Assembly (NCBI GenBank): GCA_025454725.1
Contig: JALONW010000008.1
Location: 1-39,576 of the forward strand
DNA length: 39,576 nucleotides
Direction of reading: 5' to 3'
DNA from: Anaerolineae bacterium
GTDB taxonomy: Bacteria > Chloroflexota > Anaerolineae > Aggregatilineales > Phototrophicaceae
Below are positions 1 to 39,576 of this stretch, piece by piece. Each line of letters opens with the position of its first letter. The stretch's first letter is position 1. Both the position numbers and the translations under genes were made by a program. Below the pieces are notes generated by a model. That model was not told the DNA's origin. It saw only the letters and a list, made by a program, of their open reading frames with translations, and did no database searches.

Positions 1-2
1 CC

Positions 3-1010
3 ATCGCCGAAACCATCATCAGCGCGGTGGGCGGCACAAGCTATAACCTGCGCGGGCGGGAACTGACCATCACGACCTCCATCGGCATCAGCTTCTACCC
101 GGAACACGGCCACACGGTTGAGAATCTGCTGCGGAAGGCCGACATCGCCCTATATTCAGCCAAAGCCAAAGGGCGCAATACTTACCGTCAGGCCGACGAG
201 ACCGCCGAGATTGACCTGATGGCGCAGATGCAGATGGGCTTTGACCTGCGGCAGGCGCTGGAACGCGGGGAACTGGCGCTGCATTACCAGCCTCAGTACA
301 CCCTGCGCGATGACCGGGTGGTGGCGTTCGAGGCGCTGCTGCGCTGGAACCACCCAATGCTGGGCAGCGTCCCTCCTTCGCGCTTCATCCCGGTGGCTGA
401 GGCATCTGACCTGATTATCCCCATCGGCGAATGGGTCATCCGTGAAGCCTGCCGGCAGGTCAAGGTCTGGCATGACCTCGGCCATTCGATTGGCATGGCG
501 GTCAACGTCTCACCGCGCCAGTTCGAGAACACCGATTTTGTCGCGTCGGTCATGTCGGCCATTGAAGAGGCAGGTATTCTCCCCTCAACCATCGAGCTTG
601 AGGTGACGGAAGGCCTCCTGATGCGTGACATCGAGACCAAAGCCGACATCTTGGAGCGCCTGTCCAACGACGGTGTGCGGGTCGCCATTGACGACTTCGG
701 CACGGGTTTCTCGTCGATGAGCTACCTTCAGAAGCTGCCCATCAGCACGCTCAAGATTGACCGTTCGTTCATCGCGGACATCCGCGACGATGCGCCCGAC
801 GCAAAGGCCACCGCGACGGCCATCATCCGCGCAGTTAGCCAGATGGCACACAGCCTCGGCCTGACGGTGGTGGCCGAAGGCGTCGAAACCGACCTCCAGC
901 TTTCGGTTCTGCGTCTGTTGGAGACCGACGCATTACAAGGATACCTGTTGGGTCGCCCGATGCCCCCGGAGGGCGCGCTTGAGCTGTTGGAACGCGGCAG
1001 CAGACCCTAA
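3..1010 (+). CDS. GGDEF/EAL domain c-di-GMP phosphodiesterase, 5' partial
   Basis: Frame open from base 3. End of GGDEF (ADIALYSAKAKGRNTYR), then EAL domain with FEALLRW, ELEVTEG, DDFGTGFSS, KIDRSFI and VAEGVET all present. Confidence 0.93.
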   Translation: MAETIISAVGGTSYNLRGRELTITTSIGISFYPEHGHTVENLLRKADIALYSAKAKGRNTYRQADETAEIDLMAQMQMGFDLRQALERGELALHYQPQYTLRDDRVVAFEALLRWNHPMLGSVPPSRFIPVAEASDLIIPIGEWVIREACRQVKVWHDLGHSIGMAVNVSPRQFENTDFVASVMSAIEEAGILPSTIELEVTEGLLMRDIETKADILERLSNDGVRVAIDDFGTGFSSMSYLQKLPISTLKIDRSFIADIRDDAPDAKATATAIIRAVSQMAHSLGLTVVAEGVETDLQLSVLRLLETDALQGYLLGRPMPPEGALELLERGSRP

Positions 1011-2524
1011 TTCGACAGCGATTTCATCCGCAGGTCCGAACACAAGCCGACAAGAACCATCGCGTCGCCGTTGGGCATGCGCTCCGAGATGCCAAACCGC
1101 ATATAGAGCTGCATGGGGTGGCCACTGCGGTGCAGCACGCGCATCAATTCCTCGCGGGTTTCTCCGTCACGTACCCCGATATACCGTGATACACGCGCAG
1201 CGGTCTGGCTCAACTCATCTGGGTGAATAATCTGTGTGTAGGCCGTCTTCCAGTCCATCGCGAGCAGCTCGGCGGCGCTGTAACCCAATAACTGCTCGAT
1301 GGACGGGCTGACATAGAGCAGACGTTGGCCTACAAGGTCATAAACGAACACGGTATCTTTGGTGACCGGATTCAGGCTGTCCAACACATCGCGCAGCCCA
1401 TCGGGCGGGAGGGTCGGGCGCACAGCCTCTAACGGGCGTAGCATCGACACGAGTTGGGGTGGGTTTACCGCTTTGCCGTTGTGTGCCATCACCAGCGTGG
1501 ACGACTCGACCATCAGGTAATCGCCGTCGCGCTGCCGCATCCGATAGGTCCCGACCGCCATTTCACCGGTGTCGAGTGCCTTCTTCATACAGGCCAGCGC
1601 CCGCGCCCGATCATCGGGGTGGAGGGTGCTATCGAGGTCGTATAGCTCACCGACATCCTCCTCGGTGTCGCTGTAGCCCATCAGCGTGCGATACTGTGAG
1701 CTGATATAGACCACTCGGCGAGTCTGCACCTCATAGACCAAGAACGGCAGCGGTAAAGAACTAGTGAGCGCCTCGGAGAAGTGCTGGCGCTGTTCCATCA
1801 TCGTCACGCGGTGCGAGAGCATGCTGATTTGGCTGTAGAGCTGGTAGACATAGCGCTTAATCACCGACCGCGCCGGCCAGACAACGACCACGCCTAAGAT
1901 GCTCAACCCCATAAAGACCAACATCGCTGTTCCGCGCTCCATCTCACGCATCTGGCGCACGGAGTCACGCAGGAGCTGTTCATAGGCAGTGGTGGTGGTC
2001 TCAAGGTCGGTCAGGAGCTGGCTGGCCGCGCCCACAATCATCTCGTAATCAGGGTGGTTGCTGCCCAACGAAACCGACTGTTCGGCCTGAGAGAGGCGGA
2101 TGGCGGCCTCGGTATAGTTAATGACCCGTTCACGCAGATTGATAGGGGCGCTGTCGTACAGCCAAACCAACTGTTGAGGCAGCGGCGACTGGTTATAGAG
2201 CGAGTCCTGTTCGGTCCGCATCAGGCGCGCAGCGTTGAACAGGGCGGTCATCGACTCAAAACGTGCATCCGGGTCGGTGGCGCTGATGAAATGTGTGGCA
2301 TGGAGCAGCACCTGTTGGCTGAGGGCGCGCTGGCGGCCAGCAGTATTAAGCGTGTGGGTAAAGACCTCGATGGACTGTTGGTGCTGCCCGACCCAGATTT
2401 CGGAGGCCACCAAACCCAGCCCAATCAGGGCAACCAACCCGACCACCACTACGAGGAGACGACGGGTAAGCCGTGCCTCGGCAGACTGGCGAAAACGTAG
2501 GACTTCTTCACTAAAACCCGTCAT
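1007..2524 (-). CDS. Membrane sensor with PilJ-type N-terminal domain and two PAS domains
   Basis: 505 aa; two TM segments flank a region with NTAGRQRALSQQ (type IV pili MCP N-terminal motif), followed by two PAS-like modules (VYISSQYRTLMGYSD..., LLYVSPSIEQLLGYSAAEL...). Overlaps the upstream stop codon tail-to-tail. Confidence 0.8.
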   Translation of the reverse strand: MTGFSEEVLRFRQSAEARLTRRLLVVVVGLVALIGLGLVASEIWVGQHQQSIEVFTHTLNTAGRQRALSQQVLLHATHFISATDPDARFESMTALFNAARLMRTEQDSLYNQSPLPQQLVWLYDSAPINLRERVINYTEAAIRLSQAEQSVSLGSNHPDYEMIVGAASQLLTDLETTTTAYEQLLRDSVRQMREMERGTAMLVFMGLSILGVVVVWPARSVIKRYVYQLYSQISMLSHRVTMMEQRQHFSEALTSSLPLPFLVYEVQTRRVVYISSQYRTLMGYSDTEEDVGELYDLDSTLHPDDRARALACMKKALDTGEMAVGTYRMRQRDGDYLMVESSTLVMAHNGKAVNPPQLVSMLRPLEAVRPTLPPDGLRDVLDSLNPVTKDTVFVYDLVGQRLLYVSPSIEQLLGYSAAELLAMDWKTAYTQIIHPDELSQTAARVSRYIGVRDGETREELMRVLHRSGHPMQLYMRFGISERMPNGDAMVLVGLCSDLRMKSLSN

Positions 2525-2900
2525 TGAGGCACCTTAAAAACTTTTGAAGCAACATTCCTTCCATACACTACAGGTCTAGGCCGGTTATCAAGGATGGAGA
2601 ACGTCATGCAATAGGGGATGAGGTTTCCTGATTGGGCATTACCCAACCGAGGACCGGGTCTATACGTTCCTGTATCCTTGTAGTGTAAGAGGTTTCTGGA
2701 AAAAATAGGCATAAGCATCAGATTTTATTGACGTCACACTCTTTTTAGATTGTTTCAAATACAATTACCGTTTCAGTTATCTACCAAAAACCCTCTCCCC
2801 CAACACTCATCTGGGCTGAACCCGCCGTTTTTCTTTCGGGCGTATCATGCGGGCAAATCTGGGTTACTTTTCGCACCGCTTTAGCAGCGGGGGGCAAGCT

Positions 2901-4406
2901 ATGGGCAAGAAAATTATCGTCATCGGCAGCGGGTTCGGCGGTCTGGGGGCAGCCATCCGGCTGGCCGCACGCGGCTATGATGTCGAAATCCTCGAAAAGC
3001 GCGACAAGCTCGGCGGGCGCGCTTACGTCTACGAAATCGACGGCTTCAAATTCGACGGCGGGCCGACCATCGTCACCGCGCCATTTATGTTCGACGACCT
3101 TTGGGCATTGGCGGGCAAAAAGCGCGAGGATTATTTCGAGCTGGTCGAGTGCCAACCGTATTACCGCATCTTCGACCACAACCAGAAGTCGTTCGACTAC
3201 AACCGCGATGAGCAGTTCATCCTAGAGCAGATTCGGGCGCGCAGCCCAGAAGATGTCGAGGGCTATCAGCGCTTCATCGCCAGCACGAAGCCCATCTTCG
3301 AAAAGGGCTTCGTCCAGTTGGCCGATACGCCGTTCCTCAACTTCATGGACATGCTCAAGGTCGCGCCCGACCTGATTAAGATGCAGAGCTATCTCAGCGT
3401 TTATCAATATGCCTCGCAGTTCGTGAAGGACGATTTCCTGCGGCGCGTGTTCAGCTTCCACCCACTGCTGATTGGCGGAAACCCGTTCGACTCTCCGTCC
3501 ATCTACGCGATGATTCACTACCTCGAACGGCAGTGGGGCGTGTGGTACGCGATGGGCGGCACGGGCGCAATCGTGGACGCAATGGCGCGCCTGTTCACCG
3601 AGATGGGCGGCAAGATTACACTCAATGCTGAGGTCGCGCAGATTGAGGTTGCCCCTGCCACCCGCAAGGCGACCGGCGTCCGCATGGCTGATGGTGCGCT
3701 GCATAAGGCCGACGCAGTGGTCTGCAACGGAGAGGTCGCACACGCTTACAAGTACCTCGTCCCGGCGGAGTTTCGGCGCAAGAACACCGACCGCCGCATC
3801 GAGCGCACCAAGTACAGCATGTCGCTGTTCGTCATCTACTTTGGGACCAAGCGCCGCTACACCGATACGGCGCTGGCGCACCACAACATCATCCTTGGTG
3901 AGCGCTATAAGGGTTTGCTCAACGACATCTTCAACAAGCAGCAGTTGGCCGAAGATTTCTCGCTGTATCTGCACATGCCGACCATCACCGACCCGTCGAT
4001 GGCCCCGGCAGGCAACGAGTCGTTCTACGTGCTGTCGCCCATCCCGCATCTCGACAGCGGCACGGACTGGAAGAAGACGGCCAAGCCTTACCGCGATGCC
4101 ATCATGAACTTCCTAGAGGAGAACTATCTCCCTGACCTGCAAGAGAACATCGTGGCCGAACACTACATCGACCCACTGCACTTCCGCGACACGCTCAACA
4201 GCTACAAGGGGTCAGCCTTCAGCGTGCAGCCGGTCCTCACCCAGTCGGCTTGGTTCCGCCCGCACAACCGCAGCGAGGACATCGGCCACCTGTACTTTGT
4301 CGGCGCAGGGACGCACCCCGGCGCGGGTCTGCCCGGCGTGCTGAGTTCGTCCATCATTGCCGAGAACCTGATTGTCGAGGATTTGCCCATCCCGGTGCTG
4401 GCGTAG
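2901..4406 (+). CDS. crtI: Phytoene desaturase / CrtI-family FAD-dependent oxidoreductase
   Basis: [43 protein letters not shown] dinucleotide-binding motif; C-terminal [24 protein letters not shown] typical of CrtI. Start placed at internal ATG 2901 rather than 2847. Confidence 0.85.
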
Positions 4407-4422
4407 GACTTGTTTCTCCCAT

Positions 4423-4458
4423 AAAAAATCCCCTCTGGCGCGTCAGAGGGGATTTTTT
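4423..4458. terminator. Bidirectional intrinsic terminator
   Basis: AAAAAATCCCCTCTG-gcgcgt-CAGAGGGGATTTTTT, perfect 15-bp inverted repeat between convergent genes. Confidence 0.92.
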
Positions 4459-4468
4459 GTTTTGCGCT

Positions 4469-4947
4469 CTAGGGTATATCCCCATGCTCAGGGCGTAGCA
4501 TCCCCGCGTACATTCCCGGCGACGAATCCGGGATGATGACCGCCCCGGCCACCTTGCTATAAAACTCGGCAGGGCCAACCCCACCGATGGCAGCATAACC
4601 ATACCCCTGTGCCAGCATGTCATGGAGCGCGGCCAGCAGCAGCGCCGCCCCAACCTTCTTCCCCCGCGCCGCCTCGCTGACCCCAGTCGGACCAAAGAAG
4701 CCGCGTGCCGTCACGTCATAACAGGCGAATCCGAGCAGTGTATTCCCCTCCTGCGCTATGAAAATAGAAGCGGGCTGGCGGCTGAAGGCCGCGCCCAAAA
4801 CTCGCTGAAGTGCTGTCGAATCCACGCAAGGATGATGTGTTTTTCTGGCGCGATGGCGCGGCGCATCGTCACGCCGTGTGCACTGATGGCGTCGATGGCC
4901 GGTTGCAGCGGCGGCAGTTCATAAAGTTTGACTAACATATCGGGCAT
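4469..4947 (-). pseudogene. GNAT-family N-acetyltransferase, interrupted by an apparent frameshift
   Basis: Two overlapping ORFs (4756..4947 and 4469..4825) fuse to ...ILAWIRQHFSEFW/GAAFSRQPASIFIAQEGNTLLGFACYDVTARGFFGPTGVSEAARGKKVGAALLLAAL..., a GNAT fold with acetyl-CoA loop. Confidence 0.7.
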
Positions 4948-5139
4948 GAGGTTTTGTCTCCCGTTATCGTGAAAAAACGCACTCTACACACCAGAGTATA
5001 AGGCGTGAACAGGGTGGGTGAAAGAGCCACGTCAAACCCCCGAATTGGGGGGAACTTAAAGCCGTTTTAACCGAATCGCGGTATACTACAAAATTGAAAC
5101 CAACCTATCGTAAGCATTTTAGCCGTACATGAGGTCGTT

Positions 5140-5685
5140 GTGGCTGTACCCATTAACCAGACCCGCGTCTTATTACTCAACGGCTCGACGTGGGAACCGC
5201 TGGCCGTTATTAGCCTGCCCCGCGCCATCAATTTGTTGGTGTCGGAGAAGGCCGTCATGGTCGAGCAGACCGGGGAGTTCCTCCGCACGGTCAAGACCCG
5301 CTTCCCCGTCCCGTCCGTCATCGCCCTGCGGCGCTATATTAACGTGCCGCGTCGCCAAGCTCACTGGAGCCGCCGTGGTGTTCTCACCCGCGACAATTAT
5401 GTGTGTATCTACTGCGGCGTGACCATCGGCAGTCAGACCCGCGACAAGGTGCTGGCGAAAGATGATTTCACAGTGGACCACATCGTCCCGCGCAGCCGGG
5501 GCGGCAAGGACCAGTGGACCAACACCGCCTGTGCCTGCTACAACTGCAACCATCGCAAGGGCAGTCGCCTCCCCCACGAGGCCGGGATGAAGCTCCAGTG
5601 GGAGCCAAAAATCCCGCGTACAAGCTATCTGGTGATTGCGGTCGGCAGCGGCCCCGACGCTTGGCGGCGCTACATCGAGGTTTAG
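5140..5685 (+). CDS. HNH endonuclease family protein
   Basis: CIYCG...DFTVDHIVPRSRGGKDQWTNTACACYNCNHRKGSR HNH/zinc motif; GTG start. Confidence 0.9.
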   Translation: MAVPINQTRVLLLNGSTWEPLAVISLPRAINLLVSEKAVMVEQTGEFLRTVKTRFPVPSVIALRRYINVPRRQAHWSRRGVLTRDNYVCIYCGVTIGSQTRDKVLAKDDFTVDHIVPRSRGGKDQWTNTACACYNCNHRKGSRLPHEAGMKLQWEPKIPRTSYLVIAVGSGPDAWRRYIEV

Positions 5686-6632
5686 CGCACCAAGCGCAGC
5701 AGGTCGGCCTTGTCAAAGGTCGAGAGGTCGCCGGGCGTGGCGCGTTTGAGCGCAGCGGCGGCACAGCCCCATTTGAGGGCGGTCGTGACGGGCGCGCCGT
5801 CGAGGTAGGCGGCGAGGAATCCGGCGCTGAAGGCCCCTCCACATCCCGTCTGACTGTGGTCAGTGCAGGCGTAGGCCGACTGACGATAGATTTTGCCGTC
5901 ACGCTCGCGGGCAATTGCTCCACCCTCGCCCAGCGTCAGCACCCACACCGCCTGCGGGAAATAAGCTGCCACCGTGTCCAGCACGCGCTGGGCGGGGACG
6001 GCCTCGGCCAACCCATAGACGGCCTGCGCGTCACTGCGTGAGATGAACGCGACATCTGCCGCCCGCAGGAACGGTTCGATGGCGGTGCGGGCGTCGTCGG
6101 TTGACCAGAGGTGGGGGCGATAATTCACATCGAACGACAAGCGCCAGCCTGCCTCGACCGCCCGCTTCTGCGCGTGCAGGGCGGCGGTGTTGGCCGCGCT
6201 GCTCAGGGCGGGTGTGATGCCGGTCAGGTGCAGCATCCGGGCGCTGCCGGGTGTGAAGACAGCAGCTGGCAGGTCGCCCGTGCGGATGCGGCTCATGGCG
6301 CTGTTGGTGCGGTCATACAGGCTGCGCGGCGTGCGCGGTGGGGCGGCCTCCTCTTGGTAGACCACGCCCACGCGGTCTTTCTCGGTCCACGTCACATGGT
6401 TGGTATCGACCCCCAGACCCGACAATCGGCGCGTGACCTGACGCCCCAGCGGGTTATCGGTCAGGCGTGACAGCCACAGCACCGATTTTCCCAAGCGCGC
6501 CAGCCCAGCAGCGGTATTGGCCTCGCTCCCGCTGACATCCAGCTCCAACGCGCTGGCGTCCTCCAACCGGCGCATGGCGGGCGGCGTCAACCTGACCAGC
6601 GCCTCGCCCAACGTCACCACATCCCAAGCCAT
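5682..6632 (-). CDS. PfkB-family carbohydrate kinase (KdgK-like), non-canonical active-site motif
   Basis: VVTLGEALVRLTPP..., SGSEANTAAGLARLG; C-terminal motif TGCGGAFSAGFLAAYLDG aligns with the TGAGDAFAAGFL signature. Confidence 0.8.
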   Translation of the reverse strand: MAWDVVTLGEALVRLTPPAMRRLEDASALELDVSGSEANTAAGLARLGKSVLWLSRLTDNPLGRQVTRRLSGLGVDTNHVTWTEKDRVGVVYQEEAAPPRTPRSLYDRTNSAMSRIRTGDLPAAVFTPGSARMLHLTGITPALSSAANTAALHAQKRAVEAGWRLSFDVNYRPHLWSTDDARTAIEPFLRAADVAFISRSDAQAVYGLAEAVPAQRVLDTVAAYFPQAVWVLTLGEGGAIARERDGKIYRQSAYACTDHSQTGCGGAFSAGFLAAYLDGAPVTTALKWGCAAAALKRATPGDLSTFDKADLLRLVR

Positions 6633-6769
6633 CCCGCCCCCTTACATTCAATAATGCCCTCTAGCCGTGATTGTATCCCACTTCCCCGGCAGATGGTGGT
6701 TTAGTGTGGCCGTACCTGCGCGGATGGTGAGCGAATCGCAAATAATGGATGAGAACGGCGCATAAACGC

Positions 6770-6799
6770 TTGACCCGTAAAGCCATTCGGCGGTATAGT
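6770..6799 (+). promoter_or_regulatory. sigma70-type promoter for ncRNA candidate
   Basis: TTGACC (6770-6775), 18-nt spacer, TATAGT (6794-6799). Confidence 0.6.
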
Positions 6800-6805
6800 T
6801 TGTCT

Positions 6806-7106
6806 ATCGTTCACAGATTTCAAAAACTTGTGAACGAAACCAAAAACGGTAGTTTCGGCAGGCTGCTCATGGTGTGGTTTCTTGCTCCTTGTGTGGTTGC
6901 GTGTGTGTCTGTGGTGTAGTGGTCGCTGTGAGCGTAAGACAGACCTGCCGTTGCTCACACCGGGTTGGGGTTTTGGCGAGAACCCCAGCCCGGATTATCG
7001 GAGGCTTACCGGCCTGCCTCCCCCCTCTAAAAGCCGGTGCATGATGTCCCCTCCCTTGACAAGGACACCGCTCGACCTGATTGGTCGGCGGTGTCCTTGT
7101 TTTTTG
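6806..7106 (+). ncRNA. Candidate structured non-coding RNA, family unassigned
   Basis: Promoter-to-terminator unit with no convincing ORF; 5' hairpin CGTTCACA/TGTGAACG, 13-pair hairpin at 6960-6993, H-type pseudoknot at 7000-7038, intrinsic terminator at 7059-7105. Exact 5' end is a guess. Confidence 0.65.
7059..7106 (+). terminator. Intrinsic terminator ending the ncRNA candidate
   Basis: ACAAGGACACCG ... CGGTGTCCTTGT (12 bp) with inner CGACC/GGTCG, followed by TTTTT. Confidence 0.9.
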
Positions 7107-7250
7107 CGTCCATACGCTTTCTTAACCGTTTCCGAATCAGACTCGACCCTCTCTCCAAAACAGATGTGCGGTATAATCACCGATACTCACAACACCCTTT
7201 TTGGGAAAAAAGCTGAATAAGGCATCACTGGAAACAAGGAGCGCGACCCC

Positions 7251-8384
7251 ATGCGGTTATCGGTATTGCAGACGAATCTGGCGAAGGGGCTTAGTATTGT
7301 CAGCCGTGCGGTCGAGAGCCGCCCCCAGATGCCCGTCCTGAACAACGTCCTGCTCAGGACCGAGGACTCGCGCTTGAAGCTGGCAGCCGTCAACCTCAGC
7401 CTCGGTCTGGGGATTACCTGCTGGATTGGCGCAAACGTCGATATTGAGGGCGCTGTCACCCTCCCGGCTAAGACCTTCAATGAGCTAATCAACAACCTCT
7501 CGAACGACCGGGTAGACCTCAACCTCGACACCGCCACCCAGACCATGCACGTCCGCTGCGGCGCGAACAAGGGCAACATCAAGGGCATCGATGCCCATGA
7601 GTTCCCCCCCGTGACCGAGGGCGGGCGCAGTGACCTGACGGTTGATGCCGCCACACTCAAGAATATGATTACGCAGGTCTCGTTTGCCGCCGCCACCGAC
7701 GACCACCGCCCGGCGCTGACCGGCGTGCTGGTGCAATTCGAGGGCGACAAAATTACCATGGCCGCTGCCGATGGCTATCGTCTCGCCGTCCACACTGGCG
7801 ACCTTGAGCAGAAGTTCGACAAGCCCATCAAGCTGCTCATCCCGGCGCGTTCGCTGGCCGAGGTCGCCCGTGCCATCCAAGACGACACCGATGTCGTCCA
7901 GATTGGCCTGCCGGATGAGCGCGACATCGTGCTGTTCACCGTCGGCGCAATTGAAATCAGCGCGCAGCTCCTCGACCACAAGTTCCCGCCGTTCGAGAAC
8001 GTCATCCCCAAAGATTACAGCACCTCGACGACGATGTACCGCAGCGACCTGCTGTCGGCTTGCCAGCGTGCCGAGATTTTCGCCCGTGACAACGCCTTCA
8101 CGGGTCGGCTATACGTCAAGCCGCCTACTGGGCCAAGCATGCCCGGCGAAGTTACCATCATCGGCAAGAGCCAAGAGCGCGGCGACAACGAGGGCATCCT
8201 CGATGCCTCGGTCGAAGGCGAGCCGGTGGACATCAGCTTCAATATCAAGTACCTCATCGACGTGCTGCGTATTCTGCCTGATGAGCAGGTCGTCCTCCAG
8301 TCGAAGGGCCCCGCCAACCCCGGCGTACTGCGTGCCGTCGGGCGCGAGAATTACCTCTACGTCATCATGCCGATGTCGCGCTAG
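7251..8384 (+). CDS. dnaN: DNA polymerase III subunit beta (sliding clamp)
   Basis: MRLSVLQTNLAKGLSIVSRAVESRPQMPVLNNVLL..., ADGYRLAVH, C-terminal YVIMPM. A TATAAT -10-like box lies at 7172-7177. Confidence 0.97.
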   Translation: MRLSVLQTNLAKGLSIVSRAVESRPQMPVLNNVLLRTEDSRLKLAAVNLSLGLGITCWIGANVDIEGAVTLPAKTFNELINNLSNDRVDLNLDTATQTMHVRCGANKGNIKGIDAHEFPPVTEGGRSDLTVDAATLKNMITQVSFAAATDDHRPALTGVLVQFEGDKITMAAADGYRLAVHTGDLEQKFDKPIKLLIPARSLAEVARAIQDDTDVVQIGLPDERDIVLFTVGAIEISAQLLDHKFPPFENVIPKDYSTSTTMYRSDLLSACQRAEIFARDNAFTGRLYVKPPTGPSMPGEVTIIGKSQERGDNEGILDASVEGEPVDISFNIKYLIDVLRILPDEQVVLQSKGPANPGVLRAVGRENYLYVIMPMSR

Positions 8385-8409
8385 CGCGCCGACACCCCCT
8401 ACAGGCAGC

Positions 8410-8450
8410 AAAACACCCCCGGCTCTGAGAGAGGCCGGGGGTGTTTTGTT
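8410..8450. terminator. Intrinsic terminator between convergent dnaN and mdh
   Basis: AAACACCCCCGGC...GCCGGGGGTGTTTTGTTTT. Confidence 0.9.
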
Positions 8451-8470
8451 TTCGTTGTGAAAATTAGGCG

Positions 8471-9415
8471 TTAGTAGCCCAGCACGCCCACCACGTCGCG
8501 GACGGCCTTGGCGCTGATTTCCAGCATGGCCTTTTCCTCGTCGTTGAGCTGCATCTCGATGACCTTCTCAACACCGTCCGCGCCCAAGACCGCCGGGACG
8601 CCGATGAACAGGTTCTCGTAGCCGTACTGCCCCTTAAGGTAGACGGCGCTGGGGATGACGCGCTTCTGGTCGCGCACGATGGTCTCGACCATTTCGACCG
8701 TGCCAGCAGCGGGCGCGTAGTAGGCGCTCGTCCCCAGCAGGCCGACAATCTCGCCGCCGCCCTTGCGGGTGCGCTCAATAATGGCTTGCAGTTTTTCCTC
8801 AGCGATAAGCTCGCGGATGGGGATACCCGCGACGCTGGTGTGGCGCGGCAGCGGAACCATCTCGTCGCCGTGGCCACCCAACACAATGGCGTGGATGTCG
8901 CGGACGCTCAGGCCAAGCTCCATCGCCAAGAACGCCTTGTAACGGGCGGTATCCAGCGAACCGGCTTGGCCGATGACGCGGTTAGCGGGGAAACCAGTCT
9001 CGGCCAGCGCGACATGGCACATGGCGTCCAGCGGGTTGCTGACAACAATCACGACGGCGTTGGGCGAATACTTGGCGACTTCGCGGCTAACCTGACCGAC
9101 AATCTCTTGGTTGGTCTTCACGAGGTCGTTACGGCTCGTCCACTGGCCGGTCACGGGGTCCTTCTTGCGCGGCATACCGGCAGTGATGACGACCACATCG
9201 CTCTCAGCGGTCTCTTCGTAGCCTTCGCTGCCGACCAGCGTAATATCGCTGCTGAGGACGGGGGCGGCCTGCATTAGGTCAAGCGCCTTGCCCTTACCGA
9301 GGTTCTGCACGCGGTCTACCAAGACCACATCGCCCAGTTCCTTGGCGGTAATCCACGTCGCGCAGCTCGCGCCGACATTGCCCGCGCCGATAATCGAAAT
9401 CTTCTTGCGACCCAT
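8471..9415 (-). CDS. mdh: Malate dehydrogenase (LDH-like type)
   Basis: MGRKKISIIGAGNVGASCA, VVVITAGMPRKKDPVTGQWTSRNDL, VVSNPLDAMCHVAL, GGHGDEMVPLPR. Start moved to internal ATG at 9415. Confidence 0.95.
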   Translation of the reverse strand: MGRKKISIIGAGNVGASCATWITAKELGDVVLVDRVQNLGKGKALDLMQAAPVLSSDITLVGSEGYEETAESDVVVITAGMPRKKDPVTGQWTSRNDLVKTNQEIVGQVSREVAKYSPNAVVIVVSNPLDAMCHVALAETGFPANRVIGQAGSLDTARYKAFLAMELGLSVRDIHAIVLGGHGDEMVPLPRHTSVAGIPIRELIAEEKLQAIIERTRKGGGEIVGLLGTSAYYAPAAGTVEMVETIVRDQKRVIPSAVYLKGQYGYENLFIGVPAVLGADGVEKVIEMQLNDEEKAMLEISAKAVRDVVGVLGY

Positions 9416-9649
9416 GATGGGAAACTCCTTTTGGGGAAGGTAAAAAGAAACCAACGAATGGGGCTTATTATAGGCGTACAGATGAGAACGGCCTATTGCC
9501 AAGTTGAGAAAACGTGTGGTTTGTCAGCCCAAAACGTGAAAATTGGCACAAATCATCACATTCGGTTTTGGGCGGGCGTTCATCTGCTCATCACGGCGCA
9601 GGCGTAAGCTTTCTTAGGAGTGATGAGCCTTGAGGGATGAGTGATGAGA

Positions 9650-9669
9650 GGACAGGGCATGCCCTGTCC
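9650..9669. repeat. 20-bp perfect palindrome
   Basis: GGACAGGGCATGCCCTGTCC. Confidence 0.75.
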
Positions 9670-9730
9670 GTACAGGAGGAAATCCTCTCACGCAAAGGTG
9701 AAAAATGGCGCAAGATTATCCGTCCTGTAG

Positions 9731-9751
9731 GGGCGACCCGGTGGGTCGCCC
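9731..9751. repeat. Intergenic inverted repeat
   Basis: GGGCGACCC-GGT-GGGTCGCCC. Confidence 0.75.
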
Positions 9752-9801
9752 ACTGATATTTTTGTAGGCTATCACTAACTGATTGAAAGGCTCCCCACCC
9801 C

Positions 9802-10920
9802 ATGCGCTTACCCCGATTCGCTCTAATTTTTCTCCTCATGCTGACCGCCCTACCACTCAGCGCACAGGAGACCGACGATGCGCCCGCCCCATCGACCTTC
9901 CGAGGCGACAACCAGCGCACCGGCGTCTACGACGGCACGCCCAACCGCGACTTCCCCCAAATCGAATGGTCGAACGACATCCCTCGCCCAGTGCGGACGA
10001 CGCCCGCCGTCGCGGATGGGCGCGTGTTCATCGGCAGCGAGGCCGGGACGCTCTACGCCTTCGACAATACCGACGGCGCGCTCCTGTGGGAGTGGGACAC
10101 ATCCTCCCCGATTGTCAGCACGCCAGCGGTGGTGGACGGTGTGGTCTATTTCGGCGCGCTCGACCGTTTCATCTACGCGCTGGACGCCGAAACCGGCGAA
10201 AAGCTGTGGGAAAAGGTCACCATCGGTCAGGTCTACTCGTCGCCTGCTGTGGCCGACGGCGTGGTCTACATCGGCTCGCTGGACACGCAGCTCTATGCCC
10301 TCGACGCCGAAACCGGTGATGAGCTGTGGACGTTCGGCACCGGCGGACAAGTGTGGTCTTCGCCTGCTGTAGCCGATGGTCTGGTTTATATTGGCAGTCG
10401 GTCAGGATTCATCAGTGCGCTGAACGCTGAAACTGGGGAGTTAATCTGGCAGGTCGAGGCGGGCGGCCCGATAGACGCGACGCCCGCCCTGTTGGACGGG
10501 GTAGTCTATGTCGGGTCGTATGACGGCAACCTGTACGCGCTGGACACCGAAACCGGCGAAACCGTCTGGGCGTTCGAGGCCGGTTCAGCGGTGTATGCCT
10601 CAGCGGCGCTGACCGAGGATTTCGCCTACCTAACGGCCTACGACGGCGACATTTACGCGCTCGACCGTGCCACCGGGGAGCAGGTCTGGACGGCAGACGT
10701 GGGGCAGGTCGCCTATTCGTCACCCACCGTGGTCGGTGATGTGGTCTACGCGCTCAGCGAGGAAGGCGGACGCTTATACGCCTACGATGCGTTGACCGGT
10801 GAGACGCTGTGGTTCGTCGTCACCGGCGCGGCGGGCGATTTCCGGTCGTCATCACCCGTTTTCGTCGATGGGCTGCTCTACATCGGCAGCAACACCGAAG
10901 GCATCATCGCTTACCGCTGA
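9802..10920 (+). CDS. Secreted PQQ-binding-like beta-propeller repeat protein (BamB-like)
   Basis: Signal peptide MRLPRFALIFLLMLTALPLSAQ; repeated (L/F)YALDAETGE.(L/V)W....VYSSPAVADGVVYIGS blades. Confidence 0.9.
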   Translation: MRLPRFALIFLLMLTALPLSAQETDDAPAPSTFRGDNQRTGVYDGTPNRDFPQIEWSNDIPRPVRTTPAVADGRVFIGSEAGTLYAFDNTDGALLWEWDTSSPIVSTPAVVDGVVYFGALDRFIYALDAETGEKLWEKVTIGQVYSSPAVADGVVYIGSLDTQLYALDAETGDELWTFGTGGQVWSSPAVADGLVYIGSRSGFISALNAETGELIWQVEAGGPIDATPALLDGVVYVGSYDGNLYALDTETGETVWAFEAGSAVYASAALTEDFAYLTAYDGDIYALDRATGEQVWTADVGQVAYSSPTVVGDVVYALSEEGGRLYAYDALTGETLWFVVTGAAGDFRSSSPVFVDGLLYIGSNTEGIIAYR

Positions 10921-11969
10921 CGCCGCCAGCCCCACAGGGTCAGCGCGCCCAGCACGAACCCGGCAGCCATCATCCCCAACGCGACCAACGGCGAGATTCC
11001 TTCATTTGGTGCAGGGGGCGCAAGCACGGCATCAGACGGCGCATCGGCGGCGTTGACGGTCTCATCGGCCATCCGCGACGAGAACAGGTCGCCAGCGGCA
11101 GACTCTGCCGCATCAGCGGGGGGCTCATCTCCCACGGCGGTCAGCGGCTCAACGCTGAAGGTCATCTCTGCCCCGCTGTCGTCCATAGCGATGTCGGTCG
11201 GGCGCTCACTGGGCGGCTGAGATGGGATGCTGTCCATTGCACCCCCGCCCATCCCGCCCGGCACATCGGTCTGTGGCAGCGGGGACGGTGCAATCGGCGG
11301 CGGGGCGGTGCTGGGGACGCCCGCCTGCGCTGCCGTGGTCATTTGGGCGGTCGGGGTCGGCTGAGGCATAGTCCGCAGCGCCATATCTTGGGTGGCGGCA
11401 AGCGTCGGCGTCCCTTCCGGCCTCACCATCATCACGGCGGGGGCTTCCGATTCTTCGAAAGCCGTTTCGGTGGTGCTTTGTTCGATTTCGGCCAGCGCCG
11501 ATTCCTCGGTCATTTGGGATTCGGTGGCTTGCTCATCACCCTGCTTGGTGAGGGTGAGTGCATCTTCCGCCACCATGGCGATGGCTGAGGCTGGGCTGGG
11601 TGAAGGCGTGCGCGCCGGGCCGGTCAACAGCGCAAGTGCGCCGACCAGCACCAACATGGTCGAGGCGGCGGCGCTGACCAACGGCAAAAACCGACGTGGG
11701 AGCAGGCGCGGGCGCGGCGGCGCGGCCAACGGCGTGCGCCCTAGTTCCCGGTCGATGTCCAGCGCCTGTTGGCGGCTGAGGGTGAAATCTCGCGGCGCAA
11801 CCAGCTCTGGCAGCCCCTTCACCAGGGCCACCGTCCGCCGGATGCCTTCCAGCTCCGCCGCAAATTCGGGGTCGTTCGCAAGGCGCGACTCGACCGTAGC
11901 GCGCTGGGCATCTGTCAGCGCGCCGTCAAGGTAATCAGAAATCAGGTCGTAATCACGGTCGGTCAGCAT
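10911..11969 (-). CDS. Putative membrane anti-sigma factor
   Basis: N-terminal YDLISDYLDGALTDAQRATVESRLANDPEFAAELEGIR typical of anti-sigma factors; TM near residue 100 and a C-terminal TM; downstream of and co-directional with an ECF sigma gene. Confidence 0.75.
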   Translation of the reverse strand: MLTDRDYDLISDYLDGALTDAQRATVESRLANDPEFAAELEGIRRTVALVKGLPELVAPRDFTLSRQQALDIDRELGRTPLAAPPRPRLLPRRFLPLVSAAASTMLVLVGALALLTGPARTPSPSPASAIAMVAEDALTLTKQGDEQATESQMTEESALAEIEQSTTETAFEESEAPAVMMVRPEGTPTLAATQDMALRTMPQPTPTAQMTTAAQAGVPSTAPPPIAPSPLPQTDVPGGMGGGAMDSIPSQPPSERPTDIAMDDSGAEMTFSVEPLTAVGDEPPADAAESAAGDLFSSRMADETVNAADAPSDAVLAPPAPNEGISPLVALGMMAAGFVLGALTLWGWRRQR

Positions 11970-12008
11970 AGGATACGTCTCACCACCCGTGGGGTGGCCT
12001 GCATGGTG

Positions 12009-12611
12009 TTACTCTTGAAAACGAAAAACATCGGCAAAAAGTTCCTGTTTGCCCTCAAGGCAGCGGCGCATCGCCAGCCGCGCCCGGCTCAAGCGTGATT
12101 TAACCGTGCCGAGCTGCACGTCCGTGGTCTCGGCGACTTCTTGATAGCTGTACCCTTCAAGGTCGAACATTACCAGTGTTGCCCGCTGGTCGCTGGGCAG
12201 CCCGCCGAGGCAGTCTTGGATGGCGCGCTGTGCGTCGCGCTGCTCGGCCACCTGTTCCGGCGTGGCCGAATGCGAAGCCAGCGGCGCGCCGTCGTCGGTC
12301 TCTGCACCCGGCAGGTCTTCAATCGAATCGGCGGGGCGGCGCTTTTCATAACGCAAGCGGTCATACACGCCGTTGGTCACAATCCGCAGCAGCCACGCCT
12401 TAAAACTCCCACCCCGAAAATCGTGCAGCTTGCGGTAGGCGTTGATGAACGCTTCCTGCGCCGCGTCCGAGGCCGAAAACGGCTCTCCCAGCAGGCGGTA
12501 GGCCACGCTGTAGGCGGCATTTTGGTAGCGCAGAACCAGCGCGTTAAAGGAATCAAGGTCGCCGCGCTGGGCGGCAAGAATCAATTCTAAATCATCTGTT
12601 GGTGTCGGCAT
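12009..12611 (-). CDS. RNA polymerase ECF sigma factor
   Basis: Sigma region 2 (NALVLRYQNAAYSVAYRLLG...DAAQEAFINAYRKLHDFRGGSFKAWLLRIVTN) and region 4 (LPSDQRATLVMFDLEGYSYQEVAETTDVQLGTVKSRLSRARLAMRRCL). Confidence 0.95.
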   Translation of the reverse strand: MPTPTDDLELILAAQRGDLDSFNALVLRYQNAAYSVAYRLLGEPFSASDAAQEAFINAYRKLHDFRGGSFKAWLLRIVTNGVYDRLRYEKRRPADSIEDLPGAETDDGAPLASHSATPEQVAEQRDAQRAIQDCLGGLPSDQRATLVMFDLEGYSYQEVAETTDVQLGTVKSRLSRARLAMRRCLEGKQELFADVFRFQE

Positions 12612-12639
12612 TGACGTTTACGCCTATTTTGCCTATACT
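12611..12639 (+). promoter_or_regulatory. sigma70 promoter of tRNA-Leu
   Basis: TTGACG (12611-12616), 17-nt spacer, TATACT (12634-12639). Confidence 0.75.
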
Positions 12640-12651
12640 CAATGCTACATT

Positions 12652-12733
12652 GCCGGAGTGGTGAAATGGCAGACACGAACGACTCAAACTCGTTTGCTTA
12701 ACAGGCGTGTGGGTTCGACTCCCACCTCCGGCA
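12652..12733 (+). tRNA. tRNA-Leu (anticodon CAA)
   Basis: Acceptor GCCGGAG/CTCCGGC, anticodon stem AACGA-CTCAAAC-TCGTT with CAA, class II variable arm, T-arm GTGGG-TTCGACT-CCCAC; CCA not encoded. Confidence 0.93.
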
Positions 12734-12742
12734 CACCCACAG

Positions 12743-12774
12743 CAGCTCGCGACCTTCGCGGGCTGTTTTGTTTT
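12743..12774 (+). terminator. Terminator after tRNA-Leu
   Basis: CAGCTCGCG...CGCGGGCTG followed by TTTTGTTTT. Confidence 0.75.
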
Positions 12775-12926
12775 ATGCCATCATCCTGCCGCCCCAGACC
12801 CCTCTCATCGGCTGTACGGTAGTGTACCGCAAATCCGTCCCAACGGTAGCCCACGGTCAGGCAAGCGTAGGCCGACCGTTCTGTACTTTTGCCAAAACCT
12901 GCGTCCGAACCTCACCCACGAACCAT

Positions 12927-12955
12927 TTGCATTTTCAAAACCGGCGCGTTATGCT
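12927..12955 (+). promoter_or_regulatory. Promoter of ABC importer operon
   Basis: TTGCAT (12927-12932), 17-nt spacer, TATGCT (12950-12955). Confidence 0.55.
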
Positions 12956-12965
12956 CACTGGCAAG

Positions 12966-12979
12966 GTGGTATATACCAC
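12966..12979. promoter_or_regulatory. Candidate GntR/HutC operator
   Basis: 14-bp perfect palindrome GTGGTATATACCAC just downstream of the -10; contains GTNTANAC. Confidence 0.5.
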
Positions 12980-13025
12980 TGTAAACCACTGCTCGTTTTT
13001 TTGTGAATTACAGGGAGATTTAGCG

Positions 13026-14771
13026 ATGAAGCGATATATCGCGCTGCTGCTGGCCGTGGTGATGCTGGTGGGCATCGTCCCGGTGTCGGCACAAGAAGCC
13101 CCGGAAGGGACGTGGCTGGGGACGTGGCCGTATGTCCTGCCGCCGGAGCATGACCTCGGCTCGTTCACCGCGTCTGGCCTCGCCGCCAACCTTGGCAATG
13201 TCTACCGGTCGCTGGTCGAGATGCCGTTCGCCTTCTATATGTGGTCAAGCGGCGAGTATGAGCCGATGCTGGCCTCGGAATGGGGTTTCACCGAGGACAA
13301 CACCGCCTACCGCGTGACCATCAACGCCGACGCAATGTGGTCGGACGGCAGCCCCGTCACCTCGGCGGACGTGCTGGCGACTTACTCGATTGGCCGCATT
13401 CGCGGCTGGTCGCAGTACAACTACATCAGCGAAGTGCGCGCCATCGACGACAAGACCGTCGAATTCGTGTTCAGCGGCGAGCCGTCGCTGGTCGCCGAGC
13501 GCCTCATCCTGAAGGAATACATCGTCGCCGCCGCGAACTACGGTGAGCTGGCCGCCCGCGCCGACGAAATCGTCGCGGCGGGTCTGACCCGTGACAGCGA
13601 GGAATGGGCGGCGCTCGCCAGTGACATCGGCGCGTTCAAGCCCGATGTGCTGCTCGCCAGCGGCCCCTACACCTACACGCTTGATACCGTCAACGACGCC
13701 TTCATGACCATGCAGTGGCAGCCCAACAGCATCTTCAGCGGCAGCGTTCAGTTCGGTGAAATCAAGCTGTGGGCGGGCGAGACCGAAGTCACCACCCCGC
13801 TGGTCCTGAGCGGTGAACTGGCCCACTCGACCAATGTCTATCCGGCCAACACTGTCACCTCGTTCGAGTCGGCTGGGATTAACCTCGTGACCATCCCCCG
13901 CGCTTACGGCCCCGCCCTACTGTTCCAGCACGACACCTACCCGTTCAACATCGTGGAAGTCCGTCAGGCCATGGCCTACGCCATCAACCGCGACGAGAAC
14001 GCCTTCCTGACCAACGGCATCGGCGCAAGCGGCACGGTCTACATGTCGGGCATCCTCGACGACATGGTGACTCTGCTGCTGGATGAGGAGACCGTCGAAA
14101 GCCTCAACCGCTACGAGTACAACCTCGAAACCGCCGCCGGTCTGATGGAGACCGCTGGCTTCACCCTCGACGACGAGGGCAAGTGGGTAGACGCCGAGGG
14201 CAACCGCATCAGCGTCGAATACAAGTTCCCCGCCGAATTCGCTGACTTCAGCGGCGCGTCGCAGAACGCCATCGACCAGCTCAACGCCTTCGGCTTTGAC
14301 ATCACCGCCCGCGCCAACCCGTGGCAAGAAGTCGCCGCCGACATCCGCGCTGGCAACTTCCAGCTCTCGGTGTGGAGCTGGGCGCAGGGTTCGCCGTTCG
14401 CCACCAGCCAGTTCTTCGGCCCCATCCAGCGCTTCAACTACGTCGGCCTGACCGATGGTCAGATTGGCATGAACTTCCAGATGGAGTTCGAGTACAACGG
14501 TGAGATGGTCAACCTGCAAGACATGATTAACAACGCTTCGACCGGCCTCGATGTCGAGGCGCAGCGCGAGCGCGCCGGTGATGTGGCGACCATCATCAAC
14601 GACCTGATGCCATTCATCCCGCTCAACGTCATGCTCTCGGTCGAGCCGATGAACGAGGCCGCTATCGCCGGTGTGCCGGACGACAGTGACCCCATCTGGT
14701 TGAACCCGTCGGGCGTTGACCACCCCATCATCTGGCTCATCCTGCAAGGCACGCTCAGCGACGCCCAGTAA
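13026..14771 (+). CDS. ABC transporter substrate-binding protein, family 5 (peptide/oligosaccharide)
   Basis: Signal peptide MKRYIALLLAVVMLVGIVPVSAQ; YRVTINADAMWSDGSPVTSADVLATY typical of SBP_bac_5. Start moved to 13026, preceded by a GGGAG ribosome-binding site. Confidence 0.9.
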   Translation: MKRYIALLLAVVMLVGIVPVSAQEAPEGTWLGTWPYVLPPEHDLGSFTASGLAANLGNVYRSLVEMPFAFYMWSSGEYEPMLASEWGFTEDNTAYRVTINADAMWSDGSPVTSADVLATYSIGRIRGWSQYNYISEVRAIDDKTVEFVFSGEPSLVAERLILKEYIVAAANYGELAARADEIVAAGLTRDSEEWAALASDIGAFKPDVLLASGPYTYTLDTVNDAFMTMQWQPNSIFSGSVQFGEIKLWAGETEVTTPLVLSGELAHSTNVYPANTVTSFESAGINLVTIPRAYGPALLFQHDTYPFNIVEVRQAMAYAINRDENAFLTNGIGASGTVYMSGILDDMVTLLLDEETVESLNRYEYNLETAAGLMETAGFTLDDEGKWVDAEGNRISVEYKFPAEFADFSGASQNAIDQLNAFGFDITARANPWQEVAADIRAGNFQLSVWSWAQGSPFATSQFFGPIQRFNYVGLTDGQIGMNFQMEFEYNGEMVNLQDMINNASTGLDVEAQRERAGDVATIINDLMPFIPLNVMLSVEPMNEAAIAGVPDDSDPIWLNPSGVDHPIIWLILQGTLSDAQ

Positions 14772-14890
14772 GCCACCTCCGCGCAGCGTCCCCGCCCCAG
14801 TGTGGGGGCGCTGCGCCCTCTTTCTATTGTTAGATGCATCACAGCCCCGTCCCCGCGCAGCCTGTGGGGGCGGGATGAGGCCAACACGCC

Positions 14891-15979
14891 ATGACATCCA
14901 TCCCTACCCCTCGCCCGGTCGCCGCTGCGCCCCGCCGGTCGCCCGGCCAAGTGCTGCGCAGGCTGTGGGACAGCTACAGCTTCCGGGTGTTAATCCAGAG
15001 CTTGGTGACCATCTGGGCGGTGACGACCTTCACGTTCGTCCTCATCCGCCTGATGCCCGGCAACCCCATCCAAATCCGCATCGACCAGCTCATGAACCGT
15101 GGGCTGACCTTCGAGGAGGCCGAACAGCAAGCCGCCAACCTGTTTGACTTCGACCCCGACGCGCCGATTTTGGAGCAGTACGTCGACTATATCGGCAAGC
15201 TGGCGCGGGGCGACCTCGGCAACTCGATTTTGGGCGGCGGGACGCCGGTCAACAGCATCATCCTCGAATTTCTGCCGTGGACACTGTTCAGCGTCGGGCT
15301 GGGGCTGCTGCTGAGTTTCTTACTTGGCACGTTGTTGGGCGTCATCATCGCCTACCGACGCGGCGGCTTCTTAGATAACTTCATCACCACCGTCTCGTCG
15401 ATTTTGTACGGCATCCCCGACTATGTGATTGCTCTGCTGCTGATTCTGGTGGTCGGAGTACAGCTCCAGTGGTTTCAGGTCGGGCAGATGCGCGGCGCGT
15501 ATAACCCCGCCATCGAACCCGGCTTTACGCTGGAATTTATCGCCAGCATTTTCCAGCACGCTATCCTCCCGGTCGGGACATATATCCTCAGCACGACCGG
15601 CTCATGGGTGCTGGCGATGAAGTCCAGCACACTTTCAACGCTGGGTGAGGATTTCATCACGGTGGCGAAGGCACGCGGCCTGAGCGAGACGCGCATCCTG
15701 TCGGCGTATGTCGGGCGCAACGCCCTGCTGCCTCTGGTCACACGCTTGGCGATTTCGATTGGCTTCGTCGTCAGTGGCAGCGTGATTGTCGAAGAATTCT
15801 TCCAGTACCCCGGCCTCGGTCGGCGTTTGCTGCGCGCCATTACCGAGCGGGATTATACGACCATGCAGGGGATTTTCTTGGTGATTAGCATCTCGGTGGT
15901 GGCCGCCAACGCCCTATCGGACCTGCTGCTGGGCTGGCTCGACCCCCGCGTGCGGGTCGGGAAAGGGCGCGGTCGATAA
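14891..15979 (+). CDS. ABC transporter permease, DppB-like
   Basis: TFTFVLIRLMPGNPI N-terminus and EDFITVAKARGLSETRILSAYVGRNALLPLVT EAA-loop-like motif. Confidence 0.92.
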   Translation: MTSIPTPRPVAAAPRRSPGQVLRRLWDSYSFRVLIQSLVTIWAVTTFTFVLIRLMPGNPIQIRIDQLMNRGLTFEEAEQQAANLFDFDPDAPILEQYVDYIGKLARGDLGNSILGGGTPVNSIILEFLPWTLFSVGLGLLLSFLLGTLLGVIIAYRRGGFLDNFITTVSSILYGIPDYVIALLLILVVGVQLQWFQVGQMRGAYNPAIEPGFTLEFIASIFQHAILPVGTYILSTTGSWVLAMKSSTLSTLGEDFITVAKARGLSETRILSAYVGRNALLPLVTRLAISIGFVVSGSVIVEEFFQYPGLGRRLLRAITERDYTTMQGIFLVISISVVAANALSDLLLGWLDPRVRVGKGRGR

Positions 15980-15981
15980 CC

Positions 15982-17157
15982 ATGATTGGGGTATCGTCCG
16001 TCGGCCTCGTGATTGGCCTCGTGTGCGGCGGCTTGGCGCTGGCGCTGGGCATCTACTTGAAACAACTACGCCCCGGCATCACCGGCTTCATCGTCTGTAC
16101 GATAGCGGGTTTCGGGTGCAGCATTATCGGCGGGCTGATTGCGCTGTTCGTGATGGCCGCCGTCATCATCTCGCACGCCTACGTTGACCGGCAGGACCCC
16201 TTCACCAGCCGCGCCAAACTGGAAGAGGTCGATTTCAGTGAGACCACCGCTCAAAGCACCATGCGCCGCCTCGCCAATTTCGGCAATACCGTCCGCGTGT
16301 CGTGGGGCGCGCTGGTGCGGAACAAGGCCGGGTTCATCGGCTTTTTGGGCGTGACCTTCTTCTTGGCGATGTCGGCTTTTGGCCCACTGTTCATCGAATA
16401 CGAGGGCAGCGCGCAGTTCAGCCGCCGAGTCGATGGCGCACGCTCACTGTTCCAAGCGCCCAGCGCGGAATTTCCGCTCGGCCTCGACTGGCAGGGGCGC
16501 AGCGTACTCAGTCATGTGGTCTACGGCGGGCGTATCCTGATTGTCACGTCGATTCAAGCGGGTTTGGCCGCGACCGCTGTCGCCGTGCTGTTCGGGTCGC
16601 TGGCTGCGCTGATGGGCGGTTGGGTCGATGGAATTTTGTCGGCACTGGCGAACTTCATCCTGACCATCCCCCAGTTCCCGCTGCTGCTGGTGCTGGCATC
16701 GGTCATCCAGTTCACTGACCCGATACAGATGGCCTTACTGTTTGGATTCCTCAACTGGCCGACGCTGATGCGCGCCGTCCGCGCCCAAGTGTTGAGCCTA
16801 CGCGAGCGCGATTACGTTGAGGCGGCGTTTGCGCTCGACCTCGGCTTGTGGCACATCATCAGCCGCGAAGTGTTCCCCAATATGGTGAGCTACATCGCCG
16901 TCAACCTGATTTTCACCGTTCGCACTGCGCTGTACGGCCTCGTCGCGCTGGTGGTTTTGGGCATCGTCCCGCTGCAAGAGCCGGACTGGGGCGTGATGAT
17001 TTTCATGGGGCGCTCGCAGGGCGCGCTGTTTAGCCAAGAAGCCATCTGGATGATGCTGGGGCCAATCCTCGCCATCGCGCTGTTCCAGCTCTCGCTGGTG
17101 TTGTTCAGCCGGTCGCTGGAAGAAGTGTTTAACCCCCGCCTGCGGAGTGGATTATGA
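15982..17157 (+). CDS. ABC transporter permease, DppC-like, with N-terminal membrane extension
   Basis: RDYVEAAFALDLGLWHIISREVFPNMVSYIAVNL EAA motif; about 90 extra N-terminal residues with two predicted TM segments. Confidence 0.88.
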   Translation: MIGVSSVGLVIGLVCGGLALALGIYLKQLRPGITGFIVCTIAGFGCSIIGGLIALFVMAAVIISHAYVDRQDPFTSRAKLEEVDFSETTAQSTMRRLANFGNTVRVSWGALVRNKAGFIGFLGVTFFLAMSAFGPLFIEYEGSAQFSRRVDGARSLFQAPSAEFPLGLDWQGRSVLSHVVYGGRILIVTSIQAGLAATAVAVLFGSLAALMGGWVDGILSALANFILTIPQFPLLLVLASVIQFTDPIQMALLFGFLNWPTLMRAVRAQVLSLRERDYVEAAFALDLGLWHIISREVFPNMVSYIAVNLIFTVRTALYGLVALVVLGIVPLQEPDWGVMIFMGRSQGALFSQEAIWMMLGPILAIALFQLSLVLFSRSLEEVFNPRLRSGL

Positions 17158-18173
17158 GCATTTCGCCTGAAATCGTGCTGTCTGTCCGCAACCTATCGGT
17201 CTCGTACCTCGCCAAGCGCGGGCGGGTGCGCGCCGTGAACAATGTCAGCTTCGACCTCCGCAAGGGCGAGACACTGGCGCTGATTGGTGAGTCGGGCTGC
17301 GGCAAATCGACGCTCAACCTCGCGCTCATCCGCCAACTCCCCATCACAGGGAGTATTGACAGCGGCCAAATCCTGTACACGCGCCCCGACGGTCAGACCG
17401 TCGATGTCGTGTCGATGAGGAAAGAGGCGCTGCGCCAGTTCTTGTGGGCAGACTGCGCGATGGTCTTTCAGGGCGCGCTCAACTCGCTCAACCCGGTACT
17501 GCGCGTGCGCGACCTCGTGTACGACACCGCCAAAGCCCACCGCCTGAACAAAGCCGAGGCGCGCCGCCGCGCCTTCGAGCTGTTCCAGAAGGTGCGGCTT
17601 GACCCAGCGCGGGTGTTCAACGCCTACCCGCACGAGCTTTCCGGCGGGATGCGCCAGCGCGTGCTGTTGGCGCTGGCGCTGCTGCTGCGCCCGCAAATCG
17701 TCATCATGGACGAGCCGACCACGGCGGTGGACATCCTCACCCAGCGCTCCATCCTTGATGTGATTGAACAGCTCAAGGCCGAATTCGGCTTCAGCGTCAT
17801 CTTCATCAGCCACGACCTCGCCGTCGCCGCCGAGATTGCCGACACCGTAGCGACCATGTACGCCGGGGAAATCATCGAAATCGGCCCAGTAGACGAGGTG
17901 TTTTACCGGTCGCGCCACGCCTACTCGCTGGCGCTTCTGAACGCCGCTCCACGCCTCTCGACCGGTCAGGAAGAACTGCTCAGTATCCCCGGCAGCCCGC
18001 CCGACCTTATTGAGCCGCCGACCGGCTGCAAGTTTCACCCGCGCTGCGCCTTCGCGGTCGAGGTGTGCAAGACCACCCCGCCGCCCCTCATCATGCCAGA
18101 ACCCGGTCACCGCGTCGCCTGCCACGAGACCGACCGTGTGATGGCGCATAACAACCGGAAAATCACGACATGA
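17154..18173 (+). CDS. ABC transporter ATP-binding protein, DppD-like
   Basis: GESGCGKST, LSGGMRQRVLLALAL, IVIMDEPTTAVD, C-terminal oligopeptide motif HPRCAFAVEVC; overlaps neighbours by 4 nt. Confidence 0.95.
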   Translation: MSISPEIVLSVRNLSVSYLAKRGRVRAVNNVSFDLRKGETLALIGESGCGKSTLNLALIRQLPITGSIDSGQILYTRPDGQTVDVVSMRKEALRQFLWADCAMVFQGALNSLNPVLRVRDLVYDTAKAHRLNKAEARRRAFELFQKVRLDPARVFNAYPHELSGGMRQRVLLALALLLRPQIVIMDEPTTAVDILTQRSILDVIEQLKAEFGFSVIFISHDLAVAAEIADTVATMYAGEIIEIGPVDEVFYRSRHAYSLALLNAAPRLSTGQEELLSIPGSPPDLIEPPTGCKFHPRCAFAVEVCKTTPPPLIMPEPGHRVACHETDRVMAHNNRKITT

Positions 18174-19183
18174 TGCCCAATACCACCTCTACTACCCCGT
18201 TGATTGAGCTGCGCGGCGTCCACCGCCAGTTTGAGGTTGACGGCGTGGTGCTGCCGGTGCTTCAGGACATCAACCTGAGCGTCAACCCCAACGAAATCAT
18301 CTGTTTAGTCGGCGAGTCGGGCTGCGGCAAGACCACCACCGGCAAAATTATCGCTGGGCTGCTGGGTCAATCCAGCGGCGAGGTGCTGGTCGGCGGTAAA
18401 CCGCGTGAGCAGTACACCGGCCCAGAGCGCTCGGTGCTGCGCCGCCAGCTTCAGATTGTCCACCAAGACCCGTTCGCCTCGCTCAACCCCGCCCACACCA
18501 TCGGGGATATCCTCAGCTTCCCACTCAAGCGCCACAAGCTGGTCAAAGACCGCGCCGACCTGCGCCGCCGCATCTGGGAACTGCTTACGCTGGTTGACCT
18601 GACCCCCCCGGGCGACATCGTGAACAAGTATCCGCACCAACTCAGCGGCGGACAGCGCCAGCGCGTCAGCATCGCCCGCGCCCTGACCGTCCAGCCCAAG
18701 CTGATTGTCGCGGACGAGGCCGTCAGCATGGTCGATGTCTCCATCCGTGTAAGCATCCTCAAAACGCTGCACCGCTTGAAAGATGAGCTGGGCTTGGCGA
18801 TTGTGTTCATCACCCACGACCTCGCGCTGGCGAAGTATTTCGCGTGGGAGGGGCGCATCGGCGTGATGTACCTCGGTCGGATGGTCGAGATTGGCCCAAC
18901 GCCGGACATGATTCTCAACCCGCAGCATCCCTACACCCGTGCGCTGATGGCCGCCGTGCCGGAGGCTGACCCCGACATCACGCGGCGTAAAAAGCATATC
19001 GAGCTGAGGAGCGACGAAATCCCGCGCCTGAGCGAAATCCCACACGGCTGCGCCTTCCATCCGCGCTGCCCGCAGTTCCTCGGTGGCAAATGTGATGTCA
19101 TCGTGCCGCCGCTGCTGCCCGTGCCGGGCGTGACCCAGACGGTCGCGTGTGTCAACCTCACGCCAGCGACAGTAGGGGACTAA
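18170..19183 (+). CDS. ABC transporter ATP-binding protein, DppF-like
   Basis: GESGCGKTT, QLSGGQRQRVSIARAL, LIVADEAVSMVD, GCAFHPRCPQFLGGKC. Confidence 0.95.
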   Translation: MMPNTTSTTPLIELRGVHRQFEVDGVVLPVLQDINLSVNPNEIICLVGESGCGKTTTGKIIAGLLGQSSGEVLVGGKPREQYTGPERSVLRRQLQIVHQDPFASLNPAHTIGDILSFPLKRHKLVKDRADLRRRIWELLTLVDLTPPGDIVNKYPHQLSGGQRQRVSIARALTVQPKLIVADEAVSMVDVSIRVSILKTLHRLKDELGLAIVFITHDLALAKYFAWEGRIGVMYLGRMVEIGPTPDMILNPQHPYTRALMAAVPEADPDITRRKKHIELRSDEIPRLSEIPHGCAFHPRCPQFLGGKCDVIVPPLLPVPGVTQTVACVNLTPATVGD

Positions 19184-19187
19184 GGCC

Positions 19188-19388
19188 GTGCTTGGCGCGC
19201 TGCGCGAGTTCTTGGGGCTGGGGCTGCTCATCGGTGGGTGCGGCCTGCTGATGCTGTTTTTTCAGCCGCCGGGAACCGCACAGTTTGTGGTCAGCGGCCT
19301 GAGCGCCCTCATCGGATTGTTGATGGTGGCGAGCGTCGTTTTCGTCCAAAAAAGAATGAACAGATTAGACCCTCATGACGACGATTAA
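19188..19388 (+). CDS. Small membrane protein (66 aa, two TM)
   Basis: MLGALREFLGLGLLIGGCGLLMLFF...VVSGLSALIGLLMVASVVFVQKRM, in operon position with 4-nt and 14-nt junctions. Confidence 0.65.
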   Translation: MLGALREFLGLGLLIGGCGLLMLFFQPPGTAQFVVSGLSALIGLLMVASVVFVQKRMNRLDPHDDD

Positions 19389-20112
19389 ACTGACCGGGGC
19401 GATGCCCCTCTATGAACAAATCAAGACGTATATCGTGCAGGGCATCCAAGATGGGCGCTACCGTCCCGGCGAGCGCATCCCGTCGGAGCGCGAGCTGGCC
19501 GAACAATTGGGCGTCAGCCGCTTGACCGTCCATCACGCGATTAAGGGCTTGCAGCAGGCCGGTTTATTGGTCGCGCAGGTCGGGCGGGGGACGTTTGTCA
19601 GCCCGCGCCCGCTGAATCAGCAGTTAGAGGCGCTGACCAGCTTCACCGAGGACATGCGGCTGCGGGGCAACGCTCCCAGCAGCCAAGTTTTGTCGGCCAA
19701 GGTCTGCCCCGCGCCGGATGACATCGCGCGCTTCTTGGACGTGCGCCCCGGCACACAGTTGGCTGTCCTTCAGCGCGTTCGCATCGCGGATGACCAGCCG
19801 ATGGCGCTGGAAACCTCACACCTCATCGCGTCAGCTTGCCCCGGCTTAATCGACCGCTACGACTTCAGCCGCGAATCGCTGTACCGGGTGCTGCGTCAGG
19901 AATATGGTCTTGCGCTGGCACACGCCGAACAGACCATCGCGGCACGCGGCGCAACCCGTGACGAGGCGCGGGTATTGGGGCTGAAACCCAACGCCCCCGT
20001 CCTACACATGACCCGCGTGCTGTACACCGCCGATGACCGCCCGCTGGAATACGTCATCTCGGCCTACCGTGGTGATTCGTATACCTTCCACGTCGTGCTG
20101 CGGCAGGTCTAA
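19375..20112 (+). CDS. GntR-family transcriptional regulator (HutC/UTRA type)
   Basis: YEQIKTYIVQGIQDGRYRPGERIPSERELAEQLGVSRLTVHHAIKGLQQAGLLVAQVGRGTFVS plus UTRA C-terminal domain. Confidence 0.95.
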   Translation: MTTIKLTGAMPLYEQIKTYIVQGIQDGRYRPGERIPSERELAEQLGVSRLTVHHAIKGLQQAGLLVAQVGRGTFVSPRPLNQQLEALTSFTEDMRLRGNAPSSQVLSAKVCPAPDDIARFLDVRPGTQLAVLQRVRIADDQPMALETSHLIASACPGLIDRYDFSRESLYRVLRQEYGLALAHAEQTIAARGATRDEARVLGLKPNAPVLHMTRVLYTADDRPLEYVISAYRGDSYTFHVVLRQV

Positions 20113-20223
20113 GGCTGTAACCCATCCCCTCCATCCTTTCGCCTCACCCTTCACTTAGAGAAAACCCATCAGGACAAACCTTTTATAATATGCTGTCCGC
20201 TCCTTCACCAACCCAATAAACAA

Positions 20224-20256
20224 AAACGCCCTCATCCGATCTGGATGAGGGCGTTT
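20224..20256. terminator. Intrinsic terminator between convergent gntR and amt
   Basis: AAACGCCCTCATCC-gatct-GGATGAGGGCGTTT, perfect stem. Confidence 0.9.
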
Positions 20257-20282
20257 GATTTGAGACTTAGGACAGGGTCTGA

Positions 20283-21737
20283 CTAGTCACCAGAGGGCTG
20301 GGTCGCGCCGGTGGGGATACTCTTGGCACTGCCGTCGATCTCCTCAGGCACAGGCAGGATGTCCGGCCAAATCGACGCACCGTGTTCGTACATATCGATA
20401 CCGATGGTGTCGGCGATCTTGTTGACACGCAGGCGTCCCATGGCCTTCAGCGCACCGAACATGATCGAACCTGTGACGACACACCAGATGATCGTAGACA
20501 CCGAGCCGATGAACTGCGTGACCAAGAGATCGATACCGCCGCCGGGGATGAGCAGGCCGCCCCATGTCGCGTTGGCAGGGTTAGCAGCGAAGCCGATCAG
20601 TGAAGGCTCCGCGAACAGGCCGACTGCGAGGATCCCCCACACACCGCAGGCGAGGTGGACTGAAGATGCGCCAACTGCGTCGTCAATCTTCAAACGCTCC
20701 AACAGGTCACCCCACAGGATGACGATGATGCCGCCCACAGCGCCCATGATGATGGCGGCCAATGGGCTGACAAAGGCGCAGCCAGCGGTAACGGCCACCA
20801 GACCAGCCAACGACCCGTTCAGCGTGACAGCGAGGTCCCACTTACCACTGCGGAAATATTGGAAGAACATGGCCGACAGCAGACCGACGCCACCACCCAT
20901 GGTCGTGTTGAGGACGACAATACCTACGGTACCCGCCACACCGACAATGCCGAGGGTTGAACCGGGGTTGAAACCGTACCAACCCACCCACAAAATCAAC
21001 GTACCAATCAGGGCAAGGCCGAGGTTGTGCGGCGTAACCATCTTGCCCCACACCTTGTCCTTACGCGGCCCAAGGAAGATTGCGCCGAGCAGAGCGATGA
21101 CACCACCAACCGTGTGAACAACGTTGCTGCCCGCGAAGTCGATGAAGCCGCGCTGGAACAGCCAGCCGCCACCCCAGACCCAGTGGACAACTATGGGGTA
21201 GATGAAAACGGTGACGATGACGGTGTAGATCAGGTTGCCGACGAAATCCGTGCGCTCGGCCATCGCACCGGTGGTGATGGTGCTGGCCGTCGCGGCAAAC
21301 GCAAACTGGAAGAAGAACATGGTCAGGACGCTGATGTTGCCATAGAAGATGGTGTCAGCCAGCTCCACACCGGGCATAAACAAGCTCGTGCCAAACAGAC
21401 CACTGCCGTTGTCTACGCCAAAGGCTAGACCGAAGCCGATGAACCACCAGCACAACGCCCCGACACCCGCTTCGATGAAGTTCTCTAGCAGCGCGTTGAC
21501 CGCACCGCGCTGACTGATCATGCCTGTCTCAAGGATGGCGAATCCCAACTGCATGAAAAACACCAAGAAGCCCGTAATCATCACCCACGAGGTGTCGAGA
21601 CCGATCTTGAGTGACGCAAAGTCCTCTGCGGTGGGTGCGTCTTGTGCAAAACTGATGCTTGTCCCAAAAGCCGCCAAAATCAGCGTGGCGATTGCCATCA
21701 CAAACAGACGGCGAATGAGTGATGAACGGTTACGCAT
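20283..21737 (-). CDS. amt: Ammonium transporter (Amt), copy 1
   Basis: DTSWVMITGFLVFFMQLGFAILETGMI; SNVVHTVGGVIALLGAIFLGPR; LILWVGWYGFNPGSTL; signal peptide. Start placed at ATG 21737. Confidence 0.95.
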   Translation of the reverse strand: MRNRSSLIRRLFVMAIATLILAAFGTSISFAQDAPTAEDFASLKIGLDTSWVMITGFLVFFMQLGFAILETGMISQRGAVNALLENFIEAGVGALCWWFIGFGLAFGVDNGSGLFGTSLFMPGVELADTIFYGNISVLTMFFFQFAFAATASTITTGAMAERTDFVGNLIYTVIVTVFIYPIVVHWVWGGGWLFQRGFIDFAGSNVVHTVGGVIALLGAIFLGPRKDKVWGKMVTPHNLGLALIGTLILWVGWYGFNPGSTLGIVGVAGTVGIVVLNTTMGGGVGLLSAMFFQYFRSGKWDLAVTLNGSLAGLVAVTAGCAFVSPLAAIIMGAVGGIIVILWGDLLERLKIDDAVGASSVHLACGVWGILAVGLFAEPSLIGFAANPANATWGGLLIPGGGIDLLVTQFIGSVSTIIWCVVTGSIMFGALKAMGRLRVNKIADTIGIDMYEHGASIWPDILPVPEEIDGSAKSIPTGATQPSGD

Positions 21738-21764
21738 AGGGTATCTCCTACGGTTCTGGGGGAA

Positions 21765-21843
21765 TTGCCAAGCCCTTTGCTTGACTGCCCACAGTCTAAA
21801 CCAGCGCAACCTTATACATTAGCGGCGCATAAAATGAACTTTG
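21765..21843 (-). promoter_or_regulatory. Conserved leader of amt copy 1
   Basis: Shares CATTAGCGGCGCATAAAATGAACTTTG and AAGCCCTTTGCTTGACTGC(C/T)CACAGTCTAAACCAGC with the copy 2 leader. Confidence 0.6.
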
Positions 21844-22003
21844 ATAGTTTATATTGTCTATTTTTCACAAAAAACAGCGCCGTCCATCGTTAAAATCAAA
21901 CTGTAAGGATGTCATTGGTGAACTTGTGGCAGTTGCGACGTACATTTATACAAGACCACTAGGCAAACTATCTGTACACAGCATATAGTGACTGAAAATT
22001 GAC

Positions 22004-22036
22004 CGAAAAAAAGCCCGGTATGCTATACCGGGCCTT
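22004..22036 (-). terminator. Intrinsic terminator downstream of amt copy 2
   Basis: Minus strand GCCCGGTAT-agc-ATACCGGGC followed by TTTTTTT. Confidence 0.9.
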
Positions 22037-22070
22037 CAGTCCTAAACGAGTGTGAAACCTGTGGTTCGGG

Positions 22071-23525
22071 CTAGTCGCCAGCGGGCTGGGTCGCGCCGGC
22101 AGGAATGCTCTTGGCGCTGCCGTCGATCTCCTCCGGCAGGGGGGCGACATCCGGCCAAATCGACGCACCGTGTTCGTACACATCGATGCCCACAGTGTCC
22201 GCAATCTTGTTGACGCGGAGGCGGCCAATCGCCTTCAGGCCAAAGAACAGCACTGCCGAGGTTGCGCCGACCCACAGGGTGGTCGCGGCCACGCCGACGA
22301 ACTGGATGCCGAGCATCGACAGGCCGCCGCCGTAGAATAGGCCGAGGTTAACCGTCTCGGTGCCGGGGACAGCCAGCATCAGGCCGGGCGCGCCGAACAG
22401 ACCAATGGCGAGCGTACCCCACATACCGCAGGCACCGTGAACCGCGAATGCACCCACCGCGTCATCAATCTTGAGACTCTCGACCAGATCAGCGGCCAAG
22501 ACGACCACTACGCCAGCGACAGCGCCGATGGCGAGCGCACCGATGGGTTCGACGAAAGCGCAGCCAGCCGTGACACCGACCAGACCAGCCAGCGAACCGT
22601 TCAGGCTCATGGCGAAGTCAAACTTGTGGGTGCGGAAGTAGACAAAGGCCAAGGTGCTGAGGGTGCCGATGGCGGCGGCCAGCGTGGTGTTGAGTGCAAT
22701 CAGGGCGGCGAGGTCGGCGTAGCCGATGATACCGAGGGTTGAACCGGGGTTGAAGCCGTACCAACCGAACCACAGGATCATTGCACCCAGCGCTGCGAGG
22801 CCGAGGTTGTGCGGCTTGGGCGGTGCGCCCCACTTGCGACCCGGACGCGGCCCCATGATAGCAGCGCCAACCAATGCGCACAGACCGCCGACATAGTGGA
22901 CAAGCGTGCTGCCTGCGAAGTCATGGAAGCCGGTCTGGAACAGCCAACCACCGCCCCAGTGCCAGTGAACGACCACCGGGTAAATCAGCGCGCCGATGGC
23001 AACAGACTTGAGCTGGTCGCCGATGAAGTCAGTACGCTCAGCCAACGCACCAGTGGTGATGGTAGCGGCAGTAGCGGCAAAAGCAAATTGGAAGAAGAAG
23101 AAGACCAACACCGGTAGGTTGCCGTAGAAGATTTCGCCCATGCTGCTGCTGTTGAGCGCAAACATTGACGTACCGAACAGCCCATTCGAGCTGGCGCCAA
23201 AGGCGATACCGAAGCCGACGAACCAGAACACGATGCCCGTAACGGTCGCGTCGATGAAGTTGACTGCCAGCGCGTTGACTGCGCCTGTCTGGCGGACGAG
23301 GCCGGTCTCCAGCATGGCGAAACCCGCCTGCATGAAGAAAACAAGGAAGGCGGCAATCATGACCCATGTGCTGTCGATGGCGATATTGATGGGGGTAAGG
23401 TCGTCAGCGCTCAGGGCGGCGGGAGCATCTTGTGCAAAACTGATACTGGTCCCGAAGGCCGCCAAAATCAGCGTGCCGATAGCCATCGCAATGAGACGGC
23501 GGATGAGTGAGGAACGGGTACGCAT
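22071..23525 (-). CDS. amt: Ammonium transporter (Amt), copy 2
   Basis: DSTWVMIAAFLVFFMQAGFAMLETGLV; STLVHYVGGLCALVGAAIMGPRPG; same signal peptide and C-terminal tail as copy 1. Start placed at ATG 23525. Confidence 0.95.
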   Translation of the reverse strand: MRTRSSLIRRLIAMAIGTLILAAFGTSISFAQDAPAALSADDLTPINIAIDSTWVMIAAFLVFFMQAGFAMLETGLVRQTGAVNALAVNFIDATVTGIVFWFVGFGIAFGASSNGLFGTSMFALNSSSMGEIFYGNLPVLVFFFFQFAFAATAATITTGALAERTDFIGDQLKSVAIGALIYPVVVHWHWGGGWLFQTGFHDFAGSTLVHYVGGLCALVGAAIMGPRPGRKWGAPPKPHNLGLAALGAMILWFGWYGFNPGSTLGIIGYADLAALIALNTTLAAAIGTLSTLAFVYFRTHKFDFAMSLNGSLAGLVGVTAGCAFVEPIGALAIGAVAGVVVVLAADLVESLKIDDAVGAFAVHGACGMWGTLAIGLFGAPGLMLAVPGTETVNLGLFYGGGLSMLGIQFVGVAATTLWVGATSAVLFFGLKAIGRLRVNKIADTVGIDVYEHGASIWPDVAPLPEEIDGSAKSIPAGATQPAGD

Positions 23526-23556
23526 AGGGTTTATCTCCTCCGGTTTTTTGGGGGAA

Positions 23557-23635
23557 CTGCCAAGCCCTTTGCTTGACTGCTCACAGTCTAAACCAGCACC
23601 AACCCATTCATTAGCGGCGCATAAAATGAACTTTG
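23557..23635 (-). promoter_or_regulatory. Conserved leader of amt copy 2
   Basis: Same conserved blocks at near-identical spacing. Confidence 0.6.
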
Positions 23636-23918
23636 GTGAATTCTTTTGTCTACTTTTCACAAAAAAATTCCCCAATCGTCCGGCCTGTTGAAAACAGACA
23701 GACGGCGCTTGTAAAAGATGTGCGAAATGCGTAGACAAAAGCGCACAAAAAATACAACCCACTTCCTGTCACCTGTAATTTTTGGCGCAAACCCAGCGTC
23801 TAATGATTGACCCAAACGGCCAACATCCCCCGCGCCACCCCCATAACCCACCCTGACGCAGCGGCGCGGTCGTGCCGTACAATCCCCTGCATCGCTATCC
23901 GATTGTGCAAACCCACCC

Positions 23919-24932
23919 ATGACCAAGAGCCTACAGACCCAACTCACCGAATACGCCCGTACTTTACTCCCACCGGGCGTTGATGCCCGTACCGCGCAGC
24001 TCGAACGACTCGCCAATAATCCCAACAGCGAGGTCTACCGCTTCGCCCTCAATTACGATGAGGCCGGGCTGGAGCGCACCCAGACCTTCGTCATCAAGCT
24101 GTACGCCAACACCCCCGACGGGATGGACCGCGCCCTCAAGGAACGCCATGCGCTGTTTAACCTGCGCGGCGCACACTACCCCGTCCCCGGTGTGCTGGCG
24201 GTTGAGATTGAGGAGTCGCCGTTGGAGCGCCCATTCGTCATCATGGAACACATTGACGGACAGACCTTTGAGCAGGCGCTGGCCGAGGCTGACCCCAACC
24301 GCCGCGCCGAGTTAGTCGCGCAGTTCGTCAACCTAATGACCGACCTGCACGGGCGCGGCGCAGCCGTCCTCACCCCGCGCGTGGGCGCGACCAGCCCGCT
24401 GGCGCTGATTAACCGCGAGGTCTATACCCTGCGCGGCCTCGCCAACACCTATGACCTGAAGGAATTTCTGCCGCTGGTCGATTGGCTGTACGCCAACCGG
24501 TCAGGCGTGCCGTGCGCCGAGCCGGTCATCACCCACCGCGATTTTGTGCCGTCCAACGTCGTCCTCAACCCGCGCGGGATGGGCTATGTAGTCGATTGGG
24601 GCTGGCAGATTGGCGACCCGCGCTATGACCTTGCGTGGACACTGTTGGCGCTGCGCCGAAGCGGCCACCCGGCGCTGGCGGCAGAGGTTTTAGGCGAATA
24701 TGAGCGCGTGACCGGCGTGCCAGTCGAGGGATTGGCCTACTATGAGGTCTTGGTCTCGACGCGCTGGCTGATGGGCGTGAGCCGGGAGCTGCGCACCCAA
24801 CTTGGTAGCGGCCAAGAGTCGCAGCACACCGCCGCGATGCTGGCCTATCTGCAACCCGCCCGCGACGCGCTGGCCTTCCTCGAGTCACAGACCGGTCTCA
24901 GCCTCCCCACCGCCGAGGTGCTGCTGACCTAA
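23919..24932 (+). CDS. Aminoglycoside phosphotransferase-fold (APH) family kinase
   Basis: FVIMEHIDGQTFEQAL, VITHRDFVPSNVVLNPRGMGYVVDWGWQIGDPRYDLAWTLLAL. Confidence 0.88.
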   Translation: MTKSLQTQLTEYARTLLPPGVDARTAQLERLANNPNSEVYRFALNYDEAGLERTQTFVIKLYANTPDGMDRALKERHALFNLRGAHYPVPGVLAVEIEESPLERPFVIMEHIDGQTFEQALAEADPNRRAELVAQFVNLMTDLHGRGAAVLTPRVGATSPLALINREVYTLRGLANTYDLKEFLPLVDWLYANRSGVPCAEPVITHRDFVPSNVVLNPRGMGYVVDWGWQIGDPRYDLAWTLLALRRSGHPALAAEVLGEYERVTGVPVEGLAYYEVLVSTRWLMGVSRELRTQLGSGQESQHTAAMLAYLQPARDALAFLESQTGLSLPTAEVLLT

Positions 24933-25873
24933 CCCGCCAAAACCCGACGTAAGGCGGCTTCATCCACGTTGCCGCCGCTGACCACCGCGACCGTCGGTTT
25001 ATCCGACGGCTCGACCACGCCTGACAGCAGGGCGGCAGTCGCTACCGCACCGCCGCCCTCGGCAATCCAGCCCTGTTTGAAGGCCAGCGCCCGCATCGCA
25101 TCGGCAATCGCGGCCTCGCTGACCAGTACGACCCGTTGGACGTAGCGCTCAATCAGCTCGACGGTGAAACTGCCGACTTCGATGTCGCCGCTGAGCGCCT
25201 CGGCTAGCGTCTCCCAGACCTGCGGCAAATCTGTCCCATATTTGGCGTTGTAGCCAGCGGGCGCGCTCTCGGCGCACACCCCAATCACCTCACAGCCGGG
25301 CGCGACCGACGCCAGCGCCACAGCTACACCGCCCAACAGCCCCCCTCCGCTCAGACAGACCAGCACACGCCCGACCGTCGGGAGCTGTGTAGCGATTTCT
25401 AGCCCGACCGTCCCCGCGCCCGCCGCCACATCGGGGTGGTTATACGGCGAGATATACGCGAGTCCCTCGGCCTCGGCGCGGCGGATGGCCTCGGCCTCGG
25501 CGTCGTCGTAAGTCTCACCGAACAAGATGGCCTCGCCGCCGTGGGCGCGCACCCCATCTACCTTTTTCTGCGGCGTGTGTGCGGGCATGATAATCTGGGC
25601 GCGCACCCCGGTCAGCTTCGAGGCGTAGGCCAACGCCTGCGCGTGGTTGCCCGACGACGCGGCAATCACCCCACCCCCGGCACGCCCAGCTTCTTTCCGA
25701 CGCAGCATGGCGTTGAGCGCCCCGCGCACCTTAAAGGAATGGGTCGGGTTGGCCGACTCGACCTTGAGGTAGACCTCGCCGGGCAGCCAAGCGGCGCGCT
25801 CTAACGGGGTCGGCAGGCTGAGGTGTCCGCTGATGCGCCCGTGCGCGGCGCGGATGTCTTGGGGGGTAATCAT
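24929..25873 (-). CDS. Threonine/serine dehydratase-like PLP enzyme
   Basis: VESANPTHSFKVRGALNAML PLP-lysine motif, AASSGNHAQALAYAS, CLSGGGLLGGVAVAL. Start placed at ATG 25873. Confidence 0.9.
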   Translation of the reverse strand: MITPQDIRAAHGRISGHLSLPTPLERAAWLPGEVYLKVESANPTHSFKVRGALNAMLRRKEAGRAGGGVIAASSGNHAQALAYASKLTGVRAQIIMPAHTPQKKVDGVRAHGGEAILFGETYDDAEAEAIRRAEAEGLAYISPYNHPDVAAGAGTVGLEIATQLPTVGRVLVCLSGGGLLGGVAVALASVAPGCEVIGVCAESAPAGYNAKYGTDLPQVWETLAEALSGDIEVGSFTVELIERYVQRVVLVSEAAIADAMRALAFKQGWIAEGGGAVATAALLSGVVEPSDKPTVAVVSGGNVDEAALRRVLAG

Positions 25874-25946
25874 GGCGGGTTTCCTTATATATATGTGTGA
25901 TGGGTGGTCGTTCCTTTTCCTCGTCCTACCCCACAGTATATCGCCC

Positions 25947-26909
25947 CTACACCCCGCGTGCCGAATTGACCGCCAGCCTTTCCCGCAGATAACCGTCGAC
26001 AATGTCGGCATACATCGAGAGAAAATCCGCGCCGGTCGCCCAGTGGCCGTAGGGGATTTCGGCGTAGCGCTTTTCACCGCCAAGACGTTCATAGTTGTGC
26101 TGCGTCACCGCCGGGCTGACCATCCGGTCACGGGTCGGGTTGATGACCAACACCGGGACAGTATTCTGCTCAAACGGTACGGCGGGCGGCGTGGTAAACG
26201 TACTCCGCATATAGCGCAGTGTCACGGCCTTCACCGGCAGCGGGTCATTTGCCCAGATGGGGAAAAAAGCCGCGTCGCGCCCGTCCACCATGTCACGAAA
26301 GCGTCCCAGCGCCCGGAACGGTATCCGCAGACTCGGCGCGACCGCCGTTAACCCACGGATGAGCGCGCCGGATACCCACGACAAACCCGGGACGTGTCGC
26401 AGCGGCGCAAAGCGCGACATGGCCAGCGTGTCGTGGATGCTGCCAAAGTCGTAGAGGTTGTGGCAGACCACCGCCTCAGCCGGTGCGCCCACTGCTGCCG
26501 CCTGATACACCAATCCGCCGCCGATGCTGCCGCCCAGCAAAAACAGCCTCCCCCGGTAGCGCGCCTGCGCCCATTGGGCAACATCAACGATGTTCTGTAC
26601 CAACTGCCCGACCGTGAAATCGCCCCGGTTGCCTTCCGACAGCCCCTGTCCGCGCTGGTCGGGGACGACGATAGTATAGCCCCGGTCATACAGCGCCAGC
26701 GCCACCGGAAGAAAAATGCGCGAGTAACCCCCGCCGCCGTGATTGATGACCAGCACCGGCGCGGCGGGGTCAGGCTGCTCATACAGGTCGATGTGCAGTC
26801 GCACCCCAGTCGAGGTGATGTGTGCTTCAGTGTGCAGCGCGTCAAACCGTGCGAGCGTTTCGGCGTTGTGGTAGCGCCGCCAATAATCGGTGATCGGTGA
26901 AGTGTGCAT
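25947..26909 (-). CDS. Alpha/beta hydrolase
   Basis: VLVINHGGGGYSRIFLPVALALYDRGYTIVVPDQRGQGLSEG, LFLLGGSIGGGLVYQAA (GGSIGG nucleophile elbow). Start placed at ATG 26909. Confidence 0.88.
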   Translation of the reverse strand: MHTSPITDYWRRYHNAETLARFDALHTEAHITSTGVRLHIDLYEQPDPAAPVLVINHGGGGYSRIFLPVALALYDRGYTIVVPDQRGQGLSEGNRGDFTVGQLVQNIVDVAQWAQARYRGRLFLLGGSIGGGLVYQAAAVGAPAEAVVCHNLYDFGSIHDTLAMSRFAPLRHVPGLSWVSGALIRGLTAVAPSLRIPFRALGRFRDMVDGRDAAFFPIWANDPLPVKAVTLRYMRSTFTTPPAVPFEQNTVPVLVINPTRDRMVSPAVTQHNYERLGGEKRYAEIPYGHWATGADFLSMYADIVDGYLRERLAVNSARGV

Positions 26910-26984
26910 AGGCTTAGTTGTCCTTAGATTTTGATGTTTCAACCAGCATCCTACGCTAAAATCACACTCCAACAAACCACATAA

Positions 26985-27000
26985 TGTCACTTAAGTTACA
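26985..27000. promoter_or_regulatory. Candidate TetR operator
   Basis: TGTCACTTAAGTTACA, 7 of 8 paired positions, between divergent hydrolase and TetR genes. Confidence 0.35.
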
Positions 27001-27010
27001 GGTGTTACTC

Positions 27011-27595
27011 ATGACCGAATTCGATTTGCGCCAGCAGCGCACCCGCGACAGCTTACGCAGCGCGCTGATGGCGCTAGTGGCCGAGTCGCCGTTCGAGGCC
27101 ATCAGCATCACAGACATCACACGGCGTGCGCGGGTCGCCCGCAAAACCTTCTACGCTCACTACAACGACAAAGACGCTCTGCTGCTTGACTGTGTTCTAC
27201 CGATGCTGTCAGCGGCGGCGCAAACCGTCACGCAAATGAACGCTGACACTCTGCTGGCTGGTAACAAACCCCTTTCCTATTCCGCTTTCAAACATGTGCA
27301 GCAAAACGCAGATTTTTACCGCGCCGTACTGAACGCGGGCGGGTCGGTGCGCCTGATCACGCACCTACTCGACTTTATGGCACAAACTTCTTATGAATGG
27401 CACGCACCCATCCGAGAGGTCGCGCCGAAAATGACCGTCGAGCCGATGTTGATTGCCCATTTTCTAGCCGGAGCTCTGTTCAACACCCTACGCTGGTGGC
27501 TGGCGAACGACTGCCAGCCGTCGCCAGAGACAATGGCCTACACCTTCTCACAGTTGGCCGCGCCCGGCACATTGGACGCCGTGGGGCTGGGATGA
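27011..27595 (+). CDS. TetR/AcrR family transcriptional regulator
   Basis: RTRDSLRSALMALVAESPFEAISITDITRRARVARKTFYAHYNDKDALLLD HTH; C-terminal domain typical of TetR_C. Confidence 0.93.
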   Translation: MTEFDLRQQRTRDSLRSALMALVAESPFEAISITDITRRARVARKTFYAHYNDKDALLLDCVLPMLSAAAQTVTQMNADTLLAGNKPLSYSAFKHVQQNADFYRAVLNAGGSVRLITHLLDFMAQTSYEWHAPIREVAPKMTVEPMLIAHFLAGALFNTLRWWLANDCQPSPETMAYTFSQLAAPGTLDAVGLG

Positions 27596-27603
27596 TGTGG
27601 GCG

Positions 27604-27642
27604 CAAAAAAGCCCCTCCTGATGATTTGGGAAGGGCTTTTAT
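27604..27642. terminator. Intrinsic terminator between convergent genes
   Basis: AAAAAAGCCC...GGGCTTTT. Confidence 0.7.
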
Positions 27643-27662
27643 ATGAGGCTGAAGCCAGCGCG

Positions 27663-30600
27663 CTAGAATGGCGCAGACGTCGCGGTCGGGCCGAGCGGCT
27701 GCGGTGAGGTGATGGGGTCAAACGGCAGCGGTGTGAACAGCGGCGGCAGCGTGTCGATGGGCTGCGGCGTCGGGCTGGGCGTCGCCGTCGGCGTGGGCGT
27801 CGGGTTATTGACCACCACGTCTACGCTGCGACGGACATAGCCGCCGTTGCTGCTGAAGGCGGTCAGGCGCAGGGTGTAGCCGCCGCTGGTGACCGCGTTG
27901 GTGTCCCATGTGCCGAGGACGCCGCCCGGCGTGGTCTGCTGGCTGCTGGTCGGGAAACCGGGCAGCGGGGTGAAATTCTGCGTCCCCTGCGGCGCGATTT
28001 CCAACGTGTAGCGGTTGAAATCGGCGGGCGCGGACACCTGACCGGTAATCTGCACCTGACCAATCAGCGACTGCCCGGCGGTCGGTGAGTTAATAACCAC
28101 GGTCGGGAGCTGGGTATTCTGGTCGCATTCGCTGGTCGGCAGCGCGGCGATGTTCTGGCCGATGCCCAGTTGATTGGCGAGATTGCGGCCAGCGGTCGAT
28201 TGCAGATACGCGACGATGAACTGGTCGGCGTTGTTCAGATAGACGCGCTGCTCGGTGTCCTCGGTGCTGGGGCAGAACTGGTTGGCGCGCTGACCGTTCC
28301 ATGTGTTGACCGCCGCCGTGACCACTAGACCCAACGTGGACGGGGGTGCTTGGCGGGTCTGCGCGAACAGCTCGCTACGTCGCGTCCCGGCACACTCCGG
28401 CCCGAAGGCCGTCCCGGTCAGGCTACAAACGTCATTACGGGTCAGACCACCGGGGTCGGGGAAGATGGGGATATTGTTCGAGACGGCAATCTGCCGCATC
28501 ATCTGGTTCCACGCGGGCGCGGCCACACTCAAGCCGGTCTGATTCGGGATGGGGACATCGGCGTTGGGCGTGCCGAGCCACACCCCGATGGACACATCTG
28601 CCGTCACGCCGATGGTCCAGAAGTTGGTGCGGGCGGCGTTCTGACCGGCCACCGTCGCCACGAAGCCCTGATTCGGGCGCTCTGGAATGACCAGCGCCGA
28701 GTTGCGCGGGATGAGCTGGGTGTTGCGAGCGAGGTCATCACTGAGCATGTTCGCCATCAGGAAAGCCGTCTGCGGGCTGATGGCATCTTGAGCCGGGCGG
28801 CGCAGGATTTCCGGCAGCGGAACCTCGATGCCGTTGGAGTCGGTGATGGTCTCGATGACATACCAATGGCGGTGGGTGCCGCCGCTGGCAAAGGTCGTGT
28901 AGGCCGAAATCAAGTCAATCGGGCGGACGGGCGTCGCACCCAGCGCCGTCTCTACGCTGAAGATGCTGTCGGGCAGGAACGAAATGCCCATGCGGTCGGC
29001 CATTGTGCGGAAGGCGCTCTCGCCAATGTCGGTGTAGGTGCGGGCGGCGGCTACTGCGAACTGATTCGCCAGCGCCTCGCGCACCGAGACCGGGCCGTAG
29101 AAGCGCCCGTCGAGGTTGTTGGGCGCGACTGGCGGCGTGCCGCTCTGGCCAGACTGGAAGTTGGTCGGCACGTCCCAGACCATGGTCGCGGGTGTGTAGT
29201 ACTCGTTGAACTCGAACGAGCCGTTGCCATTCCTATCGACGCCTTGCAGCGCGGGCGCATACACCAGCGGCGTGATGGTCGTCCCCGGCTGGCGGTACTC
29301 GCGCAGATAGTCGCGCTGACCCTGTAGGTCAAGGTTATCGAAATCCGGGCTGCCGACATAAGCCAAAACCGCGCCGGTGCGCGAGTTAAGGTAGGAGGTC
29401 GCGCCGGTGGTAATGCCCGTCCCGCTGAGTTCGGTCAGGCGGCGGTTGAGCAGGGTTTGAGCTGCGTCCTGCGCGGCAGTGTTGAGCGTTGTGCGGACGC
29501 GGAAGCCACGGGTGTACAGTTCTTGGCCGTACACCGCCTCCAACTGCTGGCGGACGAGCTGAACAAAGTGCGGGTACTCGGTCGTAACTTGGCGCGGGCG
29601 GAACGGCAGAAGTTCAACCGTGCCGAGCGCACGCACGAACTGCGGGTTGGTCTCGCTGATGTCGTTGGCGGTGATGCACACTTGACCGCGCCCCGGAATA
29701 CTCAGGCAGCCGACCTCGGCCATGCGGCGCGCCACGCTGAGGATAGGGTTGCGGATATTGCGGTTGCTCACCGGGTCAACCGTGTTGGGGTCTTCCATGA
29801 TGGCCGCCAACAACGCGGCTTCTGGGATATTCAATTCCGAGGCCGGTTTGCCGAGGTAGAACTGTGAGGCCGCCTCGACGCCGTAGGTGTTGTTGCCGAA
29901 TGCGAACTCGTTCAGGAACAGCGCGAGGATAAATTCCTTGCTATAGCGCCGCCCCAACTCCCCCGCCACGACAATCAGGTCGGCATCGCTGGCGGAAGTA
30001 TTGCCGCCGCCCAGCACGAGGCTTTCAGCGACCAGTTGGGTGATGGTCTTATTGACTGGGACGGTCGTACCACTGAAACTCTCGATATACGCGCCGATGG
30101 TCGTGCCAGTATCCCAACCGGGGTCACCGAAAAAGGTCGGGTTGCGGGTCGAGACCACCGCGTGGATGAGGTACTGGCTGATGGTGTGCGGTCGCCCGCG
30201 TCGGCAAGGCGGGCAATCTCGCGCCCAGCGCTGTCCTGAATCACCACGGTCTGGAATTCCGGCTCGTAGTTCGCCAGCGCATCGAGCTGCGCGTCGTACT
30301 GTTCGACGATGCCGTTATACCATCCGTTGGCCGCCCATAAGCCGCCAGCACCGACCAATAACATCAGCCCAAGTACACCGACCACCGCCAGCACAATGTT
30401 GCGCGTGGTGTTGCGGCGGTACATCTGGTCGGCCTGCTCAGAAAGCTCGCCTTCCATCTCTTCATCGAGGTCGGGCGGCAGTGATTCATCGACTGCGGCG
30501 GGGATGCCCGGCTCAAAACTACCATAGCCGACCGAAGCGCTGGGGAGGGTCGCGCCCGCCAGTGTTGCCCCGGCGACCGTCGGCTGTGAGCCGGGGTCAG

Positions 30601-31741
30601 TCATGTCGAGCTGCTCACGGAAGGCCGCGCCGCCGACCACGGTTTGACCCATGTCGTTGGTGGAGACTTGGTTGGGCAGCGGCATGTACTCGATACTGCC
30701 CATCGGGACGGTGGCCGCCCCGCCCAACCCACCCGATGACTCGGCGGGGCCAGTGTTGAGCAGCGGCAGACCGTCCGCACCCATCTGCTGGGTGGCGAGG
30801 TACTGCTCCAACCAAATCGGGTTGGCCGGTTCCCAGCCCATGCCGTCAGCAGTCGAGCGCAGCCACGACGTGTCGTACAGCGACATGCGCCAGTAATGGC
30901 CGTCGTCGGTCTGGATGATAAGCTGATTGGCGTTGATTTCGTTCTCGGCCTGTTCCGGCGTAATCTGGCCGGACTGCACCATCATACGGAGCTGCGCCAT
31001 CTGCTGCTGGATACTGAAAAAGCGCTGGCCCATGACCTCATTCGCCATGCGCGCCGACTCAACGGCGGCGGGCGTCGGCCCGGCGGGCGGCTCCGATGAA
31101 ACCGGCGCGCCCCCGGCCAACTGCGCCATGCGGCGGCGAGCAATCTCGGCGGGGTCGTCCTCTGCTGACGCGACCGCGGTATCTTCCTCGGTGGGCGGCG
31201 TGGTGGTCGCCTCATCATCCGGCGCACCGGCCAACATCCCCAGCGCCAGCATCTCGTTACCGAGGCCGTTGCGCGGGTCGGGGTCTTCGTCGTCGTCATC
31301 GCTCATCATCGAGAGCGCGTTCAGCACATCTTCCGGCGATTCTGGAACATCTTCGGCCACCGGGTCGCCGTTGATGCGCAGCGGCGCGTCCGTGACATCG
31401 CTGGGCAGGTCGGCCAGCAGGTCTTCAGGCGAGAGGAACTTCTCGACCTCCTCCGCCGTGGCAGGAACGGCCTCCGGAGGGAGTGCCTGCTCTAAATCCT
31501 CATCCTCCTCATCGACCGGGGCCATGATGATGGTCTCGTCGGTCGGCTTGAGCAGGGTATCTTCGCTGCGCGGGCGGTGCCAACCGCCGGGCAGGTCGGG
31601 TAGGTCGGTCAGACCTTCGGGCAGGGCTTTGACCTTGTAGCCACGCCGCGATTCCCCGGACTCGGTGGGGACGGCTGTGATGCCCTGAGCCGGGTCGGGG
31701 GTATTCCAACCGCCTTGTTTGGGTGGTGGGGTATCGGCCAT
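27663..31741 (-). CDS. Class A PBP-like protein (GT51-like + transpeptidase-like) with long acidic N-terminal tail; degenerate catalytic motifs; reading frame broken near 30180-30195
   Basis: ORF 29975..31741 (tail, TM, start of GT-like domain) continues in another frame as ORF 27663..30158: AGREIARLADAGDRT/ISQYLIHAVVSTRNPTFFGDPGWD...TITQLVAESL...RRYSKEFILALFLNEFAFGNNTYGVEAASQFYLGK...RQPGTTITPLVYAPAL... Confidence 0.8.
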
Positions 31742-31846
31742 GCGCGCTGTCCTAGTGTTGACTGTCGGAAGGCTAAGTTATCCTGAGCATAGTATACCCA
31801 ACCCGCCAAGCGGCGCAAACCAACAAAAGCGGGGGTCTTACCGGCG

Positions 31847-34800
31847 CTACCCCTTCGGCTGGCTGTCGAGGCGAGTTGCCATCACCCGGTGGATGACCTC
31901 CTCAAGGCTGAGGGTGCGGCCCCGGCTGGCAGCCTGTTCCAGCGCCCACGCGCTCATGTTCAGGCGAATTTTGTCCAATGCGTGTTGGGCGCGGGTTTGG
32001 TCGGCGGCGAACGCCCGCGCATCACCCAGCACCAGCGAGGTCAGTTCGGCGGTGCGCTCCGGCGGGTTAAGCGCCGCTGTCACATCGGCATAGGCGGCAG
32101 CCAGCCCCAGCACCAGCGACGGATGGCGCAGGTCACGTAGGTGTTGGGCGGCGGCACGCAGTGCCTCTAGGCCGCCGGTTTCGTCGTTGAGTGCGAGGCG
32201 CGCATCGCACAGCCCAACCAGCGCCAACGTGTGCCAGCGGTCGAGCTGGAAGTCCTGCCATTCGGCCTCAGCCTGCCCTTTGCGCCCGCCCATCTCGCCC
32301 AGCGCCTGAGTCAGCAGTTCGACTGCGCCTTCTGGGTCTTGGGTGTTCAGTGCAGACAAGCCCAGCCCTACCCGCGCCGCTGATTGTTGGTTGGGGTTAT
32401 CGACCGCCTTGTCCTGCACCCGCCCAAACAGCGGCCTCGCTGCGTCCGCCTGACCGTTGAGCAGCAGCGCCAGCGCCTCGCCCAGCGTGCAGTACAGCAT
32501 CAGGTCATTGAGATGGGCGCGCTGGGCCGATTCACGGCTCAGGCGGTAGCGGACGGTGGCCTCGTCATACCGTCCCAGCGCGAGGGAGGCGTCGGCGGCG
32601 TAGCGGGCGTTGGTGGCGGCCCAGTCCTCGCTGCCCAAATCCTGCGCCGAGTGAAGGGTTTCTAGAGCGAGCTGTTGGGCGGGGAGGTAGTTGGCCGCCC
32701 GCAGCTCAATCTGGGCTTGGACGGTGTGCGGCCAAAGCAGGCGGTAGGCGCTCCCGCTGCGCTCGATAAGCGCTAGTGCCTCTTTGACGGCGGTGCGGGC
32801 GTCGTCGTAGGCGCGGGCGCGCAGCACGGCGGACGCCCAGTTAATCTGCGCCGAGGCCATGCCCCACGTGTTGCCGAGGTCGCGGTAGGCATTGCGCGCG
32901 TCGAACAGCAGGCGGCGGGCATCCTCAATCTGACCGGCCAGTGTCGCCACCGTGCCAAGGTTCATCACCGAGATGGCCGCGCCGAAGCGGTCACCCAACG
33001 CCCGCTGGATGTCGATGGCCTCGGTGTGGCACAGGCGCGCCCTCGGCAGGTCACGGTCAGCAATGTTGGTGCGCCGCCAGCACGCCTGCCCCAAGCCCAT
33101 CAGCGCAAGGCTGAGTCCGTGCCGGTCACCGATTTGGCGGTAGAGCGCGCCGGAATACTCCAAGATATGGCGCGCCTCAACCGGCGAACGGTAGTACATC
33201 TCAACGTATCCCTCGACCAACAGCAACAGCGCCTCCAATTCTGGCGCGCTGGCCGGGGAGGGGGTAAGCTGCCGCGCCTCAGCGATGGAGCGTTCGGCAT
33301 CGCGCTGTTCACCGAAGAACACCGACAGGCGGGCGTACCAAGCCAACGCCCGTGCCAACACAGCATTGCGTTCTGGGCTAGGCGATAGGCCGCGCAGCAC
33401 CTCAATGACCGGCTCGGCGAAAGTCTGCGACTCGATGCGGTTGGAGCGGAACTCGGCATACAGCCCGTAAGCGTGGACGGCGCGCACCAGCGCTACGGTG
33501 CGCTTGTATTGCACGGCGTACTGAACCGCCGCCTGTAAATTTTCGCCCTCAGCGGCTTGGGTGCGGAACGCCTCTAGCTGGCCACGCCCCTCAAAGGCTG
33601 TGCGGCGTGCGGCCAACTGGTTGAGGTAGAAATCGCTGTGCGCGAGTCGGACGGCCTCGGCCAAGCCCATCTCGTCCAGCTTCTCGGCGGCATATTGACG
33701 GATTATCTCGTGCAGGCTGAACGACCCGGCCTCTGGGTCACGCCGCAGGAGCGACTTGCTCGCCAGTGCCAGCAGTGAGCGCAGGCTGGTCCCGGCCACT
33801 GCCTGCGCCGCGTCGCGGGTGAAACCACCGTGGAACACCGCGATGCGCGCCAGCGTGTCACGCTCATCATCGTTAAGCAGCTTCCATGAATAATTGAAGG
33901 TGGCGCGCAGGCTGCGCTGGCGCTCTGGTACATCGCGCCCAGTCGTCTCCAAAAAGTCGGGGTCGCGCTGGATTTCAATGGCAATTTCGGTTGGTGTGAG
34001 TGCCTCAACCCAGCCCGCCGCCAGCAGGATGCCCAGTGGTACGCCCTCGACATAGCGGCAGATGGAGATGATGGCCGCGAGGTCTTCATCGGTCAGCTCA
34101 TAGCTGGGACGGGCGCGGCGCGCACCCTGCTCGAACAGTTGGATGGCGCTGTAGCGGCGCGGGATGTTCGAGTCCTCGTCGGGGATTTCCAGCGGCGCGA
34201 GGCTGTAGAGGTGTTCGCCCTGCACGTCGAGTTTTTCGCGGGTGGTCGCCAACACCTTGAGCTGGGGCGCGGCGCGCAGCAGGTCGGCCACCACGGTCGC
34301 CCCGGCCAGCACATGCTCGAAGTTGTCAATCACCAACAGCATGGCTTTGGCATGAAGGTATTCCAAAAGCTGCTGGCGGATGTCCGAGTCGGGGACGAAC
34401 GCCAGCCCAATCGAGTCGGCGATAGCCGTGACCACGCCTTCCGGCGTCGAAAGCGGGGCCAGCGCGACAAAGTACACGCCATCGGGGTAGTAAGGCACGC
34501 AGCGCTCGGCCACTTCCAGCGCGAGGCGGGTCTTGCCCATGCCGCCGGGTGCGACCAGCGTGACGAGGCGAACCGAAGGTGTTTCCAACAGTTCGATGAC
34601 CGCCTGTGCCTCCTCCGCCCGCCCAATGAAGGCGGTCGGCTGCGCCGGGAGGTTGTGTTTCGGCTCAAAAATGGCCACCTCGGAAGTCGAGGTCGAAGTA
34701 CTGGGGTTAACCGGCTGGCTGGGCGGGCGGGTGTTGGCCGCCATCGCGATGGTCTCTAGCTGTGCGCCGACCAAGCGCGCCGTGGCCGGGCGGCGCTGCG

Positions 34801-35578
34801 GTTCCTTGTTCAGCATTTTGTGGATGAGGTCATCCATCGCCTCTGGCACGTCGTTTCGGAAGGTCGAAAGCGGCGGCGGCTCGGCCCCGAAGATGTTGGA
34901 AAGGGTCTCGGTCAGGCGCTCAGACTGGAACGGGTGGCGGCCTGCCAGCATGGTGTACATTACCAGCCCCAGCGACCAGATGTCGGCGCGCTCGTCGGCA
35001 GATGAACCGCTCAGGACTTCCGGCGCAGCCCATTCGACCGTGCCGCCGGGCATCGCGTCACCGACCGTCAGGCGCTCGCGGTTCTTGAGCAGCGCCGTCC
35101 CAAAATCGGTCAGCTTGGGCGTCCCCGATGACATCACCAAAATGTTGCTGGGCTTTAAGTCGCGGTGAACGATGCGGAGGTGATGGGCGCGGGCGAGCGC
35201 GTCCACGATTTCAATCGCCAAGCCCAGCGCCCGGTTATACGGCAGCGCGCCATAGCCCTCAATCATCTTGGCGAGGCTGCCGCCGTCCACGTATTCCAGC
35301 ACAAGGTGGTAAATACCCGCCGTCTCGAAGGTGTCGAGCAGCTTGACGATGTTGGGATGGTCGAGCTGGCGCAGCGCCTCGCCCTCGCGGATGACGCGGG
35401 CGCGCAGCGAGGGGTCGGTGGTCAACGCTTCGGGCAAGAGGTGCTTGACCGCGACAATCTGGCCGGTCTGGAGGTCGGTGGCCTTAAATACAGCACCCAT
35501 CCCGCCCCGTGCAATGAGGCTTTCAAGGCGGTAACGGTCATGCAGAATTTTGTTTGGATTGGTCGAATCGCTGGACAT
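31847..35578 (-). CDS. Ser/Thr protein kinase - STAND (NB-ARC-like) NTPase - TPR protein
   Basis: Kinase: LIARGGMGAVFKA, VAVKHL, HRDLKPSNIL, DFG, APE. NTPase: GGMGKTRLAL, MLLVIDNFEHVL, ATTREKL, GVPLGI. C-terminal TPR-like helices. Confidence 0.93.
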   Translation of the reverse strand: MSSDSTNPNKILHDRYRLESLIARGGMGAVFKATDLQTGQIVAVKHLLPEALTTDPSLRARVIREGEALRQLDHPNIVKLLDTFETAGIYHLVLEYVDGGSLAKMIEGYGALPYNRALGLAIEIVDALARAHHLRIVHRDLKPSNILVMSSGTPKLTDFGTALLKNRERLTVGDAMPGGTVEWAAPEVLSGSSADERADIWSLGLVMYTMLAGRHPFQSERLTETLSNIFGAEPPPLSTFRNDVPEAMDDLIHKMLNKEPQRRPATARLVGAQLETIAMAANTRPPSQPVNPSTSTSTSEVAIFEPKHNLPAQPTAFIGRAEEAQAVIELLETPSVRLVTLVAPGGMGKTRLALEVAERCVPYYPDGVYFVALAPLSTPEGVVTAIADSIGLAFVPDSDIRQQLLEYLHAKAMLLVIDNFEHVLAGATVVADLLRAAPQLKVLATTREKLDVQGEHLYSLAPLEIPDEDSNIPRRYSAIQLFEQGARRARPSYELTDEDLAAIISICRYVEGVPLGILLAAGWVEALTPTEIAIEIQRDPDFLETTGRDVPERQRSLRATFNYSWKLLNDDERDTLARIAVFHGGFTRDAAQAVAGTSLRSLLALASKSLLRRDPEAGSFSLHEIIRQYAAEKLDEMGLAEAVRLAHSDFYLNQLAARRTAFEGRGQLEAFRTQAAEGENLQAAVQYAVQYKRTVALVRAVHAYGLYAEFRSNRIESQTFAEPVIEVLRGLSPSPERNAVLARALAWYARLSVFFGEQRDAERSIAEARQLTPSPASAPELEALLLLVEGYVEMYYRSPVEARHILEYSGALYRQIGDRHGLSLALMGLGQACWRRTNIADRDLPRARLCHTEAIDIQRALGDRFGAAISVMNLGTVATLAGQIEDARRLLFDARNAYRDLGNTWGMASAQINWASAVLRARAYDDARTAVKEALALIERSGSAYRLLWPHTVQAQIELRAANYLPAQQLALETLHSAQDLGSEDWAATNARYAADASLALGRYDEATVRYRLSRESAQRAHLNDLMLYCTLGEALALLLNGQADAARPLFGRVQDKAVDNPNQQSAARVGLGLSALNTQDPEGAVELLTQALGEMGGRKGQAEAEWQDFQLDRWHTLALVGLCDARLALNDETGGLEALRAAAQHLRDLRHPSLVLGLAAAYADVTAALNPPERTAELTSLVLGDARAFAADQTRAQHALDKIRLNMSAWALEQAASRGRTLSLEEVIHRVMATRLDSQPKG

Positions 35579-35671
35579 CGGTCTGGTTTCCTAGAGGGTG
35601 TCAGTAGCTGTGAATGGGGGTGGCGCTGTACTGCTCCTGCCCCGTGCCGAACTTAATCTATATATTTGTTC

Positions 35672-35696
35672 ATCATTCAATGATACCTGATGATAC
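35672..35696. promoter_or_regulatory. Candidate operator between divergent kinase-STAND genes
   Basis: ATCATT-C-AATGAT inverted repeat overlapping TGATACCTGA/TGATACGGCC direct repeats 10 bp apart. Confidence 0.3.
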
Positions 35697-35833
35697 GGCC
35701 TCAGCCCACGAATTTGGCTGGGCGCGGTTAAAACACGCAAAACCCGCGCCAGCGCCCAAAACTGGACTATAATGTAGGAACATATTACAACCGTTCAAAC
35801 ACTCATGAGCCGAAACGAGACCCAAACGCGCCT

Positions 35834-38800
35834 ATGACCACCAACCCATCGCTTAAACTTCTGGCAGAGCGCTTCCGTATGGTCGAGGCCATTGGGCAGG
35901 GGAGCATGGGCGTGGTCTACCGTGGCCTCGACATCGCCATCGGCCAGCCGGTCGCCATCAAACACCTGCACCCCGAACTCATCCGCGCCGACCCGGACAA
36001 CCTGCGCCGCTTCGAGCGCGAGGTCGAGGCGCTGGGGCGGCTCAACCACCCCAACATCGTCAACCTGCACGCCAACCTCCGCGACGGTCAGGACTATTAC
36101 CTCGTGCTGGAATACCTTGAGGGCGGCGACCTGAGCGCGCTGGTGAAGCGGTCTGGCCGCCTGAGCGTCTCGCGCACCCTGCGGCTGGGCATCGAGCTGG
36201 CCGACGCACTGACCCGCGCCCACCACCTCGGCGTCGTCCACCGGGCGCTGTCGTCGGTCAACATCATGCTGGCCGGGGACGGCACGCCCAAGCTAACCGA
36301 TTTCGGCGTCGCTCGGCTGGACACGCACAAGCACCGCGCCGCCACTGGCAGGCCGCTGGGCGCGCCGGACTACCTCTCACCGGAGGCGCTGCAAGGGCTG
36401 GAATTGGACGCCCGCGCCGACCTGTGGGCGCTGGGCGTGGTCTTGTTCGAGCTGTTGGCCGGGCGGACACCGTTCAGCGCGGGGAATATCGCCACCATCC
36501 TGACCAACATCGCCACCCAGCCGCCGCAGGACCTCGAACTGCTCTGTCCAGCGGCCCCGCCCGCGCTGGTAGACCTGATTTACCGCCTGCTGACCAAAGA
36601 CCGCGAGGTGCGGGTGTCGTCGGCGCGGCGGGCGGGCGCAGAGATGGAACAAATTTTGACCGGGATTGAAGCTGGGATGAATACGCCCCTCCCACAGGCG
36701 GCGGGCGGCCTCGACCGCTTCCGCACGCCCACGCCGCTGATGTCGGTCGCCAACCACAACTTGCCCGCTCAGGCCACCCCATTCATCGGACGCGAACGCG
36801 AGCTGAACGAGCTGAAACGGCTCATCCAAGACCCCAATGTCCGCTTAATCACGGTCATGGGGACGGGCGGCATCGGGAAGACGCGGCTGGCGCTGGCCTG
36901 CGCGCACCGGGTGGTCGGCTCATTCGTGGACGGGATTTTCTTCGTCCCGCTTGCGCCGCTGTCGTCCGCCGATGACCTCGTACAGACGCTCGGCCATACA
37001 CTGAACATGGACTTTGCGCAGGACCTTGCGCCCAAGACCCAACTGCTGGACTACCTGCGCGGGCGCGCCCTGTTTCTGGTGATGGACAATTGGGACCACC
37101 TGCTGGACGGGCTGCCGCTGCTGGCTGAAATCCTTCAGACCGCGCCACGGGTGCAGGTCTTGGCGACCTCCCGCGTCAAGCTCAACCTTCAGGGCGAGAC
37201 CATTTTCGCCATTGATGGGCTGGACTACCCGGACACTGCCAGCGAACATGGCGCACAGGACCACAGCGCCGTCGGTCTGTTCGCACAGGCCGCCCGCCGC
37301 GCCAAACCCGGCTTCGAGCTGACGCCCGACTCACTCCCGGATGTCGTCACCATTACCCAAATGTTGGAAGGGATGCCGCTGGGGATTGAGCTGGCCGCTG
37401 CATGGACAGCCACCATGACCCCGCGTGACATCGTGCGTGAGATGCGCGCCAATCTCGACTTTTTGGGCGCGGATAGCGGCGACAGCCCCGACGGACACCC
37501 TCACAGCCTACGCGCCGTATTCGAGTCATCATGGCGCTTGCTCAGTAACGATGAGCGCGAGGTGTTCGTGCGGATTGCAGTCTTCCGGGGGCGCTTCACT
37601 CGGTCGGCGGGGCAAGCCGTCTCCGGCGCAAGCATCCGCCAACTGATGGGGCTGGCGAACAAGTCGCTGCTGCGGCGCGACACTGACAGCGGAATCTACC
37701 ACATCCACGAGGTCAGCCGCCAATTTGCCGAGGAGAAGCTCACCCGTGCGCGACGCCCACGCCCGCTTCTACCTCAAGGAATTGGCCGACGTGCGGCGCG
37801 ACCTTGAAGGGCGGCGGCAGCTAGAGGTCTTGGACGAAATCGAGGCCGACCTAGAGAACATCCGCGCTGGTTGGCGCTGGGCGTCACAGCGCGGCCTACA
37901 TGATGACCTGCGCGACGGCATGTATACGTTGTGTCTGTATTTCCTGCTGCGCGGTGAACTGTCCGCCGGGGTGGAATGCCTGACTGACACAGCGGCGGCA
38001 CTGCAAACCCTGCCGCCCACGCCCAGCCGCGACTCCGCGCTTGGAGCGTCTCTGCTGTGGCAGGCGGCATTAACCATCTTGTCGGGACGCGAGGCGCGCA
38101 GTGCGCTTCCGGTCTTGGCGGCGGCGCAGCCCCTTATCGCGGCCAGCGGCGACCCGTTCCACCGAGCGCTGATGCGCTTCATCGCTGCCTACGGCCACCT
38201 GACCACTGGCGACATCGCGCAAGCGCGGGAGCGCTTCGCCGAGAGCCGCGACCTCTACACCGCCATTGGCGAAAACTATCAGGTCGCCGCTGTTTACACC
38301 AACTGGGCGCGCACCTATTGGTACCGCCTGCCACCCGGCGAGGCCGACCTCGCTCGCGCCCAGACCCTGCTCACCGAGGCGTTGGCGGCGCTGGGCGACG
38401 AGCCGGGATTGTATCTCTACGCCTATATCTTGATGAACCAATCGATGGTCGAGTCGATGCTGGGCAGCCCGCAGGCCGAGGCCTCCGCCCGTGAGGCGCT
38501 CTCGATGTACCGGCGGCTGCGGAATATGTTCGGCGTCACGTCCACGCTCAACAGCCTCGCCATCATCACCATGCAGGCTGGCCGGCTGGACGACGCCCGC
38601 CAATACGCCGCCGAAAACGTCCGTGTCCACCGACATTTGGGTGGAGCGAGTGGGTTGGTCGGCGCACTGTTGGGACAGGCGAGGGTCGAGATTGCGGCGG
38701 GCGATTACATCCGCGCCCTCAGCCTTGTCTCGCAGGCGGCGCACCTGACCCGTAGCAGCGACACCAGCACCCGCCATAAGCTGGACGTGCTGCTCCTGCG

Positions 38801-39020
38801 CGCCGAGGTCGAGGCTGCGCTGGGCGGGGTTGACCTCGCCTCTCGGCTGTTGGCCTATGTCGGTCAGACCCCGCAGGCCGGGTCACAACAGCGGGCGCAG
38901 GCGGGTGCGTTGACCGACCAACTGCGCGTATGGCTCTCGCCCGGAGCACTGCAAGAGGCCGCCAGCCACGCCGCCGCCGCCTCGCTGGACGAGATGGTCG
39001 CACTGGCTTCGGCCAACTGA
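35834..39020 (+). CDS. Pseudokinase-like - STAND NTPase - TPR protein; reading frame broken near 37743
   Basis: ORF 35834..37807 (AIGQGSMGVVYRG, VAIKHL, HRALSSVNIM, DFG, GTGGIGKTRLAL, FLVMDNWDHLL) continues as ORF 37725..39020 (VRDAHARFYLKEL...TPR), matching the paralog's ...AEKLDEMGLAEAVRLAHSDFYLNQL. Confidence 0.88.
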
Positions 39021-39027
39021 CGACCCT

Positions 39028-39576
39028 CTAGCGCTGCAACACACACACCGTCAGGCGCTCATCCGAGGCGGCGGGACAGGTACGGACAACCCCCTCACCG
39101 CCCAGCCGGAAGCCGTCCGCCCAGAAATCTGAGTCGGTCGCCTCGGCTACCACCAACCCGCACGCCTCTGGCAGCGGCACGACTTCATCCGTAAACAGCG
39201 CCACACATTCGCCCGGCGCAAGCGGCAGCACCCGCCGACCGTCCCCGTCCAACACGACGGGTAGCACGGTGCTGTACAGCGCCGCCGCGCCGAGGTCAAT
39301 TGAGTCACCCGCGCCCACCAAAGTGACATCCAGCGGCATCCACAAGTCAGGCGACGGGTTCTTGACCACCAGTACGCCGGGCGTATAGCTAAAGTACAGG
39401 TAGCGTGCGGTGGTCGGGTCGGGCGATGGAGTAACATACCCCTCGCAGACACGGGGATTGTCCGAGTCAGCAGGGACGGCGGTCTGACAATCGGCTACGG
39501 CCGCGCCCGCGATGGACAGTCTGAAAGTGGACGGTTGGGCCAGCGGCGTCCAGACATGGATTTCGCTGGTGCCAGT
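39028..39576 (-). CDS. Hypothetical protein, 5' partial (runs off window)
   Basis: Frame open to base 39576 (TGTSEIHVWTPLAQPSTFRLSIAGAAVADCQTAVPADSDNPRVCEGYVTPSPDPTTARYLYFSYTPGVLVVKN...); no family recognised. Confidence 0.6.
   Translation of the reverse strand, partial: TGTSEIHVWTPLAQPSTFRLSIAGAAVADCQTAVPADSDNPRVCEGYVTPSPDPTTARYLYFSYTPGVLVVKNPSPDLWMPLDVTLVGAGDSIDLGAAALYSTVLPVVLDGDGRRVLPLAPGECVALFTDEVVPLPEACGLVVAEATDSDFWADGFRLGGEGVVRTCPAASDERLTVCVLQR

What the first reader, a model, noticed from the sequence alone, without database searches (positions are those of the whole stretch)
27663..30200. Doubly degenerate class A PBP: GT and TP catalytic motifs both lost
Aligning by eye to class A PBPs: GT51 EDxxFxxHxG becomes STRNPTFFGDPG (catalytic Glu to Arg); GGSTITQQ becomes VNKTITQL; transpeptidase SxxK in RQPGSSFKP becomes RQPGTTITP (Ser to Thr, Lys to Thr; bases 29268-29285); SxN in ALARSLN becomes ALANQFA; KTGT becomes GQNA. 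Fold signatures (RRYSKEFILALFLNEFAFGNNTYGVEAA, LVYAPAL, NFWTIGVTADVSIGVWLG) remain over about 800 codons without stops. That suggests a selected pseudoenzyme, for example a cell-wall scaffold or sensor, rather than decay.
Basis: partly seen in the sequence, partly recalled or inferred. Interest (0 to 1): 0.78.

Follow-up and report, generated by a model that had tools for sequence, protein, structure and literature searches.

The report
Catalytically dead class A penicillin-binding protein
In one group of Chloroflexota bacteria a large cell-wall synthase has repeatedly lost both of its catalytic sites while the rest of the protein stayed under selection, so it has probably become a non-enzymatic cell-wall protein; in the window itself the gene is also split by a small deletion that may be real or an assembly error.

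Summary
The minus-strand gene at 27663-30158 is a class A PBP homolog (PF00912 92 bits, PF00905 34 bits). Both GT51 glutamates (R, L), the transpeptidase SxxK (T..T), SxN (Q.A) and KTG (VAG) are gone. Its predicted fold is still that of a class A PBP (pLDDT 92). Relatives encode it as one ORF of about 1,200-1,500 codons.

Both other species of the genus share all the losses (53-77% identity), with dN/dS about 0.05. Other conserved columns are kept (75/90), catalytic ones are not (6/21). The tree needs at least 8 changes of transpeptidase state; orthologs in other families of the order are intact in 39 of 40. No copy has a dead glycosyltransferase with an intact transpeptidase, so the transpeptidase apparently dies first.

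Best reading: a selected pseudo-PBP with a scaffold or regulatory role (role inferred). The window copy may be recently broken or an assembly artefact; a second gene on the contig is also frameshifted. A separate paralog with a dead transpeptidase is conserved family-wide.

The parts
27663..30158 (-). 3' part of the class A PBP-like gene: most of the GT51-like domain, TP-like domain, C-terminal extension and Ig-like tail
29975..31741 (-). 5' part of the same gene; in frame from 31741 down to the junction at 30188: cytoplasmic region, membrane helix, start of GT51. The rest of this ORF is out of frame
30187..30188 (-). junction of a 16-bp deletion relative to OLB13 and Prado089; shifts the reading frame
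30144..30146 (-). GT motif I catalytic Glu position, here Arg (R13)
30033..30059 (-). GT motif II, PVNKTITQL instead of SGASTITQQ
29976..29978 (-). GT motif III Glu position, here Leu (L69)
29271..29282 (-). TP SxxK position, here TTIT (T301, T304)
29055..29063 (-). TP SxN position, here QFA
28641..28652 (-). TP KTGT position, here VAGQ
30326..30400 (-). membrane-spanning helix (NIVLAVVGVLGLMLLVGAGGLWAAN)
   Evidence: read from the sequence
30785..31048 (-). cytoplasmic module conserved in orthologs (helix, helix, three strands, helix; pLDDT 94.6; no PDB match)
31847..35578 (-). Ser/Thr kinase-AAA-TPR protein upstream on the same strand, 105 bases between the ORFs; functional link not shown

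Best explanation
The gene descends from an active bifunctional class A PBP with a long cytoplasmic N-terminus that is found across this order of Chloroflexota. In the genus of strain OLB13 both catalytic sites were lost and the protein was kept as a pseudoenzyme: a membrane-anchored dead synthase. Shown: the losses, their sharing by three species, the retained predicted fold, purifying selection, repeated independent loss in the family, and the nesting of GT loss inside TP loss. Inferred: it works by binding, as a scaffold or competitive/allosteric partner of the active synthases (C144 and C436 class A PBPs, SEDS and class B PBPs in the same genome), steered from the cytoplasm by its N-terminal region and perhaps by Ser/Thr phosphorylation. 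In the window's genome the gene is split by a 16-bp deletion; either this lineage has just broken it or the assembly is wrong.
For: Motif losses in all three genus members. 75/90 conserved non-catalytic columns kept against 6/21 catalytic (Fisher p = 2e-6). dN/dS 0.05 for window-Prado089 and about 0.09 for two other pairs of dead copies, against 0.086 for an active pair and 0.03 for the intact paralog C436. No decay signature on the window branch by codon position. At least 8 changes of TP state and 6 of the motif I Glu; one clade of dead copies rejected, p-AU 6e-27. Long open frames through the other dead copies. AF2 model pLDDT 91.6, best Foldseek matches all class A PBPs. Own genome has intact class A PBPs and SEDS proteins. 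PP2C phosphatase close upstream and Ser/Thr kinase divergent in many orthologs, which recalls the PknB-phosphorylated cytoplasmic tail of mycobacterial PonA1 (PMC4483258).
Against: The window copy is frameshifted. At least one sampled, 94% complete family genome (G003) shows no ortholog above the paralog level, so the gene can be dispensable. dS is near saturation for the window pair, so its omega is rough. PP2C/kinase synteny is not kept in the window or in OLB13. No interaction or phenotype data exist.
Confidence: 0.62

Rival explanations
1. Redundant paralog in slow decline: catalytic sites drift away because active paralogs cover the work, and the gene is eventually lost; the window's deletion is a late stage.
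For: 16-bp frameshifting deletion; no ortholog above paralog level in G003; many independent losses concentrated in one family; the window-Prado089 pair has dN 0.19 against 0.08 for the intact paralog C436.
Against: dN/dS as low in dead pairs as in active ones; long open frames in the other dead copies; focused loss at catalytic columns; losses shared across species only 53-77% identical.
Confidence: 0.22
2. The split in the window is an assembly or consensus error, and the gene is an intact pseudo-PBP in the living organism. This concerns the window copy only and is compatible with the best explanation.
For: A second gene in the same window (kinase-AAA-TPR, 35834-39020) is also frameshifted; no decay by codon position on the window branch.
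Against: A 16-bp deletion is an unusual short-read error; the reads are not available.
Confidence: 0.5
3. Altered catalysis: a Thr nucleophile or a different hydrolase activity replaces the original reactions.
For: The window copy has Thr at the Ser position.
Against: The position is Ser in Prado089 and Gly in OLB13, the Lys is lost in all three, and no common replacement set is seen across dead lineages.
Confidence: 0.04
4. Beta-lactam or peptidoglycan sensor of the BlaR1/MecR1 type that works by acylation.
For: Long cytoplasmic region joined through a membrane helix to a PBP-like outer domain.
Against: Acylation sensors need the SxxK Ser and Lys (general knowledge); the Lys is absent in all three genus members and the Ser in two.
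Confidence: 0.04

Closest known systems
Bifunctional class A PBPs, PBP1A family (TIGR02074; PF00912 + PF00905; E. coli PBP1b, A. baumannii PBP1a structures)
   Same: Domain order, membrane anchor, predicted fold, non-catalytic conserved columns
   Different: Both active sites lost; NCBIfam score 276 against a cut-off of 509; about 500-residue cytoplasmic N-terminus and Ig-like tail
Mycobacterial PonA1 (PMC4483258)
   Same: Class A PBP with a long cytoplasmic tail; Ser/Thr kinase (PknB) control
   Different: PonA1 is catalytically active; the kinase link here rests on neighbouring genes in relatives only
Bacillus subtilis PBP 2B with a catalytic-site mutation (PMC5656894)
   Same: Shows that a PBP can have a structural role in the wall machinery independent of catalysis
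   Different: Class B PBP, naturally active; inactive only by laboratory mutation
Own-genome paralog G000:C328 and its family-wide orthologs
   Same: Class A PBP homolog without SxxK, SxN and KTG
   Different: Separate paralog; keeps both GT glutamates; lost its transpeptidase motifs family-wide rather than recurrently

Membership tests
Class A PBP (bifunctional synthase) | GT51 domain followed by TP domain | tested here: met
Class A PBP (bifunctional synthase) | N-terminal membrane anchor | tested here: met
   Hydrophobic helix in the 5' half, 30326-30400; in one frame with GT/TP in the orthologs
Class A PBP (bifunctional synthase) | Catalytic Glu residues of GT51 (motifs I and III) | tested here: not met
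   R13 and L69
Class A PBP (bifunctional synthase) | SxxK, SxN and KTG of the transpeptidase | tested here: not met
   TTIT, QFA, VAG
Class A PBP (bifunctional synthase) | Curated NCBIfam cut-off for the PBP1A family | tested here: not met
   276 against 508.75 bits; a full-length ortholog with intact motifs also scores below it (444)
Pseudoenzyme | Enzyme fold kept, catalytic residues lost | tested here: met
Pseudoenzyme | Maintained by selection in the lineage | tested here: met
   for the genus; the window copy itself is frameshifted
Pseudoenzyme | No residual activity, and a non-catalytic function | not testable with these tools
   Needs Bocillin and lipid II assays, and partner mapping

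The most novel reading that the evidence does not exclude
A recurrent evolutionary route in one Chloroflexota family turns class A PBPs into pseudo-synthases (transpeptidase first, then glycosyltransferase) that act as phospho-regulated scaffolds or inhibitors of the active wall synthases through a cytoplasmic module without a match among solved structures.
Probability: 0.3. Interest if true: 0.78.

Novelty: new variant of a known kind. Interest (0 to 1): 0.55.

Why it matters
Laboratory mutants show that PBPs can have structural roles without catalysis. A natural PBP that lost both activities, repeatedly and under selection, would let that role be studied in isolation and would mean that genome counts of class A PBPs overstate wall-synthesis capacity. 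I found no report of such a protein in the papers that could be searched.

Tried and rejected
Simple local decay was tested against the genus members and rejected as the sole explanation. Misalignment was checked with about 100 homologs and with profile alignment to solved PBPs; no alternative catalytic residues appear. Conserved operon structure in the window was tested and not found. A fold match for the cytoplasmic module was sought in the PDB and not found (best E 0.47). Pfam gave at best weak SHOCT-like hits for that module in other members. A sigma-70 promoter scan upstream of 31741 found nothing. Searches of the held papers for natural dead class A PBPs found none; subscription journals are mostly missing from that library.

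Full report
What is there. The minus-strand ORF at 27663-30158 has no internal stops and matches PF00912 (91.9 bits) and PF00905 (34.4 bits), both over the curated cut-offs. Against solved structures its best sequence matches are class A PBPs. An AlphaFold2 model of the core (690 residues, 50 sequences) has mean pLDDT 91.6, lower in the GT region around residues 21-70. The listed Foldseek matches are class A PBPs.

The gene is longer than the finding says. ORF 29975-31741 overlaps it in another frame. It begins with a long acidic, low-complexity region, carries a membrane helix (30326-30400) and reads in frame into the start of GT51 up to 30188. Alignment with two species of the same genus shows 16 bases missing in the window at 30187/30188. 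Those species are OLB13 (G013, L077) and Prado089 (G031, L109 and L078); their identities follow from matching contig coordinates and lengths. OLB13 encodes the protein as one frame of 1,410 codons; complete family orthologs have about 1,170-1,530. Record titles place the relatives in Chloroflexota, some of them in Aggregatilineales.

Motifs. On alignments of about 100 homologs the window copy has R for the motif I Glu, L for the motif III Glu, PVNKTITQL for motif II, TTIT for SxxK, QFA for SxN and VAGQ for KTGT. OLB13 and Prado089 have R and L at the same GT positions, GAIA and SAIA at SxxK, QLA at SxN, and VAAT and VAGQ at KTGT. None of the three has the catalytic Lys, and only Prado089 keeps the Ser.

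Selection. Among 69 active copies, 111 columns conserved at 95% or more were sorted into 21 catalytic and 90 others (three more columns, next to catalytic sites, were left out). The window copy keeps 75 of 90 others and 6 of 21 catalytic ones (Fisher p = 2e-6). The contrast is circular for the SxxK columns, which defined the active set, but not for the GT columns. Pairwise codon models give omega 0.05 for window-Prado089 (dS about 3.9, near saturation), 0.090 and 0.095 for two less saturated pairs of dead copies, and 0.086 for an active pair. The intact paralog C436 gives 0.03 for the same two species. Changes on the window branch by codon position (78/45/154) resemble those on the Prado089 branch (66/54/117), so there is no sign of long neutral drift.

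Recurrence. On a tree built without the motif columns, dead copies fall in several places among active ones. The fewest changes of TP state are 8, and 6 for the motif I Glu; one clade of dead copies is rejected. These counts do not fix direction, but the outgroups are intact. Among the 61 family genomes searched, I count 15 in which the main copy is dead at the transpeptidase site. In other families of the order 39 of 40 orthologs are intact. Among the 99 tree sequences, 80 are intact at both sites, 4 have a dead TP with both GT Glu present, 15 are dead at both and none has a dead GT with an intact TP. This suggests that the transpeptidase is lost first.

Context. The genome also has two class A PBPs with intact motifs (C144, C436), three further TP-domain proteins without a GT51 match (class B by inference) and three SEDS matches, so wall synthesis need not depend on this protein. 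In 15 orthologous loci a PP2C phosphatase lies nearby, in 14 of them upstream on the same strand, and a Ser/Thr kinase is divergent in 11. The window and OLB13 do not keep that arrangement; the window has a kinase-AAA-TPR gene upstream. The cytoplasmic part holds a conserved 88-residue module, predicted with pLDDT 94.6 and without a PDB match.

Interpretation. The simplest account of shared loss, low omega, focused loss and retained fold is a pseudoenzyme maintained for a binding role. Precedents are the catalysis-independent role of B. subtilis PBP 2B (PMC5656894) and the kinase-controlled cytoplasmic tail of PonA1 (PMC4483258). The binding role is inferred, not shown. For the window's own copy the deletion leaves two readings, recent breakage or assembly error. 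A second frameshifted gene at 35834-39020 makes error more plausible without settling it.

Limits. Tree support comes from a quick tree without a mixture model, and the program warned of long branches. 'Dead' is defined by residues only. No biochemistry is available.

Noticed in passing
G000:C328:1-1842 (L003); orthologs L166-L180: A second class A PBP paralog lacks SxxK, SxN and KTG in all 16 sequences examined, yet keeps both GT glutamates. It has a clear ortholog in most of the 31 family genomes searched, so it is an older, family-wide PBP with a dead transpeptidase.
   Followed up: partly
window 35834-39020: A second kinase-AAA-TPR gene is split by a frameshift near 37741-37746 (ORFs 35834-37807 and 37725-39020).
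   Followed up: partly
window 30785-31048; orthologs in alignment A3: Cytoplasmic 88-residue module with conserved Trp residues, confidently predicted, no PDB match and only weak SHOCT-like Pfam hits.
   Followed up: partly
L082:3926-6263, L107:4172-5386, L149:5696-6817: PP2C phosphatase and/or Ser/Thr kinase genes next to the PBP ortholog in many family genomes.
   Followed up: partly
window 20283-23762: Two adjacent ammonium transporter genes on the same strand.
   Followed up: no
G000 genome-wide: 48 matches to the window's kinase-AAA-TPR protein in its own genome, a large expansion of kinase and STAND-like proteins.
   Followed up: no
L104 and L098: Two genomes carry both an intact and a TP-dead copy of the same gene (L080/L104 and L106/L098), apparently an early stage after duplication.
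   Followed up: no
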